From the NCBI GenBank assembly GCA_022813675.1, contig CP063375.1, forward strand, positions 434,001 to 498,000: 64,000 nt of DNA, written 5' to 3'. How positions within the stretch are numbered: position 1 is the stretch's first letter; each line of letters starts with the position of its first letter. The DNA comes from Deferribacteraceae bacterium V6Fe1. GTDB taxonomy: Bacteria > Chrysiogenota > Deferribacteres > Deferribacterales > Deferrivibrionaceae. The position numbers were made by a program, and so were the translations under genes. Shown in pieces: positions 1 to 64,000 of the stretch. The notes beneath the pieces were generated by a model. The model did not search any database and was not told where the DNA came from. It saw only the letters and a program-made list of their open reading frames with translations.

Positions 1-833
1 GCCACATTACCAGCCACAAGTTGAAGCTCAGGGTATTTTGCTCTCAATGTTTTCACCATATCTATAACTTTTTTGGAGTGTCCATGAGCGGTATCCACAA
101 CTATGACGTCCACCCCTTTGTCAATAAGAGCAGCAACCCTTTCCAAAGTTTCAGGGGTAACACCAACAGCAGCACCTACCCTTAGCCTGCCAAATTCATC
201 TTTGGTGGCATTTGGATATTTTAGCTTTTTATTAATATCTTTAATTGTAATTAAACCCTTTAAATTATAGTCTTCATCAACTACCAAAAGTTTTTCAATC
301 CTGTGTTCCTGTAAATGCTCTTTTGCTTCTTCCAAAGATGTCCCCACCGGAACAGTGACAAGGTTCTCTTTCGTCATATATTTTTCTATCGGGTCTGAAA
401 TATTTTTCACAAACCTTAAATCTCTGTTTGTAAGAATCCCATAAAGCTTTCCATTTTTGGTCACAGGAATACCTGAAATCTTATACTTGGACATCAAAGC
501 AAGTGCATCTTCAACATTCTTACCATGCTCAATGGTTATAGGGTCAACAATCATGCCGCTTTCAGACCTTTTGACCTTATCCACTTCTTCTGCCTGCTCT
601 TCGATACTCATATTTTTATGGATAAATCCTATACCGCCCTCTTGAGCTATAGCAATCGCAAGCTTTGCCTCAGTAACCGTATCCATCGCAGCACTTACAA
701 GGGGAATATTTAGGGTAATCTTCTTTGTAAGATTCGTCTTTGTGGAAACCTCATGTGGCAGCACATCACTTTTTCTCGGAATTAATAACACATCATCAAA
801 AGTTAAAGCTTCTTTAATTATTTTATTGCTCAT
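1..833 (-). CDS. guaB: IMP dehydrogenase, 3' end cut off by window edge
   Basis: IMP dehydrogenase makes XMP from IMP, the first committed step to GMP. I translated the minus strand from the ATG at 833. The N-terminus ([15 protein letters not shown]) and the stretch [20 protein letters not shown] are typical of the family. Two CBS domains follow at roughly residues 95-205, with [18 protein letters not shown] and [20 protein letters not shown]. The TIM barrel then resumes with VVDTAHGHS. About 277 of the usual ~490 residues are present. The catalytic cysteine loop lies beyond the edge. GGAG sits just before the ATG, and nadE ends 16 bases upstream, so this is probably the last visible gene of the minus-strand run. 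Confidence 0.95.
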
Positions 834-849
834 CTTTGTCTCCTAAACT

Positions 850-1662
850 TTAATATCCCCAATCTCTACTATATCTAAAGTCTCTGTCTATTGTCCTTAG
901 ACTTATTTTTGCTATCATAGGTAATTGTCTTTTAAATTGGTTTTTTCTGATTCTCTCGGAAATATTTGTCACAAAATCTTCCTTAAAACCGTCTTCTATC
1001 AACTCTTTTACGGAATATCTCTCATCTATCATCTTATACAGCAATTGGTCAACTTCCTTGTAACTAAAACCTAACTCCTGCTCATCAGTCTGACCTTCCC
1101 AAAGATCTGCCGTAGGTTTTTTTTCAACTACTTGCTTAGGGATATTTAAATATTCTGAGAGTTTCCAGACCTGTGTCTTGTATAAATCACCGATAGGATT
1201 TATTGCTGAAGCCAAATCACCATACCATGTCCCGTAACCTAAGAGTAGCTCGGTTTTATTACTTGTGCCTAAAACTATTCCTCCAACCTCTGCAGACTTA
1301 TCAAAAAGCACTATCATTCTCATTCTTGCCATTACATTACCTTTTCTAAGCTTACTCATCTCGAGCTGAGATTCAAAGTAAGGCTCCACAAAGTTTGTAA
1401 TTTCTATCTCTTCAAGCTTCACACCCAAAAAATCTGCTACAGCAATAGCATCTTTTTTACTCTGCTCACTACTTGATTTATAGGGAAGATAATATAAGAA
1501 TACTCTCTCTTTACCTAAAGCTCTCACCGCCAGCGTAGCTGACAGTGCGGAATCTATTCCTCCGCTCAAACCAACGACAACATTTTTGACACCTATCTTT
1601 TCTGTTTCTTCTTTAATAAAATTGCACAGTATTTTAGTTACAAGTTCAACATTAATATTCAT
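850..1662 (-). CDS. nadE: NAD+ synthase (synthetase domain only)
   Basis: NAD synthase amidates nicotinic acid adenine dinucleotide to NAD+ using ATP. The 270-residue product has the ATP-pyrophosphatase P-loop SGGIDSA at about residues 33-39, then GTSNKTELLLGYGTWYGD and PTADLWEGQTDE, all standard for NadE. I chose the ATG at 1662 because GGAG lies eight bases before it; the upstream TTG at 1683 has no such site. The gene overlaps the 3' end of the preceding nitrilase-family gene by 11 bases. The protein has no glutaminase domain of its own. The neighbour probably supplies ammonia, so together they would form a split glutamine-dependent enzyme. Confidence 0.93.
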   Translation of the reverse strand: MNINVELVTKILCNFIKEETEKIGVKNVVVGLSGGIDSALSATLAVRALGKERVFLYYLPYKSSSEQSKKDAIAVADFLGVKLEEIEITNFVEPYFESQLEMSKLRKGNVMARMRMIVLFDKSAEVGGIVLGTSNKTELLLGYGTWYGDLASAINPIGDLYKTQVWKLSEYLNIPKQVVEKKPTADLWEGQTDEQELGFSYKEVDQLLYKMIDERYSVKELIEDGFKEDFVTNISERIRKNQFKRQLPMIAKISLRTIDRDFRYSRDWGY

Positions 1663-2497
1663 AATTTTCTCCGCAGCTATCAAGAAACCTTTTCAAGATT
1701 TTAAAATCTTCATCTCTAAAAAATGGTGAACTAATTCTTGCCCTTCGAAGCTCTTTTTTATCAATTCGTATATCCTCAATTTTTTGTTCAAATAATTCCG
1801 ATTCAAGCAGACTTTTCCCATTTGGGCTAAACGCTGCCGAGCCACCCCAGAATGTTATCCCCTCTTCTACTCCAACTCTGTTTGCAAAAACAACATTAAC
1901 GGTCAAATTGGTGGCAATATATTTTAGCGTGTTGTACCAAAGCTCTTTTGGATAAAAACTATCCTCAAAAAGTCCTCTTGCCGGGCTGTTGGATACCACA
2001 TAAATAGTTTCAACATTTTGCTTGCTGAGTGTTAAAACTGAAGATATATGCAAAGCATCTTCACATATTAAAATTCCACTCTTACAAAATTTGGTATTGA
2101 AAGTCTCAAATCTGTCCCCTTTGGCAAAATATCTTGACTCTTCAAACATTGTATAATTCGGTAAAAATACTTTTTTGTGCAAATGCAATAAATTTCCGGT
2201 TTCAAAATAGCCGCTGGCATTATAAAAAAGGTGCTGTTTATCTTCATATACAAACCCGGCTATGATTGAAATATATTTTGAATATTCTTTCAACTTGGAA
2301 ATTATTTCCGAATCTTCTGTAAGCGATACGTCATATACTAAATCTTTTAAATTATAACCTGTAAGGGATAATTCAGGAAACACAATCAGGTCTTTTTTCT
2401 CTTTAATGGCGTTTTCTATTAACTCAAAGTGCATCTCTGTATTTTTATTAAGATTCCCTAAAAAAGGCCTTATCTGTGCAATAGAAATATTAATCAT
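1652..2497 (-). CDS. nitrilase-superfamily amidohydrolase, probable glutaminase partner of NadE
   Basis: This 281-residue carbon-nitrogen hydrolase carries the expected Glu-Lys-Cys triad: E42 in FPELSLTGYN, K109 in HKKVFLPN and C145 in LICEDAL. In most glutamine-dependent NAD synthetases an equivalent domain is fused to the N-terminus of the synthetase. Here it is a separate gene that ends inside the start of nadE. I infer that it feeds ammonia from glutamine to NadE. A different amidase role (for example omega-amidase) cannot be excluded from sequence alone. AAGGAG precedes the ATG at 2497, and the gene overlaps moaC by eight bases, so translation is probably coupled. Confidence 0.8.
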   Translation of the reverse strand: MINISIAQIRPFLGNLNKNTEMHFELIENAIKEKKDLIVFPELSLTGYNLKDLVYDVSLTEDSEIISKLKEYSKYISIIAGFVYEDKQHLFYNASGYFETGNLLHLHKKVFLPNYTMFEESRYFAKGDRFETFNTKFCKSGILICEDALHISSVLTLSKQNVETIYVVSNSPARGLFEDSFYPKELWYNTLKYIATNLTVNVVFANRVGVEEGITFWGGSAAFSPNGKSLLESELFEQKIEDIRIDKKELRRARISSPFFRDEDFKILKRFLDSCGENYEY

Positions 2498-2972
2498 CAC
2501 TGCTCCTTACAAAATGTCCTGACTTGCCACCTTTTTTTTCAATAAGTTTTATATCGCTAATGACCATCTCTTTGTCTACCGCTTTACACATATCATAAAT
2601 CGTTAGTGCCGCGATACTTACACCTGTCAAAGCTTCCATCTCTACTCCCGTTTTTCCACTTAGTTTAACAGTCACAGATATTTTCACTCTTGAATTTTCA
2701 ATTTCAGGGATAAAATCTATATCAACAGATGAAATATTAAGAGGATGGCACATTGGGATAAGGGTTGCCGTTTGCTTTACCCCCATAATGCCAGCTACCC
2801 TTGCAACTTCAAACACATTCCCTTTAAAAATCTTGTTATCAAGAATGCGTTCTAATGTATCTTTCTTCATACTGATATAGCCGGTGGCGGTTGCTTCTCT
2901 GGCAGTGACACTCTTGTCGGTAACATCGACCATTCTACTTTTTCCATTTTCATCGAAATGCGTAAAATCCAT
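2490..2972 (-). CDS. moaC: cyclic pyranopterin monophosphate synthase
   Basis: MoaC acts in molybdenum cofactor synthesis, turning the MoaA product into cyclic pyranopterin monophosphate. The 160-residue protein has MCHPL near residue 75, KTGVEMEALTGV near 107, and the catalytic Asp-Lys region YDMCKAVDK near 127. The ATG at 2972 has AAGG seven bases upstream; the GTG two codons earlier would sit too close to that site. It lies between an SH3-domain gene and the nitrilase gene. No other moa gene is in the window, so its placement in this housekeeping run is not explained by pathway. Confidence 0.94.
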   Translation of the reverse strand: MDFTHFDENGKSRMVDVTDKSVTAREATATGYISMKKDTLERILDNKIFKGNVFEVARVAGIMGVKQTATLIPMCHPLNISSVDIDFIPEIENSRVKISVTVKLSGKTGVEMEALTGVSIAALTIYDMCKAVDKEMVISDIKLIEKKGGKSGHFVRSSDD

Positions 2973-2981
2973 AGACACACC

Positions 2982-3752
2982 TTAAGGATAATATTTAAAA
3001 ACTTCTTCCAGCGGGATGCTGGCTTTGACAAAATTCCATATCATCCCTTTTTTGTTTTTTATTAATTTAAACTGTTCATCATCATACTTATATTCAAAAG
3101 TTGCATATAATACTTTTTCTACTAATTTGCCATTATAATTATACTTATACAAGTTTATTCTGTAAAGTTCAGCTTCATAAATCATCATTTTAAAAAATAG
3201 AAGCTCTATAAAATCTTTAATTTCATCCGCAAACGGATTTTCCTTCCCTGCAGTTTTTTCATTTTCAAATTTTGTTTTTGTCGTATAAACAAATTCAGCC
3301 TTAAGATAACCATCTTTAAAAAACAAATCCATATACTCAAATTGAGGCACAATACCTTCCTGCTGAAAGTACATTGATTCACTAAAATTTATATTAAACC
3401 TTTCAATTACGGATTTTAATTCCAAACTGACCTTATTATATTTGTAAGAATTTTTAACAGCCTCTTTTTTTAACGTATTTTTAAAATCGACATCTTCCCT
3501 TTTAATATATCCCGTTTTTGCATTATTTATTTTTACTTTAAGCCATTCTTTCTCATCAACTTCAAACACTATAAGCTTAGTCCCTCTATAAAATCTTCTT
3601 AATACTTTTGACTTTTCGTCCGGATTTTCATATGTATTGGCAACCTGTTTTTTAACTATACCGACAAACTCTACAGCATCACTTTCAGTGTCAGAAAATA
3701 CGTTTATACATAAAACAAAAAATAGTACGGTGGTTAAGAATGTCTTAAACAT
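2982..3752 (-). CDS. secreted protein with bacterial SH3 domain
   Basis: I do not recognise a specific function. The 256-residue protein begins with a Sec signal peptide (about residues 1-20, cleaved near NVFS/D), with no clear lipobox. Residues ~27-90 look like a bacterial SH3 domain, with the usual VLRRFYRGTKL and WLKVKI...TGYIKREDV pattern. The rest is lysine- and aromatic-rich and may be a periplasmic domain that binds a substrate or partner. Its start codon lies inside the last codons of ychF (8-base overlap), and moaC starts nine bases after it, so it is part of the same transcript and probably translationally coupled. Confidence 0.75.
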   Translation of the reverse strand: MFKTFLTTVLFFVLCINVFSDTESDAVEFVGIVKKQVANTYENPDEKSKVLRRFYRGTKLIVFEVDEKEWLKVKINNAKTGYIKREDVDFKNTLKKEAVKNSYKYNKVSLELKSVIERFNINFSESMYFQQEGIVPQFEYMDLFFKDGYLKAEFVYTTKTKFENEKTAGKENPFADEIKDFIELLFFKMMIYEAELYRINLYKYNYNGKLVEKVLYATFEYKYDDEQFKLIKNKKGMIWNFVKASIPLEEVFKYYP

Positions 3753-4836
3753 TGAATCTAAAATATATTATATCACCATCTTTTACAATATACTCTTTCC
3801 CTTCAAGCCTCATTTTTCCAAGCTCTTTTATCTTAGTCATAGATTTTACCGCTCTAAAAGTTTCAAAATCAACAACCTCAGCCCTTATAAATCCTCTCTC
3901 AATATCTGAATGGATTTTCCCTGCAGCCTCTTTTGCCGTTGTGCCACCCTTTATTGTCCAAGCTTTTACCTCTTTTTCACCTGCGGTAAAAAATGTTATC
4001 AGGTTGAGTAACTGATATCCAGAAATAATAAGTGATTCAAGCCCTGATTTTTCAACTCCAAGCTCATTTAAAAACTCTTTTGCCTCTTCTTTGCTAAGTT
4101 CTGCAAGCTCAGATTCAATTTTCCCGGAAATCTTTACGAACGCTGCACCCTCATTTTTGGCTATATTTCTTACCTTTTCAACATATTCATTGTCATCGAC
4201 AATAGATTCTTCGTCAACATTTGCCACATACATAACAGGTTTGACAGAAATAAGTGACAAATCCGATATATATTTAAGATCATCTTTCTCAACAATATTT
4301 CTAATCATTACACCTTCGCTTGCTTTTTGATATATCTTTTCCAAAACAGTCAATTTCTCTTTCAACTCTTTGTCGCCACTTTTAGCAGCTTTTGATATCC
4401 TGTTTATTGCTCTTTCAAGTACCTCCAAATCGGCAAGCAAAAGTTCCGTATTTATTACTTCAATATCCCTTTCAGGATCAATATTGCCATCAACATGTGT
4501 TATGTTACTGTCTTCAAAGCACCTGACAATATGTGCTATTGCATCTACCTGTCTTATATGGGTTAAAAATTTATTCCCCAAACCTTCCCCTTTGCTTGCC
4601 CCTTTTACAAGACCGGCAATATCGACAAACTCAATTGTCGTATAAACTACACTTTTCGGTTTTATATGCTCAACCAAAAAATCAACTCTTTCATCAGGAA
4701 CATTAACTATACCTATATTAGGATCGATCGTGCAAAACGGATAATTTGCACTTTCAGCCTTTGCTTTGGTTAATGCATTAAAAAGGGTCGACTTGCCAAC
4801 ATTTGGCAACCCAACAATACCGCAATTAAATCCCAT
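3745..4836 (-). CDS. ychF: redox-regulated ATPase/GTPase YchF (OLA1 family)
   Basis: YchF is a ribosome-associated Obg-family P-loop NTPase that prefers ATP. The 363-residue length is standard. The G1 loop GLPNVGKST is at residues 9-17, followed by NYPFCTIDPN and DIAGLVKGASKGEGLGN. The base-specificity motif is degenerate (ANVDE instead of NKxD), as is normal in YchF. A C-terminal TGS domain covers roughly residues 280-363. It is the first gene after the terminator at 4862-4888 and has a TATAAT box just upstream, so it may start its own transcript. The neighbouring pth matches the widespread pth-ychF pairing. Confidence 0.95.
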   Translation of the reverse strand: MGFNCGIVGLPNVGKSTLFNALTKAKAESANYPFCTIDPNIGIVNVPDERVDFLVEHIKPKSVVYTTIEFVDIAGLVKGASKGEGLGNKFLTHIRQVDAIAHIVRCFEDSNITHVDGNIDPERDIEVINTELLLADLEVLERAINRISKAAKSGDKELKEKLTVLEKIYQKASEGVMIRNIVEKDDLKYISDLSLISVKPVMYVANVDEESIVDDNEYVEKVRNIAKNEGAAFVKISGKIESELAELSKEEAKEFLNELGVEKSGLESLIISGYQLLNLITFFTAGEKEVKAWTIKGGTTAKEAAGKIHSDIERGFIRAEVVDFETFRAVKSMTKIKELGKMRLEGKEYIVKDGDIIYFRFNV

Positions 4837-4852
4837 ATTAAACCTCGATTAA

Positions 4853-4858
4853 ATTATA
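4853..4858 (-). promoter_or_regulatory. possible -10 box for ychF
   Basis: The minus strand reads TATAAT about 20 bases before the ychF ATG, right after the hppA terminator T-run. No good -35 hexamer is visible because that position lies in the terminator stem. GAGG precedes the ATG. This is a weak call. Confidence 0.35.
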
Positions 4859-4861
4859 TAC

Positions 4862-4888
4862 AAAAAAGGGCAGGTTTTACCTGCCCTT
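4862..4888 (-). terminator. intrinsic terminator after hppA
   Basis: On the minus strand AAGGGCAGG and CCTGCCCTT form a perfect nine-base-pair stem with a five-base loop, followed by a run of Ts. It sits between the hppA stop and ychF and should separate the two parts of the run, with ychF restarted or read through. Confidence 0.88.
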
Positions 4889-4893
4889 AAGAT

Positions 4894-6906
4894 TTATAAC
4901 AGTGGAGCTATTACCAGTGAGACAATACTCATAAGTTTCACTAATATGTTCATAGCTGGACCGCTTGTATCTTTAAATGGGTCACCCACAGTATCACCGA
5001 TAACTGCAGCAGCGTGTGCAGAACCACCTTTTTTCTCACCTTCCAGTTCACCTTTTTCAATACCTTTTTTAGCATTATCCCATGCTCCTCCGGCGTTAGC
5101 CATTAAAAGAGCGAGCAATACACCGGTAACTGTAGCACCAGCAAGCATACCACCAAGAGCATACTTACCAAGCCCAAAACCTACTACAACAGGTGCAAGG
5201 ACTGCAACAAGACCGGGGAGAACCATCTCTTTTAATGCTGCAGCAGTTGATATATCAACGCAAGTTTTTGGGTCTGGTTTAACACCAGGCTTGCCTTCAA
5301 GAAGACCAGGAATCTCTCTAAACTGACGTCTGATTTCCTCAACCATTTGGGCAGCTGCCTTACCAACTGAAGTCATTGTAAGAGCAGCAACAAAGAACGG
5401 TAAAACACCACCAATAAACATACCGATAACCACTGTCGGTTCGGTAATATTGATAACATCAACACCTGCACTGCTTGAATAAGCAGCAAAAAGAGCAAGC
5501 GCAGTAAGTGCAGCAGAGCCTATAGCAAAACCTTTACCCTCGGCAGCAGTTGTATTACCAATAGCATCAAGACTATCAGTAATTTTCCTAACTTCTGGTC
5601 CAAGTTCTGCCATTTCAGAAATACCACCTGCATTATCAGCAACGGGACCATACGCATCCACTGTCATTGTGACACCAACTGTTGCAAGCATACCTACAGC
5701 AGCAATACCGATACCGTAAAGGCCTGCTTGCCAATTTGCTACGAAGATAGCGATGCATATAAATATAATCGGCCAAACGGTAGATTGAAGACCAACTGCA
5801 AATCCATGAATAATATTTGTAGCGGGACCGGTTTTAGATGCTTGCATAATCCTTGTGACAGGAGCAGCTGCTGTGTAGTATTCGGTTATAAGACCGATTG
5901 CGACACCGGCAACTGTACCAAACAATAATGCCCAAAAAACACCAGTATGTATTCCAAAATATGCTATTGAAGCATACGCACCAACAATAAATATAACTGC
6001 AGCGACAAGAGTTGTCATCCTTAAAGCCTTAGCCGGGTCCATACTTTTAAGGATATTCATTGAGAAAATACCGATAAGTGAAGCCACCAAACCAACTATT
6101 GCCAAGAATATCGGCAAAAACATCAATGCTGATTTATCTCCACCCAATAAGTTCATCAAATCAGGAGATGCCGTAGCGGCAATAGCTATTGTCGCGATGA
6201 CTGAACCAACATAAGATTCAAAAATATCTGCGCCCATCCCTGCAATATCACCGACATTGTCGCCAACGTTATCGGCAATAACTCCGGGGTTTCTCGGGTC
6301 ATCTTCAGGGATACCGGCTTCTACCTTACCAACAAGGTCAGCACCAACGTCAGCCGCCTTTGTGTAAATTCCACCACCTATTCTTGCAAAAAGAGCAATT
6401 GAAGAAGCACCCATTGCAAAACCGTTGATATATTTAGCTGATTCAGGTGTTCCAAATATTAAATAGAAAACACCCACACCCAATAATCCCAATGAAGCAA
6501 CAGCAAGCCCCATAACAGAACCGCCATTATATGATACCAAAAGAGCAGCTGCGACACCTTTTGCTCTTGCAGCTTCACTTGTCCTAACATTTGCTCTTGT
6601 AGCTGCTTTCATACCAAAAAAACCGGCAAGAACAGAAAAAATTGCACCGGTAAGAAAAGCAAAAGCAGTTTTGAGCCCTAAGTCAGGTGACAAAAACATC
6701 AACCCAAAAACAACAATAACAAATACAACCAAAACCTTATACTCTCTTGACAAGAAAGCCATTGCACCATCATGAATCATATCGGAAATTTCTTTCATCT
6801 TTTCGTTTCCGACTGGCTGTTTTTTAACAAAACCATAAATAATTAAGGCCACAATAAGACCTATTACCCCTGCAGCAGGAGCGAGGTACTGCAAACCGTT
6901 TAACAT
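4894..6906 (-). CDS. hppA: membrane-bound ion-pumping pyrophosphatase, K+-dependent type
   Basis: This integral membrane enzyme splits pyrophosphate and pumps H+ or Na+. The 670 residues form about 16 membrane segments. The substrate motif [11 protein letters not shown] is at 186-196, followed by [19 protein letters not shown]. At residues 450-455 the sequence is GNTTAA. K+-independent enzymes have Lys at the first of these alanines (GNTTKA), so the alanine here (A454) marks the K+-stimulated subclass. Whether the pumped ion is H+ or Na+ cannot be settled by eye. The ATG overlaps the pth stop as TAATG, so it is coupled to pth, and a strong terminator follows. It interrupts an otherwise conserved pth-ychF pairing. 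Confidence 0.95.
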
Positions 6907-7490
6907 TAGTTTTCCTCCTTCTTAATATTTTTATTATTAAAACTATTCATTGCTTCTTTTAGGCCGCAATTGAGGTAGCATATTATTGCATCTTTTGCAA
7001 TACTCAAAAAGTCATCAAGTTTATCAAACTCTTCTTGAGTAAATTTCCCAAGGACATAATTTCTTCCACCCACATTGGGTCGTCCTATACCACACTTTCC
7101 TCTGATAAATTTTTCAGTATTAAGACAAGCAATAATAGACCTTATACCATTGTGTCCGCCCGCTGAACCGCCAAGCTTAAGTTTAAATTTTCCAAACTCC
7201 ATATCCAAATCGTCATGAACAACAAGTATATTTTCGCTCTCAATTTTAAAATAACTTGCAAGGCTTGCTACCGAATCACCGCTTAGGTTCATATAGGTTT
7301 GGGGTTTTAAAAAATATACCCTTTTCCCATAAACATCTGCTACTGCATAATCCCCCTTGAATCCCCCTTTAAAACTCAAGCGAAAATGCTCTGCCAGCAT
7401 ATCCAAAACCATAAAACCGATATTGTGGCGGGTAAGGGCATATTCCGCCCCGGGATTGCCCAAGCCAACTATTAAAAATTTATCAGACAT
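6906..7490 (-). CDS. pth: peptidyl-tRNA hydrolase
   Basis: Pth releases tRNA from peptidyl-tRNA that drops off ribosomes. The 194-residue protein shows the family motifs GLGNPGAEY (9-17), the catalytic His at position 22 (TRHNIGF), N68 in PQTYMNLSG, the Asp pair at 93-94 in HDDLD, and N114 in GGHNGI. The gene lies three bases after prs. Its stop codon overlaps the hppA start. The order ispE-prs-pth followed by ychF mirrors the arrangement known from gamma-proteobacteria. Confidence 0.95.
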
Positions 7491-7492
7491 TT

Positions 7493-8437
7493 TTAATAAT
7501 TAAATAATGAACTTATGCTCTCTTTTTTATAAATTCTCAAAATAGACTCAGCAAAAAGAGTTGCAGTAGAAAGTACTTTTATTTTACCGTTATTCACAAC
7601 CTCTTTGCTGGCATTTATCGTATCAGTAATAACGACCTCTTCAAGCTTGCTATTGATAATTCTTTCAAGAGCCGGCCCGCTCAATACACCATGGGTCGCT
7701 GCTGCAATGACAGATTTTGCTCCATGCTCAATTACAGCTGAGGCAGCTTCAGTCAATGTCCCGGCAGTATCTATCATATCATCTATAATAATTACTTTTT
7801 TGTCTTTTACATCTCCTACTACATGCATGGCCTTTGCGACATTGGGACCTGTGCGTCTTTTGTCAATAATTGCAAGGGAAGTATCCAATATTTTGGCGTA
7901 GCCTCTTGCTCTTGGCACTCCGCCCGCATCAGGAGACAATACAACATATTCTTCACCAAAATATCCTTTTTCTTTCAAATAACCGGTTATAATCGGTGTA
8001 GCATAAAGGTTGTCAACAGGAATATCAAAAAAGCCCTGTATCTGCCCAGCATGCAAATCCATGGTAACTATCCTGTCAATACCTGAGGTGGTAAGCAGAT
8101 TTGCAACAAGCTTGGCAGTAATAGGCACTCTAGGTTCAGTAGTCCTATCCTGTCTTGCGTAACCGAAATAAGGCATAACAGCAGTAATAGAATTTGCAGA
8201 TGCCCTTTTCAAAGCATCTACCATTATCATCATCTCCATCATATGAACTTCGGCAGGAGCTGATGTTGACTGTATTAAAAATACATCTCGCCCTCTAACA
8301 CTTTCATTAATTCTTATAAAAATTTCACCGTCGCTAAATTTACTTACCGTAGCATCACCCAATCTTTGACCAAGCCTTTTGGTAATACCTTCTGCCAAAG
8401 GCCTGTTTGAATTACCTGCAAAAACTAAAAAATCCAT
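7493..8437 (-). CDS. prs: ribose-phosphate pyrophosphokinase
   Basis: PRPP synthetase makes phosphoribosyl pyrophosphate from ribose 5-phosphate and ATP, feeding purine, pyrimidine, NAD, histidine and tryptophan synthesis. The 314-residue length is standard for class I. YARQDR (93-98) and MDLHAGQIQGFF (126-137) are the ATP and Mg sites. DDMIDTAGT (219-227) is the PRPP-binding loop. The ATG has GGAG upstream (within AAGGAGACATAC). It sits between ispE (11 bases away) and pth. Four trp enzymes later in the window depend directly or indirectly on PRPP-derived carbon. Confidence 0.97.
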   Translation of the reverse strand: MDFLVFAGNSNRPLAEGITKRLGQRLGDATVSKFSDGEIFIRINESVRGRDVFLIQSTSAPAEVHMMEMMIMVDALKRASANSITAVMPYFGYARQDRTTEPRVPITAKLVANLLTTSGIDRIVTMDLHAGQIQGFFDIPVDNLYATPIITGYLKEKGYFGEEYVVLSPDAGGVPRARGYAKILDTSLAIIDKRRTGPNVAKAMHVVGDVKDKKVIIIDDMIDTAGTLTEAASAVIEHGAKSVIAAATHGVLSGPALERIINSKLEEVVITDTINASKEVVNNGKIKVLSTATLFAESILRIYKKESISSLFNY

Positions 8438-8448
8438 GTATGTCTCCT

Positions 8449-9291
8449 TTAGATATTATTTGTTTTATATATGAAATACTCAGGATATCTGCTTCTAAAA
8501 TAATTATATGCTTTATCCAAAAGTAAGCTTGAGTTAAAAATTCCAAACACCGTTGCTCCACTCCCACTTAACATAGCTTTTAAAGCTCCGGAAATTATGA
8601 TTTCTTCCTTAATTGTTTGAAGTAGCCTATACCTGCTCATAGCGACATTTTCTAAATCGTTATTCATTATTTTTAAAACATCTTGTAGGCTTAAAATGTG
8701 GCGCATTCTAAAAACTTCTTTATTGGATGTCAACTTTAATTTTAGGTTTTGATAGATTTCTGCAGTTGATACAAAAATATTAGGTTTGACCAAAAGTATA
8801 TGCATAAAAGGGAGCACGGGAGCCTCAGTCAATATTTCTCCCCGCCCCTTGCCTATCATCGGCTTATCGTAAAGAAAAAAACACGTATCTGAACCCACTT
8901 GGGAAAGTATATTGAGTTTCAAATCAAACGTTAAATTCAAGGAAAAGATGTCATCCAACATATTTAAAAAAGTTGCTGCGTTACTACTGCCGCCGCCTAA
9001 TCCAGCTCCTGATGGTATATTTTTTACCAGCTTTACTTTTACACCCGGAAGCTTGATATTTAAGTTTTTTTGAACTGTATTATACACTTTATGAATTATA
9101 TTGTTTTCATCCGAGGGGATGTTTCCGTCATTGACAGTTATAGAAAACTTATCAGCCTCTCGGACTACCAAAAGATCATACAAATCTATTTTGCTAAAAA
9201 GTGTTTCTATGTCGTGAAATCCGTCTCCCCGTTTATTTAACACATTTAAAAAAATATTTATTTTAGCATAACTTTTGGATGTAACAATCAT
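8449..9291 (-). CDS. ispE: 4-diphosphocytidyl-2-C-methyl-D-erythritol kinase
   Basis: IspE is the GHMP kinase of the non-mevalonate isoprenoid pathway. The 280-residue protein has the N-terminal SYAKINIFLNV with Lys10, the glycine-rich ATP loop NIPSGAGLGGGSSNA at 92-105, and the C-terminal LSGSGATVFG. Its ATG overlaps the stop of the LolB-like gene as ATGA. The same pathway's ispF lies far away at 63004, so the genes are not clustered. Confidence 0.95.
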   Translation of the reverse strand: MIVTSKSYAKINIFLNVLNKRGDGFHDIETLFSKIDLYDLLVVREADKFSITVNDGNIPSDENNIIHKVYNTVQKNLNIKLPGVKVKLVKNIPSGAGLGGGSSNAATFLNMLDDIFSLNLTFDLKLNILSQVGSDTCFFLYDKPMIGKGRGEILTEAPVLPFMHILLVKPNIFVSTAEIYQNLKLKLTSNKEVFRMRHILSLQDVLKIMNNDLENVAMSRYRLLQTIKEEIIISGALKAMLSGSGATVFGIFNSSLLLDKAYNYFRSRYPEYFIYKTNNI

Positions 9292-9896
9292 AAAAATGAC
9301 ACCTTTAAAATTAATTCTGGAGTAATCGCCTGCAACCCTTTAAGATTTTCATCATACTCATAATCTATTGTTATAAATTTTGTCTTGATTCTTGAGATTT
9401 TATAATTTTCATTTACGGAAACAGTTATTTCCCCTTTTGAAAAATTATAAAGATTGCTATCAACAGTCATATTATATGACTTATCAGGTAAAATCAAAGG
9501 ATAATTGAGTATGGAAAGGATAATATTTATATTGTCCTTATTAAATATTCCAAGATATTGTTCAGGATTCTCTATTTCGGACTTTTCCACATTAAGATTT
9601 AGTCTGTCACCGCTAACAATTATTGCTGGTTGGTTAAATGCTCCTAAGACGGTTAAACGAAATCTGTCTTCACAATCCTTAACCAACAAACCTTTAAATT
9701 TGACTCTATTGAATCTATCTTCGTAGGAGAAAATCCCTTTTCTTTTTATTTCACAGACCATTATATTATTGGCAATTACCCTTTCAATAACATCGGATTT
9801 AGATGCGGGATAGGTAATTTGAATTTTCTTGGAGCATGAAATAAAAAAAAGACAGAAGACAAAAAGTACTACTTTACTCTTTAATAACATCTTCAA
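9288..9896 (-). CDS. LolB-like outer-membrane lipoprotein
   Basis: The 202-residue product has a lipoprotein signal peptide with the lipobox FFISC and lipidation at Cys21. The remainder is predicted beta-rich with repeated RVKFKGLLV- and RFRLTVLGA-type strands, as in the half-barrel LolA/LolB fold. Similarity alone is weak. The main support is position: it lies directly before ispE-prs-pth and next to ychF, exactly where lolB lies in gamma-proteobacteria. LolA is encoded at 45871. It would accept lipoproteins from LolA at the outer membrane. An alternative is a DUF4292-type lipoprotein of the same fold. It overlaps the upstream TPR gene by 23 bases. Confidence 0.6.
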   Translation of the reverse strand: MKMLLKSKVVLFVFCLFFISCSKKIQITYPASKSDVIERVIANNIMVCEIKRKGIFSYEDRFNRVKFKGLLVKDCEDRFRLTVLGAFNQPAIIVSGDRLNLNVEKSEIENPEQYLGIFNKDNINIILSILNYPLILPDKSYNMTVDSNLYNFSKGEITVSVNENYKISRIKTKFITIDYEYDENLKGLQAITPELILKVSFL

Positions 9897-11469
9897 TTGA
9901 TTTATTTATATTTAAAGCCTTCATAATTGACTGCATATGCTCTCTCATCTCTTTCTCTTTAGGAGATATTTTGAGTGCCTTTAGCTGATAGTCATAAGCC
10001 TCTTCATATTTTTTCATTTTATACAATACCCAAGCCATACTATCAAGATATGCAGCACTGTTGGGCTCATACTTTAAGGCATCTTTAATCAAGTCATATG
10101 CATCATCAAGATTTATCCCCATGTCGGCATAAAGATACCCGAGAAAATTAAGATATGTGGGATTTTTAGGATTTATTTCAATTAATTTCTTTAATGTTGT
10201 TATAACCTCTTCATAATCTTTTATCTTTTCTTTCAGAATTGCGTATGTAAAAAGAAGCTCTTCGCTTTCCGGGTTTTTATCCAAACCTTCATTAACAATT
10301 TTAATAGCCTCTTCTACATCCCCTTTATTTTCATAAACAGCTGCTTTTAACCTGAAAAACTCTATATCTTTTCCTGATTCCATCACTTTATCTAAGTAGG
10401 AGACAGCTTTATCATACTCTTTTTTCATAAAAAACAGATAGGCAATTCTTTTCAATGGCTCACTATAGTCATTTCTAACATTGTAAGCCTTCTCATAATA
10501 TTCTATCGCCTTATCAGGTTCCCCTTTTGCTTCATATGCTATGCCCGTATAAAAAAGTGCCTGTGTATCCTCAGGAGAATCTTGAAGTATCAGATTAAAG
10601 TATTTTAATGCCTTATCATAATCTTTCATTTCATAAAATGAGGCAGCAATCTGTCTTAAAATATAAACTTTTTCTTTCCCACTATAATCATCGACCAAAC
10701 TTTCAAGCAGACTTATATATTTTTTATTGTCACCAAGCTGCTTGTATACCTCAGCAAGTTTTACTTTAAGGCTCGGGAAATTTGAATTTAGGCTGATAGC
10801 TTTTTCCAAGTATTTTGCTGCCTTTTCATACTCTTTCTGATTTATATAAACATCAGACAGCATTAGCCTTGCTCTCAAGTTTGGCGATATTTCATCAGCC
10901 TTTACAAGATCATTAACCCCATCCTTGACTATCCCAAGCTTAATATACAAGAACCCTCTTTTATAGTAATATTCCGAGTCATTCGTTTTATTAATTAATT
11001 TTGTATAGATATTAATAGCGGCGGAATAATCCTCTCCTGCTTCCAACACCCTGGCCAAATACTCCAAATATTCAGGTTTATCGGAATATTTGGTTGCAAC
11101 TTCAATATATTTTTTCCCTTCGTTGAGCTTGTTAAGGTATTCGATATAAAGTTTGCCCATGTAAAAATTTAATTCTGGGTCATTCTTAAATCTCTTATCA
11201 TCCAAAAAAGATTCAAGAAGATTTTTTGCTTTCTCGGTATCTTTCTTAGCAAGATAAGTCTCCGTAAGTTTAACAGCGACATAACTGTCTTTGCTGTTTT
11301 TTAATATATTTTCATAAATTTTAGCAGCTTTGTCATACTCTTGACTATTAAAATAGTAGGTGGCAGTTAAAAACTCCTTGTCGTAATTAGCGCCATCCGA
11401 AATAGCATTACTAACCGTAGCACAACCAAAAAAATTAAGAATTACTATAAAAATAACAATATTCTTCAC
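9874..11469 (-). CDS. TPR-repeat lipoprotein
   Basis: This 531-residue protein begins with a lipoprotein signal (FFGCATV, Cys16) and then consists almost wholly of tetratricopeptide repeats, for example [19 protein letters not shown] and [20 protein letters not shown]. It should be an outer-membrane or periplasmic scaffold; a specific partner is not evident. It overlaps accC by four bases at its start and the LolB-like gene by 23 bases at its end, so the three are co-translated. The pairing with a LolB-like protein hints at a role in envelope assembly, but this is inference. Confidence 0.82.
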
Positions 11470-12803
11470 TTAAAATGCCTATCTATAAAGTCAGTTGAGA
11501 ATTCGCCGCTTCTAAACTTATGATTATCAAGAATTTTTAAGTGTAAAGGTATCGTTGTTTTGACCCCTTTTAACACATATTCGCCCAAAGCCCTTTTCCC
11601 TCTTTCTATGGCTTCAGCCCTATTATTCCCAAAAACAATCAACTTACCGATCATTGAGTCATAAAAGGGCAATATTGTATAATCTTGATAAACAGCAGAA
11701 TCTACCCTTACGCCCAATCCGCCGGGGGTATAAAGCGCATCAATTAAACCCGGGGATGGTGTAAAAGTTTCGGGGTCTTCCGCATTTATTCTAAATTCAA
11801 TAGCATGACCGTGAATTTTAATATCACTCTGCTTGAGATTTATATCTTCGCCGGAGGCAATCATAAGCTGTAATTTAACCAGATCAATACCCGTAACCAT
11901 CTCTGTAACAGGATGCTCAACCTGTATCCTTGTGTTCATCTCCATAAAATAGAAATTACCATTTTTATCAACTAAATACTCTATGGTGCCCGCATTTTCA
12001 TACTGAAGTTTTGAAACAGCCTCCAAAGAAACTTCCCCCATCTTTTGTCTTAGCCTGTCAGTCAAAAACGGACTGGGAGCTTCTTCCAAAAGTTTTTGGT
12101 GCCTTCTTTGAATTGAGCACTCCCTTTCAAAAAAGTGCCAGCTATTCCCTTTTCCATCTCCAAATACTTGTATCTCAATATGTCTTGGCTCTTCTATAAA
12201 TTTCTCAATATATACTTCCCCATTGCCAAAGGCGTTTTGTGCCTCAGTTTGTGCCATCTCAAAATTCTTCACAAAGGTAACATCATTATGAGCAACCCTC
12301 ATCCCTTTCCCGCCACCACCTGCAGAAGCCTTTATCATCACAGGGAATCCAATCTCTTTGGCAATCTGAAGGGCTTCGGCGGAATCCTTTACGGGACCAT
12401 CACTGCCGGGAACAACCGGGACACCGAAAGATTTCATAGTATCTTTTGCTTTTGATTTATTACCCATCAAATCTATATGCTCTGCTGAAGGCCCGATAAA
12501 CTTAAAACCGCATTCGTCACAGATTTTTGCAAAGTCGGCATTTTCAGCCAAAAAACCATAGCCTGGATGAATGGCGTCTACATCAGCTATTTCGGCAGCA
12601 GAAATAATATTTCTGATATTCAGATAACTGTCTTTGCTGGCTCTTGGCCCAATACATACAGCCTCATCGGCAAATGCTACATGAAGAGACTCTCTGTCCA
12701 CATCAGAATATACAGCTACAGTTTCAACACCAAGCTCTTTGCATGCTCTAATAATTCTAAGTGCGATCTCACCTCTATTGGCAATAAGTACTTTTTTAAA
12801 CAT
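11466..12803 (-). CDS. accC: biotin carboxylase subunit of acetyl-CoA carboxylase
   Basis: AccC carboxylates the biotin on AccB with ATP and bicarbonate, the first step of fatty acid synthesis. The 445-residue protein has the N-terminal [18 protein letters not shown], the glycine-rich ATP-grasp loop [12 protein letters not shown] (158-169), and [14 protein letters not shown] near residue 290. The gene follows accB by 14 bases and overlaps the next gene by four. accA and accD are not in the window, as is common where accBC is a separate pair. Confidence 0.96.
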
Positions 12804-12817
12804 TTAGCAGCTCCAAA

Positions 12818-13300
12818 TTAGACTTTTTCAACTATAAAAATCGTCTCACCATACTCTACCGGCTCGGCATTTACTCCAACCTTTTTTACTATCTTGCAGT
12901 CAAACTCTGCCTCTATCTCATTCATAATTTTCATAGCTTCAATAATACAGAGCGTTTTACCTTTTTTAACTATATCACCTTCTCTGACAAAAGGCTCAGC
13001 CCCTGGTGCCGGAGCTTCATAGAAAGTACCGACGATTGGTGATTTTATTTCTATATGATTTGGGTTTGACGCAACATTTTCCGTTTTAGTTGCAGTTGCC
13101 GTATCCTGATTAGCTTGGGCTGATTGTGGCGGTAAAGCCTGCGCTGCCGGTTGCATAAAGGTAGGTTGCATGACTTGTGGCATTGTAATATTTACCTGTT
13201 TTGATAAAAATATCCTAAAGTCATCACTTTCATACTCAAACTCAGTAAAACCCGACTTGTCCAAAAATTTGATTAGATCTTTTAAATCTTTGATATCCAT
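12818..13300 (-). CDS. accB: biotin carboxyl carrier protein of acetyl-CoA carboxylase
   Basis: AccB carries the biotin that shuttles CO2 between AccC and AccAD. The 160-residue protein has an N-terminal dimerisation region (1-36), a Gln/Ala/Pro-rich flexible linker (about 37-80), and a biotinyl domain with the biotinylation site EAMKIM, Lys124. The linker and domain lengths are standard. It follows efp and leads accC. Confidence 0.96.
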   Translation of the reverse strand: MDIKDLKDLIKFLDKSGFTEFEYESDDFRIFLSKQVNITMPQVMQPTFMQPAAQALPPQSAQANQDTATATKTENVASNPNHIEIKSPIVGTFYEAPAPGAEPFVREGDIVKKGKTLCIIEAMKIMNEIEAEFDCKIVKKVGVNAEPVEYGETIFIVEKV

Positions 13301-13333
13301 CTCAAAGCTCCTTAATGGTATAGTAACTACTTA

Positions 13334-13906
13334 TTATTTGGATGTTTTTACCCTTTCTATATAGCTTCCATCCCTAGTGTCTATTTTCAATACATCCCCT
13401 TCATTTATAAAAAGAGGGACATTTATTACTCCACCTGTACTAAGCTTTGCAGGCTTTGAACCGCCGCTGACAGTGTCACCTTTAAGTCCTGGGTCTGTTT
13501 CAACAACCTCAAGCTCCACAAAATTTGGTAATACTATCCCAATAGGTTTTTGGTTAAACACCTGAACAAGTACCATAGTGTTTTCAGGCATAAAAAGCGC
13601 CGCATCCCCTACTTCACTTGCAGGAATCTCCACCTGCTCATATGTTTCATTATCCATAAAATAGTAAACATTGCCGTCATTATAAAGATATTGCATCTGC
13701 TTTTCTTCAAAATCCGGCTGGTCAATCTTTTCATCGGATTTAAAAGTCCTTTCGATAACATTACCTGTTAAAAGGCTTTTCATTTTTGTTCTGACGTTTG
13801 CACCGCCTCTGCCCATCTTTATGTGAAGATAATCAACTACAGAGTATGGTTCACCATCAACTTGAATTTTTAAACCTCTTTTAAACTGATTTGGAGTTAC
13901 TGGCAT
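13334..13906 (-). CDS. efp: elongation factor P, arginine-tipped
   Basis: EF-P helps ribosomes through polyproline stretches. The 190-residue protein has the usual three beta-barrel domains, with the C-terminal KIDTRDGSYIERV. The loop that reaches the peptidyl-transferase centre reads KMGRGGANVR. The residue aligned with the modified Lys34 of E. coli EF-P is Arg33. Arg at this position is known from EarP-rhamnosylated EF-Ps, but unmodified forms also exist. No earP, epmA or epmB is in the window. The gene lies between the Xaa-Pro peptidase and accB, a common arrangement. Confidence 0.95.
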   Translation of the reverse strand: MPVTPNQFKRGLKIQVDGEPYSVVDYLHIKMGRGGANVRTKMKSLLTGNVIERTFKSDEKIDQPDFEEKQMQYLYNDGNVYYFMDNETYEQVEIPASEVGDAALFMPENTMVLVQVFNQKPIGIVLPNFVELEVVETDPGLKGDTVSGGSKPAKLSTGGVINVPLFINEGDVLKIDTRDGSYIERVKTSK

Positions 13907-13919
13907 CTAATCACCTCAA

Positions 13920-14969
13920 CTAATTTATTTTATAAAAATGTCTCTCTAACATAGAGCTCAAAATTTCACAACCATTTTCAGTTACCAAAACGGTATCTTC
14001 AATCCTTACACCAAAATTGTTTTCAAAATATATGCCTGGCTCAATGGTTATAATCATCCCCGCCTTTAAAACTGTCTCATCAAATGGGTTTAGAGACGGC
14101 TTTTCGTGCACATCAATCCCTACACCATGGCCAAGCCCATGGTTAAAAAACTGCCCATAACCTTTCTTCTCTATAAAATCCCTTGCAACAGCATCAATCT
14201 CACAGGCTTTCTTCCCCTCTTTAACATTTTCAATGGCTAACATCTTAGCACTATTTACAATATCAATAATCTCAAGCACCTCTTTATCATTACCGCTATA
14301 AATCATCCTTGTGATATCGCTGCAATAATTTATAAAAGCGCCATAATCTACGATTACAGGCTCACTTAAATCTATTTTCTTTCCGGAGGCTATACCGTGT
14401 GGCAAAGCTCCTCTATGCCCTGATGCCATTATTGTATCAAAACTGGGTCTTCTTGCGCCTCTCACTTTCATATTATACTCTAATTTTGCCGCCCATAGAT
14501 TTTCAGTCTCACCAAATTGAAACTCCTTTAAGGCGTCTGTAAATGCTCCTGTAGCAATTTCATATGCTTTTTTTATAATAGCGATTTCATTTTCGCTTTT
14601 AATCAGCCTTAACTGCCCAATAATATCATTTAAGTCAACAATAACATCTGAATTTTTCTTCAGTTTCGTATATAAATCCAGCGACGTTTTAAAATCCACG
14701 TAAATTTTTTTATACCTTTCGGAAAGTTTTTCAAAATGCCTATTGTAGTTTTCGACAATCACTCTATTGAAAACTTTATCTACTTCATTCTCTATTTGAT
14801 TCTTATATCTTCCATCGGTTATAAACTCAAACCCGTTTTCGTCAATCAGTATATAAGCGGTTGACCCTGTAAAATTGGACAAATAGTATATATGCGACAG
14901 ATTTGTTACAAAATAGGGGAGCATACCTTTACTTTTAAGCTGTTTAAAAAGGGTATTCAATTTTTCCAT
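13920..14969 (-). CDS. Xaa-Pro aminopeptidase (M24 family)
   Basis: This metallopeptidase removes N-terminal residues before proline. The 349-residue protein has an N-terminal creatinase-like domain (1-125) and a C-terminal pita-bread domain. The five metal ligands are visible as Asp in VDYGAF, Asp in SDITRMIY, His in HGLGHGVGIDVHE, Glu in TIEPGIYF and Glu in VRIEDTVLV. It sits between aroQ (16 bases) and efp (13 bases). The pairing with EF-P, a proline-related translation factor, is seen in many bacteria. Confidence 0.92.
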   Translation of the reverse strand: MEKLNTLFKQLKSKGMLPYFVTNLSHIYYLSNFTGSTAYILIDENGFEFITDGRYKNQIENEVDKVFNRVIVENYNRHFEKLSERYKKIYVDFKTSLDLYTKLKKNSDVIVDLNDIIGQLRLIKSENEIAIIKKAYEIATGAFTDALKEFQFGETENLWAAKLEYNMKVRGARRPSFDTIMASGHRGALPHGIASGKKIDLSEPVIVDYGAFINYCSDITRMIYSGNDKEVLEIIDIVNSAKMLAIENVKEGKKACEIDAVARDFIEKKGYGQFFNHGLGHGVGIDVHEKPSLNPFDETVLKAGMIITIEPGIYFENNFGVRIEDTVLVTENGCEILSSMLERHFYKIN

Positions 14970-14985
14970 TATTTACCTCAAAAGA

Positions 14986-15414
14986 TTAATTATTATCTGC
15001 AAAGTAGTCTATTGCATAAAGATAACCATGTATCCCAAGACCTGTTATTAGCCCTACAGCCAAGTCTGACAACATAGATTTATGTCTGAAAATTTCTCTT
15101 TTGTAAACATTTGAAATGTGCACTTCTATAAAAGGTATATTTACCGAAGCAAGTGCATCCCTTATGGCAATGCTCTTATGTGTATAGGCACCCGCATTGA
15201 TTACTAATGCATCAAAATCTTTAGATTTATGAATCCTTTCAATAATATCACCCTCATGGTTAGACTGAAAAACCTCTACATATATATTTTTACTCTCACA
15301 ATGATTCTTTATAATCGACACAAGTTCTTCGTACGTAGTATTGCCATAAACCGATGGTTCACGCTGACCGAGCATATTTAAATTCGGTCCATTTATAACA
15401 AGTATCCTCTTCAT
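14986..15414 (-). CDS. aroQ: 3-dehydroquinate dehydratase, type II
   Basis: AroQ converts 3-dehydroquinate to 3-dehydroshikimate in the shikimate pathway. The 142-residue length is standard for the type II dodecameric enzyme. INGPNLNMLGQREPSVYG (with the catalytic Tyr) opens the protein, followed by FQSNHEGD, VINAGAYTH, and EVHISN with the catalytic His. It starts within the stop of the roadblock-like gene. With aroB and aroK in the same run this supplies three shikimate steps ahead of tryptophan synthesis. Confidence 0.95.
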   Translation of the reverse strand: MKRILVINGPNLNMLGQREPSVYGNTTYEELVSIIKNHCESKNIYVEVFQSNHEGDIIERIHKSKDFDALVINAGAYTHKSIAIRDALASVNIPFIEVHISNVYKREIFRHKSMLSDLAVGLITGLGIHGYLYAIDYFADNN

Positions 15415-15770
15415 TAAAAGTCCAGCTCCTTTTTAAACTTTGGCTCCAGTGAAGTGACAACATATTTCAGTTTTCCCAAAATAGTTGTTTTATCAATTAC
15501 AGCGACAAGATAGTAATAGTTATTAATCTTATGCAAATAAAAACCTTCTGTGTCACAATCAATATACATCTTTTCCATCTTCCCGGTAATAAGGAAAGTG
15601 GTAACCTTATCAATATATTTTAAAACTGAAGAAAATTCCGCAGCTATCTCCTCGGCAGTCCTTTCTTTATTGTCCAGCTTGCTCACTATTATTCCGTCTC
15701 TGTCAAATATAGCCAAAACCTTTACCCCTTTCACTGAAGAAGCAATAAACTTTAATATCTTGTCAAACAT
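15414..15770 (-). CDS. roadblock/LC7-like protein
   Basis: The 118-residue product has the length and alternating beta-alpha-beta pattern of roadblock/LC7 proteins: KILKFIASSVKGVKVLAIFDRDGIIVSKL, then a helix, then KMYIDCDTEGFYLHKINNYY and a final helix. Such proteins in bacteria usually pair with a small GTPase such as MglA. None is in the window. It overlaps the upstream TPR gene by eight bases and aroQ by one base. The assignment rests on pattern only. Confidence 0.6.
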   Translation of the reverse strand: MFDKILKFIASSVKGVKVLAIFDRDGIIVSKLDNKERTAEEIAAEFSSVLKYIDKVTTFLITGKMEKMYIDCDTEGFYLHKINNYYYLVAVIDKTTILGKLKYVVTSLEPKFKKELDF

Positions 15771-16917
15771 TTCTCTTCTCTTTTACTTTGCTGATATTTT
15801 CAAGCCAATTTTCAAGCTTTTCAATGGCTTCCTTATTAGGATTAACCGGCTCAAATTGCTCAAGCTTTTTATCAAAATCAGCATCAAGTTCACTCTCGAC
15901 TAAGCTATCTTTTTTAGATTCCTCAGGCATAACATCAGAAAAACTTACATCTGTTTCATTTTTCTCTTCGCCGTCAAGCTCAAGCTCATCCAGTGAAAAC
16001 CCTTTGTCTAAAGCAAACTCTTCTTCTACAATTTTCTCTTCAGTCAAAGCCGACTTCTCATCAGAGGTCAAATTTTCAATTTCATCAATTTGTGGTTCAA
16101 CATCTAAGTTTAACTCACCTATTTCCCCAAAATCATCAATTTCACTTTCAGGCTCTTCGGGCACCAATATCTCTTCTTGTGAAACATTTTCCTTGTGCAA
16201 ATAAGCGTTTATTTCTGCAACTTTTTTATTTAACAAATCAGGATTAAATTGAAGCTTTTCATTCGCATATTCCAATGCTTTTTCATACTCCCCTTCATTT
16301 ATAAGCTCTTCAAGCTCAGACTCAACTGCAAAGATATCGATATCTGCATCTTCCCCTCGCTTGATGTCTTCTATAACTTCATCAGCAAGCCCTCCAGCCA
16401 CTTCAGTCAAATCAGAAGGCTCCTCTTTGACTGACACCTCTTCAACCTCAGGCTCTCCTTCCACAATATCATCCAACCCTTTAGGGGTAGCATCTACTGT
16501 CATAGCCAACTCTTCAATAAGTCTTCTTAGCTCTAAATCCTCAAGAGAATTCAGGGAAGCTGTTCTATAATAGTAGATTGCCTTTTCAATATTCCCTTCG
16601 GCTCTATAAATTTCACCAAGAAGCTTGTTAGCCCTATGGTTATCTTTTGAAAAAGTGGCAACCTCCAAAAGAAGCCCCTTTGCTTCATTAAGCATACCTT
16701 TTCCTAAAAAAGCTTGGGCAAGAATTGTCTTTGCGGCGATATAATCTGGATTGTTGTCTAATCCCTTTGTGCAAATTTCTATTGTTTCGTCGTACTTTTC
16801 AAGCTTTAAATATGCCATGGCCAAAGGCATGAAAACTTTAGACTTGGGATTTTCTTCCAACTTTTTTGAAAAATACTCAATATCTCTTAAATATCTGGAT
16901 TTTTGGCTTTCGTCCAT
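15763..16917 (-). CDS. acidic TPR protein
   Basis: The 384-residue protein has TPR repeats in residues ~1-130 (for example KYDETIEICTKGLDNNPDYI and IEKAIYYYRTASLNS), then a long, strongly acidic, Glu/Asp/Ser-rich region of low complexity (~135-360), with one more helical pair (EGEYEKALEYANEKL) inside it. There is no signal peptide, so it is cytoplasmic. No specific function is recognised. It lies next to, and overlaps, the roadblock-like gene; I infer the two work together, perhaps in a polarity or motility-type scaffold. Confidence 0.75.
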   Translation of the reverse strand: MDESQKSRYLRDIEYFSKKLEENPKSKVFMPLAMAYLKLEKYDETIEICTKGLDNNPDYIAAKTILAQAFLGKGMLNEAKGLLLEVATFSKDNHRANKLLGEIYRAEGNIEKAIYYYRTASLNSLEDLELRRLIEELAMTVDATPKGLDDIVEGEPEVEEVSVKEEPSDLTEVAGGLADEVIEDIKRGEDADIDIFAVESELEELINEGEYEKALEYANEKLQFNPDLLNKKVAEINAYLHKENVSQEEILVPEEPESEIDDFGEIGELNLDVEPQIDEIENLTSDEKSALTEEKIVEEEFALDKGFSLDELELDGEEKNETDVSFSDVMPEESKKDSLVESELDADFDKKLEQFEPVNPNKEAIEKLENWLENISKVKEKRNV

Positions 16918-16918
16918 A

Positions 16919-17974
16919 TCAACTCCTTAAGGAAACAAAAAATTCCCTAATAAAATTCAACTTTACCCCTTTTAAAAGCATACCAGAGCCAACTTTTTGT
17001 GTCAAGGCAAGTACAACACCACTCTGCCGTGCTTTCTTATCCATGGCAATTGCGCCTATAAACTTCTCTTCATCAAGGTATTTATAATTTAGTTCAAAAC
17101 CGTACCTTTCCAAAATTATTTTTACTTTATCTGTAACGCCACTATCAACCTGCTTCATAAATTGGCCAAAAAGTGTTTCCAGATACATACCCGTTGCAAC
17201 GGCAAACCCATGTTTAATCTTATGTTCAGAATCCACTTCTATTGCATGACCAAATGTGTGACCAAAATTAAGAAGCATTCTTTTCCCTTTCTCTTTTTCA
17301 TCCTCTTTAACCACGTCGGCCTTTATTTGGCAACATTTTAAAATAATATCTTGCAGAATGTTACCTCTTTGTTCTACTTCTGCATAATTCTCAATAAGCA
17401 TATTATAAAACGATTCATCAAACATAACTGCATACTTTACAACTTCCGCCAAACCGTTTTTATACTCTTCAAAACTTAGTGTATTTAAGAATTTCATATC
17501 AATATAAACAGCTTTAGGTTGATAAAAACTACCAACCAAATTTTTGGTATCCCCTAAGTTGACACCGGTCTTACCACCTACACTGCTGTCAACCATAGAT
17601 AATAAGGTAGTAGGAACCTGATAATAATCTACCCCTCTCATAAAAATAGATGCAGCAAACCCTGCCACATCACCTATTATTCCACCTCCAACGGCTACCA
17701 ACTTAGAATCCCTAAGACAGTTACTGTTTTTAAGAAAGTTTAATATTTCCGCAACTGAATTAATATTCTTACTTTTTTCACTTGTCTCAAATATATATTT
17801 ATTTTTTAACTCTCGCAGAAAAGGGTACAGATTAAAAACGTTTTTATCTATCACGTAAAAGGTAGCATTAGGATCAAAATCAGCTAAAATACCTTTAATA
17901 AAATCTGAGCCGATTAAAATTTCGTAGGAGTTATCTATCTCTTTTTTTAAATCAACTTTTACGGTTTTCATCAA
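16919..17974 (-). CDS. aroB: 3-dehydroquinate synthase
   Basis: AroB cyclises DAHP to 3-dehydroquinate using NAD+ and zinc. The 351-residue protein has GGGIIGDVAGFAASIFMRG, the substrate loop PTTLLSMVDSSVGGKTGVN, and the metal-binding NFGHTFGHAIE. Its start overlaps the aroK stop by four bases. The order aroK-aroB is widespread. Confidence 0.96.
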   Translation of the reverse strand: MMKTVKVDLKKEIDNSYEILIGSDFIKGILADFDPNATFYVIDKNVFNLYPFLRELKNKYIFETSEKSKNINSVAEILNFLKNSNCLRDSKLVAVGGGIIGDVAGFAASIFMRGVDYYQVPTTLLSMVDSSVGGKTGVNLGDTKNLVGSFYQPKAVYIDMKFLNTLSFEEYKNGLAEVVKYAVMFDESFYNMLIENYAEVEQRGNILQDIILKCCQIKADVVKEDEKEKGKRMLLNFGHTFGHAIEVDSEHKIKHGFAVATGMYLETLFGQFMKQVDSGVTDKVKIILERYGFELNYKYLDEEKFIGAIAMDKKARQSGVVLALTQKVGSGMLLKGVKLNFIREFFVSLRS

Positions 17975-18477
17975 ATAAGCTCCAAAATCTCTTCAACTAT
18001 CTCCTCAATACTTCTATCCGTTGTTTCGATAATGTGGTCAGATTTTATGTAATAATACGCTCTTTCAAACATCATCCTTTTGATCTCTTCAATAGGATTT
18101 TCCACATTAAGGAGTGGCCTATCTTTTGAATCTTTCACCCTTTCATAGATAGCTTCCGGACTTGCTGCCAAGCTTATCAGCACACCACTTTCTTTTAATT
18201 TTTGAAAATTTGTAGGATTTACAACTGCGCCTCCACCTGTGGCAACAACATAATTTTTACTTTTACTGACTTCTTCTATAACTTCAGACTCTAATCTTCT
18301 AAAATATTCTTCCCCTTTCTCTTCAAATATATCTACTATCTTTTTATTTTCCCGCTCTTCTATAATATCATCCAAATCCTTAAAAATCTTCCCGGTCTTA
18401 TCTGCCAACGCTCTGCCAACAGTACTCTTACCTGTCCCCATAAAACCAACAAGGTATATATTTTTCTCATAGCTCAT
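17971..18477 (-). CDS. aroK: shikimate kinase
   Basis: AroK phosphorylates shikimate at the 3-OH. The 168-residue protein has the P-loop GFMGTGKST at residues 12-20, DLDDIIE (Mg and shikimate binding), FRRLESE, ATGGGAV, and the lid motif DRPLL. It overlaps rdgB by four bases and aroB by four bases. Confidence 0.96.
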   Translation of the reverse strand: MSYEKNIYLVGFMGTGKSTVGRALADKTGKIFKDLDDIIEERENKKIVDIFEEKGEEYFRRLESEVIEEVSKSKNYVVATGGGAVVNPTNFQKLKESGVLISLAASPEAIYERVKDSKDRPLLNVENPIEEIKRMMFERAYYYIKSDHIIETTDRSIEEIVEEILELI

Positions 18478-19067
18478 AATCTATCACCCCAATCTCTAAA
18501 ATATTTTTCCATTTTCTTTAATGCCTTTGCCCTGTGGCTAATTTTATTCTTTTCTTCAGGAGATATTTCAGCGGCTGTTTTACCATTTTTAAGGACAAAA
18601 ATAGGGTCATAGCCAAAGCCATTATCCCCTTTAGGATTAACTCCTATCTCACCCTTCAGCTCTCCAGTAAAAACTTCAATAATTTTGCCTTTTTTTGCTA
18701 AAGCAATAGCACATACATAGCGAGCCTTTCTGTCGTCTATATTCTCAAGCTCTTTTAGAAGCTTTTTGTTATTCTCCTCATCGGTAGCATTTTCACCGGC
18801 AAACCTTGCTGAGAAAACCCCGGGACGTCCTCCCAGTGCATACACTTCCAAGCCTGAATCATCAGCAATCACGTAATCATCTGTAAGTTTTGATATATAT
18901 AGCGCCTTAATACATGCATTCTCTTCAAATGTCTTACCAATTTCTTTTATATCATCAGATATATTAAGCTCTTCAAAAGCGGAAACAACGGTAGCTCCAC
19001 TTTTTAGTATATCGGATATTTCCCTGACTTTATGTTTATTTTTGGTAGCTAATAAGATTTTTAACAT
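18474..19067 (-). CDS. rdgB: XTP/dITP diphosphatase
   Basis: This house-cleaning pyrophosphatase removes non-canonical purine nucleotides such as XTP and dITP. The 197-residue protein has [13 protein letters not shown] at the N-terminus, [29 protein letters not shown], and [10 protein letters not shown], all family signatures. It overlaps rph by seven bases; the rph-rdgB pair is common. Confidence 0.95.
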
Positions 19068-19783
19068 TCTATTCCCAAAGCTTTATTTTGAACCTCACCA
19101 ATAAACTTTATCCCCTTTAGCCCCATTTCAACCATTTTGTTAAGTTTTCCAAGATCAAAAGGCTCCTTTTCAGCTGTGCCTTGAATTTCAATAATTCTTC
19201 CGTCAGCTGTTGCCACTATATTAAGATCAGTCTCAGCATTTGAGTCCTCATCATAATCAAGGTCAAGTATGACTTCATCATTTAAAATACCAACACTTAC
19301 CGCACATACCTGATTTACAATCGGACTCTCTTCCAACGCACCCTCTTTTAAAAGCTTATTGATTGCGAGATTCAAAGCCACATACGCGCCACTAATGGAT
19401 GCAGTCCTCGTGCCGCCATCAGCTTGAATTACATCACAATCTATTACCAAAGTCCTTTCACCAAGCTTTGACATATCCACAGCTGCTCTAAGACTTCTAC
19501 CAATAAGCCTTGAGATTTCCTGTGTCCTACCACCCAATTTGCCCTTTACAGCCTCTCTTGAACTTCTCTGATGGGTCGAGCGTGGAAGCATTTGATATTC
19601 AGCTGTTACCCACCCTGAGCCAGAGCCTTTCAAAAATGGTGGCACACCTTCAGAAACAGTTACATTACAGATTACCTTTGTATTACCATATTCTATCAAT
19701 ACTGACCCTTCAGGATATATTATATAGTCCTTAATAATTCTAATCTCTCTCATCTGATCAAAATTTCTACCATCTTTCCTCAT
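19061..19783 (-). CDS. rph: ribonuclease PH
   Basis: RNase PH is a phosphate-dependent exoribonuclease that trims tRNA 3' ends. The 240-residue protein begins [15 protein letters not shown] and includes the RNA-binding [20 protein letters not shown], and [22 protein letters not shown] with the catalytic Asp region. Length is standard. It follows the GerMN-like gene by nine bases. Confidence 0.95.
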
Positions 19784-19792
19784 AAAAACCCC

Positions 19793-20224
19793 TTAATCTT
19801 CAATAATTATTGGAAACCTAACATCTATATGTTTAAATATCTTGCCATCGTCAATAATAAACATTTTTTTTATATAGTCAAAATTATTTCTTATCAGCTC
19901 TTTTAATTGCTCTATCATCCTCATTTCATTGTAACTTGAGGACGCCACATTTTCTCCTGACATATAAACGCGGAGCACATTATCCTGAATAACAACTTTT
20001 TGAAAAATTATTTTGTTATCGATTTCTGTCTCAGATTCCGACAATTTTGAAAGTCTTTGGAATAAGGAAAGAATTTTGCCTTCATCAGAATTAAAAGGAT
20101 TGAGCAATACGTAAGTATAACCAAATTTATCATCATCCAAAAACACAGGAATTTTATACGCAGATATAAAAAGCAGAATTAAAAAAAGTGACAATATTAT
20201 TAAAATAGCTGATATTTTTTTCAT
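19793..20224 (-). CDS. membrane-anchored GerMN-like protein
   Basis: The 143-residue protein has one N-terminal membrane segment (about 4-24) and then a small extracytoplasmic domain. The pattern LRVYMSGENVASSSYNEMRMIEQL followed by a helix and MFIIDDGK resembles the GerMN fold found in spore and lipoproteins, where it likely has a structural role. Its exact job is unknown. The best upstream promoter (20231-20258) would start RNA at or next to the ATG. No Shine-Dalgarno sequence is visible, so the mRNA may be leaderless. It heads the long minus-strand run. Confidence 0.6.
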   Translation of the reverse strand: MKKISAILIILSLFLILLFISAYKIPVFLDDDKFGYTYVLLNPFNSDEGKILSLFQRLSKLSESETEIDNKIIFQKVVIQDNVLRVYMSGENVASSSYNEMRMIEQLKELIRNNFDYIKKMFIIDDGKIFKHIDVRFPIIIED

Positions 20225-20230
20225 AAAGAT

Positions 20231-20258
20231 ATAGTAGCAAAATTATCAAACTAATCAA
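20231..20258 (-). promoter_or_regulatory. probable promoter of the rph-aro-acc run
   Basis: On the minus strand TTGATT and TACTAT are separated by 16 bases, ending only six bases before the ATG at 20224. The predicted start of transcription falls at about the ATG itself. Confidence 0.5.
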
Positions 20259-20320
20259 GATGATAACTGCAAACATACCCTGCTTTCAAAAAAAGACTAA
20301 GATATCTAAAAAATTAACAA

Positions 20321-21418
20321 TCAATGCTTCTTTATTATTTCCCCAATCTTCTCAGACGCCTTTAACCCTACCCCTGTAAGCTCTATAACCGTTGACTGAC
20401 CTACATCAATATCCTTTAAGGCAGCGATTACCGAAGCAGAAGTAGGCTCAATAAAATAACCTTTTTTCATAATTTCTTTTAAAGCTGACTTAACATCACT
20501 ATCGGAAACAATAACGACAGACCCACTCGTTTCAGTTATTATCTCGGCCATCTGTTTTAGTCTGAGAGGTTTTTTGATAGCAATCCCCTCAGCAATAGTT
20601 TCGCCATATTCACGGCAATTACCGTCAAGTGCCTCTAAAACAGGTGCACAATTTTCAGATTGCACACAATAAAATCTTGGAAATTTGTCGATGTAACCAC
20701 TTGCCAAAAGCTCTTTACATGCGATATAAGCACCTATCAAAAGTGTCCCGTTGCCAACGGGCATGACAATATTTTCAGGCAATTTATTTCCTAATTGTTC
20801 AAATATCTCGTATATAAAAGTCTTAGTGCCTTCAAAGAAAAAAGGGTTCCAGACGTGACTTGCATAGTATTTTTCATTTGCAGCAGACATAACGGCATTG
20901 GTAGTCGCCTCTCTGTCCCCTTTAACCAAAACAAGATTTGCGCCAAATGACTCTACTTGCACAAGCTTACCTTTTGATGTGGATTCCGGCACATATATAT
21001 CAGCCTTTACTTTAGCTTTAGCGGAATACATTGCCACAGATGCCCCTGCATTGCCGGAAGAATCCTCGACCACACTATCAATACCAAGTTCCTTTATCTT
21101 GCTTAGCAAAACGGTTGAGCCTCTGTCCTTGTAAGAACCTGACGGAAACAGATAGTCCATTTTGAAATAAACTTTCCTCCCGTATATTTCATCCTGAACA
21201 ATCGGAGTAAACCCTTCCCCAAATGTTACGACAGTCTCATCTTTAAATATAGGGATAAATCTTCTGTAACGCCAAAGTCCACTTATTTTTTTATCTATTA
21301 GGGCAAGGTCAAACCTTATCTCAGATTTAATATTTAGAAAACTGCCACAATCACATTTCCATCTTTTATCGTTGATATCATAAGTTGTGCCACAACCATA
21401 GCACTCTAAAGCATACAT
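20321..21418 (-). CDS. thrC: threonine synthase-like PLP enzyme
   Basis: Threonine synthase turns O-phosphohomoserine into threonine. The 365-residue protein begins with a zinc-ribbon (CYGCGTTYDINDKRWKCDCG). The PLP lysine is in PSGSYKDRGS near residue 97, and a glycine-rich PLP-phosphate loop is visible as MPVGNGTLLIG. These are class II threonine synthase features. However, it shares an operon with an aspartate racemase and an acidic amino-acid symporter rather than with hom or thrB. A related beta-elimination or amino-acid-degrading role is therefore possible. It is the last gene of its operon. Confidence 0.78.
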   Translation of the reverse strand: MYALECYGCGTTYDINDKRWKCDCGSFLNIKSEIRFDLALIDKKISGLWRYRRFIPIFKDETVVTFGEGFTPIVQDEIYGRKVYFKMDYLFPSGSYKDRGSTVLLSKIKELGIDSVVEDSSGNAGASVAMYSAKAKVKADIYVPESTSKGKLVQVESFGANLVLVKGDREATTNAVMSAANEKYYASHVWNPFFFEGTKTFIYEIFEQLGNKLPENIVMPVGNGTLLIGAYIACKELLASGYIDKFPRFYCVQSENCAPVLEALDGNCREYGETIAEGIAIKKPLRLKQMAEIITETSGSVVIVSDSDVKSALKEIMKKGYFIEPTSASVIAALKDIDVGQSTVIELTGVGLKASEKIGEIIKKH

Positions 21419-21421
21419 AAT

Positions 21422-22114
21422 CTAACCCCTATAACAAAGCTCAACCGCTTTGAGAGCAAGTAGTTCCGTTGCATCATATATGTCAATACTTGATTTTTCT
21501 ATATAAGGCAATAAAATAGGAATTTCGGTACACCCTGCAATCAAACAATCATACTCTTCATCAATTATCATTGAGAAAGCCTTTCTAAATATTTTAACTG
21601 CTTCCTCTTTGTTACCGCACTTTAGTGTATATATTGACTCCATAACCATTTGTTGTATTGAAGCCTTAAAATTAACAATATTTACCCCTTCTTTTTCAAA
21701 AACTCTATGGTAAATTCTGCCAATAAATGTGCCATCAGTTGCCATCAGACCGATCTTTTTATAAGATTTATTTGCTTTTACCAAAGACTCCAAAGTACTT
21801 TCGACTATACTGACAAAAGGTATTTCTGTTGCTTTCTTCAATTCATCCAAAAAGTAATGTGCCGTATTGCAAGGCATACATAAATAATCTACATTGCATT
21901 TTTCAAGCCTTCTGACCGATTCCAATAAATACGGCAAAGGTGATTCTCCTACCCCTCTCAAAAAAGCTGTCCTATCGGGAATTTGAGGGAAATTGTCGAT
22001 AACAATAGGGATATGTTCCTGATCTTTTTTAGCCGGAGTATTTTTTATGATTTTTAAAAAGAGGTCCGAAGTTGCCTCCGGACCCATACCACCTATAATA
22101 CCAAGTCTTTTCAT
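21422..22114 (-). CDS. aspartate/glutamate racemase family protein
   Basis: This PLP-independent racemase interconverts L- and D-aspartate (or a related amino acid) with two cysteines acting as acid and base. The 230-residue protein begins RLGIIGGMGPEAT. The two cysteines are in CMPCNTAHYF and AGCTEIPIL. Length is standard. It lies three bases before the thrC-like gene and overlaps the symporter stop by one base, so the three are one transcript. Confidence 0.87.
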   Translation of the reverse strand: MKRLGIIGGMGPEATSDLFLKIIKNTPAKKDQEHIPIVIDNFPQIPDRTAFLRGVGESPLPYLLESVRRLEKCNVDYLCMPCNTAHYFLDELKKATEIPFVSIVESTLESLVKANKSYKKIGLMATDGTFIGRIYHRVFEKEGVNIVNFKASIQQMVMESIYTLKCGNKEEAVKIFRKAFSMIIDEEYDCLIAGCTEIPILLPYIEKSSIDIYDATELLALKAVELCYRG

Positions 22115-23373
22115 TAACTTTCTAAAACCTGCATATCTACTTCATTTTCCAATTTGGCAACTGATGCTGTACAAGTCAAATCCCCTGCCACGTTAAGAGC
22201 AGTCCTTCCCATATCAAGAAGAGCATCTACACCTAATATCATAGCATAAGCAAGAGCTACAGGGCTACCTGACGAAGAAAGGTCAAACCCAACGGAATTT
22301 AACACCATAAGAAGCATAATCGCACCTGCTCCGGGGACACCCGCGGTACCGATTGATGCAAGCACGGCAGTAACTATTACTGTCACCTGCTGAGGAAGGG
22401 TCAAATCCATTCCAGTAGCAAAGGCTACAAACATTACACACACACCCTGATAAATCGCAGTACCGTCCATATTGATTGTCGCACCCAAAGGAAGGGTAAA
22501 AGAATATATACCTTTAGAAATACCAAGCTGATTTTTAGCAACATCCATCGTAACAGGCAATGTACCACTACTACTTCTTGTAACAAAAGCAGTGATGATT
22601 GCCTCTTTAGACTTTGAAAAGAATTTTACAAATGGAAATCTTCCGATTTTAAGTATTATTCCATACACTATTATAAGGTGAACAATTAGTGCCACATAAA
22701 CAGTAGCAGTAACTGACAATAGCGGTCCAAAAGCCTTAGCTCCTTGCTTTGCAAACACGACATAAATAAGTGCAAAAACACCTATTGGAGCATATTCGAG
22801 TATCCACCTAACCATTTTATAAATAACTTCAGCACTTCCGTCAAAAAAATTGAAAACTGTTTCGGCTGCATTTTTTATTCTACTATCTTCACTATCTCTA
22901 AGATATGCAAGACCAATCCCCACAAGCATAGAAAAGAAAATTACCGGCAATATATCACCATTGGCAATCGCTTTAAAAGGGTTTGTTGGAACTATATTAA
23001 GTAGCGTATCAACAAGGCTTGGCGCTTTAACCTGCTTAGCCACTCCTGTGCCGATTGATGCAAGGTCTACCCCTTTACCAGGCTTGAACAAATTTCCAAA
23101 GAAAAGACCTATAGCAACAGCAAAGCCTGAAGTAATTAAATAAATTACCAACACCTTAATACCAACTTTACCAAGTTTTGAAGGGTGAATACTTGCAGCA
23201 CCAACAACCAATGAAGTAATAACGACAGGTAAAACTATCATTTTTAAAAGTCTGACAAAAAGGTCACCAAATGGTTTAACCCACATCAACTTGTCAGCAA
23301 AAACAAGACCACAAATTGCACCTAAAATCAAACCGATCAAAATTCTTAAAAGCAAGTTTGAGCTCAGGTACAT
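22114..23373 (-). CDS. dicarboxylate/amino acid:cation symporter (DAACS family)
   Basis: This membrane transporter takes up glutamate, aspartate or C4-dicarboxylates with H+ or Na+. The 419-residue protein has about eight membrane helices plus two re-entrant loops; the signature [17 protein letters not shown] and [15 protein letters not shown] motifs are clear. The ATG at 23373 has no ribosome site. A strong AAGGAGG instead precedes an ATG at 23399 that is one frame off. One extra A in the A7 run at 23386-23392 would give an N-terminus [14 protein letters not shown] continuous with the protein. This may be slippage, a sequencing error or a coupled small ORF. First gene of the racemase/thrC operon. 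Confidence 0.9.
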
Positions 23374-23399
23374 ACGTAATAAAGATTTTTTTCTTGCAT
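23364..23399 (-). other. 11-codon ORF with strong ribosome site overlapping the symporter start
   Basis: The ATG at 23397-23399 has AAGGAGG five bases upstream. It reads 11 codons (beginning MQEKNLYY) and stops with TGA just inside the symporter gene. It is either a true short ORF that couples translation or the real symporter start shifted by one base in an A7 run. Confidence 0.5.
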
Positions 23400-23447
23400 T
23401 GGAACCTCCTTTGACTGTAGTTAAATAAAACTGGGCATATTTTTACT

Positions 23448-23486
23448 AACATAAATTTCAACATAATTTAACATTTTTTTTAACAA
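23448..23486 (-). promoter_or_regulatory. four phased TGTT repeats upstream of the symporter operon
   Basis: On the plus strand AACA occurs at 23448, 23460, 23470 and 23482, spaced 12, 10 and 12 bases, each followed by A/T-rich sequence (minus strand: TGTT). Spacing near one helical turn suggests tandem binding of a regulator such as an OmpR-type protein. The rest of the 23400-23688 gap shows only A/T-rich DNA and the promoter listed next. Confidence 0.4.
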
Positions 23487-23631
23487 CACACCATAAAATA
23501 ACTAAGTTTTATTAGAATATGCATTAAACATTAAATTTAAGACGTTAAGTGAATATAAGCTTAAATTCAAATTACTGTATCTCTTAATCAAAACATTATT
23601 TCATATAAGCATTAGGTTTTGGTTTAACTTT

Positions 23632-23640
23632 TGGTATAAT
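23632..23640 (+). promoter_or_regulatory. extended -10 promoter for the 23689 gene
   Basis: TGGTATAAT is an extended -10 element (TG, one base, then perfect TATAAT). The -35 region is poor, as is usual for this type. Transcription would start about 42 bases before the ATG. Confidence 0.55.
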
Positions 23641-23688
23641 TGTGCTAATAATACTTTAATTAAACTGTTTGGGAGAAAAGTAAAATCT

Positions 23689-24159
23689 ATGATGAAAATA
23701 TTTGTAACAATTCTATTACTTGTTTCTTATCCAGCCCTTGCCTTCGGCCCACCACAGCAGATACAAAACAATATGAATCATATGAAAATTATAAGAGTTA
23801 CTACCGGCAAACTTGCGTCAGATGAAATTTTCAAGCTTCACGGTAAAAAATTTCCATTAAAAGATGCCTATGTAACAGAATATAAGAGCGACACTCATTA
23901 CTTGGTGGTATGGGCATCCAAATCAAAAACAGAAAAAGATGCTAAAGAATTAATCGAAGCAATGAATAAAAAAATTCCTCTCAGTAAAGCATTTAGATAC
24001 GTCAACAAAATAAATGTCGACAATATAGAAGTATTTTATGTCATCGGAATGGGAATGGATAACTATTATTTTTTAAAAGGGGATGAAAATTATTGGGTAG
24101 CAATAACAGGGGATTACTCATTAGAGTTGTTAAAAAAATTTATAATTGAAGTAAACTGA
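23689..24159 (+). CDS. small secreted protein of unknown function
   Basis: The 156-residue product has a Sec signal peptide ending at ALA (about residue 18). The mature protein is a single small domain with a KHGKKFPLKDAYV-like segment and alternating strands, ending EVN. I do not recognise the family. The start could be either of two adjacent ATGs (23689 or 23692). GGGAG lies 13 bases before the first one, a bit far. It heads a short plus-strand pair with the 24234 gene and may act in the periplasm. Confidence 0.65.
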   Translation: MMKIFVTILLLVSYPALAFGPPQQIQNNMNHMKIIRVTTGKLASDEIFKLHGKKFPLKDAYVTEYKSDTHYLVVWASKSKTEKDAKELIEAMNKKIPLSKAFRYVNKINVDNIEVFYVIGMGMDNYYFLKGDENYWVAITGDYSLELLKKFIIEVN

Positions 24160-24233
24160 AAAAATAGAAGGTAAAAAACTTGAACATTTTGACATTTAAT
24201 GATAATTCTTACAAAACATTATAAGGGGTATAA

Positions 24234-24878
24234 ATGAGTCCATTAATTTTTCTCTACCTTTTTTTTGCCGGAACACTGATTAGCTTATATACAAACAAAA
24301 GACTCGTTAAATTTTACAAAAACAAATGGATTATGTATGGATTTGTTTTATTCTCAGGACTTGCAGCAAACCAACTTTACGACTACTACAAGAGTACTCC
24401 CTCAGAACCGGAAAAAGTCTCTTTTGAAACCCAAAGTATACTTGCCGATAATGATACATTATACGAATCTACTCACGGATACGTTATTCTTATACCAAAA
24501 GGTTACCGCTATTTGGCTGCAGTTGACCCTACCGCTTCCATTTATGCAGAAAAAAAATCTGATGATAAAAAAAATTCAAACACCATAACGGTTTCAATAA
24601 TCAAGGCCAAAGGCTCGCTAAACGAGATGATGCCTGATCTTACAAAGAAGTTAAAAGAGAAGTATAGCAGTTTTAACTATTTGGAAACGACAAATCATTC
24701 ACAGGATAAATTGCTAAGATTTACATTTAAACTGAATGAAGATAAAAATTACGGGGTGATGCGCTTTGTTGTAAAAGATGGACTATTGTATAACTTAACC
24801 GCTATAGCCAAAAACCCGCCAACGGATAGTTTTCCTGAAGAGTTAGAATCGACGATTCAATCTTTTAGATTAAAATAA
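24234..24878 (+). CDS. membrane-anchored protein of unknown function
   Basis: The 214-residue protein has two N-terminal hydrophobic segments (about 2-17 and 33-50) and then a soluble domain of roughly 150 residues. That domain (YESTHGYVILIPKGYRYL, later LESTIQSFRLK at the end) has the feel of the small PsbP/Mog1-like domains that share the C-terminal TIQSF motif, but this is only a resemblance. AGGGG precedes the ATG. It ends at the bidirectional terminator. Confidence 0.62.
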   Translation: MSPLIFLYLFFAGTLISLYTNKRLVKFYKNKWIMYGFVLFSGLAANQLYDYYKSTPSEPEKVSFETQSILADNDTLYESTHGYVILIPKGYRYLAAVDPTASIYAEKKSDDKKNSNTITVSIIKAKGSLNEMMPDLTKKLKEKYSSFNYLETTNHSQDKLLRFTFKLNEDKNYGVMRFVVKDGLLYNLTAIAKNPPTDSFPEELESTIQSFRLK

Positions 24879-24905
24879 AAGCCCGCCTAATCAGCGGGCT
24901 TTTTT
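24877..24905. terminator. bidirectional terminator between the 24234 gene and tsf
   Basis: AAAAGCCCGC and GCGGGCTTTT form a ten-base-pair stem with a seven-base loop. A T-run follows on the plus strand, and on the minus strand CTTTTATTTTA follows. It can end both the plus-strand pair and rpsB-tsf. Confidence 0.9.
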
Positions 24906-24949
24906 ATTCAATATACTTAACACCCTTAACGAAGTCTCAAGTGGACAGG

Positions 24950-25603
24950 CTATTTTTTGATCTGTTTCATTACCTCTTCCACAAAGTTTTCCTGCTTTTT
25001 TTCCAAGCCTTCTCCCAATTCATATCTAACAAATCTTCTAACTCTAATATTTTCACCAATCTTAGCAATCTTTTCAGCAATATACTTCTCAACAGTTACA
25101 TCTGGATTTTTCACAAAAGGCTGAGTCAAAAGACATACACTATTAACAAACTTTGAAATCTGACCTTCTACCATTTTTTCTATAATATTATCAGGCTTAC
25201 CTGATTCTTTTGCCTTGGCTATATAAATTTCTCTTTCTTTAGCCACAAGCTCCGGGTCAACCTCTTCTGGAGAAACAAACTTTGGGTTTGCAGCACAAAT
25301 ATGCATTGCTATATCTTTGCAAAGCTCTTGAAAATCTTCATTTCTTGCCACAAAATCAGTTTCACAGTTAACTTCAACAAGTACACCTATTTTACCACCA
25401 GCATGAATATAAGAAGATACCATACCTTCAGCAGCAATCCTGCCTGATTTTTTAGCTGCATCAGCAAGCCCTTTTTTTCTCAAATGCTCTATAGCCTTTT
25501 CCAAATCACCATTTGTCTCGTTAAGTGCCTTTTTACAGTCCATCATGCCGGCACCAGTTTTTTCTCTAAGCTCCTTTACTAAAGCAGCAGTAATTTCAGC
25601 CAT
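24950..25603 (-). CDS. tsf: translation elongation factor Ts
   Basis: EF-Ts recharges EF-Tu with GTP. The 217-residue protein has the N-terminal UBA-like domain ([19 protein letters not shown]) and the core with [16 protein letters not shown] that contacts EF-Tu. It is a shorter EF-Ts form with a single core dimerisation region, as in Thermus-type EF-Ts. It follows rpsB by two bases. pyrH and frr, often next in line, are not here. Confidence 0.96.
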
Positions 25604-25605
25604 TT

Positions 25606-26412
25606 CTACTCCTCCTCTTCATCGTCAATATTTTCAATGTCAGCAGAGATTATTTCATCCACAGGGATATCTTCCCCTTCTTCCTCTTCAGTTGAAGCGG
25701 CTCTAATCTCTTCAACAAGACCATCCTCTTTCAACTGTCTCCCCTCATTGATAGCATCAGCTATTCTTTCAGCAATAAGCTGACAAGCCCTTATTGCATC
25801 ATCATTACCAGGGATAGGAAAATCTACCAACTCAGGATCAGAGTTTGTATCAACTATGGCAACTATTGGGATATTAAGCTTTTTAGCTTCATTTACAGCA
25901 TTCATCTCCCTTTTTATATCAATAATAAACATAATATCAGGGATTTCGTCCATATCTCTTATACCGGCAAGGTTTTTCATCAGCTTATCATATTCCTTTT
26001 TAAGCGTAGATACCTCTTTTTTCTTAAACCTGTTTACGTAGCCTGAGTTAAACATCTCTTCAAGCTCTTTCATTCTCTGAACTCTACCCTTAATTGTAGG
26101 GAAGTTAGTTAACGTACCACCAAGCCAGCGATTATTTACATAATAGCTTCCGCATTTCTCAGCAGCTTCCTTCACTGCATCTTGTGCCTGCTTTTTAGTA
26201 CCAACGAAAAGGAATTTTCTCCCTTCCTTAGCCATATCCCTTACGAATTCATATGCCTGATTAAAGCACTGAACTGTTTTTTGAAGGTCAACAATATAAA
26301 TACCGTTTCTCTTGCCAAATACATATTTGGTCATTTTTGGGTTCCATCTTTTTGTCTGATGGCCGAAGTGAACACCTGCCTCTAACAGGCTTTTCATTGA
26401 AATGTGAGACAT
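25606..26412 (-). CDS. rpsB: 30S ribosomal protein S2
   Basis: S2 belongs to the small subunit. Counting from the ATG at 26412, the protein is 268 residues, beginning [18 protein letters not shown], with the conserved [12 protein letters not shown] and [17 protein letters not shown]. The C-terminus is acidic. GGAGG is placed seven bases before this ATG, and an upstream in-frame start is not needed. A leader with its own promoter and a stem-loop lies upstream. Confidence 0.97.
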
Positions 26413-26437
26413 ATTTCCTCCTATTTGTTTTTCCTCC

Positions 26438-26472
26438 GCCTTATAAATTTGGGCACCTTTTAAAGGCACTAG
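26438..26472 (-). promoter_or_regulatory. stem-loop in the rpsB leader
   Basis: The minus-strand leader holds TTTGGGC ... GCCCAAA (perfect 7-bp outer stem), with a second inner stem CCTT/AAGG and a TAGT bulge on the 5' side. Self-regulating S2 leaders are known in several phyla, so this is a candidate S2-binding site. It is not matched to a known model. Confidence 0.45.
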
Positions 26473-26510
26473 CCCAAATTCAACACAAAGGCGTGCGTTT
26501 TAGGGAGGGT

Positions 26511-26539
26511 TTAATAACACATAAGTTATATATTTGCAA
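26511..26539 (-). promoter_or_regulatory. promoter of rpsB-tsf
   Basis: TTGCAA and TATTAA on the minus strand are separated by 17 bases. The resulting leader would be about 90 bases long and includes the stem-loop. Confidence 0.65.
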
Positions 26540-26607
26540 GAAAAATAACAAAAAAACTTAAAAATTTAATATCGAAGACTTGCTATGTAAAATAAATTTC
26601 TAATGGT

Positions 26608-27003
26608 TTATTTGTCATCCATATTTTCAGTTGTGTCACCTAAAACTCTTTTCAAAACTTCATCCCTTAATATGATTGCCACATCCGCTTTAGACATCCC
26701 TGTCTCTTTCGAATCATATTCAATCGTGTCAAGAAAAAGAAATTTACTGCCAAGTCCGATGGAGCAAGGGAGCGTAATAGTAGTCCCGCATTTACAGTTT
26801 CTATATGCAATAACATCATGTATATCTTTAAAATCGATTATCTGCAAATTACTCATCGCGACATGGTCAGGGATTTTGGTATTTTTCAAAAAATCCTTAA
26901 AATCCTTAAACTCATACCCACAACAATTACATTTTCTGGGGAACTGCATCTCACAAAATCGGATAACATCGTCCACATACTTTAAAATATTCAAATCATT
27001 CAT
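26608..27003 (-). CDS. small zinc-ribbon-like protein of unknown function
   Basis: The 131-residue protein has Cys pairs in KCNCCGYEF (about residues 24-28) and NCKCG (about 69-72) plus one more Cys, suggesting a metal site. No family is recognised. The start ATG at 27003 has GAGAG upstream. A 144-residue ORF on the opposite strand covers the same DNA, but it lacks a good start site and looks like a shadow. It lies between the pabC-like gene and the rpsB promoter and seems to be its own unit. Confidence 0.6.
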   Translation of the reverse strand: MNDLNILKYVDDVIRFCEMQFPRKCNCCGYEFKDFKDFLKNTKIPDHVAMSNLQIIDFKDIHDVIAYRNCKCGTTITLPCSIGLGSKFLFLDTIEYDSKETGMSKADVAIILRDEVLKRVLGDTTENMDDK

Positions 27004-27050
27004 ATTAATCTCTCAACAAATTTGTGTTATGGTATGAAAGATAGCACATC

Positions 27051-27064
27051 AGCAAAATTTTGCT
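27051..27064. repeat. 14-bp palindrome upstream of the zinc-ribbon-like gene
   Basis: AGCAAAATTTTGCT is a perfect palindrome lying upstream of an extended -10-like TGCTATCTT for the 27003 gene. It may be an operator or chance in A/T-rich DNA. Confidence 0.3.
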
Positions 27065-27105
27065 ATACTTTTTAAATTAAAAAATCAATAGGAAATAAAA
27101 TTAAC

Positions 27106-27708
27106 CTATAAATGAATGTTTTTAATATCTATCACAATATCTTCCAAATCAAGCATGGCATTTATAAGTGATATATTTTTATATTTTGCTATGTCCGTAA
27201 AATGAACATCCGCCACTTTTAATACGTTTTTGTCAATATAATACTGTCTTTTGGTTCCATTTAATAGAAAAGTCGATGGGGTAACCCACACTCTTCCGTC
27301 AAAAAAAGCTACATTTGAAAATGTAGTATCGGTAACCATGTCATTTTTAATAAATAAAAACTCCGCTTGCGACTCCGCCTGACACATATCAAAGCACTTT
27401 CTGTCAAGAAATTTAAATCTATAATTTATAGTGTCATTGAAGACCGCAAAAAGTCTATCAATTTTTCTTTTTTCATACTCCGCGATTTCTACCCCTTTGA
27501 CATCCCTGTCATAAATAACTTTTACTTTATAAAGCCCATACTTAGGTAAATTTAATAGATATAGGCGCTCTTTCAGGGAAAAGTTAACATTTACCCCATA
27601 AAGATTATGAACAGAATTCACCATTCTTTTTTCATGATACTCCAAATTATAAAATACGCCGTTATATAGCTTTATTGATTCAAAAAGTAGGGACATATAT
27701 CTTATCAA
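27106..27708 (-). CDS. pabC: class IV aminotransferase, probable aminodeoxychorismate lyase
   Basis: The 200-residue protein belongs to the PLP fold-type IV family that includes PabC, with RVWVTPSTFLLNGTKRQ in the usual C-terminal place. PabC releases pyruvate from aminodeoxychorismate to yield p-aminobenzoate. The link to this step comes from its place right after pabB, overlapping it by 29 bases. The start is either TTG at 27708, with AAGGAG upstream, or the ATG at 27696. The PLP lysine position is not obvious by eye. It is the last gene of the trp-pab run. Confidence 0.68.
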   Translation of the reverse strand: MIRYMSLLFESIKLYNGVFYNLEYHEKRMVNSVHNLYGVNVNFSLKERLYLLNLPKYGLYKVKVIYDRDVKGVEIAEYEKRKIDRLFAVFNDTINYRFKFLDRKCFDMCQAESQAEFLFIKNDMVTDTTFSNVAFFDGRVWVTPSTFLLNGTKRQYYIDKNVLKVADVHFTDIAKYKNISLINAMLDLEDIVIDIKNIHL

Positions 27709-28681
27709 GCATCTCCTTATATTCTCTTTGACAATCCGAATAAACGGTTATCCCGCCACCCGATTTGTAGAAAAACCTTCCTCCATCATTTTCAATAAAT
27801 CTAATTAAAACACAGGAATCAAGTATTTTGCCATCAAATATTCCCGCTATCCCGGTATAAAAACCTCTTTCATAGTTTTCAGCATCTTTTATTATTCTTA
27901 CCGTTTCTTTTTTTGGAGCTCCGGTAACCGAGCCTGCAGGCAAAAGTGATAATAAATTTTCTGCAATACTGCTTTTAAAGCATTTGCTTAAGTTTCCTCT
28001 AATTTCACTGCTTGTTTGCCAAAGCTTTTTATCTCGGCTTATTATCTCACTTATAAACCTAAACTTTGTAACCGTTACATCCTCAGCTATCATATTAAGA
28101 TCATTTCTAAGCAGGTCAACTATGGTAATATGCTCTGCCAGCTCTTTTTCATCATTTAATAAAATCTCTTTGGCATTGGGTAAGTCAGCACTGATTGTGC
28201 CTTTCATAGGATATGTATAAATATAATCACCATCTACTTTAACAAATGTTTCGGGGGAGAAACACACAAACTTATCAAGAAATTTAATTCTGTATTTTGC
28301 CTTACTCATAAAAAAAATATCACTCAGTGACAAATTTGTAAAAATTTCAGTCTTACATGTAAAGTTAGTCAAATAACTGTTCCCTTGAATGAGGTTATCT
28401 TTTACATACTCAAAACCAAGCTTGTAAGTCTCATACGCCACCGGGGAAAATGCCAGGTCATATGTTGCACTGCTGTACCTGTTTTTAACATTTTTAGCAC
28501 ATGGAAAATCAAATAATATTTTTTCAGGCTCAACATCTACAAGTTTTTCAATTACAAACTCTTTCAGGTTGTAATCAATAAGAAAAATAAAAGGTATGCC
28601 GAAATTGTAAAAATTATTAAATTTGTCGCAAAATTTACTACTATCTAATATTGTACTTTTTTTCTCAAATGTCTTTATCAT
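27680..28681 (-). CDS. pabB: aminodeoxychorismate synthase component I
   Basis: PabB aminates chorismate at C4 to give aminodeoxychorismate, using ammonia from a glutaminase. The 333-residue protein has the chorismate-binding core: FSPETFVKVDGDYIYTYPMKG, LRNDLNMIAEDVTV, and LPAGSVTGAPKKETVRII. It lacks the N-terminal Trp-binding half seen in TrpE and is shorter. It overlaps trpA by four bases. No pabA exists in the window. TrpG, six genes upstream in the same transcript, is the natural glutaminase partner. Confidence 0.9.
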   Translation of the reverse strand: MIKTFEKKSTILDSSKFCDKFNNFYNFGIPFIFLIDYNLKEFVIEKLVDVEPEKILFDFPCAKNVKNRYSSATYDLAFSPVAYETYKLGFEYVKDNLIQGNSYLTNFTCKTEIFTNLSLSDIFFMSKAKYRIKFLDKFVCFSPETFVKVDGDYIYTYPMKGTISADLPNAKEILLNDEKELAEHITIVDLLRNDLNMIAEDVTVTKFRFISEIISRDKKLWQTSSEIRGNLSKCFKSSIAENLLSLLPAGSVTGAPKKETVRIIKDAENYERGFYTGIAGIFDGKILDSCVLIRFIENDGGRFFYKSGGGITVYSDCQREYKEMLDKIYVPTF

Positions 28682-29373
28682 TCGATTATCGAGTTAATAA
28701 ACCTTTTAAATTGAGTCGTATCTGTTTGTCTTTTTACCGCTTCTGTTCCTATAACAAATCCATCTGCATATGTCATTACTTTTTCAGTATCATTTTTAGT
28801 TTTAATCCCAAAACCAAATACAACTTTCTTACTCGTCATTTTTTTTACAAATTTTACTTTCTCGACTAGCTCATCATCCAGAAAGTTCACATTACTCCCA
28901 GTAACCCCTCTTACCCCAACAAAATATATAAAATCCGCTTTAGTCCCCTTCAAGCCTTCAATATCTTCCTCTCGGCTTTCCGGTGTTACAAATGGAATAA
29001 TCGGAATATCAAAACCGTTATCATAAAAAAAACCGTGCATTCTATTTGGCAAATCTGCCACAATAACACCATTTATCAACTTGCCATATTTTTGAGAGAA
29101 TTCCATTAGCCCATACTGATAAAATATATTTGCGTATGTCATAATGTACACTTTTGACTTTTTATAAGCTTCAACAATCTTCAAAATATCATCTATTTTG
29201 ATATTGGACTTTACAACCTTGCTTGCAGCCTCAGCAATTACGGGGCCGTCTGCCACAGGGTCATTGTAGGCTAACCCTACTTCAACAAAATCTGCTTTTT
29301 CCGCAAGATACTTAAAAACCTCTTCAAATTTCTTCATATCGGGATACCCCCCTAAAATATAAAAACCTTTCAT
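28678..29373 (-). CDS. trpA: tryptophan synthase alpha chain, N-terminally short
   Basis: TrpA splits indole-3-glycerol phosphate to indole. The 231-residue chain has the catalytic Glu (VEVGLAYNDPVADGP, near residue 33) and Asp in the same motif, and the phosphate loop (GFGIKTKND, then GFVIGTEAVKR). Usual TrpA is about 260 residues. The first ~20 residues (helix 0 and its loop) are missing: the protein starts near the first barrel strand. The start is fixed by the four-base overlap with trpB. The short end may change how it docks on TrpB. Confidence 0.93.
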   Translation of the reverse strand: MKGFYILGGYPDMKKFEEVFKYLAEKADFVEVGLAYNDPVADGPVIAEAASKVVKSNIKIDDILKIVEAYKKSKVYIMTYANIFYQYGLMEFSQKYGKLINGVIVADLPNRMHGFFYDNGFDIPIIPFVTPESREEDIEGLKGTKADFIYFVGVRGVTGSNVNFLDDELVEKVKFVKKMTSKKVVFGFGIKTKNDTEKVMTYADGFVIGTEAVKRQTDTTQFKRFINSIIE

Positions 29374-30536
29374 ATTGCTCCCTCCATATTTTCCAAAATA
29401 ATCTCCAAGTCCTTATCCCCTCTTCCTGAAAGATTTATAAGTATAGTTTTATCTTTAAACTTTGATGCATTTTTTATGAAATAGCCAACGGCATGGCTTG
29501 ACTCAAGGGCAGGAAGAATCCCCTCAAGCTTACAAAGCTCTAAGCACCCGTCCAAAGCCTCTTTATCCCTTGCATAGTGATACTCACATCTTTTTATCTC
29601 TTTTAAAAATGAATGCTCCGGTCCAACACCCGCATAATCAAGACCGGCAGACACAGAGTGGACATTGCTAATCTGCCCCGATTTGTCTGTCAAAACATAA
29701 GACAAACTCCCTTGGAATATACCCTTCTTTCCAAAACTCATCCTTGCTGCATGTTCACCATCTTTATCCGAAATTCCGCCCGCTTCGACACCAACAAGTC
29801 TTACACTTTCTACATCTAAAAACCCTTTAAACATCCCTATTGCATTGCTGCCGCCACCGACACAGGCAATAATATAATCAGGCATAATCCCTAAATTTTC
29901 AAAATATTCCCTTGATTCCTTCCCTATCACTGACTGAAAATGAGAAACAATCTTAGGAAACGGATACGGCCCCAATGCTGACCCAAGGACATAATGAGTA
30001 GTATTACAACTTGAAACCCAATCTCTAAGTGCCGCACTTACTGCATCTTTTAAAGTCTTAGTCCCCTCATCCACTACTTTCACTTCCGCGCCAAGCATCT
30101 TCATACGCTTTACATTCATTGACTGCCTTTTTGCATCAATACTTCCCATATAAACTGTGCACTTAAGGTTTAAAAGTGCTGCAACCGTTGCCGTTGCCAC
30201 ACCGTGCTGCCCTGCACCTGTCTCGGCAATTATCCGCTTTTTCCCCATTTTTTTTGCCGACAGTGCCTGCCCTAATGAATTATTAATCTTGTGAGCCCCG
30301 GTATGCAGCAAATCTTCTCTTTTAAAATATACCTTGCACCCATATTTTTTTGACATATTCTCTGCATAATAAATAGGGGTAGGCCTGCCGGCATAGTTTT
30401 TAAGTAAGTCATTCAGCTTATCATTAAAATCTTTATCACATTTAAGTAATTCAAAACTCTTGTCCAACTCATCCAATACCGGAATAAGAGTCTCAGCCAC
30501 AAATTGTCCACCAAATTCACCGTAAAACCCTTTCAT
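29370..30536 (-). CDS. trpB: tryptophan synthase beta chain
   Basis: TrpB joins indole and serine to make tryptophan, using PLP. The 388-residue protein has the PLP lysine in HTGAHKINNSLGQA, then ETGAGQHGVATATVAALL, the glycine-rich CVGGGSNAIGMF, and the C-terminal NLSGRGDKDL. It begins KGFYGEFGGQFVAETL, as expected for the trpB1 class. It overlaps trpF by one base and trpA by four. Confidence 0.97.
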   Translation of the reverse strand: MKGFYGEFGGQFVAETLIPVLDELDKSFELLKCDKDFNDKLNDLLKNYAGRPTPIYYAENMSKKYGCKVYFKREDLLHTGAHKINNSLGQALSAKKMGKKRIIAETGAGQHGVATATVAALLNLKCTVYMGSIDAKRQSMNVKRMKMLGAEVKVVDEGTKTLKDAVSAALRDWVSSCNTTHYVLGSALGPYPFPKIVSHFQSVIGKESREYFENLGIMPDYIIACVGGGSNAIGMFKGFLDVESVRLVGVEAGGISDKDGEHAARMSFGKKGIFQGSLSYVLTDKSGQISNVHSVSAGLDYAGVGPEHSFLKEIKRCEYHYARDKEALDGCLELCKLEGILPALESSHAVGYFIKNASKFKDKTILINLSGRGDKDLEIILENMEGAI

Positions 30537-31075
30537 TATTCACCACCTTTTACCGATTCTATAAACTTTTTCATAAGCTCATAATCCTTTTCCCCCTGTG
30601 CATTTTCCACACCTGAGGATACATCAACTCCAAAAGGTTGATACTGTTTTATTACATTTTTTACATTTTTATAATTAAGCCCACCGGCAATTATTAATTT
30701 ACTTCTGAGCATTTCTAACCACTCAGGAAAACTTTCAAATTCACCGCTGCCTTTACTGTTATCATATAAAAAATACTTAAAGTTATTATCTAAAGGTTTG
30801 GCATTTGACGCAAAAATGAGATTATTTTTATTTATCTGCTCATACACCTGAATATAATCAAAACTATCCTCTACATTTGATACATCTGCATAACTAACAC
30901 TAACGGCAACAGATTTAATCTTACCCCTTGCATATTGAGCAAGTTTTTTTGCTGTATCATCATCGACATATCTTTTGCTCTTTTTATAAAGTACTACCCC
31001 TACAGCAGTATACCCGAGAGACATTGCCCAATCTATATGTTCAAAAGTTTTTATACCACATACTTTTACAAACAT
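30536..31075 (-). CDS. trpF: phosphoribosylanthranilate isomerase
   Basis: TrpF converts phosphoribosylanthranilate to CdRP. The 179-residue protein starts KVCGIKTFEHIDWA with the catalytic Cys and ends with IAGGLNYKNV and GVDVSSGVENAQGEKD, with the second catalytic Asp region. It is shorter than the usual ~200-residue TrpF, but the main motifs are present. It overlaps trpC by ten bases. Confidence 0.92.
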   Translation of the reverse strand: MFVKVCGIKTFEHIDWAMSLGYTAVGVVLYKKSKRYVDDDTAKKLAQYARGKIKSVAVSVSYADVSNVEDSFDYIQVYEQINKNNLIFASNAKPLDNNFKYFLYDNSKGSGEFESFPEWLEMLRSKLIIAGGLNYKNVKNVIKQYQPFGVDVSSGVENAQGEKDYELMKKFIESVKGGE

Positions 31076-31818
31076 TTCAAACTCTCATATATTTCCAAAA
31101 TCTTTTCACCCGGAATTTTTGATTGCATCAAATAAGAGCCTATCAAAAAAGCATTAGCTCCGGCAGCCTTGAACATTAGCACATCCTCTTTACTGCTGAT
31201 TCCGCTCTCAGCTACCTTAAAATAACCTTTACTGAGGCTTGAAATTATCTCTGCACACTTATTTTTATCAATTTTAAGTGTTTCAAGATTTCTTGAATTT
31301 ACTCCCAGAAGGTCAAACTTGGCTTTCTCTGCAATGGTAATCTCCCCCTTTTCATGAATTTCGGTTAGCACATATAGACCAAGGCTTTTTGCATAATTAA
31401 AAAGCTCTACATACTCTTTTTCACTCAGTGCTTTAACTATCAATAGGATAATATCTGCCCCGAGTTTGTAAGCTATATCTATCTGTTTTTTGGAAATTAT
31501 AAAATCCTTGCACAAAACAGGAATCTTCACCTGACAAGCCACCTGTTGCAAATAGGTAAATCCCCCTTTAAAAAACTTTTCATCCGTAAGCACACTTACG
31601 GCACCTGCACCGGCTTTTTCATATATTTTTGCCTGCTCTACAACATTAATATCGGTATTAATGTCTCCAAGACTCGGTGAAGCCTTTTTTACTTCGGCGA
31701 TAATCGGTCTATTTCTCAAAAACTCCAAAGGGGAAAATATCTCTTTTTGCCTCTCAAAAGTTGGCACTTCCAATGTATCTATTTCCAACAGCTTATTTTC
31801 AAGAATCTTCGACAACAT
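31066..31818 (-). CDS. trpC: indole-3-glycerol phosphate synthase
   Basis: TrpC closes the indole ring. The 250-residue protein has the conserved PIIAEVKKASPSLG, VLTDEKFFKGGFTYL, PVLCKDFIISKKQID, and LGVNSRNLETLKID, and a final AESGISSKED. Length is standard for a monofunctional enzyme. It directly follows trpD with no gap. Confidence 0.96.
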   Translation of the reverse strand: MLSKILENKLLEIDTLEVPTFERQKEIFSPLEFLRNRPIIAEVKKASPSLGDINTDINVVEQAKIYEKAGAGAVSVLTDEKFFKGGFTYLQQVACQVKIPVLCKDFIISKKQIDIAYKLGADIILLIVKALSEKEYVELFNYAKSLGLYVLTEIHEKGEITIAEKAKFDLLGVNSRNLETLKIDKNKCAEIISSLSKGYFKVAESGISSKEDVLMFKAAGANAFLIGSYLMQSKIPGEKILEIYESLKCL

Positions 31819-32805
31819 CTAATTACCCCTCAAGCTTTCAAAATATTTTCTGACTTCACCGTTTTTAAGTTTATTTTTTATCCTTTCAAAAATATCATTT
31901 AAATCTTCATTCTCAATAAGTTGAAAAGCATATGCGGTATTTATGGCAATCAGGTTATTTAAGTCTTCATCCCCGCCTTCAATAGCCCTTTTAAAAAGCT
32001 CGGTTGCCTCATCACTGTTTTCAACACGTGGCATGTCAAACGGTTTGAAAAAGTCTTTCGGATTAATTTCCAACTTTTCAATTTTTCCACCTGTTACCTT
32101 TCTAGCAAAAGTTATGTCACAGCTTGAAATCTCATCATAACCGTCTTTTGATGATACCACTAAAATATTATTTCTATTCAATCTTACCAATGCCTTTGCA
32201 TATACATCAAGCTTCGCCACAGAATTTATTCCGATAAGCTGATATTCAGGATCGGCAGGGTTTAGCATCGGGCCTAAGTAGTTAAAAATAGTTGGCACTT
32301 TTAGCTCCCTTCTTATTTTGCCCACTGATTTGAGAATAGGGTGATAATTTGGTGCAAAGAGAAATACAAAATTATGCTTTAGTAAAAATTTCTCTGCTTC
32401 TTCTTTGGTCAGTTTTACCGGGACACCCATCATTTCCAATATGTCTGCCGAGCCAACTTTTCCGCTTTGGGCCACATTTCCATGCTTTACAACATTGAAC
32501 CCAAAACTACCAAGCACTATTGAAACAATCGTGGATACATTTATCGTAGATTTGCCGTCCCCGCCTGTGCCGCAAGTATCTACTTTATTTTTAAGATCCA
32601 CATCCAATTTTATTTTATACCTATTTAATACCGTTGCAGCTGCAGAAATCTCCTCTTCACTCTCCCCTTTTAATCTCAGAGCGATAAGTGCAGAGCCAAT
32701 CTGAGCCTCTGTCAAATTGCCATTCACCATAGAATCAAAAAAATCTACATACTCTGCGAAAGACAATCTTTCATCAGAATTAACCTTTTTAACCAATGTT
32801 TCCAT
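31819..32805 (-). CDS. trpD: anthranilate phosphoribosyltransferase
   Basis: TrpD attaches PRPP-derived ribose to anthranilate. The 328-residue protein has the PRPP-loop CGTGGDGKSTINVST, HGN with the anthranilate site, and the PTIFNYLGPMLNPA strand. GGAGG precedes the ATG at 32805, which overlaps trpG by 17 bases. It is a single-domain TrpD, separate from TrpG. Confidence 0.96.
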   Translation of the reverse strand: METLVKKVNSDERLSFAEYVDFFDSMVNGNLTEAQIGSALIALRLKGESEEEISAAATVLNRYKIKLDVDLKNKVDTCGTGGDGKSTINVSTIVSIVLGSFGFNVVKHGNVAQSGKVGSADILEMMGVPVKLTKEEAEKFLLKHNFVFLFAPNYHPILKSVGKIRRELKVPTIFNYLGPMLNPADPEYQLIGINSVAKLDVYAKALVRLNRNNILVVSSKDGYDEISSCDITFARKVTGGKIEKLEINPKDFFKPFDMPRVENSDEATELFKRAIEGGDEDLNNLIAINTAYAFQLIENEDLNDIFERIKNKLKNGEVRKYFESLRGN

Positions 32806-33361
32806 CTTTACCTCCGCAATAATTTACAAAATTTTCTATTATCTTATCCCCGAATTCGCTTAAAAATGATTCCGGATGATATTGCACCCCAAACAACTTC
32901 TTTTCAGGAATCTCTATGGACATTATTTCGTTATCGGAAATACTTCTTGAAGTAACAAAACTTTCGTCAATATCTATTACAAGGGAGTGATAACGAACAG
33001 CTTTAAATGATTTCGGAACACCTTTATATAAAACTTCATCTTTTATAACTTTTACATCTTCGACTTTTCCATGTTTTATTGTCTGTGCATTTCTTACACG
33101 ATTTCCCAAATAGTAGCCTATCGCCTGCATCCCTAAGCAAACACCAAAAATTGGCAGTTTGCCCGCATATTCGTTCAAATATTTAAGGGTTGTCCCTGAA
33201 TTAGCAGGATTTGAAGGCCCGGGGGAAAGTATTATACCTTTATAATTATCGGCTTTTATAAACTCATCATTTTTAATAACCCTTACTTCCTGCCCGAGCT
33301 GTTTAAACACCGCATAAAGATTGAATGTAAAGGAATCATAATTATCAATTAGTAAAAACAT
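32789..33361 (-). CDS. trpG: anthranilate synthase glutaminase subunit, likely also PabA
   Basis: TrpG supplies ammonia from glutamine to TrpE. The 190-residue class I glutaminase begins LLIDNYDSFTFNLY. The nucleophile Cys lies in FGVCLGMQAIGYYLG (near residue 75), and the His and Glu are in FGVQYHPESF. It overlaps trpE by 17 bases and trpD by 17. Because pabB but no pabA is present in this operon, I infer an amphibolic TrpG that also serves PabB, as known for Bacillus. Confidence 0.95.
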   Translation of the reverse strand: MFLLIDNYDSFTFNLYAVFKQLGQEVRVIKNDEFIKADNYKGIILSPGPSNPANSGTTLKYLNEYAGKLPIFGVCLGMQAIGYYLGNRVRNAQTIKHGKVEDVKVIKDEVLYKGVPKSFKAVRYHSLVIDIDESFVTSRSISDNEIMSIEIPEKKLFGVQYHPESFLSEFGDKIIENFVNYCGGKDGNIG

Positions 33362-34814
33362 TGTATCTCTCCATATTTTTTATTCTTTCAAGAGCATTGA
33401 AAAGTGCTTTTAATTTTTCCTGAACCTCTTTGTATTCTTTTTCCGGAATACTGTCGTGGACAATCCCAGCACCTGCTCTGAAAACAGTTTTACTACCAGT
33501 TACCTTTGCACTTCTGATTGTAATACAGGTATCCATGTTACCGCTGTATGAAAAATACCCAGTGCAACCTGCATAAAATCCTCGGGGGCTTTTTTCGTAA
33601 CTGTCAATAAGTTCCATTGCTCTTACCTTTGGTGCACCAGTTACGGTGCCGGCTGGGAATGTGTTCATAAAAAGCTCAATATTTGAAGAATTTTCATTAA
33701 GTTCACCTACCACTTCCGAAACGATATGAATTACATGGGAATAAACTTCAGGCACAAACGATTTGCCCACCTTCACACTTTCAGGTTTGCAGCAGGTATA
33801 TAAATCGTTTCTTGCCAAATCCAAAAGCATCAGGTGCTCAGCTCTCTCCTTTTCATCATTCAAAAGCGATGCTTTTATCTCATCAAGATTTTCCCCCACA
33901 GGATAAGTGCCGGCAATCGGTTTTAATGTTGCAATTCTGTCCTTTACTTTAAGGTGAATCTCAGGGGAGGAGCCACATACCACTTCACCGTTAAATTTCA
34001 AATAAAACATATAAGGTGATGGATTTAAATTTCTAAGAGCTCTGTAGAGACTTAACGGATTTATTTTTGAGTTTATTTCGTATTTGTTTGAAATAACGCA
34101 TTGTATAACCTCACCATCATAAATATCTTTTTTCAACCGCTCTACAGTTTCAACAAATTCACTTTCTTCGTATTCATTGACAATTTCAAAAGTTTCATCC
34201 GTTTCAAAATTGTCAAAATTGAGCCCGTGCAGCTTTTCTGCCATTTTCAGAGTTGCTTTTTTTGCCTTTTCGTAAGCCTGCTCTACGTCCCCTTTACAGT
34301 CAACGGACACGCACGAATACATCTTACCCAAGTGGTTGTCAAAAATGTAAAACTCATCAACAAGCATTAATTGCATTAGATTTTCATGACTTGGCTCTTT
34401 TATCCTGTTTCTTAAAACACCCATATAATTAATCATTTCATAACCGATGTAACCCACATAGCCACCGGTAAAATCACCGAAGTTGTCATAATATCTTCCA
34501 TTAAAGGTTTTGATATTGTTATTAAGATAATCCATAGGATTAATATCTATCTCTGTCTTTTTACCATTCTTTACGGAATAAAGTTTTCTGTTTTTAAAGG
34601 TCAATACCTCTTTGGGCTTAAAGCCAAAAAATGAAAACCTTGAAAAGGTCTTATCCAGGTTTGCGCTCTCAAGCATAAAAAGGTTATCCTCACTTGAAAA
34701 ATTTCTTAAAAGTGCAATCGGCGTAAATGTATCCCCCACAATCTCCCTGTAGACAGGCACCCTGTCATACTTTTTAAAATCTTCTTTAAATGTTTCAAAA
34801 TCCGGAAAAAGCAT
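33345..34814 (-). CDS. trpE: anthranilate synthase component I
   Basis: TrpE makes anthranilate from chorismate. The 489-residue protein has the Trp-feedback motif LES at residues 48-50 (NLFMLESANLD), so feedback inhibition is likely retained. The chorismate core holds LRNLNPSPYMFYLKF, PIAGTYPVG, NDLYTCCKPESV and FPAGTVTGAPKVRAMELID. AGGAGG lies seven bases before the ATG at 34814. It is the first enzyme gene after the leader and both of the tandem terminators. Confidence 0.97.
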   Translation of the reverse strand: MLFPDFETFKEDFKKYDRVPVYREIVGDTFTPIALLRNFSSEDNLFMLESANLDKTFSRFSFFGFKPKEVLTFKNRKLYSVKNGKKTEIDINPMDYLNNNIKTFNGRYYDNFGDFTGGYVGYIGYEMINYMGVLRNRIKEPSHENLMQLMLVDEFYIFDNHLGKMYSCVSVDCKGDVEQAYEKAKKATLKMAEKLHGLNFDNFETDETFEIVNEYEESEFVETVERLKKDIYDGEVIQCVISNKYEINSKINPLSLYRALRNLNPSPYMFYLKFNGEVVCGSSPEIHLKVKDRIATLKPIAGTYPVGENLDEIKASLLNDEKERAEHLMLLDLARNDLYTCCKPESVKVGKSFVPEVYSHVIHIVSEVVGELNENSSNIELFMNTFPAGTVTGAPKVRAMELIDSYEKSPRGFYAGCTGYFSYSGNMDTCITIRSAKVTGSKTVFRAGAGIVHDSIPEKEYKEVQEKLKALFNALERIKNMERYNVFTN

Positions 34815-34835
34815 TTTATATCCTCCTTTTGGTAT

Positions 34836-34868
34836 AAAAAAAGGCCGCGAGTTTTATCCCACGGCCTT
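34836..34868 (-). terminator. trp terminator 2 (segments 5 and 6)
   Basis: AAGGCCGTG (34868-34860) pairs with CGCGGCCTT (34849-34841), nine pairs with one wobble, loop of ten, then seven Ts. It lies just before the trpE ribosome site. Its 5' arm is also a perfect complement to the 3' arm of terminator 1. Confidence 0.88.
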
Positions 34869-34891
34869 AGAATATAACAGAAAAGGCCGTG
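34860..34891 (-). promoter_or_regulatory. second antiterminator (segments 4 and 5) of the trp leader
   Basis: CACGGCCTT (34891-34883), the 3' arm of terminator 1, is complementary base for base to AAGGCCGTG (34868-34860), the 5' arm of terminator 2. Forming this nine-base-pair helix (14-base loop) would undo both terminators at once. It can form only when segment 3 has been taken by segment 2. Confidence 0.7.
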
Positions 34892-34911
34892 TGGTTGCTC
34901 ACCACACGGCC
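34881..34911 (-). terminator. trp attenuator terminator 1 (segments 3 and 4)
   Basis: GGCCGTGTGGT and ACCACACGGCC form an 11-base-pair stem with a five-base loop, followed by TTTTCT. The central part of the stem is shared with the antiterminator, so the structure is exclusive with it. Confidence 0.92.
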
Positions 34912-34941
34912 CTTATAGACATAGTTTTATGGTGAACAACC
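34893..34941 (-). promoter_or_regulatory. trp antiterminator (segments 2 and 3)
   Basis: GGTTGTTCACC (34941-34931) pairs with GGTGAGCAACC (34903-34893): 11 pairs with one wobble, extendable to 14. Segment 2 also pairs with segment 1 (TGGTG/CACCA and AACAA/TTGTT), which includes the Trp codons. A ribosome stalled at those codons would free segment 2. Confidence 0.85.
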
Positions 34942-35003
34942 TAACTTATTGTTACTGTCCACCACCAAGCTGTTAAATTTAAGTTCACTCTGTAATCTCT
35001 CAT
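34941..35003 (-). CDS. trpL: trp leader peptide with three tandem Trp codons
   Basis: The minus strand reads a 20-codon ORF from ATG at 35003 to TAG at 34943-34941. Residues 13-15 are three consecutive Trp (TGG TGG TGG at 34967-34959). Charged tRNA-Trp would let the ribosome run to the stop codon, which abuts segment 2 of the attenuator; starvation would stall it on segment 1. There is no Shine-Dalgarno site. The predicted transcription start is only a few bases before the ATG, so translation may be leaderless. The peptide itself needs no function; its codons sense tryptophan. Confidence 0.88.
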   Translation of the reverse strand: MRDYRVNLNLTAWWWTVTIS

Positions 35004-35011
35004 ATCATCGG

Positions 35012-35040
35012 TGTATACATCAACTACTTTAATTTGTAAA
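35012..35040 (-). promoter_or_regulatory. promoter of the trp-pab operon
   Basis: TTTACA and TATACA on the minus strand are exactly 17 bases apart, between the chemoreceptor stop (35048) and trpL. Predicted transcription starts about two to four bases before the trpL ATG. Confidence 0.68.
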
Positions 35041-35047
35041 GCATTTT

Positions 35048-37048
35048 TTAACACTCTTTCAATTTAAATTTTGATACTATCTCTCTTAGCTCTTCAGCCA
35101 ACCCCTTTAATCTTTCTGCCTGATTATGATTTTCCACTGCTATTGAAGAGTTTTCCTGTGATATGGCAGCAATATCAGCCATATTGTTAGAAATCTCCTG
35201 ACTTGTTGCACTCTGCTGGTCAACTGCGGTAGCCACAGCCGTAATCTTATCTGCTATTTCAACTACCCCATCAATTATCTCGCTGAGGCTTATCTTGAGG
35301 TTACCTACCATCATACTACCCTCTTCAGCAAGCTTCACCCCTTTATCCATATCATTTACAGAAGTCTCCACCTCTTTTTGGATATTGTTTATCATATTGT
35401 CAATCTCTCCCGTTGCTTTTACAGTCCTTTCGGCAAGTTTTCTAACCTCATCGGCTACCACAGCAAAACCTCTGCCGTGCTCCCCCGCTCTTGCAGCTTC
35501 TATCGCAGCATTTAAGGCTAAAAGGTTTGTCTGGTCTGCAATCTCGGAAATTACGCTCAAAATTTCACCTATCTGCTCAGAAGATTTACCAAGTTGCTTG
35601 ATACTTTGCCCCGTACTGATTACTGAGCCTGAAAGCGTATTGATACTGTCAACAGTATCATCCAAAATCTTTCTACCTGTGTCTGCGGATTCCCTCACCG
35701 AATTAATTTCATTTGTAATCTGCTCGATATTTTGAGAAATCTCCTGAATGGTAGCAGTCATCTCATGAACAGCCACTTCCACCTGAGAAACTCTTTCTGC
35801 CTGACTTTCGGCACCTTGACTCATTTCATCACTTGAAACAGCCAAAGCCTCTGCAGAGCTTGTGACATCAATGGTAGCTCGGCTGACACCACATAATGCA
35901 CTATTCATCTGCTCCACCATTTTATTGACATTTTCTATAATAAGACCAATCTCATCTCTACTTTTTACGGCAAGAGTATTGGTCAAATCCCCTTCTGATA
36001 TTTCAGAGAAAAGTCTTTGTAGCTCATCTATCGGGTTTAATACATTTGCCTTAAAAATAATCCTTAATAAAACCAAAAATACCACAATAACCGCAAGGCT
36101 TGACAGTAGCATGATGGATCTTATTGCAGTAACGGTACCGCCTATAAACTCATCTTCATATGAGCCGCCCGCAATAATCCAATCTTTCGGTGCATAATAA
36201 GTGTAAGCTACAATTTTGTATTTCCCCTCCCATTTATACCTTACAACTCCGTTCTTATTTTTAACCATCTCTTTTGCAAAATCATACTTTAGTATACTTG
36301 TGCCTTCATATTTTTTACTGGGGTGAACTTCCAATACCCCATTAGAGTTCATAACGTAAAAATAACCTGTCTTCCCTATCTTTGTGGTCTTAATTGTCTC
36401 TTTTATATTATCAAGCATTTTAGCCTGAAGCACTCTTGAACCAGATAAAAGTTCATCTTCAGGGATAGCTACTACTACCACCCAATTCATTTGGATAAAA
36501 TATCTATAGGCTGCGTATATTTTCTGTTTCCCTTTATCTGTATCGATTTCGTAAGTGATTGTCCCGTTCATCTCGTCAATCATCTGCTTTATATAATCAC
36601 CGCTATCTTTCATACTTTTAGAATAAGGTGGTTTTACCGCATAACTGCCGTCATCAACTTTTAATGCATAAGCAAAACCAGTCTTTAAAACTTTTTTCTT
36701 TAAGATAATATTTGCCATTCTAAAAGAGAGTGTGGACTGGTCTTCCCCTTGAGCTGCGTAAAGAGAATACATATTCATTAAGGTCTCAGAAAAACTATTA
36801 GCTTCATTTTCAAGCATCTGAAATCCGTCTTTTACTCCGTTTTCAGCAACCAAATCGGCAGTTTTTATTGTCCCTTCCAAAGACTTTTTAAAAGTGTCAA
36901 CCTCTGCCATAATCTGTTTGGCAATCTCTTGGGAAAATTTTTTCTTTGCTTGGCTTATGATGGCTAAACTTATTACCAAAAAACTTAAAATAAGAATCAT
37001 ACTAACGGAAAGAAGTATTTTTGTCCTGATTTTCATATTTGAAAACAT
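35048..37048 (-). CDS. methyl-accepting chemotaxis protein
   Basis: This is a transmembrane chemoreceptor of 666 residues counted from the ATG at 37048 (GGAG six bases upstream; the earlier TTG start contains that site). It has a membrane helix at ~7-30, a periplasmic Cache-type sensor domain (to ~300) with [11 protein letters not shown] and [12 protein letters not shown], a second membrane helix (~310-330), a HAMP domain, and a signalling domain with the hairpin tip [20 protein letters not shown] followed by [18 protein letters not shown]. The ligand is unknown, and no che genes are nearby. It ends LKEC, without a pentapeptide for CheR binding. Confidence 0.93.
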
Positions 37049-37069
37049 AAGCAGCTCCAATATAATTTA

Positions 37070-37101
37070 GTAAAAGAGATTGCACCCATTAAAGCGCAAT
37101 C
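37070..37101 (-). terminator. possible terminator after glyQ
   Basis: On the minus strand GATTGCGCT and GGGTGCAATC can form an eight to nine-pair stem with wobble pairs and a loop of six, followed by TCTTTTAC. It lies between glyQ and the chemoreceptor. Confidence 0.45.
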
Positions 37102-37154
37102 CTATTTTAATTGTGTATTTATAAGGTAAAACTTTTATTTCTTTTAGCAAGCTA

Positions 37155-38024
37155 TTACTTTTTCAAAAGTGGAAACCCCATCTCTTCACGACTTTTTAGA
37201 TAACTTTCCGCGCAAAGTTTAGCCAAATTTCTAACCCTTGCAATGTAGCCTGTCCTTTCCGTAACAGAGATTGCATTTCTTGCATCAAGTAGGTTAAATG
37301 TATGGCTACACTTCAAACAGTAGTCATACGCCGGCAGCGGCAATCCTCTTTCAACCGTCCTTTTACATTCAGCCTCATACATATCAAAAAGTTTAAATAA
37401 CATTTCAGTATCTGCCACTTCAAAATTGTAAGTTGAGCCTTCTACTTCATTTCTGTGATAGACATCTCCGTAAGTGACATGTTTATTCCACTTAAGGTCA
37501 AAAACAGAGTTTACACCTTGCAGATACATTGTAATTCTTTCAAGCCCGTAAGTAATCTCTCCGCTTATAGGTTTTAAGTCGATGCCACCCGCTTGTTGAA
37601 AATATGTAAATTGGGTAATCTCCATACCGTCAAGCCATACTTCCCAGCCAAGCCCCCAAGCACCAAGCGTAGGTGATTCCCAATCGTCCTCTACAAATCT
37701 GATATCATGCTTAAGAGGGTCAATCCCCAAGTATTTCAAGCTGTCTAAATAAAGCTCCTGAATATTTTCAGGGGAAGGTTTCAAAATAACCTGAAACTGA
37801 TAATAGTGCTGCAATCTGTTGGGATTTTCGCCATATCTTCCGTCAGTAGGTCTTCTGCTTGGCTCTACGTATGCAACATTCCAAGGCTCAGGGCCTAAGC
37901 ATTTCAAAAAAGTTGCGGGGTTAAATGTCCCCGCACCTACCTCTATATCGTAAGGCTGATATATTATACAGCCATTTTTAGCCCAAAACTCCTGCAACTT
38001 CAAAATCACATCTTGAAAATACAT
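37155..38024 (-). CDS. glyQ: glycyl-tRNA synthetase alpha chain
   Basis: GlyQ is the catalytic alpha chain of the two-subunit bacterial glycyl-tRNA synthetase. The 289-residue protein has the class II features [39 protein letters not shown]-like [14 protein letters not shown], and YGLERI in motif 3. The beta chain gene glyS, which usually follows, is not adjacent: the next gene down is the chemoreceptor. It lies 45 bases after argG. Confidence 0.95.
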
Positions 38025-38069
38025 CTTTCCTCCATCAATATGTATCGCACATTTTTTTAAATACTTTAG

Positions 38070-39281
38070 TTACTTTTTCATCCTTTTTGCGTTTGCTCTT
38101 AACGGTAAAGAGTGTAATTTTATGAATCCGGTAGCGTCTGTCTGATTATATGCACCCAAATCATCATCCATAGACACTACTAATTTATCATAAACCGTAT
38201 ATGCTGATTCTCTTGAAACAACAGTGATATTCCCTTTGTAAAGTTCAAGCTTTACTTTTCCTGTTACAAATTCTTGAGATTTTTCCAAAAATGCCCTCAA
38301 ACAATCCATCTCAGGGCAATACCAATAGCCTGCATACACGAGATGAGCAAATCTTGGCATCAAAGTATCTTTAAGGTTTATAAGTGAGCCATCAAGGGTC
38401 AACCCCTCCAAATCCCTATGTGCTGCCATCAATATTGTTGCCCCGGGTGTCTCATAGACACCTCTTGACTTCATCCCTACATATCTGCTTTCAACCATAT
38501 CCACTCTGCCTACTGCATTTCTTCCGCCTATTTCATTTAATTTCTTAAGTAAATTTGCCGGGCTCAGCTTCTCACCGTTAACAGCTACTGGCTCACCTTT
38601 AACAAATTCAATTTCTACAGTTTCAGGAGTGTTAGGAGCATCTTCAGGTGCAACAGTCAACTCAAACATATCTTTTGGAGGTCTTTGAGCCGGATCTTCA
38701 AGAATGCCCGCTTCAAAGCTAATATGCATTAAGTTTTCGTCACTACTCCACGGTTTGTCGGCAGTTGCCTTTACAGGGATGTTGTGTTTTGCCGCAAACT
38801 CCATCGCCTCTTTTCTACCTTTAATTACATTGAAAAACTCAGGATCACGCCAAGGCACAATCGCTTTTAATTCCGGAGCAAGAGCAGCAGCTGTAAGCTC
38901 AAATCTTACCTGGTCATTCCCTTTACCTGTGGCACCGTGAGCAATATATTTGGCACCATATTCCTTGGCAAGCTCAACCATACCTTTTGCAATAATCGGT
39001 CTTGCAAGGGAAGTCCCCAAATAATATCTCCCTTCATAAAGGGCATTAAACTTTATTGAAGTGAAAACAAAATCTTTTACAAACTCTTCCTTTAAATCGA
39101 CAATTCTAAAATCTTTAGCACCTGACGCATAAGCTTTTTTCTCTATTGCGGGCAGATCATCCCTTTGCCCCAAATCGGCAACATATGCGATGACATCAAG
39201 CCCTTTAAGCTCAAGCCACTTTAAAATAACTGATGTATCAAGTCCTCCTGAATACGCTAGTACTACTCTCTCTCTTGCCAT
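38070..39281 (-). CDS. argG: argininosuccinate synthase
   Basis: ArgG joins citrulline and aspartate with ATP. The 403-residue protein has the P-loop AYSGGLDTSVILKW (residues 9-22), AHGATGKGNDQVRFE, and ESRYVGMKSRGVYETPG. It follows argF by 18 bases. argH (argininosuccinate lyase) is not in the window. Confidence 0.97.
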   Translation of the reverse strand: MARERVVLAYSGGLDTSVILKWLELKGLDVIAYVADLGQRDDLPAIEKKAYASGAKDFRIVDLKEEFVKDFVFTSIKFNALYEGRYYLGTSLARPIIAKGMVELAKEYGAKYIAHGATGKGNDQVRFELTAAALAPELKAIVPWRDPEFFNVIKGRKEAMEFAAKHNIPVKATADKPWSSDENLMHISFEAGILEDPAQRPPKDMFELTVAPEDAPNTPETVEIEFVKGEPVAVNGEKLSPANLLKKLNEIGGRNAVGRVDMVESRYVGMKSRGVYETPGATILMAAHRDLEGLTLDGSLINLKDTLMPRFAHLVYAGYWYCPEMDCLRAFLEKSQEFVTGKVKLELYKGNITVVSRESAYTVYDKLVVSMDDDLGAYNQTDATGFIKLHSLPLRANAKRMKK

Positions 39282-39299
39282 GTTGAACCTCCGATTATT

Positions 39300-40223
39300 T
39301 TATTTTATTAAACTTACCATAATAGCCTTTTGTGCATGAAGCCTGTTTTCTGCCTCGTCAAAAACTATCGACATTTCTGATTCCAAAACATCTTCCGTGA
39401 CCTCTTCACCCCTGTGAGCAGGTAAACAGTGCATAAAATATGTCCTCTTCCCTGTTGCATTCATAAGGTCAGAATCTACCTGATACCCTTTAAAATCTCT
39501 TATCCTCTTTTCGGACTCTTCCTCTTGCCCCATACTTGCCCAGACATCAGTGTATATTATGTCTGCTCCTTTTACCGCCTCATACGGGTCATAAACAATA
39601 TCAATATTAGCTCCAGTTTCTTTACCTATTTTTTGTGCTTCTTCAAAGACTTCTCTTTTGGCTTCATAGCCTTTTGGGCAAGCTAACGTAAAATCCATTC
39701 CAAATTTTGCCGCACCAATCATCCATGAATTTGCCATATTATTGCCATCTCCGATAAAAGCAACCTTAACACCGCTAAACTTGCCAAATTTTTCATATAT
39801 TGTCATAACATCTGCCATTACCTGACACGGATGAAAATCATCAGTAAGCCCGTTAATCACGGGGACCGAAGCATACTTTGCCAATTCTTCTATTTTGGAG
39901 TGAGCAAAAGTCCTTATCATTATCATATCAACATAACGGGAAAGTGTCCTTGCGGTATCGGCAATAGTTTCTCCCCGTCCAAGCTGAATATCATTTTTGC
40001 TTAAAAATAGAGGGTAGCCACCAAGTTCATAAACCCCCACTTCAAATGATACCCTTGTCCTTGTTGATGATTTTTCAAAAACAAGTGCAACCTTTTTCCC
40101 TTTCATATAGTGGGTCTGATCAATATTCTCTTTTCTATCCCTCTTTAATTTTATGGCAAGCTCAATCATCTCTATAAGCTCTTCTCTCGTAAAATCTTTA
40201 AGTGTTAAAAAATCTCTTTTCAA
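39300..40223 (-). CDS. argF: ornithine carbamoyltransferase
   Basis: ArgF makes citrulline from ornithine and carbamoyl phosphate. The 307-residue protein has the carbamoyl-phosphate loop KSSTRTRVSFE, HPCQVMADVMT, the ornithine Asp-Ser region DVWASMGQEEE, and the catalytic MHCLPAHRGEEV. It follows argD by nine bases. Confidence 0.97.
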   Translation of the reverse strand: MKRDFLTLKDFTREELIEMIELAIKLKRDRKENIDQTHYMKGKKVALVFEKSSTRTRVSFEVGVYELGGYPLFLSKNDIQLGRGETIADTARTLSRYVDMIMIRTFAHSKIEELAKYASVPVINGLTDDFHPCQVMADVMTIYEKFGKFSGVKVAFIGDGNNMANSWMIGAAKFGMDFTLACPKGYEAKREVFEEAQKIGKETGANIDIVYDPYEAVKGADIIYTDVWASMGQEEESEKRIRDFKGYQVDSDLMNATGKRTYFMHCLPAHRGEEVTEDVLESEMSIVFDEAENRLHAQKAIMVSLIK

Positions 40224-40232
40224 TTTCTCCTC

Positions 40233-41390
40233 CTATTCAGCCAAAAGCCTTTCAAAAATTTGTAAACCTTTGTCTAATGTCTCTTTATCTATATTTAACG
40301 GCGGATAGACTCTAAATGTATTATTCCCGGCAGGGATAATCACTAAGCCGTTTCTTAATGCTTTTTTAACAAACTCTGCAGCATCAATATCTTCACAGAG
40401 CTTCACCCCGAGCATCATCCCTATCCCCCTGACATCTCCAACATTACTAAAAATTTTAACAAGACGTTCTTTGATATAATCCCCTTTCTCCTTGACCGAT
40501 TTCAAAAATCCGGGTTTAAGCATTTCATTCAAAACGCTCTTTGCTGCCGCACAAGCCAAGAAATTACCACCAAATGTAGAACCGTGAGTGCCATAGCTCA
40601 AATACTCACCTACTTCTTTTCTTGCAACCATTGCACCTATTGGCACACCGTTACCGAGAGCTTTTGCCATAGTCATAATATCAGGCTCAATACCATAATG
40701 CTTGTATGCAAAAAGTTCTCCAGTTCGGCCCATCCCCGTTTGAATCTCATCAACGATTAATAGTATATCATTATTTTTTGCATAATCGTAAAGTGCTTTG
40801 ACAAATCCCCTTTCAAGTGGCACTACACCGCCTTCCCCCTGAACAAGCTCAATCATGACCGCAACTACATTATTCTTTTTAGCAAGAGCCAAGAATGCGT
40901 CAAAATCATTAGTATCAATATGGAAAAAGTAATCTGCCACCGGTCTGAACCCTTCTTTTACCTTATCTTGCCCGGTCGCTGAAAGTGTCGCATAAGTCCT
41001 TCCATGAAAGGAATTTTTCAATGTTATGATTTTATAACGCAACCCGTTATACTTTTTGTTGCCGTAAATTCTTGCAAGCTTTATGGCAGCTTCGTTTGCC
41101 TCCGCTCCGGAATTGCAAAAAAATACACCGCCACCAAACGAATTTTCAGAAATAATATCCGCAACCTCTTCCTGAATACCTATTCCGTAAAGATTAGAAG
41201 TATGAATCAGCGTTTTTGCTTGCTCGCAAATTGCATTAGCAACAGGTTCGAACGAATGACCCAAATTTGTCACTGATATGCCAGAGCCAAAATCGATATA
41301 ACTTTTACCATCCTTATCAAAAAGATAAGCACCTTCCCCTTTGACAAAGGAAACATCATAACGCTTATAACATTTGATTAAACTGTCCAT
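40233..41390 (-). CDS. argD: acetylornithine aminotransferase
   Basis: ArgD transaminates N-acetylornithine with PLP. I chose the ATG at 41390 because GGAGG precedes it by four bases; the earlier in-frame ATG has no site. The protein is 385 residues. It has VFFCNSGAEANEAAIKLAR, FHGRTYATLSATGQ, VDEIQTGMGRTGELFAY, and the PLP lysine in MAKALGNGVPIGA. It is the first gene of argD-argF-argG-glyQ and is divergent from selA. Confidence 0.94.
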   Translation of the reverse strand: MDSLIKCYKRYDVSFVKGEGAYLFDKDGKSYIDFGSGISVTNLGHSFEPVANAICEQAKTLIHTSNLYGIGIQEEVADIISENSFGGGVFFCNSGAEANEAAIKLARIYGNKKYNGLRYKIITLKNSFHGRTYATLSATGQDKVKEGFRPVADYFFHIDTNDFDAFLALAKKNNVVAVMIELVQGEGGVVPLERGFVKALYDYAKNNDILLIVDEIQTGMGRTGELFAYKHYGIEPDIMTMAKALGNGVPIGAMVARKEVGEYLSYGTHGSTFGGNFLACAAAKSVLNEMLKPGFLKSVKEKGDYIKERLVKIFSNVGDVRGIGMMLGVKLCEDIDAAEFVKKALRNGLVIIPAGNNTFRVYPPLNIDKETLDKGLQIFERLLAE

Positions 41391-41409
41391 AGCGCCTCCG
41401 AAAACATGA

Positions 41410-41438
41410 ATTATATATAATTGTATCCTAAAAATCAA
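41410..41438 (-). promoter_or_regulatory. promoter of the arg operon
   Basis: TTGATT and TATAAT on the minus strand are 17 bases apart. The -10 is inside the 14-base palindrome AATTATATATAATT, which could be part of an operator (an ArgR-type box is only partly matched). Confidence 0.68.
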
Positions 41439-41445
41439 TTTTATG

Positions 41446-41475
41446 TTGCAATAGCACCTAATATTTTTATATATT
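41446..41475 (+). promoter_or_regulatory. promoter of selA-selB
   Basis: TTGCAA and TATATT are 18 bases apart, placing the transcription start about three bases before the selA ATG at 41485. No ribosome site is visible before that ATG. Confidence 0.55.
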
Positions 41476-41484
41476 TACACCAAT

Positions 41485-42831
41485 ATGACTAAAGAATTGC
41501 TTAAAAAAATACCGAACAAAAATTTTTTATTAAACTCTCTGTTATTGAGCTGCTCCAATAGGGCACTTCTTAGCTACTGTATTGATGAAGAGCTTAATAA
41601 TTTGAGAAAAAAAATCCTTAATGGCAATACAAAAGCGGTAGATTCACATAAACTTATACAAACCATTCATTCAAGATATAAGCAAATATATAGAGGCACA
41701 ATCATCCCCGTAATAAATGCTACAGGTGTAGTGCTTCATACAAACCTTGGACGAGCGCCGATATCTGAAGAAATATTTGAAAATATAAAAAAGATTGTTA
41801 CAAGCTATTCCAACCTTGAATATGACATAAAAAAAGGGGAAAGAGGGGACAGATACCATCATGTGGCTGAATATTTGAAGATACTGACGGGTGCTGAAGA
41901 TGCTTTAATCGTAAACAATAACGCCTCAGCGGTATTCTTAATCTTGAATACATTTGGGAAAAGCAAAAATGTCCTCGTATCTCGCGGTGAATTAGTTGAA
42001 ATTGGCGGCAATTTTCGCATTCCGGAAGTAATGGTAAACAGCGGAGCAAAATTAAAAGAGATAGGCACAACAAACAAAACAAAACTTCGCGATTATGAGG
42101 AAAATATTGACGACAAAACCGCCATACTAATGAAAGTCCACAAGAGCAATTATAATATTGTAGGATTTGCCGAAGATGTAAACTACAAAGACATTGCAAA
42201 GCTTGCAAAAGATAAAAATATAATTTCTTACTATGACCTTGGTAGCGGCTTTCTCTCGGACATTTTTAAAACATTATGCAATGAACCTACACTAAAGGAA
42301 GTGGTCGAGAGCGGTATCGACTTGGTTAGTGCAAGCGGAGATAAGCTAATTGGCTCTGTGCAATGTGGAATAATTTTAGGCAAAAAAATATTAATAGATA
42401 AGCTTAAGAAAAATCAGCTCTTAAGAATGCTGCGAGTGGATAAAGTTACTCTCGCTTTTCTGCAAGAAACTTTTAAAAGTTACATTGAAGCGGATGAAAA
42501 TAAAATAAAATCATTAAATCTTTTTAATACAAACAGTTATGAGCTGACAAAAAAAGCAGAAAAATTAAAATCACTCATCGGTAAAATAGATTCTGAAATT
42601 GTAAACACCAAAACATACATAGGGGGTGGAAGCTGCCCTTTACAAGAGGTTGACTCGATAGGGCTTATAATCCATACCTACAAAGCAAAGTCAATGGAAA
42701 AACGCCTGAGGGAATTTGAAACCCCTGTGATATGCAGAAAAGGGGAAGACCATTTGCTTTTTGACATGATGGCAATTTTAGAAGATGAAATAGAAACACT
42801 TGCCGAGGCTATAAATTGGGCAAAAATGTAA
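41485..42831 (+). CDS. selA: L-seryl-tRNA(Sec) selenium transferase
   Basis: SelA turns Ser-tRNA(Sec) into Sec-tRNA(Sec) using selenophosphate and PLP. The 448-residue protein has [16 protein letters not shown] (78-93), [21 protein letters not shown], and the PLP-binding Lys287 in [15 protein letters not shown]. Length is standard. The start codon has no Shine-Dalgarno sequence. selB overlaps its end. The presence of this pair means the organism inserts selenocysteine, but neither selC (tRNA-Sec) nor selD was found here. Confidence 0.97.
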
Positions 42832-44651
42832 TTATCGGTACAGCCGGACATATTGACCACGGCAAATCATCACTTGTCAAAGCTCTTACAGGTACAGATC
42901 CGGACAGACTTAAAGAAGAAAAAAACAGAGGTATCACCATCGATTTGGGGTATGCCGGTTTTGAATTGGATAACCATTTGATATCATTTATCGATGTGCC
43001 GGGTCATGAAAGCTTTGTTAAAAACATGATAGCAGGTGCTACAAGCTTTGATATAGGGCTGATAGTTGTGGATGCACAGGAAAAAATTAAGGCTCAGACA
43101 ATAGAGCATACAAATATAATCAAATCGATTGGCATTGAACAACTAATTGTAGCAATTACAAAATCTGACCTATTAGACAGCCAGAGCTTAGACAAAAACC
43201 TGTCTGAAATTAAGAATTTTTTCATTCCCTATAATTTTAAAATAATTGACTTTATCCCCGTCAGCATTTTCAACTGCGAGAGTTTGGAAAAACTAAAAAA
43301 AATCATTCTAAAACACGCCGAAATTTTCGAATCTGACAATGAAAACAGACCTTTTTATTACCGCATCGACAGGGTATTTCATAAAAAAGGGTTTGGCACC
43401 ATTGTAACTGGCAGCTGTTTATTCGGTAAAATAAGTATAGGAGATGAGCTTACCCTATACCCGCAAAATATTAGTGTAAAAGTTAAAAACATAAACGTTC
43501 ATGGCAAGGAAATAAATATCGGCAAGGCTCACCAGAGATTGGCTCTTAATGTTGCAGGAATTGAAGCAGGCAAAATTGAAAGGGGAAACATTCTATTCGC
43601 AAAAGATTCTTACAAGCCCTTCAAAGAATACTACTGCAAAATTACAATCTTTGACAAAATGGACAAAGAGTTTATCCTTAAAACAAATAAAATCTATCAT
43701 GTATTTATAGGCACGACACATATCGATGCGAAAATCATACTTTTCGGCGATAAAAGTGTTAAAAACGGTGAGTCAGCCTTTTGTAAATTAGTTTTTCAAA
43801 CCGAATATCCGGCATTTACCGGGGAAACATTTTTAATAAGAGGGCTGGAACCTGCCACTACGGTTTGTGCGGGAAAAGTAATTGCCCCTTCCCTAAACGT
43901 TAAAAACAAGATTATCCAAAAGGCACTTGCCAAAGAAAATACAAAAGACTCTATTGAGCATATATTTAACAATATTGACAAAGGATTATATTTTTATACA
44001 AAAACCCAATACTTTAATTTTGAGGTTGATAATATTTTAAAAGAGCTAAAGATACTCTCATTTGATAACCTTAAAATTGACGCAAAACTCATTTCCAAAT
44101 GGTTAGGCATTCTAAAAAATAAACTTAAACAATTTGACAGCATTGACATCTCATCCGTAATACCTGCAACATATTTGGAAAATAAAAATTTTTTAGCCGT
44201 AACAAAAAATCTTCTTGAAACTAAAGTCCTAAACGAAAGCTTTAGAATCAATAACCTTACAATAGAGAAAAAAACTGAGTCGCCGTTAGAGTCATTAGCC
44301 AGCAAAGTATTACAGGCAATGCAAAAAGATATTACCCTCTCCAACAAGACACTTATTGCCGAAAAGATGCATATCACTTTAGATGACGCTAACAATGCAA
44401 TAAAAATTCTTTCAAACAGAGATATGGTAAAAAAGTTGGCGGACAATGTCTATATCCCAAAAACAACCTATGATAAATTTACAGAAGATGCCAAAAAGCT
44501 TGCAATTAAAGACGGATACGTTGACATAAAAAATTCAAAAGAGATTATAGATGCCCCGAGAAAAATCCTTATCCCGCTCCTTGACGCCCTGGACAAACAT
44601 CCAGATTTTATTAAAAAAGAGAATAAACGGTATTTAAAAAATAGAAAATAA
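42816..44651 (+). CDS. selB: selenocysteine-specific elongation factor
   Basis: SelB brings Sec-tRNA(Sec) to UGA codons next to a SECIS hairpin. The 611-residue protein has the G-domain ([48 protein letters not shown]), EF-Tu-like domains 2 and 3, and C-terminal winged helices that read the SECIS. It starts with TTG (GAGG seven bases upstream), overlapping selA by 16 bases, so the two are coupled. Its 3' end overlaps the convergent DUF4010 gene by 41 bases. Confidence 0.96.
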
Positions 44652-45867
44652 CTATCAAAACACTCCCTACAAAAAGTGAACTCAGCACCCGTAATCCAAA
44701 ATTTCTGCCACCAATATAAACTGCAAGAAAGCCTTTAACCAGACTATTTACAATAGAAGCCACAATAATTCCCAGCAAATATATATCGTTTCCCGAATCC
44801 GTAAACGCCATTTTCGACATTAAAACCGTTATAGCATCTACGTCACTTACGCCCGAAATAGCTGCCAAAACCAAAACCCCAGCATCACCAAAATTTTTCT
44901 TCATAAAATCTGCCAACAATATTATAGCAAGCAACAATAGTCCAAACTTAACGGCAGAAGAAATGCTGACAGGGTTATCTACTTTAAAATTGTCAAGATT
45001 ATCTTTGGATGCCTTTTTTAGGCTGATTCCTGAAAAAACCAGTAAAAAAATTATTGCAGGCAGAAAATATATAAGGGCATATTTAAAAAGGGTATTATTG
45101 AAGACCCACACCAACACTAAAACTCTTACAAACATTATCGTACACCCTAAAACAATCCCTGATGTCAAAAGCTTGCCGGACTCTTTGTTACTTTTGTAAA
45201 AATTTGAAAGATTTATCGTAACAGCAGTTGAAGAGACAAAAGAGCCTAAAATCGCCGATACAATCAGGCCCTTTTTAGCCCCAACTAGTCTTATCCCCGC
45301 ATATCCCATAAAAGAGATACCGGCAATCAAAACAACTATTTTGAATACCCCTGCGGGGTTTAGCATTGATATCCCCATAAAAGATTTATCCGGTAAAAGC
45401 GGATAAATAATGGCTGCCAACATTAAAAATTTCAGAGTAGCCACAAAGTCGTCCTTAGTAAGCTTACCGACAAAGCCGTGAAGCAAATCCTTATTGGATA
45501 AAAAAGTGAATAAAACAACGCCGCTAACTACACCGACTTGTCTGTAACCTACGGAGATTAAATATGAAGAGAGAAAGGTCACCACAAGCGCAATTTCCGT
45601 TGTAAGTCCCCTCCCTTTTGTAGGAAAATCTCTTATATACCCTAACCCTGCCAAAAGAAGCACTGTCAAAAATCCTGCGACTCCAAAAAGATAGTTCAAT
45701 TTAATTGTCAAGAAACCTGATAAATAAGCAAGGATACCAACCAGAGAAAATGTCCTTACACCTGCCACAGCCTCTTTTTCAGAGCTATTCTTAACACTAT
45801 ATTGTCGCTCTACCCCTATCAAAAGAGCAAGGGCAGTCGACATAAAAAAAGATATCAGGACATCCAT
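44611..45867 (-). CDS. DUF4010/MgtC-type membrane protein
   Basis: The 418-residue protein is almost wholly hydrophobic with about 11-12 membrane segments. The N-terminus (LLIGVERQYSVKN ... AGVRTFSLVGILAYLSG) matches the MgtC/SapB family start, and the rest matches the DUF4010 membrane domain, with AAISGVSDVDAITVLMSKMA. Such proteins have been tied to metal or ion handling, but the substrate is unknown. It ends inside selB on the opposite strand (41-base convergent overlap). It lies three bases after lolA and probably shares its transcript. Confidence 0.82.
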   Translation of the reverse strand: MDVLISFFMSTALALLIGVERQYSVKNSSEKEAVAGVRTFSLVGILAYLSGFLTIKLNYLFGVAGFLTVLLLAGLGYIRDFPTKGRGLTTEIALVVTFLSSYLISVGYRQVGVVSGVVLFTFLSNKDLLHGFVGKLTKDDFVATLKFLMLAAIIYPLLPDKSFMGISMLNPAGVFKIVVLIAGISFMGYAGIRLVGAKKGLIVSAILGSFVSSTAVTINLSNFYKSNKESGKLLTSGIVLGCTIMFVRVLVLVWVFNNTLFKYALIYFLPAIIFLLVFSGISLKKASKDNLDNFKVDNPVSISSAVKFGLLLLAIILLADFMKKNFGDAGVLVLAAISGVSDVDAITVLMSKMAFTDSGNDIYLLGIIVASIVNSLVKGFLAVYIGGRNFGLRVLSSLFVGSVLIVIFYFLNTVYSLF

Positions 45868-45870
45868 TGA

Positions 45871-46464
45871 TCAGTAATTAAAAATCTCAGTATTTAAAGG
45901 GACTTCTTTCTTAAATTCCGAATCATCAAGCTTTGCATTAATCTGCACATTATTAAAAGTTACTACGGTAAGATTGCCATTATTATCTTCACTGGTTATC
46001 TTCTTTATATACTCGTCGGAAAATTCTATCAAAAGATATTTGAGTCCAATATCGGTTTTTGGGATAAGTTTTACGACGTTGTCTGAAACGGGCTCAAAAT
46101 TAAATGTGTTTTTAGCTTCTTTCAAATCAAGTAAAATTTGAAAGATTATGTTATTTGACCCGCTTGAAGTTACCTTCTGTCTTATCAACTGCTCGGTCGA
46201 GCTGTCATAATATTCCATACTGTCTTTTGTAAAAAGATAATATTGAGGGTAAGGGCTCTTATAATCCCAAAGGACTTTGGTGTTTGATAACAATTTGATA
46301 ACCCCCGTGTAAGCATCTGTGCCGAAATCTTTAATAGTTGTTTCTTGATAAAAGTCCGCCCTCAGACTCTTAACTGCAGTAAATTTATCAATTAAAGAAT
46401 CAATATTTTCTGCAAATAAACCACCTGAAAAAATAAAAATCATCAAAAAGTAAAATATCCTCAT
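45871..46464 (-). CDS. lolA: periplasmic lipoprotein carrier LolA
   Basis: LolA takes lipoproteins from LolCDE to the outer membrane. The 197-residue protein has a signal peptide (cleaved near FA/ENID), then SLRADFYQET, the beta-strand YTGVIKLLSN, and VLWDYKSPYPQYYLF, all typical of LolA. A LolB-like protein is encoded at 9288. GGAGG precedes the ATG. It shares a divergent promoter region with the receiver gene and is followed by DUF4010. Confidence 0.9.
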   Translation of the reverse strand: MRIFYFLMIFIFSGGLFAENIDSLIDKFTAVKSLRADFYQETTIKDFGTDAYTGVIKLLSNTKVLWDYKSPYPQYYLFTKDSMEYYDSSTEQLIRQKVTSSGSNNIIFQILLDLKEAKNTFNFEPVSDNVVKLIPKTDIGLKYLLIEFSDEYIKKITSEDNNGNLTVVTFNNVQINAKLDDSEFKKEVPLNTEIFNY

Positions 46465-46483
46465 TTTATCCTCCGTAAAAATA

Positions 46484-46492
46484 TGCTATATT
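46484..46492 (+). promoter_or_regulatory. extended -10 promoter of the receiver gene
   Basis: TGCTATATT is an extended -10. GGAG and the TTG start follow about 30 bases later. The site overlaps the divergent lolA promoter. Confidence 0.5.
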
Positions 46493-46518
46493 ATAGATAT
46501 TTTTTTCAAAGGAGTAAA
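46490..46518 (-). promoter_or_regulatory. promoter of lolA
   Basis: TTTACT and TATAAT on the minus strand are 17 bases apart. The -10 overlaps the -10 of the plus-strand receiver gene, so the two promoters may compete. Confidence 0.6.
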
Positions 46519-46521
46519 GAA

Positions 46522-46863
46522 TTGAGTATACTTTTGCTGGATGATGAAGAAGTTTTTGCCAAAATGCTTAGTATTGTTTGTGCAAGCAAAGGGACTAAAT
46601 TTTATTATGCACGGACAATTGACGAGGCAAAAGAAATAGTAAAAAACAATCATATAGAATACGCAATTATCGATCAAAATTTGAGAAATGAGAAAGGGAT
46701 AAGCTTTAATAGATTTGTTAAGGATACTGCAACCGGGATAAAAACAATCTTCTGCTCCGGAGTTTTAGATAATATTGACAACGATGAGCTAAACCGATTT
46801 GACTTTGTAATAGACAAATCGGAATTAATCACATTTTTAAACAATCTTCTATTAAAATCATAA
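46522..46863 (+). CDS. single-domain response regulator
   Basis: This is a stand-alone receiver of 113 residues. It has the acidic pocket LLLDDEEVFAK, the phosphorylated Asp in YAIIDQNLRNEKG, the Ser/Thr switch in FCSGVLDN, and the conserved Lys in VIDKSELI. No output domain is fused. I chose TTG at 46522 since GGAG lies seven bases before it; the ORF is open further up but has no start site. No kinase is nearby, so its partner is unknown. Confidence 0.85.
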   Translation: MSILLLDDEEVFAKMLSIVCASKGTKFYYARTIDEAKEIVKNNHIEYAIIDQNLRNEKGISFNRFVKDTATGIKTIFCSGVLDNIDNDELNRFDFVIDKSELITFLNNLLLKS

Positions 46864-46886
46864 AAATCATGAAAAATATGATTTTT
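46862..46886 (+). repeat. inverted repeat after the receiver gene
   Basis: AAAAATCAT and ATGATTTTT form a nine-base-pair stem with a seven-base loop right after the receiver stop. It is not followed by a long T-run, so it may be a weak terminator or an operator upstream of the next promoter. Confidence 0.45.
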
Positions 46887-46889
46887 ATA

Positions 46890-46917
46890 TTGACAAACTA
46901 AAATTTTCATATATCCT
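46890..46917 (+). promoter_or_regulatory. promoter of the Rrf2-metY-cysK operon
   Basis: A perfect TTGACA is followed after 16 bases by TATCCT. The 5' leader would be short, leading into AAGGAGG. Confidence 0.6.
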
Positions 46918-46935
46918 ACCTAAAAAGGAGGAATG

Positions 46936-47358
46936 ATGAATCTTAACGTCAAAACCATTTACGCCATGATAGCCATCGGAGAGCTAACGCTAAATCACGG
47001 GAAAAGCTTTCTAAAGGCATCCGACATATCATCAAAATATAACATCCCGCCGAGATTTTTGGAGCTTACGCTAAACGACCTGAAAACAAATGGGATTATC
47101 AACTCCAAAAGGGGCGCAAAAGGTGGATTTTACATACTCAAAAATCCTGAAGAGATAACTCTTTTTGACATAATAAACGTTACCGAAGCCAGCACAAAAG
47201 TTTTTGAATGTGAACCATTGCAAAATAAGCATCTGTGCGTTTTCAAGAATATTTTTGACGACCTGAACAATACCATTATTGATTTCTTCAAAAGTATCAC
47301 AGCTGTCAAGATTGCTGAAACAATAAGGGATAAAAATACAGTAGATTTTATAATATAA
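46936..47358 (+). CDS. Rrf2-family transcription regulator
   Basis: The 140-residue protein has the Rrf2 winged-helix start (VKTIYAMIAIGELTL), the recognition helix PPRFLELTLNDLKTNG and the wing GAKGGFYILKNPEEITL. Two cysteines lie at the usual cluster region (FECEPLQNKHLC) but not the three of IscR, so iron-sulfur binding is uncertain. CymR, a member of this family in Bacillus, controls cysteine genes. It lies 15 bases before metY and cysK, which points to a similar role. The ATG at 46936 fits the AAGGAGG site better than the one at 46933. Confidence 0.88.
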   Translation: MNLNVKTIYAMIAIGELTLNHGKSFLKASDISSKYNIPPRFLELTLNDLKTNGIINSKRGAKGGFYILKNPEEITLFDIINVTEASTKVFECEPLQNKHLCVFKNIFDDLNNTIIDFFKSITAVKIAETIRDKNTVDFII

Positions 47359-47373
47359 ACCGGAGGATAAGCC

Positions 47374-48660
47374 ATGAAAAACATTGCTAGCAAACTTTTA
47401 CACTCAGGATACACACCTGATTCAACAGGTGCAAGGGCAGTACCAATCTACCAAACATCAGCATATATGTTCAAATCCACTGAGCATGCCGCCAATCTGT
47501 TTGCGTTAAAAGAGTTTGGCAATATTTACACAAGACTCATGAACCCAACAACAGATGTACTTGAAAAAAGATTAGCGGCTCTGCACGGTGGGACAGCCGC
47601 AATTGCCACATCAAGCGGTCATGCTGCAATGTTTTACGCCATATTAAATATTACTGAGCTTGGTGACAATATTGTATCATCTTCGAATCTTTACGGCGGG
47701 ACATACAACCTTTTCAAAAATACCTTTAAAAAACTTGGCAGAGAAGCAAGACTGATAGATTCGAGTAAACCTGAAAATTACTTGAATGCTGCCGATGAAA
47801 AGACCAAGGCATTTTATATCGAAACTATAGGCAACCCCAAAAACAACGTGGGAGATTTTGAAAAAATTGCAAAATACGCCCACGACTTAAAAATACCGCT
47901 CATTGTTGACAATACCGTCGCACCATATATTTGCAACCCTTTTGAATACGGTGCTGATATTGTTGTCTATTCTATAACCAAATATGTTACCGGCAATGGC
48001 ACAAGTATGGGGGGAGCAATCGTTGAAAAAGGCGATTTCGATTGGAGTAGTGGAAAATTCCCCGAATTTGTAAACCCTGACGAATCTTATCATGGTCTTG
48101 TATACTGGGATGCTTTTGGAAACCACGATAAAGCCGTATTAAAGGGAGCAAGCTTTTCAATGAAAGTAAGATTGCAACTTTTAAGAGACATAGGAGCTTG
48201 CATAAGTCCGTTTAACTCTTTCATGGCAATCGAAGGGCTGGAAACTCTCACATTGAGAATGAAAAAACACTGTGAAAACGCGCTTGAAATAGCAAAATTC
48301 CTTGCAGGACATCCAAAAGTTTCTTGGGTTAATTACCCTGGACTAAGCTCTCACCCTGACCATCAAAATGCGGTTAAATATTTGAAAAATGGCTACGGTG
48401 CCATAATCGGTTTTGGAGTAAAAGGGGGGTATGAAGCAGGGGTAAATTTTATAAATTCTTTAAAAATGGTTTCCCATGTGGCTAATATCGGTGATGCAAG
48501 AAGTCTTGTCATTCACCCCGCAAGCACCACTCACCAACAATTAAGTAAAGAGGACAGGGAAAAAGCAGGCGTTACTGATGATTTTATAAGATTCTCAGTA
48601 GGGATAGAAGAACCTGAAGATATCATAGAAGATATTGAGCAGGCATTAAACAAAATGTAG
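47374..48660 (+). CDS. metY: O-acetylhomoserine sulfhydrylase
   Basis: MetY makes homocysteine from O-acetylhomoserine and sulfide, using PLP. The 428-residue protein has [43 protein letters not shown], and the PLP Lys203 in [16 protein letters not shown]. The 428-residue length and sequence are typical of the OAH sulfhydrylase subgroup of the Cys/Met PLP family. It lies between the Rrf2 regulator and cysK, so it belongs to sulfide assimilation. Confidence 0.93.
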
Positions 48661-48668
48661 AGGTAATT

Positions 48669-49619
48669 ATGAGAAATCTATACAACAAAATGTACCAAAC
48701 AGTAGGAAACACACCACTTGTTAGGCTTGAAAAGGTTTCAAAAGAGCTCGGAGTAAATCTGTTTGCAAAACTGGAAAGCAGAAATCCCGGATTTTCCGTA
48801 AAGGATAGAATCGCTTACGGAATGCTTAATGATGCCATTTCAACAGGCAAACTAAAAGATGGGATGAGAATAATTGAGCCTACAAGCGGCAATACAGGAA
48901 TAGCCCTTGCTATGATGGGTGCTTCATTGGGATTTAAGGTTACCCTTGTCATGCCTGAGTCAATGAGCATCGAAAGACGGGCAATGATGAAATATTACGG
49001 AGCAGATTTCATTCTTACTCCGGCTGAAAAAGGGATGAAAGGGGCAATCGACAAGGCGACCGAAGTCTTAAATGAAAATCCTAAAGAATATTTCATGCCT
49101 CAGCAGTTTGACAACCCTGCAAACCCTAAAATTCACGAAGCGACAACAGGCCCCGAAATTTTCAGAGACCTGCAAGGTGACATAGACTTTTTTGTCGCAG
49201 GTGTCGGGACAGGTGGCACAATTTCCGGGACTTCCAGATACTTAAAAAGGGTAAGTTTTAAAAGTTTTGCAAGCGTTGCGGTTGAACCTGCCAAAAGCCC
49301 CGCAATCATAAAATATCTTAACAAAGAGGATTTTACCCCTGCACCACATAAGATACAGGGGATAGGAGCCGGTTTTATACCAAAAAATTTAGATTTAAGT
49401 GTAATTGATCATGTTTATGCCGTTGATGATGAAGCGGCATTTGAGGCGGCAAAAGAACTTGCTTTTAGCGAAGGGATTGCGGCAGGGATTTCTTCCGGGG
49501 CAAATTTTGAAGCGGCAAAAGCGGTAGCAAAAAATCTTGCCAAACAAGATGACAATATTGTATTTATCGTGTGTGATACCGGTGAAAGATATTTGAGCAC
49601 AGACCTATTTTCAAAATAA
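48669..49619 (+). CDS. cysK: cysteine synthase
   Basis: CysK makes cysteine from O-acetylserine and sulfide. The 316-residue protein has GNTPLVRL, the PLP Lys45 in GFSVKDRIAYGM, PTSGNTGIALAMM and GVGTGGTISGTSRYL. These are CysK features; a cystathionine synthase role is less likely. It is eight bases after metY. A structured segment follows the stop. Confidence 0.95.
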   Translation: MRNLYNKMYQTVGNTPLVRLEKVSKELGVNLFAKLESRNPGFSVKDRIAYGMLNDAISTGKLKDGMRIIEPTSGNTGIALAMMGASLGFKVTLVMPESMSIERRAMMKYYGADFILTPAEKGMKGAIDKATEVLNENPKEYFMPQQFDNPANPKIHEATTGPEIFRDLQGDIDFFVAGVGTGGTISGTSRYLKRVSFKSFASVAVEPAKSPAIIKYLNKEDFTPAPHKIQGIGAGFIPKNLDLSVIDHVYAVDDEAAFEAAKELAFSEGIAAGISSGANFEAAKAVAKNLAKQDDNIVFIVCDTGERYLSTDLFSK

Positions 49620-49658
49620 ATGCAGAAGAAAATTAATTGCTACAAATGTAAATTTTTC

Positions 49659-49772
49659 TTTGTCACATGGGACAAAAGTAGGCCTTACGGTTGTAAGGCC
49701 TACGGCTTTAAAAGTAAAACTATGCCAAGTCAGGTAGTACTCTCCACTTCCGGTCAGGAGTGTTTGTCTTTT
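49659..49772 (+). terminator. hairpin cluster after cysK
   Basis: Three hairpins lie in the 310-base gap: TTTGTC/GACAAA (49659-49676), a perfect 11-pair GTAGGCCTTAC/GTAAGGCCTAC (49678-49703), and CACTTCC/GGAGTG (49745-49762) followed by TTTGTCTTTT. The last is a plausible terminator. Because the next promoter lies downstream (49873), the cluster belongs to the 3' end of the cysK transcript. I could not match it to a known riboswitch. Confidence 0.45.
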
Positions 49773-49798
49773 AGTCAATAAAACCATCCTTAAGATAC

Positions 49799-49854
49799 TT
49801 ACCTCTTTTTACTTAAATCAAAATTACCTCTTAAATATTAAAAAATCCTTACCT
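49799..49854 (+). repeat. three TTACCT repeats at exact 25-bp spacing
   Basis: TTACCT starts at 49799, 49824 and 49849; the first two continue as TTACCTCTT. The last copy falls at the -35 position of the promoter at 49873. The regular spacing suggests binding sites of a regulator on one side of the DNA every ~2.4 turns. Confidence 0.55.
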
Positions 49855-49864
49855 AACTAAAATT

Positions 49865-49883
49865 GATTATGATATAATTTATT
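49865..49883 (+). promoter_or_regulatory. Fur-like box over the -10 of the Fe3+ transporter
   Basis: GATTATGATATAATTTATT matches 13 of 19 positions of the Fur consensus. It covers a perfect TATAAT at 49873-49878. This position fits repression by iron. The gene just downstream is an Fe3+-type binding protein. Confidence 0.5.
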
Positions 49884-49929
49884 TGTCACAAAGTTTGTAT
49901 TTAATAAAACTTTGAAAAAAGGAGGAAGT

Positions 49930-50919
49930 ATGAAAAAATTAATCCTAATCGCATTACTGGCATTTTTTGCCGTTTCCTCCTACTCATTTGATGCCAATCT
50001 TGCAAAAAAAGAGGGTAAGGTTAATCTGTATGCAAATATTACCGCAATTGAACCTCTGGTTGAAAAATTTTCATCTGACACTGGGGTAAAAGCTACTTAC
50101 ACACGGATATCTACATCAAAATATCTTGCCACTGTCCTTACAGAATTTTCAGCCGGGAAACTGCAAGCTGATGTTGTACAAGGGCCACTTCCAATACTTA
50201 ACACTTTAAAAGATAAAGGGGTGCTTAAAAAATATGACAAATCTTTCTTGGACGGCTATCCTGATTGGGCTAAAGCGGATGACTATATCGCAGCATTTGG
50301 AATAGAATATGTAGCAGTAATTTACAACAAAGAATTAGTAAAAGGGGATGACATACCGAAGAACTATATGGATTTAATAAACCCAAAATGGAAGAATAAA
50401 ATCGTTATGCCTGACCCTGCTTCACATGCGACCACAATTTCCTGGCTTGTGGGCTTAAAAGAAAACAAAATATTTGGCAATGACGAAGAATGGATGAAGT
50501 TTGTCAAAGGTCTTGCAGCAAACAGGCCTATGTTTGTAAAATCTTTCAGCCCTACCCCTGCACCTGTTGAAAGCGGAGAAAAACTCTTGGCTATCTCAAT
50601 GCCTAAATATATAGTTACAAAAGCTCCGGCTCCTCTTGATTGGGTTAAAACAGACACTCTCCTTGGCTCACCGAGAGGGATTGCTTTGGTTGAGAAATCT
50701 ACCAATCCGAATGCTGCCGAAATGTTTTTAAAATATTGGCTTTCTGAAAATAATATGAGAGAACTTGCAAATAAGGTTGGGGAGTATGTTCTTGCTAAAA
50801 ATGTATTCCCTCCAATAAACGAAATTGAAAAAGCAAAAGTTATTCCTATAAGGGAGCTTACCGACGAAGAAACAAAAAAATGGGGAGAAGAATTCAAAAC
50901 CATTTTTTACGGTAAATAG
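49930..50919 (+). CDS. periplasmic solute-binding protein, Fe3+ type
   Basis: The 329-residue protein (counted from the ATG at 49930, with GGAGG upstream) has a signal peptide (MKKLILIALLAFF...) and a family 1/6 binding-protein fold: KVNLYANITAIEPLVEKFSSD, YNKELVKGDDIPKNYMDLI, and GIALVEKSTNPNAAEMFLKYWLS. Such proteins bind Fe3+, 2-aminoethylphosphonate or thiamine. The usual paired Tyr iron ligands are not evident, so the substrate is uncertain; the Fur-like box points to iron. It leads an ABC transporter with 50976 and 52068. Confidence 0.82.
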   Translation: MKKLILIALLAFFAVSSYSFDANLAKKEGKVNLYANITAIEPLVEKFSSDTGVKATYTRISTSKYLATVLTEFSAGKLQADVVQGPLPILNTLKDKGVLKKYDKSFLDGYPDWAKADDYIAAFGIEYVAVIYNKELVKGDDIPKNYMDLINPKWKNKIVMPDPASHATTISWLVGLKENKIFGNDEEWMKFVKGLAANRPMFVKSFSPTPAPVESGEKLLAISMPKYIVTKAPAPLDWVKTDTLLGSPRGIALVEKSTNPNAAEMFLKYWLSENNMRELANKVGEYVLAKNVFPPINEIEKAKVIPIRELTDEETKKWGEEFKTIFYGK

Positions 50920-50923
50920 ACTT

Positions 50924-50942
50924 GAGGGGGTCCCCCCCCCTC
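50924..50942 (+). repeat. G/C hairpin with C9 run between binding protein and ATPase
   Basis: GAGGGGG and CCCCCTC form a seven-pair stem around a TCCCC loop. The C-run is nine long. It follows the binding-protein stop by five bases and may lower or protect the transcript so that the binding protein is made in excess. Long C-runs can also vary in length. Confidence 0.55.
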
Positions 50943-50975
50943 GCTAATTTTATTCAACTATAATATGGAGATAGT

Positions 50976-52058
50976 ATGATAAAAGTCAGAAACTTAAACA
51001 AATATTACCATGCAGACTCTAAAATTATTAAAGCTCTTGATAATGTAAATATCGAAATCCCTTCCAATAAAATTTTTACTTTGCTTGGACCGAGCGGATG
51101 CGGAAAGACAACTCTGCTTAGGTCATTGGTAGGTCTTGAAACACCTGACAGCGGAGAAATTGAGATTGACGGTCAAATAGTTTTTTCAAGTGAAAAACAC
51201 ATATATATACCTACCGAAAAAAGAGGGCTTGGTATGGTTTTTCAGACATATGCTATATGGCCACATATGACAATATATGAAAATATAGCTTATCCCCTTG
51301 AAAACCTTAAATTACCTAAAGATGAAATTAAAAGCAGAGTTAAAGACATACTTAAGCTGGTACAGCTCGACGGCTTTGAAAATAGACCCGCCACCAAAAT
51401 TTCAGGAGGGCAGCAGCAAAGGGTCGCTCTGGCAAGAGCACTCGTGGCAAAGCCTAAAGTAATCCTTTTTGACGAGCCATTGAGTAACTTAGATGCTAAG
51501 TTAAGAGAAGATACAAGAAAAGAGTTAAAGGTTTTCCTTTCGGAGCTTGGAATTACTGCGGTTTATGTCACTCATGACAGGATAGAAGCTCTCGCTCTGT
51601 CCGATACCATCGCTGTAATGAGGAGCGGTAAAATAGTTGAAACAGGAACACCAAAAAAGATTTATTTTCATTCGGAGACAAGTTTCGTTGCTGACTTTAT
51701 TGGAAAAGTAAATATTTTTAAGGGTGAAGTAGCAGGGGAAGATGGTAAACATACAATTCTTAAAACTGAGCTTGGGACAATCAAAGGTATTGCAAATAGA
51801 AAATATTCGAAAGGCGAACAAGCTCTATTTTTTATAAGGCCTGAATTTATAAATATTTCCAAGGAACCTGCATCAAACATAAACACAATTAAAGGTATTT
51901 TAAAAAATCTTGTTTTTGTGGGTGAATCGTATGAAGCAGACTTTGTCACAGGTGCACACACTTTTTCGGTAACAATTAACCCTGATGATAATTTTGTAGA
52001 AAACGAAGAGGCTTTTATCACATTTGACCCTAAATATACCGTTATAATAAACGATTAG
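50976..52058 (+). CDS. ABC transporter ATPase, Fe3+ type
   Basis: The 360-residue ATPase has Walker A GPSGCGKTT (38-46), the Q-loop, the signature ISGGQQQRVALARAL, Walker B VILFDEPLSNLDAKLRE and the His-loop VTHDRIEAL. A C-terminal TOBE-like domain begins near residue 240 (KGEVAGEDGKHTIL). It powers the two-domain permease next door. Its gene starts 56 bases after the binding-protein stop, past the G/C hairpin. Confidence 0.93.
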   Translation: MIKVRNLNKYYHADSKIIKALDNVNIEIPSNKIFTLLGPSGCGKTTLLRSLVGLETPDSGEIEIDGQIVFSSEKHIYIPTEKRGLGMVFQTYAIWPHMTIYENIAYPLENLKLPKDEIKSRVKDILKLVQLDGFENRPATKISGGQQQRVALARALVAKPKVILFDEPLSNLDAKLREDTRKELKVFLSELGITAVYVTHDRIEALALSDTIAVMRSGKIVETGTPKKIYFHSETSFVADFIGKVNIFKGEVAGEDGKHTILKTELGTIKGIANRKYSKGEQALFFIRPEFINISKEPASNINTIKGILKNLVFVGESYEADFVTGAHTFSVTINPDDNFVENEEAFITFDPKYTVIIND

Positions 52059-52067
52059 GAGAATACC

Positions 52068-53741
52068 TTGAGAAAAAACAGACTTGTTTATTTTCTTATC
52101 TTAATAGTTAGTTTTCTTACCGTATGCCCAGTAATTATGCTTTTATTGGGAAGTTTCTTAAACAATTTGGGGAATTTCAGCGGATTTACTTTTGAAAAAT
52201 ATATTGCAGCATACACTGACCCTGAATTTTTAAAAATAATTTATAATACAGTGGTATTCGTGGTAGGCTCAGCCATTTTTGCAGCAGTTTTGGCGATATT
52301 TTTATCATACATGAATACACGCACAGACATTCCGTTTAAATTCTTATTTAAAATTATCTCTATAATACCTATGATGATACCTCACATACTTTTTTCCATA
52401 AGTTGGGTACTATTGCTCAACCCGAGCAACGGTATTTTAAATACTGCATTAATGAACATTCTTGGACTTTCAGACAGCCCGTTTAACATATACAGCATAT
52501 CGGGGATGATTTTTGTGGAAGGGCTTTTGGATTTGCCGATAGCATACCTCATAATCGCACCGGCAATGAGCTCATTTGATATCTCCCTTGAAGAATCTTC
52601 AAAAGTAAGCGGAGCATCTAACACAAAAACATTCTTCAAAATTACACTTCCTGTTTTAAGGCCTGCAATAATGGCATCATTTATCTTGGTAATAGTTAGA
52701 AGCCTTGCATCATTTGCCGTGCCTTCGGTAATAGGTATGCCGGGAAGAATTTATGTCTTGTCAACTCACATATATAGGGTTGTTTCCTCAGGATTTTCTG
52801 CTGACTATGGAATGGCTGCAGCAATAGGGATGAGTGCATTAGCGGCTTCTATTGTATTGATATATATTTACAGATATCTTGTTTCAGAGACAAGCAAATT
52901 CGTAACAATTTCAAGTCGCGGTTTTAAGCCTGTACTTATAAGTCTTAAAAATTATAAATATCCACTATTTTTCTTAGTGGGCTTTATCTCATTTATACTT
53001 ATAGTTGTCCCGGTTGTAGTACTATGCTACACATCCCTCACCCCTTACGTGATGGTCCCCACAAAACGTGCATTTTCAATGATGAGTCTAAAAAATTGGT
53101 ACGAAGTGATGAAAGATCCCATATCTATGTTATCGCTAAAAAACAGCCTATTCCTTGGCATTACAGGTGCAACACTGGGGGTGTTGTTATCCGTTTTCGT
53201 ATCTTACGTAATAGTTAAAGTTAAAACAAAAGCCGCCGGGTTTCTTGAAAGCCTTAGTTTCCTTTCTTTCTCTTTCCCAGGAATAGTAATTGGTGTAGGC
53301 TTTATGTGGTTTTTTGTCAAGACCCCGCTTTATGGTACAATATGGGCACTTCTAATCGGTTATATAGCAACTTACTTACCCTACGGAATAAGACCTATAA
53401 GCAGTGCTTTTATACAGATACATGATAGTCTTGAAGAGTCTTCAAGGGTTTGCGGGGCATCCTATTTAACCACACTAAGAAAGATTATAATACCGCTTTT
53501 AATACCGGGAATTGTTTCATCCTGGATACTAATGAGCACAATGTTTTTCAGAGAGTTAACCCTATCTGTAGTCCTTTCAAGGCCTGGTTCGGAAGTACTT
53601 GCTGTGCAAATTTTAAGATTTTCAGAAGATGGATTATGGGGGAAACTTTCCGCTTTGGGAATTATAATGATATTATTTTCAACAATAATTGTAGTGTGTG
53701 CCTCACTTTTAGGGAAAAAATTTTCTAAAATGCATATATAG
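52068..53741 (+). CDS. ABC transporter permease, two fused MetI domains
   Basis: This 557-residue protein is a duplicated permease of the FbpB/SfuB type with about 12 membrane helices. Each half carries the ATPase-contact loop: LEESSKVSGASNTKTFFKI in the first and LEESSRVCGASYLTTLRKI in the second. It starts with TTG (GGAG six bases upstream) nine bases after the ATPase stop. The pair of halves supplies both membrane subunits needed by the transporter. Confidence 0.93.
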   Translation: MRKNRLVYFLILIVSFLTVCPVIMLLLGSFLNNLGNFSGFTFEKYIAAYTDPEFLKIIYNTVVFVVGSAIFAAVLAIFLSYMNTRTDIPFKFLFKIISIIPMMIPHILFSISWVLLLNPSNGILNTALMNILGLSDSPFNIYSISGMIFVEGLLDLPIAYLIIAPAMSSFDISLEESSKVSGASNTKTFFKITLPVLRPAIMASFILVIVRSLASFAVPSVIGMPGRIYVLSTHIYRVVSSGFSADYGMAAAIGMSALAASIVLIYIYRYLVSETSKFVTISSRGFKPVLISLKNYKYPLFFLVGFISFILIVVPVVVLCYTSLTPYVMVPTKRAFSMMSLKNWYEVMKDPISMLSLKNSLFLGITGATLGVLLSVFVSYVIVKVKTKAAGFLESLSFLSFSFPGIVIGVGFMWFFVKTPLYGTIWALLIGYIATYLPYGIRPISSAFIQIHDSLEESSRVCGASYLTTLRKIIIPLLIPGIVSSWILMSTMFFRELTLSVVLSRPGSEVLAVQILRFSEDGLWGKLSALGIIMILFSTIIVVCASLLGKKFSKMHI

Positions 53742-53770
53742 CCACCATATTTGGTGGCTATATTATTTAA
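53739..53770. terminator. bidirectional terminator between permease and DUF362 gene
   Basis: TAGCCACCA and TGGTGGCTA form a nine-pair stem with a four-base loop that includes the permease stop codon, followed by a T-rich stretch. It lies between two convergent genes. Confidence 0.75.
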
Positions 53771-54833
53771 TAGGTATGAGTTCGTAACTGCAACTTCCAA
53801 GCCCTAACTTTTCTGCATGCTTCAACTGAATCATAGAATCAAGATAAGAATAAATCTCTTTAAAAGGGTCAGCATTTACCCCCATAGCCTTTTTTACAAG
53901 ATCGAAAGATGCCATATCAATTGCCACCGGGTCAGTTGAAGATAAAAACCCGATATCCCCTGTAATCGGAGCATCATTCCCTGGATAACAATCACACGCA
54001 GGGCTAATATTTGTCAGTATATTAACATACAAAATTTTCCCTTTTAATGCTTCATTTACCCCAAACGCATATTCAGCCATTTTAAGCTGAGTATTTTCGG
54101 ATGTTTCATTCCAGTTAATACCAATAGCTTCCTCAGGACATACAGCGATACACCTTGCACACCCGGTACAATTTTCATTAATTTTTGCTTTAGGATTTAT
54201 CGTTATCGCGTTATGGGCACAAGCAAAAAGGCATCTGCCGCAAGAAGTACATTTGTCTTCATGAACAGATGGCACAGATATGGAATGCATCTCAAGCTTC
54301 CCTTCCCTCGAAGCACATCCCATAGACAAGTTTTTTATTGCTCCTCCAAAGCCTGATACTTCATGCCCTTTAAAGTGTGAAACAACAACCATACCATCAG
54401 CATTTATAATATCAGCTGCTAATTTGACACTTTTTAAAAGCTCACCTTTAATAGGTACTGAAACGGAATTTTCACCTCTAAGTCCATCCGCTATAATTAC
54501 CGGTAATTGTAAAGTAGAAAAGTTAAACCCGTTCAAATAAGCATTTTTTAAATGGTCTACACTGTTTGTCCTCATCCCCACATAAAGCGTATTTGTATCG
54601 GTAAGGTAAGGGTTTACCCCAAGCTGAATAAGAGTCTCCGCTATAGGCCTGATATACACAGGATTAATGAAAGCCGTATTACCAAGCTCTCCAAAATGGG
54701 TTTTAATGGCAATTAAAGATTTTTTACCAAAATATCGGCTCGGTTCAAGTCTGTTAAAAAGCTTTTTTATCTTGTTTAAAGGGGAATTAAACTTTTTATT
54801 ATTCAGTGATGAAAAATAAACTTTTGATTGCAT
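53763..54833 (-). CDS. DUF362 protein with two 4Fe-4S clusters
   Basis: The 356-residue protein has an N-terminal DUF362 domain (KVYFSSLNN, then FGELGNTAFINP and VVSHFKGHEVSGFGGAIKN) and a C-terminal ferredoxin domain with two cluster motifs: C195-x2-C198-x2-C201-x3-C205 and C222-x2-C225-x2-C228-x3-C232. It is probably a soluble electron-transfer protein. Its partner is unknown. It is convergent with the permease and divergent from the MscS gene. Confidence 0.85.
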   Translation of the reverse strand: MQSKVYFSSLNNKKFNSPLNKIKKLFNRLEPSRYFGKKSLIAIKTHFGELGNTAFINPVYIRPIAETLIQLGVNPYLTDTNTLYVGMRTNSVDHLKNAYLNGFNFSTLQLPVIIADGLRGENSVSVPIKGELLKSVKLAADIINADGMVVVSHFKGHEVSGFGGAIKNLSMGCASREGKLEMHSISVPSVHEDKCTSCGRCLFACAHNAITINPKAKINENCTGCARCIAVCPEEAIGINWNETSENTQLKMAEYAFGVNEALKGKILYVNILTNISPACDCYPGNDAPITGDIGFLSSTDPVAIDMASFDLVKKAMGVNADPFKEIYSYLDSMIQLKHAEKLGLGSCSYELIPIK

Positions 54834-54848
54834 AATGCACCTCCTCAG

Positions 54849-54854
54849 TATAAA
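54849..54854 (+). promoter_or_regulatory. possible -10 of the MscS gene
   Basis: TATAAA lies 14 bases before the ATG at 54863. The nearest -35-like hexamers are at spacings of 15 (TTGCAT) or 19 (TTGATT) bases. There is no ribosome site, so the message may be leaderless. Confidence 0.4.
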
Positions 54855-54862
54855 ATTTTAAC

Positions 54863-56356
54863 ATGAATAACAAACTACCATTTATCGGTATCACATTAGG
54901 CGATATTTTAACAAGAGAAAATATTTTTTTGGCTTTAAGTCTTGCGGCCATTATCTTCTTAACACTATTAATTTTTATTTATCTTAAAATCCTTGCAAAA
55001 AAAGGGAAAATATCAGTCAATTTTGCTAAGCTTGTAAAATACGTTGCCATAATAGCAGTTTCTGAATTTATAATTTATTTTTACAAAGGGTTCCCCCCTG
55101 TCGTTAAGTTTTCAAAGGGTGTTGAAATTATTGCATTTGGTATTTTCGTAAAAATATTTGTGGTAGATATTTATTACCTTGAAATTATCAAAAAGAAGAC
55201 ATCAAAAACAAGCCACATAATTGCCGATATACTAAAATTTACTATAATAGCAGTCTTTTTACTATATTTTTTAAGATCTGTATTTGAGTTTAATTTGGCT
55301 GCAATTTTGACCCCGTCGGCAATATTGACAGCAGTAATCGGTCTTTCCATGCAGGATACCATAGGCAATCTTATTTCTGGACTTATCATTCAGCTTGAAA
55401 AACCTTTTGAAATCGGAGATTGGATTGAAATTGACTCTACCCTTGGAGAAGTAGTTGAGATAAATTGGCGTTACACAAAAATCAAAAATCTGCAAGATAT
55501 TTATATCATCTTACCAAACAATAACTTAGCAAAAGACAAAGTTATTAATTATACTAAACCTACTCCGGAAATAAATCAGATGATTACTATCGGTGTCTCG
55601 TATTCCGCGTCGCCAATACTTGTAAAATCAGCCATAGCCGAGGTTGTAAAAAGTAACCCAAATACAAAGCTGATAGATATCTTTCTCAAAGAATACGGTG
55701 ATTCATCGATCATATATGAAATATATTATACCGTAAAAGGGATAGGTAACCTTAGAAAAACCAAAGATGAAATATATAGCGGCATCTGGTATAATTTCAA
55801 AAATAAAGGTATAGAAATACCATTCCCAATAAGAACGGTAATTATGAAAAAAGAGGAAGAGGGACCAGCTATAAATACCGAGTTAATCAATAAGCTGAAA
55901 TCATCTGATATCTTCTCGGAAATCAGCGAAAGCGTTTTAATGGATTTCCTCTCTTACGGGCTTATTAAAGAATATTTTGAAAATGAAGAGGTCATAAAAG
56001 AAGGAGAATACGGAGAAAGTATGTTTTTCATACTTGAAGGTAAGTTTGAGGCTAAAAAGCATGGCAAAAGCTTAGGGATATTGCAGCCCGGGGATTTTTT
56101 TGGTGAAATGAGCCTTTTGACCGGGGATAAGAGATATGCTACAATCACCGCTGTTACTAAAGCAAAAGCCATTGAAATCGACAGACAGGCATTCAAAGTC
56201 TTGCTTCAAAAAGAAAGAAAGGTCATTGATAAGGTTAAAAGTGTCATAGAATCAAGAAGCAAAGGGAATGAGGCAAATGGTCCGGCCCGCGGAAGCAAAA
56301 AGGTAAATAACACCGGAGTGTTTGAAAAATTTAAAAAAATATTCAGTATCAGCTGA
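54863..56356 (+). CDS. MscS-type channel with cyclic nucleotide-binding domain
   Basis: The 497-residue protein has four membrane helices (roughly 18-38, 55-75, 83-100, 117-137), the pore helix ALTPSAILTAVIGL-like LAAILTPSAILTAVIGLSMQ with DTIGNLISGLIIQLEKPF, and the MscS beta domain (GDWIEIDSTLGEVVEINWRYT). A cyclic-nucleotide-binding domain spans about 355-470, with FFGEMSLLTGDKRYATI as the phosphate-binding cassette. Such bCNG-type channels are gated by cAMP or cGMP rather than tension. No adenylate cyclase gene is nearby. Confidence 0.9.
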   Translation: MNNKLPFIGITLGDILTRENIFLALSLAAIIFLTLLIFIYLKILAKKGKISVNFAKLVKYVAIIAVSEFIIYFYKGFPPVVKFSKGVEIIAFGIFVKIFVVDIYYLEIIKKKTSKTSHIIADILKFTIIAVFLLYFLRSVFEFNLAAILTPSAILTAVIGLSMQDTIGNLISGLIIQLEKPFEIGDWIEIDSTLGEVVEINWRYTKIKNLQDIYIILPNNNLAKDKVINYTKPTPEINQMITIGVSYSASPILVKSAIAEVVKSNPNTKLIDIFLKEYGDSSIIYEIYYTVKGIGNLRKTKDEIYSGIWYNFKNKGIEIPFPIRTVIMKKEEEGPAINTELINKLKSSDIFSEISESVLMDFLSYGLIKEYFENEEVIKEGEYGESMFFILEGKFEAKKHGKSLGILQPGDFFGEMSLLTGDKRYATITAVTKAKAIEIDRQAFKVLLQKERKVIDKVKSVIESRSKGNEANGPARGSKKVNNTGVFEKFKKIFSIS

Positions 56357-56391
56357 CACATTTAATATTATATTGAAATGTTTGATTTTTT

Positions 56392-56420
56392 TTGGTAAAA
56401 ATATATAAATACGTTATAAA
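56392..56420 (+). promoter_or_regulatory. promoter of the IclR gene
   Basis: TTGGTA and TATAAA are 17 bases apart, with the start about 19 bases before the ATG. Confidence 0.6.
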
Positions 56421-56445
56421 AGAATAATACCTTTTGGGGTTGAAT

Positions 56446-57225
56446 ATGAAAAGAGATAAAACAGAATACGCTGTCCAAGCAGTAAACAATGCAATAGATA
56501 TATTGGAAATACTTGGTGATTGTGACAACGAATTAAGTGTAAGCGAAATCGGTATTAAGCTTGGGCTAACAAGGAGCAATGTCAATAAGTTGCTAACCAC
56601 ACTCGAAAATTTCGGGTATGTCGAGCACAACAGGTATACAGGCAACTACAGGCTTGGCGTAAAGACCTTTCAAATCGCACAAGCATACCTAAACAAACTG
56701 AGTCTAATTGACATATCCATGCAGTTTTTGACCGAGTTAAGAGACTTGACAGGTGAATCGGCTTATATAAGCGTCCTTAGAGGATCAAAAGTAGTCTATC
56801 TCAACTTAGTAGAAACAAACAAATCAGTAAGGGTGCTACCAAGAATAGGAAATGTGGGACCAGCTTATGCCACTGCCACAGGTAAGGCACAAATGGCCTT
56901 CATGGAAAAGAAAGAATTTGAAAAATACTTTTCTCAAGAGAAACTTATAAAAGTAACTGAAAATACAATAGATGATTTCAACCTTCTTCAAAAAGAGCTT
57001 GAAAAGGTAAGAGAACAAGGCTTTGCGACAGATAATGAAGAATACGAGCTTGGAGTAAGATGTGTCGGTGCACCGGTATTTAACTTTATGGGGGATGTAA
57101 TTGCAGGTATCAGTATTAGCGCCCCGAAAGAAAGGCTAAGCGAAGAAAAAATGAATACTGAAGCTGCATCAATGGTAAAAGATATAGCCAGAAGGCTTTC
57201 TATTAAATTTGGATTTAAGGGTTAA
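56446..57225 (+). CDS. IclR-family transcription regulator
   Basis: The 259-residue protein has an N-terminal winged helix (VNNAIDILEILG, SEIGIKLGLTRSNVNKLLTTLENFGYVE) and the IclR effector domain (PAYATATGKAQMAFM, YELGVRCVGAPVFNFMGDVIAGISISAP). The ATG at 56446 has GGGG seven bases upstream. Its target is unknown: the neighbours (an MscS channel and folE2) do not suggest a catabolic operon. It overlaps the convergent folE2 by 11 bases. Confidence 0.92.
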   Translation: MKRDKTEYAVQAVNNAIDILEILGDCDNELSVSEIGIKLGLTRSNVNKLLTTLENFGYVEHNRYTGNYRLGVKTFQIAQAYLNKLSLIDISMQFLTELRDLTGESAYISVLRGSKVVYLNLVETNKSVRVLPRIGNVGPAYATATGKAQMAFMEKKEFEKYFSQEKLIKVTENTIDDFNLLQKELEKVREQGFATDNEEYELGVRCVGAPVFNFMGDVIAGISISAPKERLSEEKMNTEAASMVKDIARRLSIKFGFKG

Positions 57226-58009
57226 CCAACCCTTCTCTCTTATCCCTCATAATTACGGCATAAGCGGAATGGTTGTGTATACTTTCCTGGTTTTCACTTG
57301 ATACTTCAAACCATGTAACTCTATCGTCAGCAATAAGTTTTTCCGCCACATTTCTTACTATATCTTCTACAAAAACAGGATTTTCATATGACTTTTCGGT
57401 AATATACTTTTCATCTTCCCGCTTTAAAAGTGCATATATCGGAGCACTTGCTGACCGCTCAGCTATCTCAATCAGCTCTTCAATCCACACCATTTTGCAA
57501 TATCTGATATCAATTTTTACATAACTTCTCTGATTATGTGCGCCATATTTACTAATCTCTTTTGAACAAGGACATACGGATAATACGGGAACTTTTACGG
57601 ATAACACAAAGTCTTTTTTATCTTTGGATTTTGAGCCGATAAAGCCACACTCATAATCCATCAGAGATATCTGACCTGAAACGGGGGAAACTTTCTCCAC
57701 AAAGTACGGAAAATAAACCTCTATGTGAGCCTCATCAGAGTTGAGCTTCTCGCAGAGCTCATCAAGAATCAGTTTAAATGATGAAATACTTATATTTTCC
57801 CTATACCCGTTAAGAATCTCAACAAACCGCGACATGTGTGTCCCCTTAAAATTGTGAGGAAGCTGCACATACGCATTTATCTTTGCAACGGTATGCTGAT
57901 TACCTTTGGCTTTATCTTTCAGGGTAATAGGATAAAGGATATCCTTTATCCCTACCTTGTCTATGGTAATATTTCTAAAATCTTGCTGGCTTTGTATATC
58001 TTTTAACAT
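57215..58009 (-). CDS. folE2: GTP cyclohydrolase FolE2
   Basis: FolE2 opens GTP to make dihydroneopterin triphosphate, the first step of folate synthesis. The 264-residue protein has the catalytic and metal residues in VPVLSVCPCSKEISKYGAHNQR (C146, C148, H158) and the start HMSRFVE. This type I-B enzyme works with metals other than zinc. It complements pabB and the pabC-like gene in the trp operon. It overlaps the TPR gene by one base upstream and IclR by 11 on the other strand. Confidence 0.95.
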   Translation of the reverse strand: MLKDIQSQQDFRNITIDKVGIKDILYPITLKDKAKGNQHTVAKINAYVQLPHNFKGTHMSRFVEILNGYRENISISSFKLILDELCEKLNSDEAHIEVYFPYFVEKVSPVSGQISLMDYECGFIGSKSKDKKDFVLSVKVPVLSVCPCSKEISKYGAHNQRSYVKIDIRYCKMVWIEELIEIAERSASAPIYALLKREDEKYITEKSYENPVFVEDIVRNVAEKLIADDRVTWFEVSSENQESIHNHSAYAVIMRDKREGLVNP

Positions 58010-58728
58010 TATCTGCGTTTTATTTTTTGTCTGCCAATAAGAGCTTGATAAGGTTTGGCACCTTGAGGAATTTTTTCGATATTAAGCTGCATCCACAATG
58101 TCCCGTAGTTTTGCATCTTCATCTTTTTCCCGTTTTTCAAAAGCTCGAGATTTGATTCAAGTTTTTCATCAAGCGGGGATTTTTTAAGCCCTTTGGTTAA
58201 TACTTCGATTGCCTTGTCCCTCTCTCCGTTACTGTCAAGGATATAAGCATATACGGCATAGACAAACCCTTCTTTGGGTGTAGCCTTGATAGCTTTTTCC
58301 ATTACCTTCTTTGCTTCGTCAATATTCTTGTTTTTAAAGTAGTAGGTAGCAAGCATACACATGGACATCCAGTTTTTACTTAGCCCATTTTTCAAATACG
58401 GCAAAGCTTCATCAAACTTCTTTTTAGTGTAAAGTATCATACCAATTTGAGAATCAATCTGCTGCTTAACCAAAAACTGCCACTTGGAGTAGTCATAACC
58501 TGACTTGAGCCTTTCAATCGCCTTATCAGCCCTGTCAGCTTTCAAATCTTTTTCAACCATCTTAAAGAGGTCGGTCAACTTCTTGAGAAATTTTTTGCCT
58601 ATAAAATAGTTAATCCCTATCACGAACACTGCTGCAGTCAATATCGCAAGAAAATAGTTGTAAGAGAGGAAATATACCCCAATACCGGCTAATGTACCAA
58701 TACCAAGTGAAATAATCAGTGTATACAT
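58009..58728 (-). CDS. TPR membrane protein
   Basis: The 239-residue protein has two N-terminal membrane helices (about 1-40) and then a soluble part with TPR units such as KKFDEALPYLKNGLSKNWMSMC and DKAIEVLTKGLKKSP. The role is unknown. It lies directly before folE2 and shares its promoter, so it is likely cotranscribed, but nothing links it to folate. Confidence 0.72.
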   Translation of the reverse strand: MYTLIISLGIGTLAGIGVYFLSYNYFLAILTAAVFVIGINYFIGKKFLKKLTDLFKMVEKDLKADRADKAIERLKSGYDYSKWQFLVKQQIDSQIGMILYTKKKFDEALPYLKNGLSKNWMSMCMLATYYFKNKNIDEAKKVMEKAIKATPKEGFVYAVYAYILDSNGERDKAIEVLTKGLKKSPLDEKLESNLELLKNGKKMKMQNYGTLWMQLNIEKIPQGAKPYQALIGRQKIKRR

Positions 58729-58761
58729 TCAATATCTCCATTATTTTTATTTGAGGTTGGG

Positions 58762-58790
58762 ATTATATATATTCATTACGTCATTTTCAA
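58762..58790 (-). promoter_or_regulatory. promoter of the TPR-folE2 pair
   Basis: TTGAAA and a perfect TATAAT on the minus strand are exactly 17 bases apart, 34 bases before the ATG, with GGAG near it. Confidence 0.72.
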
Positions 58791-58893
58791 GATATATTTA
58801 TTTTACCGCTTATTTTATCTGATAATTTATCTATACTTCAGCTTATAAGATTAAAATTGTATTCTTTGCATGCAATATACTTATGTCCGAAAT

Positions 58894-59030
58894 TTATTTT
58901 TCAAACACCTGATACGGCAATACCGCTTCCTGCACATTATCGACTACTTTACTATAAGCATTGTAAAACTCTTTAAAGGTCATATCTTCGCCGCATCCAA
59001 AAAGTAAAATGAAATTTACATCTTAGCCGA
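58894..59030 (-). pseudogene. remnant of a small lipoprotein-like gene
   Basis: The minus-strand frame from 59025 down to TAA at 58894 reads a hydrophobic stretch with lipobox-like LLFGCG, then 29 residues from the ATG at 58983 (MTFKEFYNAYSK to LPYQVFEK). There is no start codon before the lipobox, so the frame looks like the broken end of a small lipoprotein. Its origin is unknown. Confidence 0.35.
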
Positions 59031-59169
59031 CTGTTGCTGCCTCCAAAAAGCTTCACTGTCGGCAGTATACCCCTTGCTGATATGCCCTAAAATTCTTCTT
59101 TTCGGCAACATATAAGCTAAAAGCAAACACAAACAAGAAAGAAAAGCTATCACCCTCACCAGACTTCAT
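59016..59169 (-). other. overlapping small ORFs downstream of the AAA gene
   Basis: Two minus-strand frames are open here: GTG at 59159 to 59016 (47 residues, hydrophobic then PKRRILGHISKGYT and ending RQQQSAKM) and ATG at 59169 to 59053 (38 residues, MKSGEGDSF...). They overlap each other and neither has a ribosome site. The DNA may be a remnant of a mobile or repeated unit: 11 bp of ATCTTAGCCGA occur at both 59020-59030 and 59177-59187. The rest of 58791-59274 holds nothing else that I can support. Confidence 0.3.
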
Positions 59170-59274
59170 CACGAAAATCTTAGCCGATAATATAATATTT
59201 TGATTGTAAAAAATTGAATATTTATAATCCAAGATTATGGTATCTTACAAACAGATTTAATATTTTAGCAAATG

Positions 59275-60816
59275 CTAAATCTTCTCCCACTCAAAATTTA
59301 CCACATTCTTTTGTTCAGAGCTAAATTCGATGCCAATAAGATAGATTTGTTTGCCTTCATTTAAATATTTTTCGGCATAATTCCTCTCTTTGATTTGCCT
59401 TAAAGCTTCACCTTGTTGCCCGTCAACCTTAAACTCCAGAATATAAATCTTATCCCCTACAAAAAGTGTCAAATCTATCCTGCCCTTGTTTGTAATATCC
59501 TCACCGATTATATCTATCCCAAGGGATGCAAGATATGCATAAATCACGCTGGCATAAAAACCTTCGTATAAATTAAGGTCATTTTTTGTAAAATTGGTGT
59601 AAGGGATTGAGGCAAACAGTGAAGTCAACGCTACTTTAAAATCTTCTAACTTTTCATAATAAAGAGACTTGATTAGGGGACTTTTTAGTCTATTATCACC
59701 TTTAAACAGATAATTTATAATATAATCATTCAAAGATATTTGGACTTCAAGATTTGGTATCTTTAGCTTGTACTCTATTGAACTAAGCAATTCATCTTCT
59801 ATCATCTTTTCAATTGTCAAATAACCAGATTGATAAAGTATCACTTCCAAATCAATATTTTCTATATCAAAACTTGAAAGTAGTTTATCATCTACAATCA
59901 AATTTGTTAGCTTTGGCAAAAAATAATTTCTCTCTTTGATAAGTTTGATTAAAAAAGAAGGGGTCCCCGTTTCAAACCAGTAATTTCTAAATAAAAATTC
60001 ATTGCTGATAAATTGTAAAATATCAAAGGGATTATACACATTATCTTTTAAAAAATTATAACCATTATACCATTTTTTTACCTTTTCTAAATCCACATCT
60101 TTAAAATAAGGCATAAATGAGGTTTCTATATCTTTTTGAGTATAGCCACAAATATTGCCATACTTCGGATTGAGGGAGATATCCGTGAGCATATTGAGCC
60201 CGCTAAAAATAGATGCCTTGGAAAATTTGCTCACGCCTGTCAAAAATGCAAATTTGACATAGGCATCTACACCTTTTAAAACAGAATATAAACCTTTTAT
60301 ATATTCCCGATGTTCTTTTGCTTGCTCAATATTATCTAATACGTCTAAGATAGGTTTATCGTATTCATCTATTAATACGACTACTTTTTGATTATATTTT
60401 TCTGCAGCCAGCGTAATTAGTCTTCTAAAACAGATAACCAAATCCAAATCGTCTTCGCACTCAATATCTAATCTTTTTTGATTATCCAGTAGAGTTTCTT
60501 TAAGTGTTGATTCCAAATCTTTTATAGTTCTATTTTTACCGTCCCAGCTTATCTTTATTACCGGATATTTTTCATCCCAATTCCACTTGTCATAAATATA
60601 CAGACCTTCAAAAAGCTTTTTATTCCCTTCAAACAATTCTTTTAATGTATCAAGAAATAAAGATTTACCAAATCTGCGGGGGCGGGATAAGAAAACATAT
60701 GAGTAATTTTTGATTAATTCAAAGGCCTCTTTTGTCTTGTCAACGTAAATATAATCTCCTTCAATTATTTTACTGAAAGTCTGTATCCCTATAGGAAGCT
60801 TTTTTAGCTTTTGCAT
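59275..60816 (-). CDS. AAA-ATPase-like protein with PD-(D/E)XK nuclease domain
   Basis: The 513-residue protein matches the AAA_ATPase_like plus DUF1703 family. Residues ~1-250 form the ATPase with LSRPRRFGKSLFLD (44-57) as a Walker A-like loop and VVLIDEYDKPIL as Walker B. The C-terminal domain carries the nuclease motif GRIDLTLF ... IYILEFKV (Asp and Glu-x-Lys). These genes are often present in many copies and seem mobile; their role is unknown, with defence or DNA repair proposed. The flanks are eroded, which fits an acquired gene. Confidence 0.85.
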   Translation of the reverse strand: MQKLKKLPIGIQTFSKIIEGDYIYVDKTKEAFELIKNYSYVFLSRPRRFGKSLFLDTLKELFEGNKKLFEGLYIYDKWNWDEKYPVIKISWDGKNRTIKDLESTLKETLLDNQKRLDIECEDDLDLVICFRRLITLAAEKYNQKVVVLIDEYDKPILDVLDNIEQAKEHREYIKGLYSVLKGVDAYVKFAFLTGVSKFSKASIFSGLNMLTDISLNPKYGNICGYTQKDIETSFMPYFKDVDLEKVKKWYNGYNFLKDNVYNPFDILQFISNEFLFRNYWFETGTPSFLIKLIKERNYFLPKLTNLIVDDKLLSSFDIENIDLEVILYQSGYLTIEKMIEDELLSSIEYKLKIPNLEVQISLNDYIINYLFKGDNRLKSPLIKSLYYEKLEDFKVALTSLFASIPYTNFTKNDLNLYEGFYASVIYAYLASLGIDIIGEDITNKGRIDLTLFVGDKIYILEFKVDGQQGEALRQIKERNYAEKYLNEGKQIYLIGIEFSSEQKNVVNFEWEKI

Positions 60817-61108
60817 AATTGTCTCCGAAGATATATGGTAAAGTAATCTTTTAACAAATATAAGTTAATTTTTGTATTAAGGCAAGGGGGATAAGGTCAA
60901 CCACCAAAAGTGTTTGGAACAATGTCACTATTGGGAATTGAGAATTACAAATTATAAATTATGAGCAAAACAAAAACCAAAGTCATAGATTCTGTTTTAG
61001 AGTCCCCCAATTTTAGCGTCTCTGGTATATCAATGGATAAATAGACTTCAAGGGTGGTTACATAATTAAGCCAAGCTTACCGATAATCCCAATCTTTTTA
61101 TTGCAAAA
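60817..61108. other. gene-free segment between the AAA gene and glnS
   Basis: This gap holds no ORF that I can support. It contains low-complexity A/T runs (AATTACAAATTATAAATTATG-like near 60945-60965) and short G/C-rich islands (CAAGGGGGATAAGG, AGTCCCCCAATTT). It reads like decayed or repetitive DNA. A palindrome and the glnS promoter follow. Confidence 0.4.
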
Positions 61109-61136
61109 TTGCGAAATTAATGTATTAATTTCGCAA
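61109..61136. promoter_or_regulatory. 28-bp palindrome upstream of glnS
   Basis: TTGCGAAATTAAT and ATTAATTTCGCAA are perfect inverted repeats of 13 bases separated by GT. They cover the -35 region of the likely glnS promoter (TATAAA at 61145-61150), where a repressor dimer would block transcription. A partial copy, TTGCAAAATTG, sits directly before it. Confidence 0.6.
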
Positions 61137-61165
61137 ATCTTAAATATAAAAGCGGAGTTGTGAAT

Positions 61166-62848
61166 ATGTCAAATCCTTTGCCCGAAAAAGGTAACAATTT
61201 TATAGAAGATATTATAATTGAAGATATTAAAAATAACAAAAATGACGGTAAAGTAATCACAAGATTTCCGCCTGAACCAAACGGATATCTCCATATAGGG
61301 CACGTCAAATCAATCTGTCTCAATTTTGGTCTTGCTGAAAAATTCAATGGCAGATGTAATCTTAGGTTTGATGATACAAATCCCGAAAAAGAGAGTGATG
61401 AATACGTAAAATCTATTATTGAAGATGTAAAATGGCTTGGTTTTGATTACGGTGAAAAAGAATTTTATGCATCAGATTACTTTCAGCAGATGTATGATTA
61501 TGCTATCCAGCTTATAAAACAAGGGCAGGCATATGTATGCCATTTAACACCTGAAGAGATGAGAAGATATCGAGGCACACTTACCGAGCCTGGGAAAGAG
61601 TCACCATATAGAAACAGAAGTATTGAAGAAAACCTTGAGCTTTTTGAAAAGATGAAAAATGGTGAATTTGAAGAGGGTGAATGCGTCTTGAGAGCCAAAA
61701 TAGATATGAGTTCTCCTAATTTGAATATGCGTGACCCTGTAATGTATAGGATTTCTCACGCCCATCATCACAGGACTAAAGACAAATGGTGTATCTATCC
61801 GATGTATGATTGGGCTCACGGGCTTGAAGACTCTATCGAAGGGGTAACACACTCCATATGCACATTGGAATTTGAAGATCATAGACCTCTTTACGACTGG
61901 TTTTTAGACCAAATTGGAGTTTTCCACCCTCAACAGATAGAGTTTGCACGATTAAATCTTACTTACACTGTTTTAAGCAAAAGAAAACTTTTAAAGCTTG
62001 TAACGGAAAAATATGTAACCGGTTGGGATGATCCGAGGATGCCTACCGTATCGGGATTAAGAAGACGTGGCTTTACTCCTGAAAGTTTAAGAGATTTTGC
62101 TGAAAGAATTGGGGTGGCTAAAAGTAATAGTATTGTGGAAATTGAGCTTTTGGAGCACTGCATACGTGAAGATTTGAATAAAAGGGCAGAAAGAAGAATG
62201 GTGGTAATCGACCCTATTAGGCTTGTAATCACAAACTTCCCTGAAAATAAAGTCGACTTTATGGAGGCAAAAAATAACCCCGAAGATGGGGATGCTGGCA
62301 CAAGACTTATCCCTTTCACAAAGGAGCTTTTCATACAAAGGGAAGATTTTATGGAAAACCCGCCCCAAAAATATTTCAGGCTTGCTCCTGGCAATGAGGT
62401 AAGACTGCTTCACGGCTATTACGTAACATGCACAGATTTTGAAAAAGATGAAAACGGTAATATCACAACCGTTTACTGCACATATGACCCTGAAAGTCGA
62501 GGGGGATGGACAAACGATGGCAGAAAAGTAAAGGGCACAATTCATTGGGTATCCGCTAACCATTGTATTGACGTCAAATTAAATATGTATGACAGGCTTT
62601 TCACAAAACCAAACCCTGACGATGTAGAGGAAGGGGAAGATTTTACTGCCAACATTAATCCTAACTCTATACAGACACTCATCGCCAAAGGTGAGCCATC
62701 TTTGAGGGAAACAAAGCCTCTTGATAAATTTCAATTTGTAAGGATAGGTTATTTTTGTACTGATTATGATTCAAATGATAAACTGCCCATATTCAACCTT
62801 ACTATTAATTTAAAGGACAGCTGGGCAAAGATACAAAATAAAAACTAA
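61166..62848 (+). CDS. glnS: glutaminyl-tRNA synthetase
   Basis: GlnS charges tRNA-Gln. The 560-residue protein (counted from the ATG at 61166, GGAG eight bases upstream) has [18 protein letters not shown] with the HIGH motif, and VLSKRKLL as the KMSKS-like motif. The C-terminal anticodon-binding barrels hold [18 protein letters not shown]. It is the GlnRS rather than the GluRS form; bacteria with GlnRS usually do not need gatCAB for Gln. It lies after a segment of accessory DNA and has an unusual operator-like palindrome. Confidence 0.95.
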
Positions 62849-62858
62849 GAGGGAAGCC

Positions 62859-63032
62859 ATGGAAGAGCCAAAACCTACCTGCTCAATTTGTGCATGGAGG
62901 GCAACATGCAATAAAAAGTATTCCATCACAGACCCTTCAAAGTGTCTTGATTACACAAGGGATTTGACCATCGACTTAAGCCCTGAAAAAGAAAAGGACA
63001 AAGATGAAGATAAAGACAGGAATAGGGATTGA
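62859..63032 (+). CDS. small four-cysteine protein overlapping ispF
   Basis: The 57-residue product starts MEEPKPTCSICAWRATCNKK. Its cysteines at 8, 11, 17 and 29 (PSKCLDYTRDLTI) suggest a metal or Fe-S site; the C-terminus is highly charged. GAGGGA precedes the ATG. It is 10 bases after glnS and runs 29 bases into ispF in another frame. I recall similar small Cys-x2-Cys-x5-Cys proteins in Deltaproteobacteria, but no function is known. Confidence 0.65.
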   Translation: MEEPKPTCSICAWRATCNKKYSITDPSKCLDYTRDLTIDLSPEKEKDKDEDKDRNRD

Positions 63033-63483
63033 CGCTCACAGGTTTTGTGAAAACAGACCTTTAATTGTCGGCGGGATAAAAATTGAATATGAATTAGGAC
63101 TACAAGGGCATAGCGACGCAGATGTCCTAATTCATGCAATTATTGACAGCCTTATAGGGCCTGCACTGGGTAAAGATATCGGCCAAATATTCCCTGACAA
63201 TGATGATAAATTTAAAAATATCGACTCAAAAATACTATTAAAAAAATCCATCAAACTAATAAACGAAAAAAATTACCAAATATCCCATATAGACGCACAA
63301 ATAATAGGAGAAAAACCAAAATTTAAAGATTACATCCCTTTAATGAGAAAAACTCTTGCAGAAACAATGGGTATTGATATTGATGATATTACTGTCAAGG
63401 CAACCACTACGGAAAAAATGGGATTTACCGGCCGTGGTGAAGGGCTTGCCGCAATTGCAGTATCGACGTTAATACGATTATAA
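63004..63483 (+). CDS. ispF: 2-C-methyl-D-erythritol 2,4-cyclodiphosphate synthase
   Basis: IspF makes the cyclic diphosphate of the non-mevalonate pathway. The 159-residue protein has GIGIDAHRF with metal ligands D10 and H12, LQGHSDADVLIHAI with the third, and TTEKMGFTGRGEGLAA. It overlaps the small Cys protein by 29 bases and is probably coupled to it and to glnS. Confidence 0.95.
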   Translation: MKIKTGIGIDAHRFCENRPLIVGGIKIEYELGLQGHSDADVLIHAIIDSLIGPALGKDIGQIFPDNDDKFKNIDSKILLKKSIKLINEKNYQISHIDAQIIGEKPKFKDYIPLMRKTLAETMGIDIDDITVKATTTEKMGFTGRGEGLAAIAVSTLIRL

Positions 63484-63496
63484 CCTTACAATTCAC

Positions 63497-63997
63497 TCAC
63501 ATTACTTTACAAGTATCATCTACACATTTGCTAAAAAATACAAAATACAAAAAGATAATATATGAAATTACCGCAAGGGCTGCAAAGGTTAGACTATAAT
63601 ATCCCATTGGTGCAAGGAGAAAAACGGTTATCCAATGTAAAAAGATTATCCTTCCGGAATGAAGTCTTATAGGAAAATCAGATATCCTTGAAATCACAAC
63701 CAGCCCTGATAAATTCCACCCGTAAAGAGAAATAATCCTGTGAATATTCCTTAGCAGTTTTAAATTCTCAGCTGTGTTGTAGTCAGGGTAAAAATAGATT
63801 GCAATATATGCTACTCCGGTAATAGCAGTGGCTATCAGAAAACATATCCCTGAAGTCAAAAATGCCTTTTGCTGCTCCTTTACCCCCAAATTTATGTATA
63901 AAAAAAGTGTAGTAACGACAGCCACCACAAGTATAAGGGATATTACTAATTCTAAAATGGCCGATTCAAAAAGGATAAAAATAAAAAATATTATCAC
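63497..63997 (-). CDS. membrane protein of unknown function, possibly cut by the window edge
   Basis: The 166-residue product has about five membrane helices (roughly 2-16, 14-36, 46-68, 115-132, 136-155) and ends FFSKCVDDTCKVM. The first start is GTG at 63997, only four bases from the window edge, so the true start may lie outside. The family is not recognised; the short loops and lone histidines do not identify it. It is convergent with ispF, 13 bases apart, with no clear terminator. Confidence 0.6.
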   Translation of the reverse strand: MIIFFIFILFESAILELVISLILVVAVVTTLFLYINLGVKEQQKAFLTSGICFLIATAITGVAYIAIYFYPDYNTAENLKLLRNIHRIISLYGWNLSGLVVISRISDFPIRLHSGRIIFLHWITVFLLAPMGYYSLTFAALAVISYIIFLYFVFFSKCVDDTCKVM

Positions 63998-64000
63998 CCC

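Follow-up and report, generated by a model that had tools for sequence, protein, structure and literature searches.

A trp leader of Deferribacteraceae bacterium V6Fe1 with two terminators probably joined by a relay helix that is conserved in relatives

The window analyzed here, a stretch of 64,000 nucleotides of Deferribacteraceae bacterium V6Fe1, covers positions 434001-498000 of a 2.36-Mb genome. On its minus strand, a methyl-accepting chemotaxis gene with its stop at 35048 and trpE, which starts at 34814, flank a trp leader, which comprises, together with the genes that follow it, the features below.

35012..35040, minus strand: predicted promoter, with the -35 box TTTACA at 35040-35035, a 17-bp spacer and the -10 box TATACA at 35017-35012
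34941..35003, minus strand: trpL leader peptide MRDYRVNLNLTAWWWTVTIS, ATG at 35003, 20 codons, stop codon TAG at 34943-34941
34967-34959, minus strand: Trp codons (WWW) of trpL
34955..34965, minus strand: segment 1, overlapping the Trp codons and pairing with segment 2, the structure predicted without a ribosome
34928..34941, minus strand: segment 2, whose partner is segment 1 or the upper part of segment 3
34901..34914, minus strand: segment 3, the 5' arm of terminator 1
34906-34893, minus strand: antiterminator partner of segment 2
34882..34895, minus strand: segment 4, the 3' arm of terminator 1, core CACGGCCTT at 34891-34883
34858..34868, minus strand: segment 5, the 5' arm of terminator 2, core AAGGCCGTG at 34868-34860
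34841..34851, minus strand: segment 6, the 3' arm of terminator 2
34834..34840, minus strand: U tract of terminator 2, TTTTTAT right behind a stem with a terminal TT
34822..34827, minus strand: ribosome-binding site of trpE, AGGAGG, by direct reading
33345..34814, minus strand: trpE (anthranilate synthase component I), an open reading frame matching TIGR00564 at 3.5e-130, first gene of trpEGDCF
32789-33361 and 31819-32805, downstream of trpE: trpG and trpD, identities by inspection
31066-31818 and 30536-31075, downstream of trpE: trpC and trpF, identities by inspection

Segments 1 and 2 pair with an energy of -15.8 kcal/mol, and the 2:3 hairpin, in which 14 outer pairs join 34941-34928 with 34906-34893, reaches -23.3 kcal/mol. 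Terminator 1 (34914-34882) has 14 bp and an energy of -25.9 kcal/mol with its flanks, while terminator 2 (34868-34841) has 11 bp and an energy of -18.6 kcal/mol and has a T run behind it. Terminator 1 has an imperfect U tract in the window (TTTTCTGTTAT) and a better one in most relatives. The cores of segments 4 and 5 are exact complements over 9 bp, giving a 4:5 hairpin of -17.6 kcal/mol. An original prediction for this locus had listed these elements with their positions, and all of them were found in place on the minus strand; its claim that the 3' arm of terminator 1 exactly complements the 5' arm of terminator 2 was confirmed by the 9-bp match.

Leaders were then collected from 46 genomes of the order Deferribacterales by means of TrpE-anchored loci and a covariance model, which recovered the same loci as the TrpE-anchored approach. 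Six families and nine genera were represented among the 23 leaders that this yielded upstream of trpE, and every leader harbored both terminators and a Trp-run peptide (WWW or WWWW). A degenerate WWW pattern searched across the order matched mainly in other sequence. Like the classical trp attenuator of the E. coli trpL type, the V6Fe1 leader carries tandem Trp codons in a short leader peptide (WWW in 23/23 leaders of the order), mutually exclusive 1:2, 2:3 and 3:4 pairings and a terminator before trpE, a tryptophan biosynthetic gene. The Trp codons fall in segment 1, and the stop codon (34943-34941) lies at the start of segment 2, before segment 3. To this design the V6Fe1 leader adds a second terminator, the coupling helix 4:5 and a leader peptide predicted to be leaderless. 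No Rfam family matched within the window at the gathering score, a sequence-family criterion of which the working principle is independent.

The prediction for the leader peptide comes from the promoters. In all 22 leaders of the order with upstream sequence, L023 being counted through its second-ranked promoter, the end of the -10 box lies only 5 to 8 nt from the ATG, and several leaders of other lineages have a similar spacing; no clear Shine-Dalgarno sequence for trpL was found in the leaders with this 5- to 8-nt spacing. Because of this short distance, trpL appears to be leaderless or nearly so. A leaderless leader peptide in a trp attenuator is known from Sinorhizobium meliloti trpL (PMC7298713), for which a single terminator is described, whereas the V6Fe1 leader has two.

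The leader is probably a ribosome-controlled transcription attenuator in which two intrinsic terminators are joined by the relay helix 4:5. With plentiful charged tRNA-Trp, the ribosome would proceed to the stop codon and mask segment 2, whereupon 3:4 (terminator 1) would fold and consume segment 4, and 5:6 (terminator 2) would fold as well. Since a polymerase escaping terminator 1 would meet terminator 2, multiplying two leak rates would roughly give the basal expression. A ribosome stalled on the Trp codons would let 2:3 form and leave segment 4 single-stranded, and the emerging segment 5 would then pair with segment 4 ahead of the synthesis of segment 6, so that terminator 2 would be blocked and transcription would continue into trpE. 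By geometry, the lower arms of segments 3 and 4 should be unable to pair once 2:3 is complete, because the middle of segment 3 is buried and there is no spanning linker, and segment 4 should therefore be available when segment 5 emerges. We infer that the two hairpins act as terminators in vivo, that the switch is triggered by stalling at the Trp codons and that 4:5 lasts long enough to defeat terminator 2.

The pairing of segments 4 and 5 was examined on an alignment built with MAFFT without structure (A1). On it, 98.7% of the 4:5 cells were paired, with 9 double-sided changes and none of 500 shuffles as high on the covariation score, whereas the sham helix 3:6 had 87.6% of its cells paired and 2 double-sided changes, and 308 of 500 shuffles reached its level of paired cells; kinship among the sequences means that such covariation counts are not probabilities, yet 3:6 has the same shared history. 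With hand-anchored 9-mers from 15 distinct leaders, genus g6 being left out, 4:5 was paired at 97.8% (11 double changes), 5:6 at 99.3% (10), 3:4 at 93.3% (10) and 3:6 at 88.1% (3). When segment 5 was permuted among the nine genera, the observed fit was matched in only 6 of 362,880 permutations.

Segments 4 and 5 change together, reading GGCC/GGCC in most leaders, GGCU/AGCC in family f2, CAGCC/GGCUG in g16 and GGGCC/GGCCC in f5. In several genomes, segment 5 is Watson-Crick paired with segment 4 but forms a wobble or a mismatch with segment 6, and compensatory changes favoring 4:5 over 5:6 were found in L008 (segment 4 CACGGCTTC, segment 5 GAAGCCGTG, with segment 6 retaining T as a wobble), in L015 (segment 4 CACGGCCCT, segment 5 AGGGCCGTG, with segment 6 retaining CACGGCCTT) and in L014 and L018 (segment 4 CACAGCC, segment 5 GGCTGTG, with segment 6 retaining G at that site). 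The opposite pattern, in which segment 5 tracks segment 6 over segment 4, also occurs, in g10 and L024, as expected if both 4:5 and 5:6 are under selection. The segments, their conservation and, as judged from the sequences, selection on 4:5 were thereby demonstrated by computation. The compensatory conservation of 4:5 in relatives supports the chain switch put forward in the original prediction, namely, 2:3 with 4:5 against 3:4 with 5:6, and the relay itself, in which 2:3 would free segment 4 and 4:5 would disable terminator 2, is well supported by comparison.

Loss of 4:5 in relatives that keep both terminators would have spoken against such a switch; 4:5 was found to be kept generally, the exception being g6 (L010, L012 and L021), where both terminators are present but 4:5 is weak and G.U-rich, at -6.5 to -10.6 kcal/mol by free folding. 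In these three genomes terminator 2 has been replaced by a stronger hairpin of different sequence, with a 5:6 energy of about -28 to -32 kcal/mol, and the relay may therefore be lost in g6. In L010 and L012, several hundred bases of repeat-like sequence separate terminator 2 from trpE.

A covariance model search of 385 genomes of the domain returned 21 further leaders of the same layout in five other lineages, the strong-scoring ones being L066, L067, L068, L172-L174 (order of G095), L070 and those of a small class around G218, of whose 9 genomes 8 match. The genes 3' of these leaders are trpE, a gene for a LivH-like permease and an aromatic-pathway gene, whose product, by inspection of the protein start, is of the aldolase type, such as ADH synthase. 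To compare 4:5 with 3:6, the register was chosen symmetrically from the similarity of segment 3 to 5 and of segment 4 to 6. Over the 44 leaders, 4:5 was better in 40, tied in 4 and worse in none, and it was better in 21 of the 23 leaders of the order and in 19 of the 21 others. In the other lineages, 4:5 was paired in 189/189 cells and surpassed 5:6 in 16/21 leaders, a set that was found by a model of the order leaders and is hence biased to similar arms, but not to 4:5 over 3:6 or 5:6. The stability of 4:5 equals or exceeds that of 5:6 in L070, L071, L076 (-19.1 versus -12.4 kcal/mol), L077, L087 and L159, which would make the relay easier there.

Among 69 regions upstream of trpE outside the order, few WW leaders were seen. 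WW trp leaders with one terminator do exist outside the order (L079, L108, L121 and L096), indicating several designs, of which the double form is one. One class holds both kinds in two genomes, a double-terminator trp leader in G285 (L066) and a WWW leader with one terminator in G147 (L079), and this close pair would lend itself to studying the gain or loss of the second terminator.

Leader peptides with aromatic runs, e.g., WFWFYYWW, precede the ADH-synthase-like gene in L164, L165, L166 and L085. In L164 and L166, 4:5 is perfect but no proper U tract follows the first hairpin, and the second hairpin may thus be reached through the relay alone.

Within the order, energies ranged from about -13 to -28 kcal/mol for 2:3, from -19 to -30 for 3:4, from -12.5 to -20.9 for 4:5 (20 leaders) and from -12.8 to -32 for 5:6. 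Since 5:6 exceeds 4:5 in stability in most of these leaders, the relay has to work through kinetics: the antiterminator helices, mostly the weaker ones here as in the classical attenuator, would have to prevail over the terminators by forming first. A crude co-transcriptional simulation with few states was run on 20 leaders, and its noise is apparent from L001 and L002, which differ in the stop state despite an identical terminator 2. In the stalled state, 4:5 formed before segment 6 in 19/20 leaders, which lends weak support to the relay, and with the ribosome at the stop codon it was absent in 15/20. Terminator 2 was at or below 0.5 after 0.1 s, and hence delayed beyond that time, in just 9/20 stalled leaders. 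The outcome of this simulation, which is too coarse to decide the kinetics, was therefore mixed.

Several other readings were weighed against the relay. It is highly improbable that the arrangement is a coincidence or an artifact, with one or both hairpins not terminating and the complementarity accidental, even though terminator 1 has an imperfect U tract in the window and none in certain leaders from the other lineages (L166, L164 and L170). The layout is kept in all 23 leaders of the order and recurs in five other lineages, and in the source genome random terminator pairs reached the 4:5 duplex energy in only 0.11% of 20,000 draws; an accidental 4:5 complementarity is unlikely. In 444 kb of this genome, a scan gave 60 terminators and a single tandem pair, the trp leader, and only one match to the pattern AAGGCCGTG-N3..20-CGGCCTT is present in the whole 2.36 Mb, so that the shared arm is not a terminator sequence favored genome-wide, an explanation that was ruled out on these grounds. 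Tandem terminators are a common means of tightening termination, and terminator 2 could be a plain back-up duplicate of terminator 1, with 4:5 a by-product of shared arm sequence. Arms 3 and 5 and arms 4 and 6 are indeed alike in most leaders, and the different sequence of terminator 2 in g6 would also fit a simple back-up. If terminator 2 were a mere copy, however, 3:6 should pair as well as 4:5, while 3:6 fell behind in 40 of 44 leaders, led in none and shows no covariation, and segment 5 tracks segment 4 rather than segment 6 at several sites. Moreover, a second terminator that could not be switched would limit derepression during starvation, and we regard duplication as unlikely.

It also seems rather unlikely that 4:5 is real and selected but serves another role, such as the stability of the read-through mRNA or access to the trpE ribosome-binding site, with a modest effect on terminator 2. 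Such a role would fit the thermodynamic preference for 5:6 over 4:5 in most leaders of the order, the quick displacement of 4:5 by 5:6 in about half of the simulations and the location of terminator 2 at most 20 nt from the trpE ribosome-binding site. On the other hand, 4:5 excludes both 3:4 and 5:6 and requires both to be open, and must therefore affect termination, and its stability equals or exceeds that of 5:6 in several lineages.

A precedent for a single leader peptide followed by two serial intrinsic terminators is erm(K), for which PMC4335068, citing Kwak et al. 1991, states two adjacent Rho-independent terminators. As far as that statement goes, ermK of Bacillus licheniformis resembles the trp leader in that ribosome stalling on a leader peptide controls both terminators, but it senses a macrolide rather than an amino acid and precedes an unrelated gene. 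With a Trp-codon peptide before trpE instead of a macrolide-arrested peptide before a 23S rRNA methylase gene, the trp leader is not a member of the ermK type, although by analogy it may work similarly. Attenuators in series in one leader are also mentioned for Salmonella mgtCBR in PMC3641672, but two short reading frames are involved there, whereas in the trp leader one ribosome would set both terminators. In the rimP-leader of some Gammaproteobacteria, a second terminator stands in tandem with a potential antiterminator (PMC2965389), but rimP differs in gene and trigger and has no Trp-rich peptide. A link between the 3' arm of terminator 1 and the 5' arm of terminator 2, with compensatory change, characterizes the leaders described here and is weak in g6. 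No paper on linked, double or tandem terminator pairs in trp leaders was found in the literature searched, outside which most subscription literature fell. The original prediction did not recognize the linked pair among known systems, but with the two adjacent terminators of ermK the idea is not entirely new.

We regard the trp leader as a variant of ribosome-mediated attenuation of which we found no description in the literature searched, the ermK precedent for two adjacent terminators notwithstanding. Its cross-pairing, kept in relatives and in several distant lineages, suggests a shared and little described regulatory design. We lean slightly toward the broader view that relay attenuators form a widespread, undescribed class, in which one stalled ribosome would signal via 2:3 and then 4:5, and which would have been reused in several lineages for trpE, an aromatic-pathway gene and a branched-chain-type permease. 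Were this so, the position of the ribosome would be sampled at two points and two leak rates multiplied, and in the aromatic leaders L166, L164 and L170, with no U tract on the first hairpin, the relay alone would connect the ribosome to the terminator. Textbooks present attenuation as a single switch, and a conserved two-step version would show how a leader RNA could reach very low basal expression yet full induction. Such a version also suggests that the position of the ribosome can be relayed beyond the first decision point through strand exchange, and it offers a compact, testable system for co-transcriptional strand displacement. The same layout may precede other amino-acid genes whose downstream hairpin was taken as a mere back-up terminator.

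Some leaders carry additional elements. Two g10 genomes (L016 and L017) have a GC-rich, repeat-like insert of about 100 bases between terminator 2 and trpE, and in L020 an extra hairpin, ACGGGGTCTGAGAACCCCGGT, lies between terminators 1 and 2, within the loop of an 11-bp 4:5 helix. In L077 and L170, a WWW leader peptide and the double hairpin precede the LivH-like, branched-chain-type permease gene, which suggests that this permease transports tryptophan or aromatic compounds and is controlled in the same way.
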